Shown here in pieces: positions 1 through 22,865 of a DNA stretch of 22,865 bases (position 1 is its first letter; the number at the start of each line of letters is the position of its first letter). Under the pieces are notes generated by a model. That model saw nothing but the letters and a program-made list of their open reading frames with translations. It was not told the origin of the DNA and made no database searches. A program made the translations under genes and the position numbers. The stretch lies in the IMG/VR virus record IMGVR_UViG_3300027747_001258, positions 1-22,865 of that record; one strand, written 5' to 3'. This DNA comes from a virus.

Positions 1-1424
1 GTGATTGGACCTCCGACTGCCCACGCGTTACACGTGCGTGTCGCGGCGCACTTAAAATCTAGTGCTTCGCAGTAGCCAAGATCTGCTTGCTTGATAGCTG
101 CATCAGCATCTACTTGACTTGAGTCTCCTTGTTCTAGTCCTTGTGCGATGCAGTCGAGCATCTTAGGTGTTTGAACAAAAAAGACACAGTTACCGCAGCG
201 ACTAGTCTTTGCCTCTTCAGGAGTTGTTTTCCACTTGTCTGCTTTTTCCTGCCAAAATTCTTCGTTAGGCTCGTTTGGATTCAACGGGCCATAGCCCACG
301 TTGTCAATTGCGTTTTGACGATTCTTTAAGTTAACTTGAATATCCTGAGTCGCGACAGGGCATGCATCACCTTCACCTGCAGCAACGATAACTTCTCCGT
401 CACCGTTATCTGCTCCGTCAACGTTAACTACACCGTCAGGGATAACAGCAAAGCGGCACTTGCCGTCGTCTTCAATAGTAGGTGCGATAATCTTGCAAAC
501 GCCAGGACCGTCATACAGGACACAGTTGACGCACTTAACACCGATCTCCTTGTACTCGTTTTCAGCCGCAGGAGTGTACCCTGCCCAGATGCCTGTCTCG
601 TCTTCGTTAAACTTTCCGTACTTGTCCGCGATCTCTAGTAGAGCTGCTGCAAGATCCTGCTCTTCGGCAACGATAACTCCTGCTGCTTGAAGAGCTTCAA
701 CCCGCTGCTCTTGAAAAGAGAAATACATATCCTGCGAGGTATACTGTCCGTACTCGTCTGCAGACAGACATTGATTACACACACAACCGGAGTCACATAG
801 ACATGTTCCTCCGTCACATCCTGGACATACACAGCCAGCTGGTCCACAAAGTGGGCAGCCGTCTGCGTCGTCCATAAGCTGCTCAACAACAGGAGTGTCT
901 CCTGCGTCTAAAAGTTCAGCAGCTTCAGATTTTCCCGGCATACCGGAATCTGTAGGTGTTAAATATGCGCCAATCTGCCAACGCCACTTCTTGTGCATGT
1001 CATCACGGTCTGCGAGGAAGTTGATAACTCCCTGCTCGTTGTATTTAGCAGCAAGATCAAGGGCTTGTCCGATAACTGCAATCATTACATCGTTAGCTGC
1101 GTAGAGATCTGCTAGCATGGAGAATGGGTCGTCTGTAACGTCCATATCCTGTGTCTGGTTAAGATCAATAAAGTCTTGAAGCTTGTAAGGAGCATCATGA
1201 CCCATCTTTAGCATAAGCTCTGCCGTAGGATCGATAGACTCGTAGAGATCCTCGTAGATCTCTTGGAAAAACTCGTGAAACTCTGCAAAGTCGCGTCCCT
1301 TTACGTTCCAGTGATGGCCGTGCGTCTTAAAGTACATAGTTACTACGCTGCCTAGAACTACAGCAATCGAGCTGCTAAGCTCCGATCTGTCGGTATTAGT
1401 GTCTATGTTTTGATTTTCGTACAT
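1..1424 (-). CDS. Dps/ferritin-like domain fused to cysteine-rich tail (C-terminus beyond window)
   Basis: Start ATG at 1424 follows an AAGGAG ribosome site and lies two bases after the portal stop. The frame stays open for 474 codons to the window edge, so the C-terminus is missing. Residues 15-155 read as a Dps mini-ferritin: HHWNVKG, then a second His 12 residues later, then an IDPTAE helix. H38, H50, D65 and E69 have exactly the spacing of the Dps ferroxidase ligands (His-12-His-15-Asp-4-Glu). Residues 190-219 hold ten cysteines. Two later modules each start with CxNC (C298/C301 and C410/C413) and carry further cysteines at 310, 323, 355, 425, 452, 459 and 465; they look like a duplicated metal or Fe-S binding unit. 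Known: Dps proteins oxidise and store iron and can bind DNA. Inferred: a virion-associated or morphogenesis protein, from its place directly after the portal. Family call fairly sure; role unknown. Confidence 0.8.
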   Translation of the reverse strand, partial: MYENQNIDTNTDRSELSSSIAVVLGSVVTMYFKTHGHHWNVKGRDFAEFHEFFQEIYEDLYESIDPTAELMLKMGHDAPYKLQDFIDLNQTQDMDVTDDPFSMLADLYAANDVMIAVIGQALDLAAKYNEQGVINFLADRDDMHKKWRWQIGAYLTPTDSGMPGKSEAAELLDAGDTPVVEQLMDDADGCPLCGPAGCVCPGCDGGTCLCDSGCVCNQCLSADEYGQYTSQDMYFSFQEQRVEALQAAGVIVAEEQDLAAALLEIADKYGKFNEDETGIWAGYTPAAENEYKEIGVKCVNCVLYDGPGVCKIIAPTIEDDGKCRFAVIPDGVVNVDGADNGDGEVIVAAGEGDACPVATQDIQVNLKNRQNAIDNVGYGPLNPNEPNEEFWQEKADKWKTTPEEAKTSRCGNCVFFVQTPKMLDCIAQGLEQGDSSQVDADAAIKQADLGYCEALDFKCAATRTCNAWAVGGPI

Positions 1425-1426
1425 TG

Positions 1427-3151
1427 CTACGCTCCTTCTTGTAGAGCCGGTGGTAGTGGTGGTTCAGGTGTTGCAGTTGGAGCAGGGGCAACGGGTGTTG
1501 CTTTGTCCAAAATCTGTTGAATCTCTGGAGGTACTGGCGCGGCAGACTCTGCCTGTTGCGCTTCACGCACAGACTTCATAATCTCTGGAGCGATAGCTCC
1601 AATCATGGCCTGGGTAAGCTCTTGTGAAAGAACGCCCTTCTCTACAAGAAGACGAATTGCAAGTTCATTCGCGTCCGGCGCATCGGTAGCTGCAAATCCG
1701 TGAGCGCGACGCCATGCGTCATAGGAGACTGCCATCTTGTCAAAGCCCATGTCAGCATCTGCCGCGCGGTCGTTACGTGTTGAAACTGCGCTTGGGTCAT
1801 ACCAGATGCATACACGGGCTACGTCCTCCTCTACGAAGCCTGCAGCAAGGAGCGCAGGTCGTAGGTAGGCAACTGTAAGAGAATCCGCGATAAGAAGCAT
1901 GAGAGGCTCGATATGCGCCTTGTACAAGTTATCATCGATAGTCTGGGCGTTAGTGTACTTAACGTTTGCTAAACCGGTAATAATATCCTTAGGCACATCA
2001 AGCCCTTGAAGGATACGGTCAAGTACCTTATCGGAGCGATCTGCAAGTGCAGGGTCAAACGAGCGCTCAAACTTAAACTGCTTAATTTTGTCGCCAAGCT
2101 CTGCAGGTCCGCGAATAATAAGTGGAACAACCGCTGAAGCCGAGTCCTCGTCACGAATCGGAGTCGTCATCGCATCCATGAGTTGATCTTCAAACTCGTC
2201 GGCTGCTTCCTCCGCGGTCATGCCAGGATTGAGATCATTCTCGTCATCATACGGATAGTCAGGATCTGGAGACGCGGCAACAGAGAGACCGTCTGGGAGA
2301 TAGAGAGCGCCAGCGTTTAGACGTGAGCGAGCTGTCGCGCGGAACGTACGGTTGAGCAAAAGTAGCTCTGAGCAAAGATCAAGTAGACCGCGTAATGATG
2401 AATCAGCCTCGTCTGAGTAGCGTGGGTGAGCTCTCCAGATACGAGCAACAAACGCTGTGTTAGGAAGTTTAACTCCGTTTGCGCCGGAGCGTGAAGACTG
2501 CGTTCCAATAATGTCGCGGCGTGGAATAACAACGTATGAATTCTTAGAGTCTAGCTGCAACTCGTCTGTTGAGCGAATATCCCAGGACTCCTTAAGTCCT
2601 GAGCCCTTACGCTCGGGGAATTGAACAAGATAGCACTCGCCACTGACTAATAAGTTAAGAGCTGCATCCTTCAAAAGACCAGCTTGTCCGCCATACGCGG
2701 AGCTTAGACGCGCGAGGGCACGTTCAGCTGCGGCCGCGAGACGTGTATCAACTACCTCGCTGATGTTTACAGAGACAGGGTTCTCTCCGGCGTTATCAAT
2801 AGCTCCTGCGTATAAACGGATACGAGATACTACAGATGAAACAAGATTAAAGGCGTACTTGATCTCTCCGATTGCGTCGTAGTATTCCCATGCCTCGGAC
2901 TGCCAGTCGCTGGATCCTCCGGAGCGGCGTTGCTTAAACTTCTCAACTTCGCCCTTGTCGTTAATCTGTAACTGAACTGCGGCGGCTGTAAGAGAGCGAG
3001 GAGCAGAGTAAGGAAGTGCCTGGGCATAGGTCTTGCCGTCAAAAACTACTGTCGCAGGCAGAGTGTTACGAGGCGCCTGTGCGGTGATACGACGAGTACG
3101 GGCAGGGTTGCCTTTAGGCTTCTTACTATTATCCTTAGAGAATAGTCCCAC
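1427..3151 (-). CDS. Portal protein
   Basis: A 574-residue protein of the size expected for a phage portal, the dodecameric ring at the capsid vertex through which DNA is packaged and to which the tail attaches. The N-terminus is basic and Pro/Arg rich. From about residue 85 comes a helical segment (AWEYYDAIGEIKYAFNLVSS), then a central region with repeated Arg/Asp-rich helices and RDDIIG/RIWRAHPRYS-type segments. A helix with DVPKDIITGLANVKYTNAQ at about 390-410 resembles the portal crown/stem part of SPP1-like and actinophage portals. The C-terminus is a Pro/Ala-rich tail. The stop is two bases from the Dps-fusion start, so the two are probably one transcript. The call rests on overall composition, length, this motif and its place on the structural side, not on a catalytic signature. 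Confidence 0.75.
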   Translation of the reverse strand: MGLFSKDNSKKPKGNPARTRRITAQAPRNTLPATVVFDGKTYAQALPYSAPRSLTAAAVQLQINDKGEVEKFKQRRSGGSSDWQSEAWEYYDAIGEIKYAFNLVSSVVSRIRLYAGAIDNAGENPVSVNISEVVDTRLAAAAERALARLSSAYGGQAGLLKDAALNLLVSGECYLVQFPERKGSGLKESWDIRSTDELQLDSKNSYVVIPRRDIIGTQSSRSGANGVKLPNTAFVARIWRAHPRYSDEADSSLRGLLDLCSELLLLNRTFRATARSRLNAGALYLPDGLSVAASPDPDYPYDDENDLNPGMTAEEAADEFEDQLMDAMTTPIRDEDSASAVVPLIIRGPAELGDKIKQFKFERSFDPALADRSDKVLDRILQGLDVPKDIITGLANVKYTNAQTIDDNLYKAHIEPLMLLIADSLTVAYLRPALLAAGFVEEDVARVCIWYDPSAVSTRNDRAADADMGFDKMAVSYDAWRRAHGFAATDAPDANELAIRLLVEKGVLSQELTQAMIGAIAPEIMKSVREAQQAESAAPVPPEIQQILDKATPVAPAPTATPEPPLPPALQEGA

Positions 3152-3190
3152 GTGTTACTCCTCGTCGTTGGCTAACGGAGCGTCGAATCA

Positions 3191-3499
3191 TTACTGATCC
3201 AGGCGCGCAGTTATAAGTCCTGCTATAGCGGACAGGGTAAATATACACCCAATTAGAATAGTTATACTTGGAAATAGAGCGTACGAGAACACAATCGGGA
3301 GCGCAACCCACATCGAGACGCACCAAGGGCATGTAAAGAAATATCCGATTTGAGAAGAGCGCGGAGGCTTACGGTCCCAGATCCAGTCACGGACTGGAGC
3401 TAGGACTTCATCTAAGACGATGAGCCGTGTCAATCGGTAGACGAATAAGGCAAGGATGATTACGTGCAAGACAGACATCTTTTCTATCACTGAGTTCAT
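3191..3499 (-). CDS. Small DUF1360-like membrane protein
   Basis: About 102 residues from the ATG at 3499. This start shares an ATGA with the stop of the upstream gene and has AAAGGA nine bases upstream; a longer in-frame start at 3574 would sit deep inside the neighbour and is rejected. The protein has an N-terminal hydrophobic segment, then FVYRLTRLIVLDEV and a CPWCVSMWVALP motif leading into a second hydrophobic stretch. The pattern RLTRLI followed by CPxCVSxW is typical of DUF1360 membrane proteins, known from Bacillus and many actinophages, with no established function. It probably sits in the host membrane with two or three spanning segments. It belongs to the 3191-4376 overlapping gene string. 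Confidence 0.65.
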   Translation of the reverse strand: MNSVIEKMSVLHVIILALFVYRLTRLIVLDEVLAPVRDWIWDRKPPRSSQIGYFFTCPWCVSMWVALPIVFSYALFPSITILIGCIFTLSAIAGLITARLDQ

Positions 3500-3888
3500 T
3501 CGGTAGGGTCCTTTACTGAGTCCATTGTTATGTAAGGGCTCCAAGATCGCAGTCTGCTGCCGCAGGTTGAGCAACCTTGGGTCTTACGAAACGCTATAAT
3601 CTTCCCTGACTCCATAAGTGCCTGGGAATCCTGTGTCTTACTTCCTGACCAGTTAAAAAGTGAAATTTTCTCGCGAAAGATTAAGCGCGGTCCTTCGTGG
3701 TGATCCGCCGCTATCATGATGATCTGCTCGTTAAAGTTGTTCTCAAGAATCACGACGCGAACACGCTCGAAATACTTGTTGCCGCTAGGCACGTCCTCGC
3801 GGTTTGTCGTCACCGTCATAAAGTCCTGGACGATACCAGGCGCAACCGCAACTATGGTTGCAGGGAAGAAATCATGAAGAACCTTCAT
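3496..3888 (-). CDS. Hypothetical protein with C-terminal CxxC
   Basis: 130 residues; the start at 3888 overlaps the stop of the upstream HTH gene by four bases and the stop overlaps the next start by four bases, so translation is probably coupled in a three-gene string. The N-terminal 90 residues look like a small beta-rich domain (VRVVILENNFNEQIIMIAADH, then RLIFREKISLFNW). The C-terminal part has CSTCGSRLRSW, a single Cys pair followed by basic residues, which could bind zinc together with other ligands or sit in a beta turn. I do not recognise the family and give no function. Its position between a DNA-binding protein and the portal suggests a morphogenesis or packaging accessory role, but that is only context. 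Confidence 0.6.
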   Translation of the reverse strand: MKVLHDFFPATIVAVAPGIVQDFMTVTTNREDVPSGNKYFERVRVVILENNFNEQIIMIAADHHEGPRLIFREKISLFNWSGSKTQDSQALMESGKIIAFRKTQGCSTCGSRLRSWSPYITMDSVKDPTE

Positions 3889-4376
3889 TGTGTAAGTGCC
3901 TTATCTACTCTACGTTTCATCGCACGATAGGTAACTCCTGAAGCACGAGCTAACTCAGACACGGTAACACCTTTGTTGTAGAGAAGTCCTGCGATGCTAG
4001 TAAGCTCCTGATTCGCGGTGAAAGAAACGGATGAAGGATTTGTCCTTGCGCGGAAGCGCCGAGCAACGGGTGACAGGCGCGCGATGTGCAACTGCTCGTG
4101 GAGCGGGATTCCTGGAGACCTTGGACGTTTACGTCTAGACTTTGCCTTGGGCTGAGGCGGGGTAGGGGTCGCGGTGATAAACTCGAACTCAGGCGTATCC
4201 TTGATAACCCAACTGCGAATCGTTGAGCGACGACGCGGTGGCGAGAATGCGTCCGCAATGGACTGAAGGGTCCAGCCTGCATCGTTCAGATCTTTTACAC
4301 GACGCCAGAGTTGCTCCTTAGAGAGGGAGGCTAGGAATTCAGCTTCGCTCTTTGGGAGATCGGGTGTATGCGCCAT
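3885..4376 (-). CDS. Two-HTH DNA-binding protein, possible small terminase
   Basis: 163 residues. Two helix-turn-helix segments are visible: residues about 24-57 (RVKDLNDAGWTLQSIADAF then Arg-rich recognition helix) and about 125-160 (LLYNKGVTVSELARASGVTY). Between them is a Pro/Arg/Lys-rich linker. The layout matches the protein at 12763-13365, including L-x-P-[VL]-A before the second HTH and GVT-x-x-x-LA-x-x-x-GVT in it, so the two look like paralogs. A DNA-binding protein in the packaging region could be the small terminase subunit, which recognises the packaging site, or a late-gene regulator; the sequence does not decide. The start has no Shine-Dalgarno and lies six bases after a TGATACATT box, suggesting a leaderless message. 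The first of a three-gene overlapping string. Confidence 0.7.
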   Translation of the reverse strand: MAHTPDLPKSEAEFLASLSKEQLWRRVKDLNDAGWTLQSIADAFSPPRRRSTIRSWVIKDTPEFEFITATPTPPQPKAKSRRKRPRSPGIPLHEQLHIARLSPVARRFRARTNPSSVSFTANQELTSIAGLLYNKGVTVSELARASGVTYRAMKRRVDKALTQ

Positions 4377-4394
4377 GAGAATAATGTATCATCT

Positions 4395-4445
4395 TTGAAG
4401 ACGAATGTGTACAAACTGCGCTTATAGTAATGTGTACAAACGAAG
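4395..4445 (-). promoter_or_regulatory. Twin 13-bp repeats and promoter ahead of the two-HTH gene
   Basis: The 13-mer AATGTGTACAAAC (plus strand) occurs exactly twice, at 4404-4416 and 4429-4441, 25 bp apart, each containing the palindrome TGTACA. On the minus strand each supplies a TTGTAC that could be a -35 box. A TGATACATT extended -10-like box follows near 4383-4391, just before the ATG at 4376. The repeats may be operator sites for an activator or repressor of the portal-side operon. Confidence 0.5.
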
Positions 4446-4472
4446 CAGAAACAGTACCTTTTGGTTAAAATG

Positions 4473-4538
4473 GCTTGGAGGTGAGAAAGGGTTACGTATA
4501 GGTGTGGGCAGTCCGCGAGTTGTCTCCAAGCTTTTTTT
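4473..4538 (+). ncRNA. Candidate small plus-strand RNA ending in a T-tract
   Basis: GCTTGGAG (4473-4480) pairs perfectly with CTCCAAGC (4524-4531), and seven Ts follow directly on the plus strand, the layout of an intrinsic terminator or terminal stem. A TTAAAAT box lies just upstream at 4465-4471, but no good -35 is visible. It contains no ORF worth calling. If real, it would be transcribed against all the genes of the window. It may also just be a chance long-loop hairpin. Confidence 0.3.
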
Positions 4539-4555
4539 AGTTTGCCTTGTGAAAG

Positions 4556-4596
4556 TAAGAAAGACCAATACTCGTTATAAGTATTGGTCTTCCTTT
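4556..4596 (-). terminator. Terminator after the lysis genes
   Basis: A perfect 12-bp inverted repeat (AAGACCAATACT at 4561-4572 and its complement at 4580-4591) with a 7-nt loop lies just after the stop of the peptidoglycan-binding gene. T-rich sequence follows on the minus strand (CTTTCTTACTTT); the other side also has TTCCTTTT, so it may act in both directions. Confidence 0.75.
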
Positions 4597-4608
4597 TGTG
4601 AAGAAGAT

Positions 4609-5103
4609 CTAGAGTACTACGCGTACGTGTACGTCCCCTTCAAAGATCTTAATAAAGGTATCAGCGTCTACAGAGCCTGTGACGTCCATTCCTTTGTCAG
4701 CCTGGAACTCCTTGATTGAAGCTACAGTCTCATCGCCTAACCAACCATCCTTGTCAGCGTCAGCGTCCTTGTAACCAAGTTCGATGAGTCGACGTTGTAG
4801 ATGATGTACTGTCAATGACTTGCGTGCATAGACATTTTTGTAGATACAGTTAGCAAGGAGTACGTCGTCGACGTCTTCTCCACTGACTGCTTGACTTGGC
4901 TGATATGTAACCTTAGTCTCTTCAATAGCTACAGGTTCAGGCATAGGCTCAGGCATAGGCTCATCAGCAATTACTTGCTCAGGCTCTACGTCAGGAGCTT
5001 GCACTTCTTCCTCAACTACTTCTACAGCTTCATCTTCAGCCACAGCAATATCTTCTGTGTCATCGATGTCGCCCGCAGGTTCGATGTTTGTTTCTTCAGT
5101 CAT
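4609..5103 (-). CDS. Peptidoglycan-binding protein with acidic N-terminus
   Basis: 164 residues. The first ~70 are extremely acidic and Pro rich, with a MPEPMPEPV repeat, and are probably disordered. Residues about 93-155 form a PG_binding_1-type domain: LTVHHLQRRLIELGY, then DGWLGDETVASIKEFQ and GMDVTGSVDADTF, the usual three-helix pattern of cell-wall-binding modules in endolysins. No catalytic domain is present, so on its own it should target, not cut, cell wall. It follows the lytic transglycosylase by 26 bases, so the two may form a two-part lysin, or it may be a virion or tail protein with wall affinity. The Shine-Dalgarno is weak (AGGA about 15 bases upstream). A strong terminator follows it. 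Confidence 0.75.
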   Translation of the reverse strand: MTEETNIEPAGDIDDTEDIAVAEDEAVEVVEEEVQAPDVEPEQVIADEPMPEPMPEPVAIEETKVTYQPSQAVSGEDVDDVLLANCIYKNVYARKSLTVHHLQRRLIELGYKDADADKDGWLGDETVASIKEFQADKGMDVTGSVDADTFIKIFEGDVHVRVVL

Positions 5104-5129
5104 GTGAATACTATATTCCTATCTTGTGA

Positions 5130-5702
5130 TTATGACTTAGGGTATTGGGTTATCCACAAGGTCACCGCAGGCTCTGCCGCAGATCCATCGTAGGCATTAG
5201 GACCTAAGCCCCATGAACCCCAGTCCTTACCTCCAGCAGTCATGTAGTAAGCAGCCTTAGCGTTTGCTACAGGGTCAAGTAGATCAGCATGTTTAGTGAT
5301 GCCTACCCTGTCCTGAAACTTAGCTAGACGGTCTACGCCTAGACTACCGATCATGTTGATTTGGAATAGGCCGTATGAATTGTCGCCAGTGCTGGCGTTC
5401 ACGTTGTGAGAAGTGGGATGTCCACGTGACTCACGCATGGCAACTGCCCATGCAGTCTTGAGAGCCTTGCCCTCAAAGCCAACAGCCGCAAGCAGCTCTA
5501 CAAGCTCTTGGCTTGTTAGCTCTACCGCGTTCTTATATTTAACTAGTGGGTCTACCACGACAGGCGCGGTAACCATTAGTTCTTTTGTATTGATGTCGTC
5601 GGCGTAGCTGCTCACCATAGTGAGCGAGAATACACCAATTGTTAGTGCCGTAATATAGGCTACGGTCGACATTGCTATTCCACGTATTGTGAGTTTTTGC
5701 AA
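5130..5702 (-). CDS. Lytic transglycosylase (SLT/lysozyme-like) with signal peptide
   Basis: 190 residues from a TTG at 5702, preceded by AAGGAGG ten bases upstream; the frame is closed by a TAA at 5718-5720. An ATG ten codons in is an alternative with a poorer ribosome site. Residues 11-34 form a signal peptide or anchor (hydrophobic stretch, then SSYADD). The catalytic domain spans about 65-180: AVAMRESRG with catalytic Glu91, then GDNSYGLFQINM at 106-117, the hallmark of soluble lytic transglycosylases that cleave the MurNAc-GlcNAc bond. The end is NAYDGSAAEPAVTLW. Together with the upstream holin candidate and downstream wall-binding protein this is the lysis cassette. The signal sequence suggests export by the host Sec system, not holin pores alone. 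Confidence 0.85.
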   Translation of the reverse strand: MQKLTIRGIAMSTVAYITALTIGVFSLTMVSSYADDINTKELMVTAPVVVDPLVKYKNAVELTSQELVELLAAVGFEGKALKTAWAVAMRESRGHPTSHNVNASTGDNSYGLFQINMIGSLGVDRLAKFQDRVGITKHADLLDPVANAKAAYYMTAGGKDWGSWGLGPNAYDGSAAEPAVTLWITQYPKS

Positions 5703-5838
5703 CGCTAGTTCGCCTCCTTAGGTCGGGGATGGGACAACCCATTGAGTTTCCAATGAGCTTCTTGCTACCGCTATGCTTCTCAAGCTCGCGCTTGTCCTCT
5801 ACCGCTTGCATAGGGCCGGAGATAAAAAGGGATAACAT
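5539..5838 (-). CDS. Small ORF overlapping the transglycosylase start
   Basis: The ATG at 5838 has GACGAAAGGA seven bases upstream, the same leader used by many genes in this window, which argues that translation starts here. The first ~45 codons (5838-5703) are free of any other gene and encode a short hydrophobic start, then a charged stretch (AVEDKRELEKHSGSKK) and IGNSMGCPIPDLRRR. The remaining ~55 codons lie over the transglycosylase in another frame and have no coding character of their own. Either the product really ends as a long overlap, or the shared part is incidental. I do not recognise the protein. Its place between holin candidate and transglycosylase suggests a lysis accessory. 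Confidence 0.4.
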   Translation of the reverse strand: MLSLFISGPMQAVEDKRELEKHSGSKKLIGNSMGCPIPDLRRRTSVAKTHNTWNSNVDRSLYYGTNNWCILAHYGEQLRRRHQYKRTNGYRACRGRPTS

Positions 5839-5865
5839 TGTTAGTCCTTTCGTCTCTCCGTAGTA

Positions 5866-5899
5866 GGCTGTTTGCCTGGTGTTAATAATACCACATAGA
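5866..5899 (-). promoter_or_regulatory. Possible promoter for the lysis genes
   Basis: On the minus strand TGTGGTATTATTAACA lies about 40 bases before the ATG at 5838. TGGTATTAT fits an extended -10 box, and the upstream sequence is T rich, with no clear -35. It follows the terminator at 5898-5926 directly. Confidence 0.4.
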
Positions 5900-5926
5900 A
5901 AGAGAAACAGGCACCCGTAGGTGCCC
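5898..5926 (-). terminator. Terminator after the holin candidate
   Basis: GGCACC (5910-5915) and GGTGCC (5920-5925) form a 6-bp GC-rich stem with a 4-nt loop, extendable by a G-T pair, followed on the minus strand by TGTTTCTCTTTCT. Located 20 bases after the stop at 5946. Confidence 0.65.
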
Positions 5927-5945
5927 GTTACCCGCTACTTTTTTG

Positions 5946-6116
5946 CTATACGGTCTGAGCTAGCCCAGCCCAGGCAATCGCAGATAACCCTAGGGCTAAG
6001 GCAAGGACGCCTTTATCCGGGGTTAGAAGCGCAGTGAGTATGGACAGGATGGAAAGGACAGCTGATATAACAGCAGGCCAAATTAGGCTCTGCAGTGTAA
6101 GCATTAGTCTATCCAT
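5946..6116 (-). CDS. Small two-helix membrane protein, holin candidate
   Basis: A 56-residue protein found by reading the spacer. Start ATG at 6116 lies three bases after the stop of the HTH gene, with AAGG about eleven bases upstream. The sequence has two hydrophobic stretches, residues about 10-30 (SLIWPAVISAVLSILSILTA) and 37-55 (VLALALGLSAIAWAGLA), joined by a short turn with TPDKG. That is the layout of small class II-type holins, which form pores in the host inner membrane to time lysis. The next genes downstream are the lysis ORF and transglycosylase, which supports the reading. It lacks a charged C-terminal tail, which many holins have. Small two-helix membrane proteins without holin function also exist, so the role is inferred. 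Confidence 0.65.
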   Translation of the reverse strand: MDRLMLTLQSLIWPAVISAVLSILSILTALLTPDKGVLALALGLSAIAWAGLAQTV

Positions 6117-6119
6117 GGA

Positions 6120-6305
6120 TTACTTGACCTTACGGGTTTTACCCTTGAGTCTATCGGAGGTATTGCGAATAGGAGTCCCCGAGTCCGCGATGAGCTTACG
6201 AGCCTTACCGTATGTGATTGATAGCTCTTTAGCTACTTCGTCTACAGACTTCCCTGCGCTATAGAGCGCGGCTGCTTGGTTTGGTGTAACTGTTGCTGTT
6301 GTCAT
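6120..6305 (-). CDS. Small helix-turn-helix protein
   Basis: 61 residues with one helix-turn-helix at about 10-42: AAALYSAGKSVDEVAKELS, then ITYGKARKLIADSG as the recognition helix. A basic C-terminal tail (RLKGKTRKVK) would contact the DNA backbone. The start has GAGAGGA seven bases upstream. The layout is that of small phage HTH proteins used as transcriptional regulators or DNA-binding accessories; no target can be named. It sits directly before the holin candidate and is probably cotranscribed with it, so it may regulate lysis timing, although that is only context. Confidence 0.7.
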   Translation of the reverse strand: MTTATVTPNQAAALYSAGKSVDEVAKELSITYGKARKLIADSGTPIRNTSDRLKGKTRKVK

Positions 6306-6372
6306 TGTTTTCCTCTCGTATGTACGTAATCACACTGTATGATTATGCATTTAATTGAGCGTATGGTACTGC

Positions 6373-6825
6373 TCAAGATTTCTTGCTCTTTACAGGCTTT
6401 GGCGGGATCTTCCCATGCTTGTCGCAAAGGGAACGTCCATTCCACGGTCCACGTGGTTTTATGTTGTTATCGCAGTCTGTGCCGTAACCAGCTGCGTCAC
6501 ATTTAATTTTAGTTCCTTGAGTAAAGTTATTGACCAGCGAAACGATTGCCCGCTTGACAATAGAGCTATCAACCGCAAATCCATTTTCCTGGTGGCATGA
6601 CCAACACAGGTATTCGTTTCTGCGATGTGATGGATCTCGGACTGCGTTTCCCGCTCCACATTTATCACACGGCGTAACCCTTTTTACAGTTCTTGCTTTG
6701 TCCCTGTAGTGCTCTGCACAGAGTAGTTGTTCACCACACTCGTAGACGAGAACGTTTTGTTCTCCGCATTGCTGGCAGTTGTCGTAGACGTATATCTTGT
6801 CTCGCTGGACGGTTCCCTGTGTCAT
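6373..6825 (-). CDS. Multi zinc-ribbon protein
   Basis: 150 residues with at least three cysteine pairs: CQQC at about 17-20, later C...CAEH, CDKC at about 52-55 paired with CWSC around 75, and a C-terminal module of the form CDAAGYGTDC ... SLCDKHGK with a basic tail (PPKPVKSKKS). The spacing suggests two to three zinc-binding knuckles. Such multi-ribbon proteins are common among phage early proteins and may bind nucleic acid or host RNA polymerase, but I do not recognise a defined family. The C-terminal CxGYGTxC followed by a CxKH pair recurs in actinophage small proteins. Start chosen at the ATG at 6825; no strong Shine-Dalgarno is visible. Confidence 0.65.
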   Translation of the reverse strand: MTQGTVQRDKIYVYDNCQQCGEQNVLVYECGEQLLCAEHYRDKARTVKRVTPCDKCGAGNAVRDPSHRRNEYLCWSCHQENGFAVDSSIVKRAIVSLVNNFTQGTKIKCDAAGYGTDCDNNIKPRGPWNGRSLCDKHGKIPPKPVKSKKS

Positions 6826-6869
6826 AGCTAGATCCTAATCCTTATTCGGTATCTTGTAAACTATTAACC

Positions 6870-7082
6870 CTATTTCTCACTGGACCCCCACTGAACGCGA
6901 GGTTCACCACGGAGAATCGAGGCTGAACAGTCTGAATGGTTAATGTGAAACGGGGCAAGACGAAGAACCGACTTACCTACCTTTGGCATCTGGTCAAACG
7001 GCTGTGACTCGTAGATGTAGTGTCCACATTTGGAACAGATTTCGTACGTGTCAGCTGTGCGCTTGACGGGCTTGCCTAACAT
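6870..7082 (-). CDS. Small zinc-binding protein
   Basis: 70 residues. CSKCGHYIYES near residue 16 supplies one Cys pair, and FHINHSDC near residue 45 offers His and Cys partners, so a single treble-clef-like zinc site is plausible. The start ATG at 7082 overlaps by one base (TAATG) the stop of the upstream membrane protein, so translation is likely coupled. No family recognised and no function can be given. It belongs to the 6870-7449 string, driven by the repeat promoter at 7478-7492. Confidence 0.6.
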   Translation of the reverse strand: MLGKPVKRTADTYEICSKCGHYIYESQPFDQMPKVGKSVLRLAPFHINHSDCSASILRGEPRVQWGSSEK

Positions 7083-7366
7083 TACTTGTCACCCTTTGGA
7101 CCAACCACACCTAGAAGCGTTGTTGGGCTCTTGCGCTTTAGGCGAAGGTTAGAGAACTCTTCCTTTGCGATAAGCTCTGTGCGAAGTGAGAAGAACCAAA
7201 GAGGTCCTGAGCCAGCTGCAATCAAGAACGCAGATGCTAGAAATGCGATGAGACTTGGATAGATAAAGAAAGATTGAGCGGCATACGGAATCCAAGCTAA
7301 AGCTAGGAGACGTAGAGCTACCGTATATCGGCGGTATTTATGTCCACGGAATGTGCTGATTTTCAT
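7082..7366 (-). CDS. Small membrane protein
   Basis: 94 residues with a basic N-terminus (KYRRYT) followed by two hydrophobic segments, about 16-36 and 39-60 (SLIAFLASAFLIAAGSGPLWF), and a basic C-terminal tail (LRLKRKSPTT). The positive-inside rule puts both ends in the cytoplasm. The start at 7366 shares ATGA with the upstream 28-codon gene and has CCGAAAGGA before it. I do not recognise the protein; a holin-like or superinfection role cannot be told from sequence. Alternative: a generic phage membrane protein of the early operon. Confidence 0.6.
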   Translation of the reverse strand: MKISTFRGHKYRRYTVALRLLALAWIPYAAQSFFIYPSLIAFLASAFLIAAGSGPLWFFSLRTELIAKEEFSNLRLKRKSPTTLLGVVGPKGDK

Positions 7367-7449
7367 TTTGCGTCCTTTCGGTTACAGTGCTTGCAAGGAT
7401 TCTTTTTTGCTCCTCGCGGTTTCTTTCCCCAACAGTACATACATACCAT
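7363..7449 (-). CDS. 28-residue zinc-knuckle microprotein
   Basis: Too short for routine calling, but well supported: a repeat-family promoter lies upstream, the leader AACGACGAAAGGA stands nine bases before the ATG at 7449, and the TGA overlaps the next start (ATGA). The product begins MVCMYCWGKK and ends CKHCNRKDAK. The two Cys pairs (C3/C6 and C19/C22) are spaced CxxC-12-CxxC, with ten basic residues, as in a single zinc knuckle able to bind nucleic acid or protein. Function unknown. It leads the three-gene string ending at 6870. Confidence 0.7.
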   Translation of the reverse strand: MVCMYCWGKKPRGAKKNPCKHCNRKDAK

Positions 7450-7477
7450 TTTCTGTTCCTTTCGTCGTTTGGCGTAC

Positions 7478-7492
7478 AGGTTAATTATAACA
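7478..7492 (-). promoter_or_regulatory. Repeat-family promoter, TTAAC class (28-codon gene operon)
   Basis: Minus strand TGTTATAATTAACC, an extended -10 of the family found 17 times in this window. Drives 7363-7449 and following genes. It lies just after the terminase stop at 7513. Confidence 0.75.
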
Positions 7493-7512
7493 GGTAGATC
7501 AGGATAATGAAA

Positions 7513-8907
7513 CTACCTAACGCGGAAGGTGTTTCTCAGACCAGGGATCTTTCGGCCAGCTGGAGACTTAGCCGTAATCTTTCCGCCTACGAATCCGGCT
7601 GGTGGTTTAATGAGTAGAGCGGTAAGGGCATGGACCAGCGCATCGACGCGGTCAGGTGATTTGCCTTCGCCTGGAATCCACGAGGTCATCTGGGACTCGA
7701 GGTCCGCTAGGTACCCTATGTGGTGCACGCGGTTCTGCTCGTAAGCTAGCGTGATTGGCTCGGCTCGAAGGGCCTTGCCGTATTTGGAGTGAACCTCAAG
7801 TACCTTAACCGTTGGGTCAATCGTGTTGATGGCGTTGCGAACAAGCGCACCGCCTTGGTTTACCTCCGCGATAACGGGGCAACCCCACTTACGCGCCATG
7901 GCTACTACCTTGTTTGCCCACACATCCGGTGAGCCTAAGATTGAAGCATCCTCAAGTACCCAGCTCTGACGTTTGTAAAGATCTCTATCGGCCGTTGCAG
8001 CTACAACAACTATGCCGCATTCATCTCTTGGATTTTCAGCTACCGATGGATCAACACCGATGCAACGAAGCGGTGCGCCTTGTGGCATAACAAGTTCGCG
8101 TGTATTATCGATAAGTTCTACTGTCCAGAGTGCTCCCTCAACGTCTGAAAGCATCTCGCCGTAAAGTTCCTGCGCAGCTAGACGAGTTCCTTCGTACACT
8201 CCAAGAATTCCTTCCATGTAGGCCGCAGAAAGGTTTCCGCTGTTGTCCATGGTTGAACCTTTAGTAATAATAACCTTGCCGGGATTTGTATCGGCCTCAC
8301 GTAAAAGATCATATAGCAACGGCACGCGCTTCGGCGTTGTTGTAATCATAATTTTAGGATTTTGACCAAGACGAGTACCAATACGTAAGTTTTCAAATGC
8401 GGTAAGCCCAGCTCCATCTGGAGTCTGACGCCAAGCGGCAACCTCGTCTCCCCAAGCATGCGTGAATTGAGGACCACGAAGAGAATCTGGCTCATCGGCA
8501 GTAAAGCATGTTGCCGTATTGCCGTTAGGCCAAGTCAGTCTTCGCTTTGACGGTTCGTACAACGGACGCTCACTAGGAGGCGTTACATTGATAATACCTG
8601 ATTCACCTTCAACGATAACGTCTCGTACGTCAGCAGCTGTACGAGCTACCAATGCAAAACGGCGTTGACCGGTGTTTGTGTATTTAGCTTCTTCTCTTAC
8701 CCACTCTGAAGCCGTACGAGTTTTACCAGCACCGCGTCCTGCGAGGTACATCCATATGTTCCAGTCATCACCTTGAGGACGCTGTTGTTCAGGACGTCCC
8801 CAGAAACTCCAGTCCCATTGAAGAGCGTCTGGATCTAGACCTGCTAGAACCTCTGCCTTTTCTTCATCAGACATTGCCGCAATGATTTGTGCTAGACTCT
8901 TTCCCAT
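7513..8907 (-). CDS. Terminase large subunit (packaging ATPase/nuclease)
   Basis: 464 residues. The ATPase domain has Walker A AGRGAGKT at 56-63, Walker B THAWGDE at 149-155 (D154/E155), and a coupling motif MITTTPK at 187-193. The nuclease domain shows an RNase H-like acidic set: IGVDPS (D286), AEVNQGG (E348), and SPDRVDALVHA (D419/D422). Known role: it docks on the portal, cuts concatemers and pumps DNA into the procapsid. It resembles the shorter TerL group of phages with combined domains. No Shine-Dalgarno precedes the ATG at 8907; instead a TTATAAGG box lies ~14 bases upstream, so the message may have a very short leader. It is separated from the portal by the lysis cassette, which is unusual as these genes are normally adjacent. 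Confidence 0.92.
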   Translation of the reverse strand: MGKSLAQIIAAMSDEEKAEVLAGLDPDALQWDWSFWGRPEQQRPQGDDWNIWMYLAGRGAGKTRTASEWVREEAKYTNTGQRRFALVARTAADVRDVIVEGESGIINVTPPSERPLYEPSKRRLTWPNGNTATCFTADEPDSLRGPQFTHAWGDEVAAWRQTPDGAGLTAFENLRIGTRLGQNPKIMITTTPKRVPLLYDLLREADTNPGKVIITKGSTMDNSGNLSAAYMEGILGVYEGTRLAAQELYGEMLSDVEGALWTVELIDNTRELVMPQGAPLRCIGVDPSVAENPRDECGIVVVAATADRDLYKRQSWVLEDASILGSPDVWANKVVAMARKWGCPVIAEVNQGGALVRNAINTIDPTVKVLEVHSKYGKALRAEPITLAYEQNRVHHIGYLADLESQMTSWIPGEGKSPDRVDALVHALTALLIKPPAGFVGGKITAKSPAGRKIPGLRNTFRVR

Positions 8908-8910
8908 ATG

Positions 8911-8933
8911 TACTATGGTACCTTATAAAAGGA
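8911..8933 (-). promoter_or_regulatory. Possible promoter of the terminase gene
   Basis: Minus strand CTTTTATAAGGTACCATAG precedes the terminase ATG. TATAAG could be a -10 with the message starting a few bases before the start codon. It contains GGTACC and GTAC palindromes but is not the repeat family of the rest of the window. Weak evidence. Confidence 0.35.
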
Positions 8934-8937
8934 AAAG

Positions 8938-9861
8938 TTATACGGGTACGTTGCTAATATCTGAATATATTTCTGATACTACAGTTGCCCACACCTTTGG
9001 TGTGTGGTCGAAAGGTTGATAACCACCGGCTCCTCCAATAAGTACTCTGCCTCTTGCATGCTTGTTAGCGATGTCCGCAATGATGCGAGCAGCAGCTCGA
9101 TACCCAGGATAATCAAAGTTAAGACCAGACAATGGATCTGAATGATGTGCGTCAGCTCCGGTAGCTAGAAGAATAACATCTGGCTGAATATCATCCGCAA
9201 GCAGCTCGATCTCTTGCATCGCATCCAGAAATTCTACGTCACCATCTCCGTTAGCTAATGCCCAGTTGTATACTCCATTTTCTGGCTCGTTCTTAAGACC
9301 AGTTCCCGGGAAGATTCCACCTTGGTGGATACTTGCCGTAACTAGATTTCGATACGGGCGCAGGATATTCTCAACGCCGTCACCATGATGCGCATCCCAA
9401 TCAATGTACATAGGCTTAAGCCCTGCAGCCATAAATAACTTAGCAACTAACGCCATGTCGTTGAATACACAAAAACCAGAGCTATGGTCATACTGCGCAT
9501 GATGCTTAGCTCCTTGCGGATTGAAGGCTACCTGAGCTTCTCCTGAAAGAATCTTTTCATACATGCGAATAGTCCCCGCAGCCATCTCAAGAGCAACGGC
9601 TCCAAGATGTAGCTGGTCAGGATACCATTCACCGCAGTGACCTTTATCTAAAACCTTAGAAATGTATTCATCAGAGTGAACATGATTTAACAAGTCTCTG
9701 TCTGATTCAGACGCTGATGGCTTAACCATTACTGGTTCTAAGTCTTTAAGAAGCTCTACCGCAAGCTTAGCACGAATTGGATTAGTTGGGTGACTACCGT
9801 CACCATTTCCTAGCTGCCAATCAAGATAGATATCGTCGTATGCGACGTGTAGCTTACTCAC
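8938..9861 (-). CDS. Histone deacetylase-fold hydrolase (HDAC/AcuC-like)
   Basis: 307 residues if it starts at the GTG at 9861. This start overlaps the phosphatase stop and has GGA eight bases upstream; a longer frame to 9984 would run inside the phosphatase. Signature residues are intact: HPTNPIR near the N-terminus, GAKHHAQYDHSSGFCVFND with His120/His121, IDWDAHHGDG with zinc ligands D156 and H158, TGADAHHSDPLSGLN with D237, and IGGAGGYQPF with catalytic Tyr281. Known family: zinc deacylases removing acyl groups from lysines or polyamines, including bacterial AcuC. So it should be an active cytoplasmic deacetylase; the substrate is unknown. In a phage it may reset host protein acetylation, or act on acetylated small molecules. 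Cotranscribed with the phosphatase under a repeat-family promoter. Confidence 0.88.
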   Translation of the reverse strand: MSKLHVAYDDIYLDWQLGNGDGSHPTNPIRAKLAVELLKDLEPVMVKPSASESDRDLLNHVHSDEYISKVLDKGHCGEWYPDQLHLGAVALEMAAGTIRMYEKILSGEAQVAFNPQGAKHHAQYDHSSGFCVFNDMALVAKLFMAAGLKPMYIDWDAHHGDGVENILRPYRNLVTASIHQGGIFPGTGLKNEPENGVYNWALANGDGDVEFLDAMQEIELLADDIQPDVILLATGADAHHSDPLSGLNFDYPGYRAAARIIADIANKHARGRVLIGGAGGYQPFDHTPKVWATVVSEIYSDISNVPV

Positions 9862-10375
9862 TTGCTTTGTCCAACGTTCGAACATACGCTTCAAACTCAC
9901 CGTTACATAAAACATATGAGGTTCGCTTAGTACGAAGAAGCGTGATAGCTTCATCAGGAGTATAACCAGCTTTGATAAGAACAAGAGCCGCAGTTAAACC
10001 AGAGCGGTTAAGCCCAGCTTGACAACGAATTAAAACCTTCTTACCAGCCTTCCACTTGCTATGCGCAAATGAGACAGCTGTAGCTAGAGACTCTGAGTCA
10101 ATATGGTCTACGTCTGAATCATAAAAACCAAAGCGTAGTTCCTCAACCATCCAGTCAACTGGATTTGCCCATGCGTATAAAGTTACTACCGCATCGAAAT
10201 CTTTCTTTGTGATTTGTTTAGGCGCGTCTAATACTGCTGACTCTTCAATTGTGTCCAGGTCATCAGTTCCGCCTACCCATAAACCAGGCAAGATCTCGCT
10301 GTGCAATGGAAAGTCCCAGCTGTCTAACTGATGTGCTGGTGCATATCCTTCGTTTGTTTCAATGAGCTTTGCCAT
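9854..10375 (-). CDS. Dual-specificity-type protein phosphatase
   Basis: 173 residues. Motifs: LPGLWVGG near residue 30, an acidic loop FYDSDVDHID (Asp88 or a neighbour could be the general acid), and the P-loop signature RCQAGLNRSG with nucleophile Cys118 and Arg124 (Cx5R), followed by an ALVLIKAGYTPDEAI helix. This is a cysteine-based phosphatase of the DSP/atypical class, acting on phospho-Ser/Thr/Tyr or on phosphate esters such as phosphoinositides or RNA caps; the substrate cannot be told. The start at 10375 has AAAAGGAG before it. The deacetylase start overlaps its stop by eight bases, so the two enzymes are probably made in a fixed ratio. A repeat-family promoter lies at 10409-10423. 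Confidence 0.85.
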   Translation of the reverse strand: MAKLIETNEGYAPAHQLDSWDFPLHSEILPGLWVGGTDDLDTIEESAVLDAPKQITKKDFDAVVTLYAWANPVDWMVEELRFGFYDSDVDHIDSESLATAVSFAHSKWKAGKKVLIRCQAGLNRSGLTAALVLIKAGYTPDEAITLLRTKRTSYVLCNGEFEAYVRTLDKASE

Positions 10376-10408
10376 TGTGTTTCTCCTTTTGTCATTTTGT
10401 CATTTAAT

Positions 10409-10423
10409 GGTACTATTATATCA
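10409..10423 (-). promoter_or_regulatory. Repeat-family promoter, AGTAC class (phosphatase-deacetylase operon)
   Basis: Minus strand TGATATAATAGTACC, extended -10, about 30 bases before the ATG at 10375. The following leader has a tandem AAATGACAAAATGACAAAAGG. Confidence 0.75.
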
Positions 10424-10445
10424 GGATAAGTTACCTGCTAGTAAC

Positions 10446-11012
10446 TTACTCTTCTTGTATAAACGTGTGGATGTTGCCACCGGAGTAGATGTCATGCTTG
10501 ATAGCAATTTCTACTGCACGGTAAACAATCTTCTCAGCTTCCTTTGCGGTCTTACACTTTTGATAGTTAAGAGCTTCAAGAACACCGAGAGCTAGATCCG
10601 AACCACTACCTGAGTGATACACGTTTCGTTCTTCTCTGTCCCAAGAGTAGTCTTCGTAAATCGGATACAGAACTCCGTACACTGAGACAATGAACTCTGA
10701 GTCGTGAGCCGCAGCTTCACCGTCAGCCTTCATGTCGTAGCCAGACTCGACGAAAACCTTACGCATAGACGGAATAAATGTTTTCGTCATGAATACATCA
10801 AGGTCCTGTCCAGCTTTCGGACGAGGAGCTCTCCAACCAAATTGAAGTATGTTTGAGCCGCGTCCCGCACCAGACCCTGCAATTAAAATACCGTTATTCT
10901 CTACGACTTTATGCGTAGCCATTTCTAGGTAGCGACCACTTTCGTCAGACGAACGCGAATCACAACCAATGACGGACCAGCCGTCACCTTGAATTGCTAC
11001 AAGTGTAGTCAC
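10446..11012 (-). CDS. Proteasome beta/HslV-like Ntn hydrolase
   Basis: 188 residues from a GTG at 11012, with GGAGAGGA eight bases upstream. After removal of the initiator Met the protein starts TTLVAIQGDG, with the nucleophile Thr1 expected of proteasome beta subunits and HslV. GCDSR places an Asp at position 17 of the mature chain. THKVVENNG supplies Lys34, one off the usual Lys33, and IAGSGAGRG supplies the Gly turn. GSGSDLALGVLEAL matches the helix with the conserved Ser/Asp. So the active site appears intact with no propeptide. Known relatives form rings that degrade proteins fed by an ATPase. Here no cognate unfoldase gene is adjacent; it might use a host ATPase or act alone. Actinobacteria often carry a proteasome, so competition with the host particle is possible. 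Confidence 0.8.
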   Translation of the reverse strand: MTTLVAIQGDGWSVIGCDSRSSDESGRYLEMATHKVVENNGILIAGSGAGRGSNILQFGWRAPRPKAGQDLDVFMTKTFIPSMRKVFVESGYDMKADGEAAAHDSEFIVSVYGVLYPIYEDYSWDREERNVYHSGSGSDLALGVLEALNYQKCKTAKEAEKIVYRAVEIAIKHDIYSGGNIHTFIQEE

Positions 11013-11039
11013 GGAATTCCTCTCCAGGTAAAACGCCTA

Positions 11040-11076
11040 TCCAGGCGCTAGGAAAACTGTATCCTAAGCGCCTGGA
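11040..11076 (-). terminator. Terminator-like hairpin after 11084-11419
   Basis: TCCAGGCGC pairs with GCGCCTGGA, and TAGGA with TCCTA, giving about 14 base pairs with one bulged base and an 8-nt loop. The T-run after it on the minus strand is short (GTTTTACC), so it may be an attenuator or processing site for the hydrolase gene as well as a terminator. Confidence 0.6.
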
Positions 11077-11083
11077 CTACGTC

Positions 11084-11419
11084 TTACTTTACGAGATCAA
11101 TTATAGCCACAGGAACAACAATATCTGCTGATTCTGATTTACCCGTAATTGGGTTAATTTTTTCGAATCTTCCAACGGGTGTCTCCAGTCTTACAACAAC
11201 CTTCTTCTGTTTCATCCCTGTCACAGTTGCCTTGCGGCCAACCATGTAGCGAGTCCCAGTTAGATCATTGAAGACCACCGTGTCACCGATGTGATAATCC
11301 GCAATTGTGCGTGAGACACGAGACGCCTTTAGGCGTGAATCTACCGCATCCTTGATTTTGACTAAGCCAGAATCAAATGTTCCTGACTCAATCTGAGATA
11401 CAAGATCTTCGATATTCAT
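11084..11419 (-). CDS. Small beta-barrel (KOW/SH3-like) phage protein
   Basis: 111 residues. Residues about 1-38 are helical (EDLVSQIESGTFDSGLVKIKDAV). A C-terminal beta domain contains GDTVVFNDLTGTRYMVGRKA, then TVTGMKQKKVVVRLETPVGRF. This is a pattern I know from small phage proteins in which GDxVxFN is followed by YLxGxxATV and VxVRLE...GRF, an SH3/KOW-like barrel. Function is unknown; nucleic-acid or ribosome binding is possible but not shown. The leader CGACGGAAGGA stands before the ATG at 11419, and a repeat-family promoter follows at 11443-11457. Confidence 0.65.
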   Translation of the reverse strand: MNIEDLVSQIESGTFDSGLVKIKDAVDSRLKASRVSRTIADYHIGDTVVFNDLTGTRYMVGRKATVTGMKQKKVVVRLETPVGRFEKINPITGKSESADIVVPVAIIDLVK

Positions 11420-11442
11420 GTTATTCCTTCCGTCGCAGTTAT

Positions 11443-11457
11443 AGTACTATTATATCA
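11443..11457 (-). promoter_or_regulatory. Repeat-family promoter, AGTACTA class
   Basis: Minus strand TGATATAATAGTACTAT before the gene at 11084-11419. A TTGTAC lies 18 bases upstream of the -10 as the probable -35. It lies just after the stop of 11465-11677. Confidence 0.8.
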
Positions 11458-11464
11458 GGTTTTG

Positions 11465-11677
11465 TCAGGAAAGTACAATAGCTGCTTGGTCAGGGCAATA
11501 CCCAAATAACTGAGCAGACATCTGCATACTGGTCTTACCTGTATCAGTCCAGTCCTTGTAGACTCTCTTCCACTCGTTGGAAGAAGCCTTAGGATGATAA
11601 ATTAAGCACTGGCAAGGAGACGTAGATAGTTCTTCCACAGCCCTTGTCTGCTCAGCTAATTGGTTAATCCAAGTCAT
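11465..11677 (-). CDS. Hypothetical small protein
   Basis: 70 residues, not recognised. It contains CQCLIYHPKASSNEWKRV, a helical middle and FGYCPDQAAIVL at the C-terminus; three cysteines (two in CxC) could be a metal site but the pattern is incomplete. The ATG at 11677 shares one base with the stop of the upstream gene (TAATG), so translation is probably coupled. No other clue. Confidence 0.55.
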   Translation of the reverse strand: MTWINQLAEQTRAVEELSTSPCQCLIYHPKASSNEWKRVYKDWTDTGKTSMQMSAQLFGYCPDQAAIVLS

Positions 11678-11919
11678 TATGCATCAACCTCTGCACGGAA
11701 ATAACCGATACCTTGCTCAGCTTGAGCTAGATCTTCTACCCAAGGTAGACGTTTACGCTCAGTGTCTAAGAAAGAACTAGCGTAGAGGACTGCCTCTTTT
11801 TTGGCAGGTCCAAGAGATTTGAAAGCTCCACGGCGTGTTTCACCACTTGCAAGGTCCTTGACCTCAACTAGCCATGCAGCGTTAGGGGCTTTGCTTTTAT
11901 GTAAGGTTGCTACTATCAT
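11677..11919 (-). CDS. Hypothetical small protein
   Basis: 80 residues with an N-terminal beta-rich half (VATLHKSKAPNAAWLVEVKD, then SGETRRGAFKSLGPAKKEA) and an acidic C-terminal half. The first part reads like a small strand-turn-strand domain in which a K/R-rich segment alternates with hydrophobics. No named family recognised. The leader GTCGAAAGGA precedes the ATG at 11919; the spacer upstream (11920-12007) holds a hairpin at 11971-12000 and a TATAAAT box but no repeat-family promoter. Confidence 0.6.
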   Translation of the reverse strand: MIVATLHKSKAPNAAWLVEVKDLASGETRRGAFKSLGPAKKEAVLYASSFLDTERKRLPWVEDLAQAEQGIGYFRAEVDA

Positions 11920-11970
11920 GATGTCCTTTCGACATTGTTAGGTGGGTAGTTTAGTGACTTGCCCAGGTCG

Positions 11971-12000
11971 TTCTGTAGCGGATTGGAGTACGTTACAGAA
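11971..12000 (-). promoter_or_regulatory. Leader hairpin
   Basis: TTCTGTA (11971-11977) pairs with TACAGAA (11994-12000), extended by CG/CG after one mismatch, in the leader of the gene starting at 11919. No T-run follows on the minus strand, so this is more likely a leader structure than a terminator. Confidence 0.35.
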
Positions 12001-12007
12001 GTTTAAT

Positions 12008-12250
12008 TTATACGGCGTAAGCTAATTCGTAACCTTTGTTTAGTTTTTCTTGAACCTTCATGAATGCCATTTGACGTGCATAGAACTCGTCACGATAGTT
12101 CTTTATCTCATTCTGGCGGACTGGCTTTTCTGCCATTCCCCAGCTAGTGCGAACTACTGGACCATCTACAGTTACCTCGTAGATCTTACGCTTTCCGTTT
12201 GCTCCACGTTGACCATCGCTGGATTTTAGGAGACACCATTTCTTTTGCAT
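12008..12250 (-). CDS. WGR-like domain protein
   Basis: 80 residues spanning a single domain. KWCLLKSSDGQRGANGKRKI forms the first strands, then YEVTVDGPVVRTSWGMAE carries the Trp-Gly segment of the WGR pattern, and the C-terminal helix ARQMAFMKVQEKLNKGYELA ends in the usual Lys-Gly-Tyr. WGR domains occur in PARPs and in bacterial regulators and are thought to bind nucleic acids. I see no catalytic domain attached. Confident it is a real gene: leader AACGACGGAAGGA and a repeat-family promoter precede it. The WGR reading itself is moderate. Confidence 0.6.
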   Translation of the reverse strand: MQKKWCLLKSSDGQRGANGKRKIYEVTVDGPVVRTSWGMAEKPVRQNEIKNYRDEFYARQMAFMKVQEKLNKGYELAYAV

Positions 12251-12295
12251 TTTGGATCCTTCCGTCGTTTTGTCGTTTTCACCGTTTCCGATGAT

Positions 12296-12310
12296 AGTAC
12301 TATTATATCA
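12296..12310 (-). promoter_or_regulatory. Repeat-family promoter, AGTACTA class
   Basis: Minus strand TGATATAATAGTACTA for 12008-12250; leader AACGACGGAAGGA follows. Confidence 0.8.
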
Positions 12311-12332
12311 GGAAGATCTAGGGAAGTATACC

Positions 12333-12605
12333 TTACTCGTCGGTAACATCTTCATCCGGCCACATCTCCGGGCGAAGGGCGTGTTCATATTGGTCACCGC
12401 GCCAGGAATTGGATGCGAACGAGATGTCTTCCTCCATGAGCTTATTTAATGAGAGGACTGCGGTATGACCCTCAGCCTCGAACATGATGATGAGCTTTGT
12501 GTCTGACTGTTCAGGGTCATCTACAAGCGCCACGGTGAAAGGCATCCCACCAATGCCATTTCGGTGAGTGTCCATATCTACGATTTCTAGCTTATCAGCA
12601 TTCAT
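12333..12605 (-). CDS. Hypothetical acidic protein
   Basis: 90 residues, acidic (ends in DEDVTDE). A beta-rich core (KLEIVDMDTHRNGIGGMPFT, then VALVDDPEQS and TKLIIMFEAEG) precedes a helix NKLMEEDISFA. Start ATG at 12605 is coupled by an ATGA overlap to the upstream gene and has AGAGGA five bases upstream. I do not recognise the family. The strand pattern looks like a small sandwich fold, unassigned. The last gene of the string that starts at 13742. Confidence 0.6.
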   Translation of the reverse strand: MNADKLEIVDMDTHRNGIGGMPFTVALVDDPEQSDTKLIIMFEAEGHTAVLSLNKLMEEDISFASNSWRGDQYEHALRPEMWPDEDVTDE

Positions 12606-12766
12606 CGGTTCCTCTTTATCTCTGGTCGTCTTTTTGAAATCTCATACTTGCTAACATCTACTCCTTTTTTCTTGAGCCAGTCCTTAGCAACTTCTTCATT
12701 GATGAATTCACCTAGCCACTCACCTTGCTCATTAAAAACATTTACCAAATCATATAGTGAACTCAT
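12602..12766 (-). CDS. Small basic/acidic hypothetical protein
   Basis: 54 residues from the ATG at 12766 (MSSLYDLVNVFNEQGEWLGE), chosen because it shares ATGA with the stop of the HTH gene; a longer in-frame start would lie wholly inside that gene. The middle contains NEEVAKDWLKKKG and the C-terminus is basic (RRPEIKRNR). The aromatic N-terminal strands with VFNEQGEWLG resemble small phage proteins of unknown function. Part of a string of five overlapping genes, 13742 to 12333. Confidence 0.6.
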   Translation of the reverse strand: MSSLYDLVNVFNEQGEWLGEFINEEVAKDWLKKKGVDVSKYEISKRRPEIKRNR

Positions 12767-13365
12767 TGGGCTACCGCACGATTCGTTTGTTTGATTGGCG
12801 AGTAGCATTTACTTTTACCTGTTTTTGGAGTTAGGTATCCGTAACGCGCAAGACGGAATCTAAGAGCTCCGTGTGTCACGCCAAGACATTTTGCGAGTCG
12901 ATACAAGGTTACACCCTCAACTGAATATACATGCCACACGAGTGCAGAGTATTCCTCAGCTTCCTTACGATACGTAGAATGGTCATAGCGAACTTTCTGC
13001 GCAAGAGGTTGAAGCTCAAGTAGACGAGCTAATGTTTCAGGTGAAGGTTCAACATACTCTGGATCTCCTGGGACTTCAATTTCTCTAGTCTCTAGCTCAG
13101 GCACAGGGAACTCACCGGGATTAGAAAGAATATAGACAATGTTAGCAGGAGACGCCATTAGCTGAATTTGGCGAATACGCTCACGAGTAAGATCAAGTGC
13201 AAAGGCAATTGACTCGAGGGTCCAGCCTTTTAACCGAAGAGCTTTAACGTACGCCGCGCGTAGGTCCTTATCAGTTGTCAAGTTAAGGGCAAGCGTAGTA
13301 ACTGCCGGCATTGTTTGATGCTGGTTAACAGATACTTGCTTTTTAACTCTAGGTCGTTTTTTCAT
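12763..13365 (-). CDS. Two-HTH DNA-binding protein, paralog of 3885-4376
   Basis: 200 residues. First helix-turn-helix at about 36-70: AAYVKALRLKGWTLESIAFA then DLTRERIRQIQLM as recognition helix. A Pro/Glu-rich linker follows. Second helix-turn-helix at about 138-177: WHVYSVEGVTLYRLAKCLGV then THGALRFRLARYGY. The tail is basic. Spacing and key positions match the protein beside the portal, suggesting duplication of one ancestral regulator or small-terminase-like protein. It lies in the early-type string, so it more likely controls transcription. The start ATG at 13365 has only a weak ribosome site; it follows the upstream stop by nine bases. Confidence 0.7.
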   Translation of the reverse strand: MKKRPRVKKQVSVNQHQTMPAVTTLALNLTTDKDLRAAYVKALRLKGWTLESIAFALDLTRERIRQIQLMASPANIVYILSNPGEFPVPELETREIEVPGDPEYVEPSPETLARLLELQPLAQKVRYDHSTYRKEAEEYSALVWHVYSVEGVTLYRLAKCLGVTHGALRFRLARYGYLTPKTGKSKCYSPIKQTNRAVAQ

Positions 13366-13374
13366 TTGTAATCC

Positions 13375-13581
13375 TTAGTCTATTGCTAGTGGGTCGCAGG
13401 TTGGGAGAGCATGTGTTCTCCAGTCAGTAAGAATCTGTTCAAGTACCTCGTGGTACTCATAGGGAAGATCCTCTGATACTTTTTTCATCATTGCATACCA
13501 CTTTGCAGTATCCGCAAAAACGTTTTCATGTTCCTCTACGTAGTAGGCGCAGAAGTCACAGAGAGTTAGTTCGTCACTCAC
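13375..13581 (-). CDS. Small hypothetical protein with N-terminal CxxC
   Basis: 68 residues starting at a GTG at 13581 that overlaps the upstream stop by four bases (GTGA). LCDFCAYYVEEHEN carries one Cys pair followed by His, then a helical middle with WYAMMKKVSEDL and a C-terminal ALPTCDPL. One zinc site using CxxC, His and the last Cys is possible. The family is not recognised. Translation is probably coupled to the 54-codon gene before it. Confidence 0.55.
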   Translation of the reverse strand: MSDELTLCDFCAYYVEEHENVFADTAKWYAMMKKVSEDLPYEYHEVLEQILTDWRTHALPTCDPLAID

Positions 13582-13742
13582 ACAACCACCGGCAATTGAT
13601 TCTTGATGCGTGCTTGAAGATCTGACACGCAGTGAGCAAGATGATGGAATCCTGAGTCCTGGCAGAATTTCTTTTCCTTGCCAAGTGCACGGATAATAAG
13701 TTCAATGTCTTTATCTGTAAGATCTTTAATGTCGATGTTCAT
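13578..13742 (-). CDS. 54-residue helical protein
   Basis: Found by reading the spacer. The ATG at 13742 follows AACGACGGAAGGA and a repeat-family promoter; the stop overlaps the next GTG. The protein starts MNIDIKDLTDKDIELIIRAL and continues with GKEKKFCQDSGFHHLAHC, ending in a helix SDLQARIKNQL. Predominantly helical. Two Cys and three His could bind a metal. Function unknown. It opens a five-gene string that includes the two-HTH regulator. Confidence 0.7.
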   Translation of the reverse strand: MNIDIKDLTDKDIELIIRALGKEKKFCQDSGFHHLAHCVSDLQARIKNQLPVVV

Positions 13743-13764
13743 GGTTTATCCTTCCGTCGTTGGT

Positions 13765-13779
13765 GAGTTAATTATATCT
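13765..13779 (-). promoter_or_regulatory. Repeat-family promoter, TTAAC class
   Basis: Minus strand AGATATAATTAACTC, TATAAT intact but AG instead of TG before it. It covers the stop codon of 13772-14062 and drives the 13742-12333 string. Confidence 0.6.
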
Positions 13780-14062
13780 TATCTGTTGTTAAAAGTACAG
13801 CCTTCTTGACAAGTTCAACTACATCTCGGTTGAATCCACCGATGTTGTACTCCATAACTTCATCCATGTCAGGTGCGCCTAAGTCGTAGCGCTTCCAATC
13901 GTAGATTGTTGCAACTGAACCATCTGAAAAAGTGTGGACCCATTCAACAGTAACTTTATCTCCTGGGTAATAAAAAGTTGGTTCATCAAATGCTGAGATG
14001 AGATCTCGCATCGTGGTAGTGACATACCCTTGTAGGGATGTGCCATTTTTAATGTCATGCAT
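13772..14062 (-). CDS. Conserved small phage protein of unknown function
   Basis: 96 residues. TMRDLISAFDEPTFYYPGDK leads into a beta strand set with VEWVHTFSDGSVATIYDWKRYD, then an acidic loop and a C-terminal helix. The segment with W-x-H-T-F-x-D-G-x-x-A-T-I-Y-D-W-K is a pattern I associate with a small-protein family widespread in actinophages; no role is established. Leader AACGACGAAAGGA precedes the ATG at 14062, and a repeat-family promoter lies at 14086-14100. Confidence 0.65.
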   Translation of the reverse strand: MHDIKNGTSLQGYVTTTMRDLISAFDEPTFYYPGDKVTVEWVHTFSDGSVATIYDWKRYDLGAPDMDEVMEYNIGGFNRDVVELVKKAVLLTTDKI

Positions 14063-14085
14063 TTTCTTGTCCTTTCGTCGTTGAT

Positions 14086-14100
14086 AGTACTATTATAACA
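14086..14100 (-). promoter_or_regulatory. Repeat-family promoter, AGTACTA class
   Basis: Minus strand TGTTATAATAGTACTAT for 13772-14062; GTACTT 16 bases upstream of the -10 fits the -35 position. Confidence 0.8.
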
Positions 14101-14103
14101 TGT

Positions 14104-14319
14104 TTACTTGTCGAAGTACACTATTTCGATGAATTCTTTTGCCCAGCCTGTGAGCCCAGCTTCCATCTTGTTTTTGTGATGACCGCAGAAGAATAGCTCT
14201 CCGCTTTGGCCGACGACTTTCCAGATTGCCTGAGCTGTCTGGCATGAATCACAAGGAACCCAACTGTAAGACTCCTGGGTTGTCTCTTCTACTACTTCTT
14301 CGGTAATGGTGGACTCCAC
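14104..14319 (-). CDS. DUF7455-like small zinc protein
   Basis: 71 residues from a GTG at 14319 with GGAG just upstream. After an acidic N-terminus the core reads PCDSCQTAQAIWKV, then GELFFCGHHKNK. The Cys pair followed by FCGHH is the signature of the DUF7455 family common in actinophages and their hosts, probably a one-zinc fold. Function not known. A TATTAT box at about 14341-14347 may be its promoter. Confidence 0.7.
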   Translation of the reverse strand: MESTITEEVVEETTQESYSWVPCDSCQTAQAIWKVVGQSGELFFCGHHKNKMEAGLTGWAKEFIEIVYFDK

Positions 14320-14355
14320 GTCTTCTCCCTAGCTCGTAGTTAGATAATACTTGGT

Positions 14356-14595
14356 TTAGAAGTTGTCGTTTGGGTCATACCAACCTTCGCGGGAGTTTTC
14401 CTCACCGCACTTGTTGCACACCCACTCAGCAGTCCAAGTTATCTCGCCGTGCGAGTACTCTTCTATGCTAGGAACTTCGTAGCATGCGTCACATGTATCG
14501 TTGCCGCAATCGAGTTCTTGAACGCTTTCACTTTCGTTTGACCCGGCAATTTGAGGTTCAAATCCAGAAACTCCTGGTGGATAGTTGCTTGACAT
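14356..14595 (-). CDS. Actinophage-type conserved protein with CxxC pairs
   Basis: 79 residues from the ATG at 14595, chosen because AACGACGAAAGGA stands seven bases upstream; the frame extends upstream to 14721 without another signal. The N-terminus MSSNYPPGVSGFEPQIAG is characteristic of a small protein found in many actinophages. Two Cys-containing parts, CGNDTCDAC at about 31-39 and CNKCGEENS near 63, suggest two zinc knuckles. Role unknown. A good marker that the host is an actinobacterium. Confidence 0.75.
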   Translation of the reverse strand: MSSNYPPGVSGFEPQIAGSNESESVQELDCGNDTCDACYEVPSIEEYSHGEITWTAEWVCNKCGEENSREGWYDPNDNF

Positions 14596-14614
14596 GATGT
14601 GTCCTTTCGTCGTT

Positions 14615-14629
14615 GGGTTAATTATATCA
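14615..14629 (-). promoter_or_regulatory. Repeat-family promoter, TTAAC class
   Basis: Minus strand TGATATAATTAACCC for 14356-14595, with TTGAAT 17 bases upstream as -35. Confidence 0.8.
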
Positions 14630-14635
14630 GGATAA

Positions 14636-14833
14636 TCAGGAAGATTCAAGGACAGAGCAATCGAATGATAAGGCGATTCCTCTATTTCTTTCTTCGGCAT
14701 TGGGCAGGTCGCTGACGTCAATCTCTTCGTCCATTACCTGTTGCATCAAAGCCTTAGCCTGCTCTTCGTTGTCGGCATCAAACCAAACCTGGTTCATTGC
14801 TACCTCATCGAAGCGAAATGTAAACTTAGCCAT
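14636..14833 (-). CDS. Hypothetical acidic protein
   Basis: 65 residues from the ATG at 14833, preceded by AACGACGGAAGGA. A basic start KFTFRFDEVAMNQVWFDADN gives two strands, followed by a helix NEEQAKALMQQVMDE and an acidic segment with IDVSDLPNAEE. The fold resembles a small alpha-beta sandwich; I do not recognise the family. Function unknown. The next upstream element is the ncRNA candidate's terminator. Confidence 0.6.
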   Translation of the reverse strand: MAKFTFRFDEVAMNQVWFDADNEEQAKALMQQVMDEEIDVSDLPNAEERNRGIALSFDCSVLESS

Positions 14834-14855
14834 TAGTAATCCTTCCGTCGTTGTA

Positions 14856-14870
14856 AGGTTAATTATATCA
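14856..14870 (-). promoter_or_regulatory. Repeat-family promoter, TTAAC class
   Basis: Minus strand TGATATAATTAACC for 14636-14833. Its likely -35 lies within the T-rich tract that ends the upstream terminator, so terminator and promoter interlock. Confidence 0.8.
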
Positions 14871-14884
14871 GGTTTTCTTCCATA

Positions 14885-15171
14885 AAGTAAAATAAGAGTG
14901 GGACCAGCCCATGTCGAATGAAAACTGGTCCCACAACTACTGGACAGGCGTCTCTCCCTCAACTCTTTGGGCCGACCTCAAAAGCTTTAGCCTAACTAAG
15001 CACCTTGCTTTACTCTTGGTAGAGTCTCTACGAATAACACTAAGCAATGCAGAGGTCTTATGACATACAGTTGCTACCCTTTCCGCACCTTACTAGCTTA
15101 TTGGGAGTACTCCACCATGTGGAACCCGTACGCCTTCAGGCTTGGTTAGTCCAATCCTTTTATTTAGTTAT
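14885..15171 (-). ncRNA. Candidate structured non-coding RNA, about 285 nt, own promoter and terminator
   Basis: The gap 14834-15188 holds no credible ORF (best is six codons, ATG to TAA). It begins with a repeat-family promoter (-10 at 15178-15183) and ends in a strong terminator (14898-14934). Between them many complementary pairs appear on the minus strand: GACCTC with GAGGTC enclosing GCA-TTGCTT with AAGCAAGG-TGC, inside which GTAGAG pairs with CTCTAC; GCTTAG pairs with CTAAAGC; TCCAC pairs with GTGGA near the 5' end; GCC-TGAA-GGC makes a tetraloop hairpin. It has neither the T-loop of tRNA nor a tmRNA tag frame. Function unknown; could be regulatory, decoy or packaging-related. Confidence 0.65.
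14887..14934 (-). terminator. Terminator of the ncRNA candidate
   Basis: Perfect 10-bp stem GTGGGACCAG (14898-14907) with its complement at 14925-14934, 17-nt loop, followed on the minus strand by TCTTATTTTACTTT. Confidence 0.8.
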
Positions 15172-15186
15172 AGTTGAATTATATCA
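15172..15186 (-). promoter_or_regulatory. Repeat-family promoter for the ncRNA candidate
   Basis: Minus strand TGATATAATTCAACT. Followed by no leader of the AACGACGRAAGGA type, unlike the family copies upstream of coding genes. Overlaps the sequence just after the stop of 15189-15368. Confidence 0.75.
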
Positions 15187-15188
15187 GG

Positions 15189-15368
15189 TTATTCCCAATC
15201 TGTTAGGTATACTGCCTCGAAGTCAGCCAATGGGCGTTTCAACCCAACTGAAGCCATCTGCAGCATCCGGTCAACGTCCGCGCGCTTGCGCGCCCTAAAC
15301 TTTGAGATACGTTCGCCCGTATGAACATCACGGATCTCCCAGATGCCGGCAGATGCATTTTTACTCAT
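15189..15368 (-). CDS. 59-residue hypothetical protein
   Basis: Found by reading the spacer. The ATG at 15368 shares ATGA with the upstream stop, so translation is coupled. MSKNASAGIWEIRDVHTGER is followed by a strongly basic SKFRARKRADVDRMLQMA and then ASVGLKRPLADFEAVY. The first part suggests an antiparallel beta pair and the rest a helix with an Arg/Lys patch that may bind nucleic acid. Family not recognised. Confidence 0.65.
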   Translation of the reverse strand: MSKNASAGIWEIRDVHTGERISKFRARKRADVDRMLQMASVGLKRPLADFEAVYLTDWE

Positions 15369-15736
15369 GAGAAGAACTTAGTCTCTGCTTCGTATGCTCT
15401 ACGAAGCTTCTCCGCAAGTTCCTCGAGCTGTAACTGCCAAGGATACGGCAAAGGCAGGTTGTCACCTTCATCGTCCGTTCCACCGGTGAACACGATGTCA
15501 CCCATAATGATGTCCGTCATGCCGAAGCTTTTCTCCCACATGTGCGTGCCGATGATATTTGGTTGCATGCCGTTAATAAGCTTGCCCTCTTCGTTGCACC
15601 ATAGTGTTAGGTTGTCGTGCAGGTCAGCTGCTTGAACCAAGCCACCGACTGCTCCCTGGAGTTGTTCGAGACTGTCCACCTCAAGATCTAAGATCTCTGT
15701 GGTGAAGTCCGTGTTAATTCGCAATGCTGTTTTCAT
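15365..15736 (-). CDS. DUF3846-like protein
   Basis: 123 residues. The pattern LEQLQGAVGGLVQAADL, then LTLWCNEEGKLINGMQPN, a short helix, and IIMGDIVFTGGTDDEGD fits DUF3846, a small domain common in phages and actinobacterial plasmids with no established function. The C-terminal helix is LEELAEKLRRAYEAE. The start at 15736 follows the stop at 15740 by a single base, so the two upstream genes are cotranscribed. Confident it is real; role unknown. Confidence 0.7.
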   Translation of the reverse strand: MKTALRINTDFTTEILDLEVDSLEQLQGAVGGLVQAADLHDNLTLWCNEEGKLINGMQPNIIGTHMWEKSFGMTDIIMGDIVFTGGTDDEGDNLPLPYPWQLQLEELAEKLRRAYEAETKFFS

Positions 15737-15739
15737 AGT

Positions 15740-15937
15740 TTACTCGATCTCTTCAATAAATTCTTGAACCGCATCTGTCACCGCGTCATTAAGTAAGTCG
15801 TGTAACTTGTCGAGTTGAGCTGCAGTAAAAGATTCAGCGGTGTACTCGTCGGTGTCACGCATGTAGTTCGCGTGGTCAAGAAAATCTTCGACTGTCATTG
15901 TGTAGCTGTATAGTACGTGATCTGCTGGGTAACTCAT
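15740..15937 (-). CDS. Small acidic hypothetical protein
   Basis: 65 residues, acidic, starting SYPADHVLYSYTMTVEDFLD with two helices following (AAQLDKLHDLLNDAVTDAVQ) and an EFIEEIE end. Leader AACGACGGAAGGA and a repeat-family promoter precede the ATG at 15937. No family recognised; helical acidic proteins of this kind in phages often bind host proteins, but nothing here shows it. Confidence 0.6.
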   Translation of the reverse strand: MSYPADHVLYSYTMTVEDFLDHANYMRDTDEYTAESFTAAQLDKLHDLLNDAVTDAVQEFIEEIE

Positions 15938-15961
15938 TGTGTATCCTTCCGTCGTTGTGTT

Positions 15962-15976
15962 GGTTTAATTATATCA
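15962..15976 (-). promoter_or_regulatory. Repeat-family promoter, TTAAAC variant
   Basis: Minus strand TGATATAATTAAACC for the 15937-15189 operon, with TGTAC 18 bases upstream as the -35. Confidence 0.8.
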
Positions 15977-16003
15977 GGTAGTGGGGAAGAAGTACAGGGT
16001 GCC

Positions 16004-16297
16004 TCAGCAGAGGCAAACCCCGGACTTTGATGGTATTGTGAAACAGTTACCGCAGACTACCGGAGCTGGGGTTAGTGGTTTGTTTGAGTGTCTGTGGTGA
16101 CTTGTCGCACCAATGTTAATAAGCTTTGTTGAGACTGAGTAGTAAGAGCGTCCTAAAACTTTTGCTATCTCCTTTATAGACTTGCCAGAGGCTTTCATAG
16201 TCTCAAGTTCGCGAGCTTCAGCTAAGGTCCATTCGGACCCTGTGTTGACCGCAGCCTCAAGGGAGCGGCTTTGAGTTTCAATAAGCCAGGTGTTCAT
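16004..16297 (-). CDS. HTH protein with C-terminal zinc-binding tail
   Basis: 97 residues. WTLAEARELETMKASGKSIK leads into EIAKVLGRSYYSVSTKLIN, a SANT/Myb-like or GcrA-like helix-turn-helix motif (a Trp then a G-x-S turn then LGRS recognition helix). The C-terminus has VVCGNCFTIPSKSGVCLC, a CxxC and a CxC, enough for one zinc site. Probably a small transcriptional regulator or DNA-binding adaptor. Leader AACGACGGAAGGA precedes the ATG at 16297 and a repeat promoter lies at 16321-16335. Confidence 0.7.
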   Translation of the reverse strand: MNTWLIETQSRSLEAAVNTGSEWTLAEARELETMKASGKSIKEIAKVLGRSYYSVSTKLINIGATSHHRHSNKPLTPAPVVCGNCFTIPSKSGVCLC

Positions 16298-16320
16298 TTG
16301 AATCCTTCCGTCGTTGTTAT

Positions 16321-16335
16321 AGTACTATTATAACA
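16321..16335 (-). promoter_or_regulatory. Repeat-family promoter, AGTACTA class
   Basis: Minus strand TGTTATAATAGTACTAT for 16004-16297, with TTGTAC 18 bases upstream of the -10. Confidence 0.8.
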
Positions 16336-16368
16336 TGTATCTATTATAAAGTACAACACCTTCCGGAA

Positions 16369-16599
16369 TTACTTTTTGTTGTTTTCAAACTCCCAGTAGC
16401 TTTTGGCTAGTTCGTAGAACATCTGGGCAAGACCTGGAGTAATCTCATAACCGATCTGCTCGCAGGCATCGCGGCAATAACCGTTCTCAAGGCTATCGTT
16501 AATCTCACCAACCGCGTCAGCAGCTGAGAAGATGTATCCGGTGTCGGACATCGTAAAGAATGTATCCATGCCCTCATGGGCAACGTAAATGTTGTTCAT
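16369..16599 (-). CDS. Small hypothetical protein
   Basis: 76 residues from the ATG at 16599, which overlaps the upstream stop by one base (TAATG). MNNIYVAHEGMDTFFTMSDT looks like two or three strands, then helices with AADAVGEINDSLENGYCRDA and a C-terminal LAQMFYELAKSYWEFEN. No family recognised. The longer frame to 16638 would overlap the 39-codon gene and is rejected. Coupled to the 39-codon gene. Confidence 0.6.
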   Translation of the reverse strand: MNNIYVAHEGMDTFFTMSDTGYIFSAADAVGEINDSLENGYCRDACEQIGYEITPGLAQMFYELAKSYWEFENNKK

Positions 16600-16718
16600 T
16601 ATCCTACCTGCATAAGCTCGCCGCAATCGGCACACCAATATGAATCTCCAAGAATAGAGTCATCATCATACTCGTGGGTCCACTCAACGTGAGCGCACTT
16701 AACTGTGGTGGTACTCAT
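16599..16718 (-). CDS. 39-residue zinc-binding microprotein
   Basis: Found by reading the spacer. ATG at 16718 follows AACGACGAAAGGA and a long structured leader. KCAHVEWTHEYDDDSILGDS is followed by YWCADCGELMQVG. Possible zinc ligands are C8, H10, H15, C29 and C32, an arrangement like a small CxH...CxxC knuckle. Function unknown. The stop overlaps the next start. Confidence 0.65.
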   Translation of the reverse strand: MSTTTVKCAHVEWTHEYDDDSILGDSYWCADCGELMQVG

Positions 16719-16739
16719 GTCTATCCTTTCGTCGTTTAG

Positions 16740-16806
16740 ATGGGCAACCAGCGGAAGAAAGTCTGGTAGACTCTCGCCTACAGTTTCATATCCGCTGGCT
16801 GCGCGT
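16740..16806 (-). promoter_or_regulatory. Structured 5' leader of the 39-codon gene
   Basis: An 11-bp stem (16745-16755 with 16791-16801, one G-U pair) contains a second hairpin (AGTCT at 16760-16764 with AGACT at 16768-16772). It lies between the repeat promoter and the ribosome site. Most genes of the family have 20-40 nt plain leaders, so this one stands out. Could be a cis-regulatory RNA or stability element. Confidence 0.5.
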
Positions 16807-16821
16807 AGTACTATTATATCA
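16807..16821 (-). promoter_or_regulatory. Repeat-family promoter, AGTACTA class
   Basis: Minus strand TGATATAATAGTACTAC for the 16718-16369 pair. Its TGA is at the same time the stop codon of the subtilase gene. Confidence 0.8.
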
Positions 16822-17736
16822 GGTTTGGTAGAACTTTAGTTCGAAATTGGTAAGAGTTCGGTAGGCGTTTTGTAGGGACGCGTTGACCTTGCCCATGACC
16901 GTATCTAGGGTAGAACAATCAGATAGGCTTTGAGCCAGTCTGGTGGCCACAAGTACGGTAGCATTCGAGGTACCTAGGGTAACTGTCGTGTTTCCCTGGA
17001 CGTCGGTTGTGGCGGCCCTTCCAAGGGCATACAGGTCAAGGTCTGGCCCGGAGTTAGAGATCAACATGATTGGGTAGACCCAACCGGTGACTTCCTTCAT
17101 GGAGTACGGGGTATCCGTTGCTCCTACGGCGATTGCCTGAGGGATACATGCCGGATAGTTAACTTTCTTTTGGTCAGAGTTGTTGCCTGAAGAAATAACC
17201 GTTGGGATATTCTTTGCAGCAAGCTGAACGATAAGTGGTTGAAGCTTTGGATCCGACGATACAGGACACGCTGCTTCCTTGTAGACACGACCGATTGATA
17301 CGGATACCGCGCCGACATTGAGTCTGTCAGCGTTTGCCGCAACCCAATCAAGTGCAAGTGTGACAGCTTTAGTTGTATAAGTAGTTGCGTATCCTTTAGC
17401 GCTCATGCCGACGATGCGGATGAACACGATCTTTACATTTGGATTAGCAGCTACCGCAACCGAAGCCATCTGCGTTCCGTGGCTCATGGCCTTGTCGACT
17501 ACGAGCTTTGGGTCTAAAGATGCAGCTCCGGGACCGACCATACTTGGTAGCATGTTTGGGCAGTTGCCGAACTCGATGAAGCAAGCTTCCTCAACTACCG
17601 CGGCCTTAGCCCAAGGTAGTTGCGTGTTGATACCGGAGTCGATGATGACAAGAGTTTTGTCTCCTGCCGCATGCGCCGGTGTTATTAGCAATGACAGACC
17701 TAAGGCTGCCGCAATCAGTAGTACTTTTGTTTTCAT
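16819..17736 (-). CDS. Secreted subtilisin-like serine protease
   Basis: 305 residues. Residues 1-24 are a classic Sec signal peptide (KTKVLLIAAALGLSLLITPA then HAAGD). The S8 catalytic triad is complete: Asp33 in VIIDSGIN, His86 in SHGTQMA, Ser257 in LGTSNATV, with oxyanion Asn185 in SSGNNS. There is no clear propeptide of usual length between signal and domain. Six or so Cys may form disulphides after export. Known relatives are secreted peptidases; in phages they are rare. Possible roles are degrading surface or competitor proteins, processing at the cell wall, or aiding release, none proven. Starts 93 bases after the vWA gene stop, without a repeat promoter, so probably in that transcript. 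The leader AAGACGAAAAGAG is a degenerate copy of the family. Confidence 0.85.
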   Translation of the reverse strand: MKTKVLLIAAALGLSLLITPAHAAGDKTLVIIDSGINTQLPWAKAAVVEEACFIEFGNCPNMLPSMVGPGAASLDPKLVVDKAMSHGTQMASVAVAANPNVKIVFIRIVGMSAKGYATTYTTKAVTLALDWVAANADRLNVGAVSVSIGRVYKEAACPVSSDPKLQPLIVQLAAKNIPTVISSGNNSDQKKVNYPACIPQAIAVGATDTPYSMKEVTGWVYPIMLISNSGPDLDLYALGRAATTDVQGNTTVTLGTSNATVLVATRLAQSLSDCSTLDTVMGKVNASLQNAYRTLTNFELKFYQT

Positions 17737-17770
17737 CTTTTTCTCTTTTCGTCTTTGTTAGTTGGTTGGT

Positions 17771-17815
17771 TAAAAATAACCGATGCAGGTAGAGTAATCT
17801 GACGGAAGGTCTACC
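17771..17815 (-). terminator. Weak hairpin between vWA gene and protease
   Basis: GGTAGA (17788-17793) pairs with TCTACC (17810-17815), followed on the minus strand by GGTTATTTTTAACC. Stem is short and the T-run is several bases away, so it may only attenuate transcription into the protease gene. Confidence 0.35.
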
Positions 17816-17829
17816 CACACCGGAGCTTG

Positions 17830-19626
17830 TTACGCAGCATTACGTGCGCCAATCTTTGTTAGAGCGTCTGCCGCAGCTTTTCCGATTTGGAGTGCAGCGT
17901 CTGCTGGGTCTTTCACATCTTGTAATAGGGCAACTGATGTTCCCTTAACTATGCTACGGACATATTCTAGTTGATATTCTTGTGTGAAAGGAAGCCACAT
18001 GATTGCGACCCCTGACTTCTCACATTCGCGAACCCACTTCTTAGCATTCTCTATCTCATCTGGTGTATAGCAACCATCGCTAACAACCACGAGTAGACGA
18101 GCGCCAGTTCCATTGAGAAGATTTAGAGAACCATCGAGTGCCTTGAACGCCTTATCGAACTTTTCAGTTGCATCAGGAGCTGTATAGACATTTACCTCAG
18201 GAAGATGCTGCCCTGGCTTTAGAGTAGGGAATACACCTGAACCATAGTAGACCATTGCGCAACGTCCTTGAACGCGTCGCACTGCCTCGGACATTGCCCA
18301 GGCGGTAACTGCCATTGGCTGCATTGCGTCTGCCATTGAACCAGAGATGTCAACCATAACTCCAACGTTAAGTGTTGGGTCATCAGTATGCTTACGCACT
18401 GTACGCTTCCATGGCTCTGCATGCATCATTGAACCACGAGCTTTGTACGCAGCTTCTTGAACCATCGCACGAGAACGTAGACGCCCTGGAGGAAGAATCG
18501 AAGTTACTTCCTTTTCATCGCGCTCACGATACTTTGCACGCTCAAGCATGTTTGCGATTTTCACCGCAGCCGCACGCTCTGGACCAGATGGTGCACGAGT
18601 CTCCTTGATGCGTGAGTAGCTACCAGAGCTTCCTAGCTCAGCAGTAGACTTGTTGAAGACTTCATCTGAAATCTTTTCATGATCTCTTTGTTGTTTTGCG
18701 GCCTTGCCACGAAGATCAACAACGTCATTCCAGTCTTCCTTCTGCTCTTGTTCCTGGGCTTCGTCGCCAATTGCAATTGCAATATCTTCCGCTGCTTCTT
18801 CAAGGGCTTCAATAATCTCTGCGATGATACCTGCCATAGCAGCAGTGACAGGATTGTCTTCCTCTTCATCACTGTTCTCTTTAGAAACTTCAGAGATAAG
18901 CTTTTCCCATTCGCGGGCAAGTTCGTAAAGTGGCAGAGCGTTTGTGTGCCCTTCATACTTTTGGAATCGAAGCCAGATGTCACGAAGTTGTGAATAGCGA
19001 GTATCACCAAAGTACTCAGCGACAAGCTCTTGAACGTCTAGAGCATCTTCGTTATCTAGTGAACCTGCATCAACACGAGCACATACGAGAGCAGCTAACT
19101 GCGCCATAGCACGAGTAGTGGTGCTCTTCTCTAGATATTCACGAACGTCATCAAGGATGATGTCCATCGCGCACGCGCGAAGGAACACTCGGTTAGCTGG
19201 GAAGTTTTCTATACCGAAAGCTTCAATGCGAGTCTCCTCAAGAATAGTAAGTGCCTGAAGTTCATTCTTTGAAAGATCCTCGTGGGCTTTGAATAAATCG
19301 TAGCGAGAGTAACGAGCGTGTAGTGCCTCATGAAAGATCGCACCGGATGCTCGTGGATAATCGAATTGTGTTCCGCGCTCGCGGACGTCTCCTATATTCT
19401 CAGGAGTTACTGTTGGACCGAAGGCAACAGAGACGTTTACCTCGACCTCAGCCATTGGTGGGTTGAAGCAGGCTGGTGCAGATTGCCCAGCGCCTGGGCC
19501 AACGTAGGCAACGATGTCTGAGCGTCCTGCCCAGGTGTTGACTAGCTCGCCGAGTTGAGCTCCGACCTTTAGCCATTCCGGCGGAGTCTGTTCCGCGCGG
19601 GTTTTAGAAACCTTTATATGTGCCAT
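17830..19626 (-). CDS. vWA-domain protein with HExxH metallopeptidase-like N-terminus
   Basis: 598 residues. The N-terminal part has AIFHEALHARYSRYD with His99-Glu100-x-x-His103, followed by ILEETRIEAFGIEN where an acidic residue near 130-135 could be the third zinc ligand; this resembles the metallopeptidase-like domain found before vWA domains in MoxR-partner proteins. Residues 245-300 are extremely acidic and helical. The C-terminal vWA domain has a complete MIDAS: MVDISGSM (Asp426, Ser428, Ser430), a Thr in NGTGAR near 507, and VVSDGCY with Asp517. Known: such proteins pair with MoxR AAA ATPases to remodel or insert metal in partners (CobT is a relative). The AAA partner lies just upstream. 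Own repeat promoter, leader AATGACGGAAGGA. Confidence 0.82.
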   Translation of the reverse strand: MAHIKVSKTRAEQTPPEWLKVGAQLGELVNTWAGRSDIVAYVGPGAGQSAPACFNPPMAEVEVNVSVAFGPTVTPENIGDVRERGTQFDYPRASGAIFHEALHARYSRYDLFKAHEDLSKNELQALTILEETRIEAFGIENFPANRVFLRACAMDIILDDVREYLEKSTTTRAMAQLAALVCARVDAGSLDNEDALDVQELVAEYFGDTRYSQLRDIWLRFQKYEGHTNALPLYELAREWEKLISEVSKENSDEEEDNPVTAAMAGIIAEIIEALEEAAEDIAIAIGDEAQEQEQKEDWNDVVDLRGKAAKQQRDHEKISDEVFNKSTAELGSSGSYSRIKETRAPSGPERAAAVKIANMLERAKYRERDEKEVTSILPPGRLRSRAMVQEAAYKARGSMMHAEPWKRTVRKHTDDPTLNVGVMVDISGSMADAMQPMAVTAWAMSEAVRRVQGRCAMVYYGSGVFPTLKPGQHLPEVNVYTAPDATEKFDKAFKALDGSLNLLNGTGARLLVVVSDGCYTPDEIENAKKWVRECEKSGVAIMWLPFTQEYQLEYVRSIVKGTSVALLQDVKDPADAALQIGKAAADALTKIGARNAA

Positions 19627-19649
19627 GATTTTCCTTCCGTCATTTTGTT

Positions 19650-19664
19650 AGTACTATTATATCA
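19650..19664 (-). promoter_or_regulatory. Repeat-family promoter, AGTACTA class
   Basis: Minus strand TGATATAATAGTACTAA for the vWA gene. Directly follows the terminator of the AAA gene: its TTTACC tail runs into the -10 element. Confidence 0.8.
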
Positions 19665-19702
19665 GGTAAAGAAGGTCCCAGGCACCCATACCCAGGACCT
19701 TC
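19665..19702 (-). terminator. Terminator of the AAA ATPase gene
   Basis: GAAGGTCC (19671-19678) pairs perfectly with GGACCTTC (19695-19702); TTTACC follows on the minus strand. Short T-run, but well placed 21 bases after the stop. Confidence 0.65.
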
Positions 19703-19722
19703 CTTTACTGCGCCAAGGGGAA

Positions 19723-20715
19723 TTAAATCTTGGCTGGTCGGCACTCTTCGCCGTACACCCTAGTGAGCACGTCCGCAACGACGGGGCGGTCGAGCTCAGG
19801 CGCACAGGCAATCAGGTTCGCGATAGCGAACTTAGTGCCGAACGATTTTGAGATGTCGCGGAATGCGAGCAACTCACGCATTTGTGGACACCAACCACAT
19901 TCACCAGATGCCTGGCGACGATTGATGTTTTGTGCAACTGTAACGATCTGTGCAGAGGCGCCAAGCTTTTTAGCAAGACCCCAGTCTGTAGTCATCTCAG
20001 ATTGCACAACGAATCGAGATAGAAGAGCTTCGGATAAGCGAACTCCAGGAGCGTTTGGGTTAGTAGCAGCGATGACATAGAACCCATCTTTTGCTTTTAC
20101 AGTTCCACGCTCTGGGTTTGCAGTAATTGTTAGTTCCTTACGTCCATCCATAAGTCCGTAGACTCCTGAAAGAACCTTAGGATCAATCAAGCCAACTTCG
20201 TCGATGAGCAATGGCACACCTTCTTCGGCAGCTTTTACAAGCGGACCGTCTTCCCACATGAATCCACCGGTTGGAGTTTGTACGTATCCACCAATGAAGT
20301 CAGCGAGTTCAGTGTCACCTGTACCCATGATTGTGTATAGCTTTTCATAGGCAGCTTCAACGAGTGCGGTTTTGCCGCAACCTGGAGCTCCGTAGAGAAG
20401 AATAAACTGTTGATCCATACGCGCCTTGCGAAGAACCATGACGTCATCATGCTCTCCCCACTTACGTGCATGGTACTGCTCGCCATTTGGACGAGTGTAG
20501 ACTGAATCGCCTACGAGTGCATCTGCTGATACCACAGGGACTACCTTTGCTTTGGGTGTTGGTCGTGCGTTTACTTTACCCTGAGCGAGAACTAGTGAGT
20601 CGAGAGTTGCAGAAGACTCTGGGTGAGTTGTCTGCATAAGTGATGTAAGAAGTGTAGAGCCTAGGTTAGCTCCGGGTGCGAATGTTTCAATCGCGTCCAT
20701 AATTGCTGTAGACAT
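19723..20715 (-). CDS. MoxR/CobS-like AAA ATPase
   Basis: 330 residues. Walker A YGAPGCGKTAL at 108-118 (Lys115, Thr116), Walker B LLIDEVGL with Asp172/Glu173, sensor 1 AATNPN at 216-221 (Asn219/221), and LSEALLSRF with an Arg-finger-type Arg234. Insert LADFIGGYVQTPTGGFMWED before the Walker B is typical of the MoxR/AAA_5 group. Late Cys pair GECGWCPQM is unusual. Known role of the group: a ring ATPase that, with a vWA partner, activates or remodels target complexes. The vWA partner follows downstream after a terminator and separate promoter. The ATG at 20715 follows AACGACGAAAGGA; transcribed with 20748-21206. Confidence 0.88.
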   Translation of the reverse strand: MSTAIMDAIETFAPGANLGSTLLTSLMQTTHPESSATLDSLVLAQGKVNARPTPKAKVVPVVSADALVGDSVYTRPNGEQYHARKWGEHDDVMVLRKARMDQQFILLYGAPGCGKTALVEAAYEKLYTIMGTGDTELADFIGGYVQTPTGGFMWEDGPLVKAAEEGVPLLIDEVGLIDPKVLSGVYGLMDGRKELTITANPERGTVKAKDGFYVIAATNPNAPGVRLSEALLSRFVVQSEMTTDWGLAKKLGASAQIVTVAQNINRRQASGECGWCPQMRELLAFRDISKSFGTKFAIANLIACAPELDRPVVADVLTRVYGEECRPAKI

Positions 20716-20747
20716 TTGTGTATCCTTTCGTCGTTTGGGTGGGTGGG

Positions 20748-21206
20748 TTACTCTACGATTAACTCGCCGAACCCAAGGGTGCGTCGAACTCTCGTAATGC
20801 GACCTAAAATTTTGTAAGGAGTCTTTGAGAGTCTAATAGACTCTAGATCTTCCTGGGCAACTTCTACAATGATGGGGCTCTTGTATAGTCTATAACTGTA
20901 TGAGTTAAGTTGAGACAGCGTAGTCGCCATATAGTTTAAGCGCAACTCTGCTCCTTGGACCGCATCATCGTTTGACTGAGTCTCGTAGGCTCCGAACGAG
21001 TTGATGGGTAGTGCCGGTAGACTGTAGGTCTTCCATGCACGGCGTGGCTTTTGCTTTGAGATTTGGCGGCGGTACAATGTTGAAGGTACTGCGCGACCAT
21101 TTGAGGAGATGCCATCTGGGGTAAGAAGCATCTGATAGGTTTGATTGGTTGGAGTGCGAAGCTCTAAGTAGAGAGCTTTTCCAATCACCTTATCCTTGTC
21201 TGCCAT
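20748..21206 (-). CDS. Hypothetical protein upstream of the AAA ATPase
   Basis: 152 residues. N-terminal beta part GKALYLELRTPTNQTYQMLL then a loop with SNGRAVPSTLYRRQI and a Lys/Arg-rich patch SKQKPRRAWK. The rest alternates loops and strands (ALPINSFGAYETQ, SYRLYKSPIIVEVAQE, LGRITRVRRTLGFGELIV). No recognised motif. By position it could be a cofactor or substrate of the AAA-vWA pair, but no sequence evidence supports a function. Leader AACGACGAAAGGA and repeat promoter precede it. Confidence 0.6.
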   Translation of the reverse strand: MADKDKVIGKALYLELRTPTNQTYQMLLTPDGISSNGRAVPSTLYRRQISKQKPRRAWKTYSLPALPINSFGAYETQSNDDAVQGAELRLNYMATTLSQLNSYSYRLYKSPIIVEVAQEDLESIRLSKTPYKILGRITRVRRTLGFGELIVE

Positions 21207-21237
21207 TTTCTGTCCTTTCGTCGTTTTGGGTGGTTAT

Positions 21238-21252
21238 AGTACTATTATATCA
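21238..21252 (-). promoter_or_regulatory. Repeat-family promoter, AGTACTA class (AAA operon)
   Basis: Minus strand TGATATAATAGTACTAT, with TTGTTC 18 bases upstream of the -10. Drives 20748-21206 and the AAA gene. Confidence 0.8.
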
Positions 21253-21260
21253 GGTAGATG

Positions 21261-21491
21261 TTAAACTGAACAATCGCAATTGCCACAACTACAGTGAGGC
21301 TCGCCAGGTTTGGCTTCGCACACGTCACAACCTTCATGGAGAGGGTAGAGATAGTTTCCAAGGTCGATGCCCATTCCAGTGCGGATGATTACCTCATCGC
21401 CATCAAGCAAGACAGTAGAACCAGTGAGGCGTTCCTCGATATACTCGCGAAGATGTTCTAATGTTTGTATGTCTGAAAGTTGTATTTTCAT
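21261..21491 (-). CDS. Small protein with Cys-rich C-terminus
   Basis: 76 residues from the ATG at 21491 (MKIQLSDIQTLEHLREYIEE). An upstream in-frame ATG at 21509 lies inside the AATGACGGAAGGA leader and is not used by analogy with the family. The first half is helix plus strands (GSTVLLDGDEVIIRTG), the end GCDVCEAKPGEPHCSCGNCD carries six Cys and one His, probably a zinc site. Function unknown. Confidence 0.65.
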   Translation of the reverse strand: MKIQLSDIQTLEHLREYIEERLTGSTVLLDGDEVIIRTGMGIDLGNYLYPLHEGCDVCEAKPGEPHCSCGNCDCSV

Positions 21492-21519
21492 TTTATTTCC
21501 TTCCGTCATTTATTGTTAT

Positions 21520-21534
21520 AAGTTAATTATATCA
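21520..21534 (-). promoter_or_regulatory. Repeat-family promoter, TTAAC class
   Basis: Minus strand TGATATAATTAACTT for 21261-21491. Its TGA is also the stop codon of 21532-21933. Confidence 0.8.
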
Positions 21535-21933
21535 GGTTGACTCCACTGTAGAGGAATAAAGCTCTGCAAATAGCTCGCGAACATAAACCTTTGGGAGCTC
21601 AAGCGCCGCACGAGGAATTTCCTTTGAGATATACACCCAGCTCGTTGCGTTATTAAAGAATGCCGCACTGTGGTCGGTACCTGGTTCCCAGAGTCCTACG
21701 TCAGTCTTAGAGGTCTTGATTTCCCAGACATGAATCGAATCATGCGCCTCAACGCCGAAAGATTCAGGAGTCCTGTGGACATGGTCAAGCAGGCGGAACC
21801 ACATAAACTGAAGAGCGTCGCCTGGAGTCTCGGCCGCATAGATCTCACCAAAAGCAGACTTGAGCCCGTCAGCGTTAATGCTACCTAGTGCGCACTCGGG
21901 CGCTGCATGATAGAGCTTCTTTGGAACTGTCAT
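21532..21933 (-). CDS. Possible ADP-ribosyltransferase-fold protein
   Basis: 133 residues from the ATG at 21933 (MTVPKKLYHAAPECALGSIN); the in-frame ATG at 21951 lies within the AATGACGGAAGGA leader and is rejected. LYHAAPECALGSINADGLKS is the pattern of ART/RNA 2'-phosphotransferase-like folds (YHxT/A...I...GL), followed by GEIYAAETPGDAL, a strand HVWEIK and SWVYISKEIPRAAL near the end, as in several bacterial and phage ART-like proteins. A catalytic Glu cannot be assigned with confidence; so activity is uncertain. If real, it could modify host proteins or nucleic acid with NAD. It has an unusually structured leader. Confidence 0.5.
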   Translation of the reverse strand: MTVPKKLYHAAPECALGSINADGLKSAFGEIYAAETPGDALQFMWFRLLDHVHRTPESFGVEAHDSIHVWEIKTSKTDVGLWEPGTDHSAAFFNNATSWVYISKEIPRAALELPKVYVRELFAELYSSTVEST

Positions 21934-21960
21934 TGCGCATCCTTCCGTCATTAAAATTAG

Positions 21961-22042
21961 TAACGATGAAGGCGCCGTATTGTTTCGGACCCCTGCAGGT
22001 TTCGAGTCTTTAGTTTGGCCAGCGGCCGCCCCTTCATCGTTA
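21961..22042 (-). promoter_or_regulatory. Long hairpin leader of the ART-like gene
   Basis: TAACGATGAAGG (21961-21972) pairs perfectly with CCTTCATCGTTA (22031-22042), a 12-bp stem enclosing 58 nt. The enclosed part contains GGCGCC at the stem end (21971-21976), CCTGCAGG (21992-21999) and GCGGCCGC (22022-22029), self-complementary 6-8-mers. It lies between the repeat promoter and the leader AATGACGGAAGGA. Likely a cis-regulatory RNA or a translational control element. Confidence 0.55.
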
Positions 22043-22043
22043 T

Positions 22044-22058
22044 GAGTTAATTATATCA
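22044..22058 (-). promoter_or_regulatory. Repeat-family promoter, TTAAC class (ART-like gene)
   Basis: Minus strand TGATATAATTAACTC, TTTACT 17 bases upstream of the -10 as -35. The -35 overlaps the T-rich tail of the upstream terminator. Confidence 0.8.
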
Positions 22059-22067
22059 GGTACATAA

Positions 22068-22108
22068 TTAAAAGTAAAATAGGAAACCCCTGGCTGTTAG
22101 GCCAGGGG
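22068..22108 (-). terminator. Strong intrinsic terminator
   Basis: CCCCTGGC (22087-22094) and GCCAGGGG (22101-22108), 8-bp GC-rich stem, 6-nt loop, followed on the minus strand by TTTCCTATTTTACTTTT. Ends the 22121-22465 gene. Confidence 0.9.
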
Positions 22109-22120
22109 CTTCGTTAACTC

Positions 22121-22465
22121 TTAGAGAGTTTTAATGAATGTGTAGGGTGTCTTTACCAGGGTTGCCTCAAAGGCTTCTGGGAAAAGTTCCTGTAGGACCT
22201 TGCGGTCGATTTTGGAATTGGTTGAGTGTGCAAGCTTGAATCGCTCTACCCCACCAATGACTGCGGTATCCGCGTCACCTAAAAGTTCGCGTAGCAGTAA
22301 CTCTGCTTCAGCTTTCTTTTCTTCGTACGCCTTAATCGCATCCTTTGCGAATGTGAATGCTGCCAATGCTTTTTCGGCTGCTGCAGCTTTTGATGTTAGG
22401 TCTACCTTGTTGGTAACCTTTGTTACTGTAGAGACTTTAGTCTCTGTGATTACGGTGCTAACCAT
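22121..22465 (-). CDS. Hypothetical helical protein
   Basis: 114 residues with a Thr/Val-rich N-terminus (STVTKVTNKVDLTSKA), a long helix (about 26-65) AAEKALAAFTFAKDAIKAYE then EKKAEAELLLRELLG, and a C-terminal module GVERFKLAHSTNSKIDRKVL then ELFPEAFEATLVKTPYTF. The end resembles a small domain found next to phage recombination exonucleases, but I cannot confirm the family. Leader AATGACGAAAGGG and a repeat promoter precede the ATG at 22465. Its stop is followed by the strong terminator. Confidence 0.6.
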   Translation of the reverse strand: MVSTVITETKVSTVTKVTNKVDLTSKAAAAEKALAAFTFAKDAIKAYEEKKAEAELLLRELLGDADTAVIGGVERFKLAHSTNSKIDRKVLQELFPEAFEATLVKTPYTFIKTL

Positions 22466-22516
22466 GTGGTTACTTCCCTTTCGTCATTTTGTCGTTGGCG
22501 CCAGGTTTCCGGCGTT

Positions 22517-22531
22517 GGCACTATTATATCA
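22517..22531 (-). promoter_or_regulatory. Repeat-family promoter, AGTGCC variant
   Basis: Minus strand TGATATAATAGTGCC for 22121-22465; TGTTAC 18 bases upstream. The leader has a small hairpin (CGCC at 22499-22502 with GGCG at 22511-22514). Confidence 0.75.
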
Positions 22532-22535
22532 GGTT

Positions 22536-22760
22536 CTACTCTGTAAGTAACACACCACCGGCGCATGAATCGCAAACAATCCAGGAGTCGTTCTCAGCCT
22601 CAACGATGACACAGGAGACAAAGCGGCTGTTCACGAAGCCAATGGCTACGTCACAGTTCTCGCAGGCGAGGTCGTCTGCGTCAAAGTCCATGAGATCAAG
22701 AGACTCGGCTCTGTGAGCCTGGTCAGTATTCTCAACTACATATAAGTGTACGTTCACCAT
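22536..22760 (-). CDS. Small two-Cys-pair protein
   Basis: 74 residues. VHLYVVENTDQAHRAESLDL, acidic middle, then LACENCDVAIGFVNS and WIVCDSCAGGVLL, two CxxC pairs about 30 residues apart, a rubredoxin/zinc-ribbon-like arrangement. Function unknown. No Shine-Dalgarno is visible before the ATG at 22760; instead the start sits in a perfect 7-bp hairpin (22752-22769). It follows the edge gene at a distance of 21 bases and may be translationally coupled. Confidence 0.6.
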   Translation of the reverse strand: MVNVHLYVVENTDQAHRAESLDLMDFDADDLACENCDVAIGFVNSRFVSCVIVEAENDSWIVCDSCAGGVLLTE

Positions 22761-22769
22761 GGGGTGAAC
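22752..22769 (-). promoter_or_regulatory. Hairpin covering the start codon
   Basis: GTTCACC and GGTGAAC form a 7-bp stem with a 4-nt loop that holds the A and U of the AUG. Could mask initiation until upstream translation opens it. Confidence 0.45.
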
Positions 22770-22781
22770 AATAAACGGATA

Positions 22782-22865
22782 TTAGAGAGCTGACTTAAAA
22801 AGCTCCTGAAGTTTGTCGAGCTTGGCGTTGGCCGCATCCAGCTGTGACTGGATCTCGGCGGTACG
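22782..22865 (-). CDS. C-terminal end of a coiled-coil protein (start beyond window)
   Basis: Only the last 27 residues are present, ending at the TAA at 22782-22784. The visible part TAEIQSQLDAANAKLDKLQE with LFKSAL is a heptad-patterned, charged coiled coil. The N-terminus and function lie outside the window. Confidence 0.55.
   Translation of the reverse strand, partial: RTAEIQSQLDAANAKLDKLQELFKSAL

Follow-up and report, generated by a model that had tools for sequence, protein, structure and literature searches.

What does a Dps-type protein do when its gene starts directly behind the portal gene of a phage and continues into a long cysteine-rich tail? Ferritin genes of freshwater phages have been described as serving against oxidative stress (PMC6802176), and a similar interpretation was given for Dps of gut phages ('Gratiaviridae'; PMC8008677), as far as the accessible text of both papers goes. 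The locus described here raises the question for a Dps domain that is only one part of a large fusion protein. It belongs to a phage known from metagenomes and lies in the IMG/VR virus record IMGVR_UViG_3300027747_001258, of which all 22,865 bases were analysed and are referred to as the window. The fusion gene consists of six modules (A to F), the last two of which lie past the window end and were located in a complete copy of the gene:

3..1424, minus strand: whole Dps fusion gene, 474 of 684 codons inside the window
954..1424, minus strand: module A, Dps domain, residues 1-157 (PF00210, phrog_3636, PDB 3iq1, AF2, Foldseek)
768..857, minus strand: module B, Cys cluster, residues 190-219
423..695, minus strand: module C, residues 244-334, C-x2-C-x8-C-x12-C (C298, C301, C310, C323)
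3..377, minus strand: module D, residues 350-475 (350-474 in the window), seven conserved Cys, crossing the window edge
past the window end, within L007:6001-8055: module E (DUF5824, PF19141), residues 499-599
past the window end, within L007:6001-8055: module F, helical tail, residues 610-681

Extent and integrity of the fusion gene

The frame comprises 474 codons without a single internal stop, and its 3' end is open at the record edge. A complete copy, encoding 684 amino acids, was found on a contig of 129,506 bases (L007:6001-8055, record G001). This copy and the window ORF are 100% identical across 474 residues, and the window contains about 69% of the fusion protein. Moreover, the order A-B-C-D-E-F is uninterrupted in 17 distinct ORFs, 15 of which are complete. 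The initial annotation, which had treated the Dps part and the Cys-rich tail as one protein, was thus correct in this respect. In one exception (L043), the frame is divided over two ORFs, which may reflect an error or a fission.

The pN/pS ratio was calculated for ten genes, in which synonymous sites are close to saturation for Dps and B; it amounts to 0.33 for the Dps domain (A), 0.25 for B and 0.12-0.17 for C, D, E and F, and to 0.82 and 0.49 in two linkers. As judged from these sequences, all six modules are under purifying selection, which is least strong on Dps, and selection is weaker in the two linkers. The weakest selection on Dps and the stronger selection on C to F fit an accessory payload on a conserved carrier. 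A sequencing or assembly artefact was also considered and rejected, given the 17 uninterrupted ORFs and the purifying selection on the modules.

A Dps domain with a complete ferroxidase site

Residues 1-157 match the Pfam family PF00210 (Ferritin) with an E-value of 9.3e-15 (55.2 bits, cut-off 24.5) and the PHROG family phrog_3636 with an E-value of 4.2e-22. The top PDB sequence match is 3iq1 from Vibrio cholerae (E 4.7e-14), and with the NCBIfam Dps equivalog models the domain scores under their cut-offs. In the AF2 model of the fusion protein, for which 43 sequences were used, helices are predicted at residues 11-40, 46-73, 82-88, 100-127 and 131-155, corresponding to a four-helix bundle whose second and third long helices are separated by a short one. 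The confidence per ten-residue block is 80-95 except for residues 1-10 (38) and 151-160 (62). All 50 PDB chains listed by Foldseek are of the Dps type, with target-normalised TM scores of 0.77-0.94. Both the Dps assignment of the N-terminus and the comparison with Dps structures that had been proposed as its check are therefore borne out, the latter for a predicted fold. Thus, by its sequence, the domain is a real Dps domain, and its fold is a confident prediction.

The residues H38, H50, D65 and E69, which we take to be the Dps ferroxidase ligands, are all found at the positions given in the initial annotation. No substitution of them was seen among 18 diverse relatives, all retrieved by patterns without these residues. 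The same holds for all 158 distinct relatives (of 159) that cover the four sites, a set that is partly pre-selected since two retrieval patterns included some ligand residues. From its family, the domain would be expected to form a dodecameric shell and to oxidise iron. It shares its predicted fold and the spacing and identity of the ligands with members of the Dps family such as 3iq1, P. aeruginosa 8ff9 and H. pylori NapA (1ji4). However, it forms the N-terminal quarter of a 684-residue phage head-operon protein and, itself free of Cys, precedes a region with 21 Cys and a basic module. Residues 1-157 are acidic (pI 4.4, net charge -16). E. coli Dps binds DNA by N-terminal lysines, and lysines of this kind are lacking in the phage domain, which counts against a function as a cargo of the phage head.

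The cysteine-rich modules and the basic module

The ten Cys that had been noticed within 30 residues were counted in module B, which spans exactly this length. Nine of them are each shared by no fewer than 29 of 30 distinct relatives, and the fifth (C203) is present in 16 of 30. Each of the four Cys of module C and the seven of module D is absent from at most one of the relatives that cover it. C and D had been described as two similar CxNC modules. The common motif is indeed present (C298/C301 in C, C410/C413 in D), whereas a common fold is unproven, the profile comparison of C with D having yielded only a 10-residue match with a probability of 20%. Seven phage records contain relatives of module D under the annotation 'high potential iron-sulfur protein'. 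The HiPIP family (PF01355) scores 15.1 bits on the window-type protein, which is under the Pfam cut-off of 22, and it appears at E <= 1 in 29 of 53 module sequences with a best, sub-cut-off E-value of 0.0053. Most of residues 157-504 have low AF2 confidence, and the mean pLDDT of residues 238-476 (C and D) is 43. A HiPIP identity of C and D was therefore not accepted, given also that C and D are not recognisably homologous. From the Cys patterns, the modules are probably metal- or cluster-binding; Fe-S clusters or another metal are possible, and the Fe-S reading of C and D is weak.

The profile search of the tail, as proposed in the initial annotation, was productive for module E, which matches DUF5824 (PF19141, E 2.1e-6), and not for PF01355. 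Once iterated, the module E model extends its matches to the N-terminus of the large protein encoded next. Residues 477-604 are basic (pI 11.3, net charge +21), and residues 1-476 are acidic.

The fusion gene among the head genes

Upstream of the fusion gene, the following features of the packaging/head block were identified:

1427..3151, minus strand: portal gene directly upstream of the fusion (phrog_776; Pfam Phage_portal below the cut-off)
1432..1437, minus strand: AAGGAG, probable ribosome-binding site of the fusion, 7 nt before the ATG and within the end of the portal gene
7513..8907, minus strand: terminase large subunit (PF03237, E 1.1e-21; PF17289, E 5.8e-7)

As had been stated, the fusion directly follows the portal gene: the latter matches phrog_776 with an E-value of 8.9e-109, and a gap of 2 bases separates the portal stop codon (1427-1429) from the start codon of the fusion (1422-1424). 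On L007, the gene order is portal, Dps fusion, giant protein, 197-residue protein, 1717-residue protein and major head protein, the last of which is assigned by phrog_777 (E 6.6e-81). The 1717-residue protein matches phrog_18402 (head maturation protease; E 1.8e-58) and also phrog_859, which PHROGs labels as portal protein; it has no Pfam match at E <= 0.01. Its counterpart in DSL-LC01 (OQ999401), a metagenome-assembled predicted actinophage from Dishui Lake (PMC10611076, accessible text), is annotated as capsid maturation protease and reaches 19.9 bits with PF04586 (cut-off 21). The giant protein encoded after the fusion (L007:8067-13421) comprises at least 1785 residues with a weak PI3/PI4-kinase match at its end (E 0.12), and DSL-LC01 has a 3289-residue gene at this position.

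Several other genes of the window, all on the minus strand, deserve mention. Beside the terminase gene lies a gene for a 348-residue protein of the histone-deacetylase family (8938..9984; PF00850, E 3.9e-53), which has no PHROG match below E 0.2. It overlaps, according to mechanical ORF calls, a dual-specificity-phosphatase-like ORF (9854..10375; PF00782, E 1.4e-9), and a proteasome-subunit match above the cut-off lies at 10446..11012 (PF00227, E 5.3e-9). A subtilase (16819..17736; PF00082, E 1.5e-15) has an N-terminus that looks, by eye, like a signal peptide. In the region 17830..20715, a MoxR-like AAA ATPase (PF07728, E 3.7e-19) adjoins a protein with a sub-threshold CoxE-type VWA match (E 0.0026); from their sequences, a metal-insertion or chaperone pair is possible.

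A Dps lineage built into phage head genes

Relatives of the Dps domain were collected from the best 80 or fewer loci of each scan, which is no census, and two of the Dps-alignment scans listed at least about 600 rows. ORFs were called mechanically, and the models for portal, S78 and capsid proteins were built from these loci and sample-checked by Pfam and PHROG. Among 161 distinct Dps ORFs, two, which are the halves of the divided L043 frame, were left out as too short, and the main set thus comprises 159 ORFs, namely 137 complete ones and 22 truncated at contig ends.

Within these best 80 or fewer loci per scan, 45 of the 137 complete ORFs carry an S78-like prohead protease domain. In a further 48, a window-type portal gene immediately precedes the Dps ORF, which is fused in 34 and stands alone in 14; the others either stand alone elsewhere (42/137) or are fused otherwise (2/137). 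Neither a window-type nor an HK97-type portal was detected just upstream of these last 44. When contig-cut ORFs are included, there are 51 S78 fusions among the best 80 or fewer loci per scan; an HK97-type portal lies within 600 nt upstream in 46 of them, four are cut off upstream, and no portal was found for one. A major capsid gene was detected within 1500 nt downstream in 44 of the 51 by a model built here, which overlooked one or more true cases, among them L138. The portal assignment was verified with PHROG for L104, L105, L117, L135 and L138, and that of the major head protein for L104, L117, L138 and L146; the gene upstream of the L146 fusion is tail-fibre-like according to PHROG. Ten fusions were tested with Pfam, which detected PF00210 in all ten and PF04586 in nine. 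In the tenth (L142), Dps occupies residues 409-565 between two stretches that match the DSL-LC01 capsid maturation protease, one at residues 217-617 of the latter with 67% identity and the other at residues 641-761 with 46% identity. Moreover, in L230, a single contig, the fusion partner of Dps is a minor head protein (phrog_16619, E 3e-28).

A control scan, for which Dps proteins of cells and of cultured phages served as queries, yielded 79 loci with 72 distinct Dps ORFs (70 complete, two cut), one of which also belongs to the main set. No fusion was found among the 70 complete ORFs, and none of the 72 lies beside either of the two modelled portal types. In a quick tree, 83 dereplicated rows of the main set, including stand-alone ones, separate from nine outgroup rows with an SH-aLRT value of 98, the cellular and cultured-phage outgroup rows being few, long-branched and not one group; with this reservation, the lineage also branches apart from the stand-alone Dps of cultured phages. 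Protease fusions occur at two places of the tree, but a single origin is all that its well-supported branches require. Contig ends truncate four rows labelled 'portalAlone' (L039, L053, L095 and L116), so that changes by fusion or fission are overcounted.

According to these sequences, one lineage of phage Dps has become part of head genes. Hence, the design that the initial annotation regarded as unfamiliar is real as a fusion within the structural block, but it is one of several arrangements of Dps with head proteins.

Some loci show further features. A HAD/acid-phosphatase-like domain (PF03767) is present in the Dps-S78 fusions L105 and L152 and, below the cut-off, in L135, and a TUDOR-like domain (PF11160) takes its place in L117 and L133; both domains are possible other head cargos. 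Just before the stand-alone Dps of L108, an ORF (L108:4166-4966) matches phrog_3017 (head maturation protease; E 1.7e-13), its best PHROG being labelled RNA ligase. By this match, L108 is a possible further head link among the 42 ORFs located elsewhere. In L118 and, by gene layout, in L122 and L134, a stand-alone phage Dps is encoded on the other strand than the genes around it, which in L118 are baseplate and helicase/helicase-loader genes.

Module shuffling and loss of the Dps core

The module order was surveyed in 78 loci (the best 80 or fewer of the first scan), L001 and two annotated phage regions. Single genes with module A have the orders A-B-C-D-E-F, A-C-D-E-F, A-B-C-E-F, A-B-E-F and A-E-F. 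In other surveyed loci, A or A-B is a gene of its own and the next gene consists of C-D-E-F or C-E-F. Orders without A were also observed (B-C-D-E-F, C-D-E-F, C-E-D, D-E-C-F and D alone).

The Dps core is absent in L022-L027 and L031-L034. Core-less proteins adjacent to the portal are encoded at L022:5875-7683, L023:5408-7225, L026:905-2725 and L031:5917-7341 and in relatives. Seven core-less N-termini consist of a stub resembling the first Dps helix, followed by B or C, and the portal is just upstream each time. For instance, residues 1-31 of the L023 protein align with residues 5-35 of the L008 Dps fusion (65% identity, E 1.5e-9) and residues 34-60 with residues 168-194 of the same fusion (E 4.2e-9). 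The first helix is matched at E <= 1e-5 in four of five stubs compared, L022 reaching only 0.015, and all these E-values refer to a comparison with three sequences. In the simplest reading of these alignments, the core-less relatives seem to have arisen by an internal in-frame deletion in which Dps was lost and the tail was kept. Moreover, when 16 phage records were searched whole for PF00210, 13 had one match each and three had none. The missing core in some relatives and these three records indicate that Dps is not essential.

A cargo of the phage head?

We consider it slightly better than an even chance (roughly 0.52) that the fusion protein is a cargo encoded in the head operon, in which Dps with an intact ferroxidase site is joined to the Cys-rich modules and the basic DUF5824 module and would protect packaged DNA. 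The fusion protein, whole or cut down by proteolysis to its Dps part, would enter the procapsid with the assembly machinery, and Dps would remain in the head beside the DNA. There it would oxidise Fe(II) using H2O2 or O2, which would prevent hydroxyl radicals from arising near the packaged genome. The basic module E could anchor the protein to DNA or to the inner face of the capsid, and the Cys modules could bind metal or pass electrons. The arrangement would function in the manner of an encapsulin, whose HK97-fold shell encloses a cargo of the ferritin family. In the window type, the protease has a separate gene and Dps would be an arm on a protein of Cys modules and a basic domain, which would be packaged as well.

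A role inside the head is favoured because the same Dps lineage has repeatedly been fused to prohead proteases. These proteases act inside the procapsid, as in HK97, and a Dps tied to one of them would therefore be carried inside. The assembled Dps shell measures about 9 nm; once freed, it could not exit through the capsid pores or the tail, and the lineage is thus read as head cargo. The size bears equally on the suggestion of the initial annotation that the protein is delivered with the genome, which is unlikely for the assembled dodecamer because the shell should not pass the portal channel. Its more general idea of a virion or DNA-protecting internal protein keeps the backing of the placement in the structural block, the ferroxidase site and the protease fusions, although the location is one that we infer. 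Apart from the acidic charge of the Dps domain, several findings count against a head cargo. Some relatives lack the Dps core, three of the 16 phage records searched whole have no PF00210 match, the Fe-S reading of modules C and D is weak, no packaging signal was recognised in the window-type fusion protein, and this protein is itself devoid of a protease domain, its 684 residues giving no Pfam match to PF04586 (S78 prohead protease).

Dps could also be a late enzyme of the infected cytosol that eases iron or peroxide stress, in which case the place in the head operon would reflect timing of expression and the fusions would be neutral. Earlier papers have, in their accessible text, read phage ferritin and Dps in this way (PMC8008677, PMC6802176). 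The phage-encoded Dps proteins of Privateer, LAh_8, Gilson, S-SRM01 and 'Gratiaviridae' (PMC8008677, accessible text) are relatives in kind, and the first four are encoded by stand-alone, single-domain genes with no head gene among the annotated neighbours shown. Those of Privateer, LAh_8 and Gilson lie among genes of nucleotide metabolism and replication (ribonucleotide reductase, deaminase, thioredoxin, thymidylate synthase) or among glycosyltransferase or tRNA genes, and that of S-SRM01 lies amid mostly hypothetical genes. Indeed, in the best 80 or fewer loci per scan, 42 of 137 complete relatives stand alone elsewhere, have no S78 domain and no modelled portal just upstream, which also speaks against a head cargo. 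However, 45 of the same 137 are fused to an S78-like prohead protease, which is expected to act in proheads, and the control set contained no fusion (0/70 complete). On balance, we regard an infection-stage enzyme as unlikely.

The post-portal position, the fusion to assembly proteins and the many module permutations would suit a structural or oligomerisation module as well, with the Dps dodecamer forming a core inside the head or nucleating a scaffold at the portal vertex, iron chemistry being secondary. Pure scaffolding needs no ferroxidase ligands, but these are invariant in the 18 relatives retrieved without them, and the absence of the core in some phages is contrary to an essential scaffold; this explanation is improbable. 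That virions carry iron in Dps and the Cys modules for the next host or for entry, a use akin to the 'Ferrojan horse' idea of the literature, is very improbable in spite of the union of an iron-oxidising domain with Cys-rich modules, since an assembled Dps shell of the above size should not pass the tail and nothing here points to virion iron or a tail location.

Returning to the head-cargo interpretation, its extension to the whole lineage is more tentative and has, in our view, somewhat less than an even chance: a large phage lineage may pack a working mini-ferritin into HK97-fold heads by fusing it to proteins that build or mature the head, thereby creating an iron/ROS nanocompartment, and the window type would add Cys redox or metal modules of its own.

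Relation to known systems

The nearest annotated relative is DSL-LC01, whose portal-to-capsid block contains modules C, D and E, as in the window type. There, however, C forms the C-terminal part of the protein annotated as capsid maturation protease, a gene of its own encodes D, and PF00210 has no match in the entire 129 kb. No relatives were found by scanning contigs of bacterial genomes, so an actinobacterial host is suggested only through DSL-LC01 (PMC10611076, accessible text). Three BFVD/UniProt entries from uncultured Caudovirales (A0A6J7WPK9, A0A6J7XDU5 and A0A6J5N5R9) are matched by the Dps model with E-values of 8.3e-10 or better. They are known here by their database names ('Prohead protease', 'Ferritin/DPS') and look like the same kind of fusion, whereas the window type has modules B-F and no protease domain.

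Encapsulins such as the IMEF systems and M. xanthus EncA combine an HK97-fold shell with ferritin-like cargo, as proposed here; among ferritin-like proteins, the cargo of the IMEF system comes nearest to Dps (PMC6668986, PMC9321382). However, encapsulins are cellular compartments that use a targeting peptide and enclose no genome, whereas the shell considered here would be a phage head, with packaging suggested by the fusions. Among the open-licence papers listed for phage Dps, virion or head proteins and encapsulins, most of them screened by title and beginning of the abstract, no description of a Dps/head-protein fusion was found. Two candidate reports were rejected: the available part of PMC7354516 concerns host dps, and that of PMC12796354 uses 'DPs' for capsid proteins and not for Dps.

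Implications for phage virions

The protein family is real, conserved and unusual; its virion location and metal chemistry are what we infer from sequence. Phage ferritins and Dps proteins have so far been read as helpers of the infected cell, and the fusions to head proteins point to the virion instead. The genome in a virion is exposed to damage by peroxide, light and iron, and there is no repair before the next infection. If the head-cargo interpretation is true, phage heads would be linked to ferritin-loaded encapsulins, the HK97 fold being common to both, and fusion to the maturation protease suggests a natural route of cargo loading. Thus, the question of whether virions carry antioxidant enzymes becomes directly testable.
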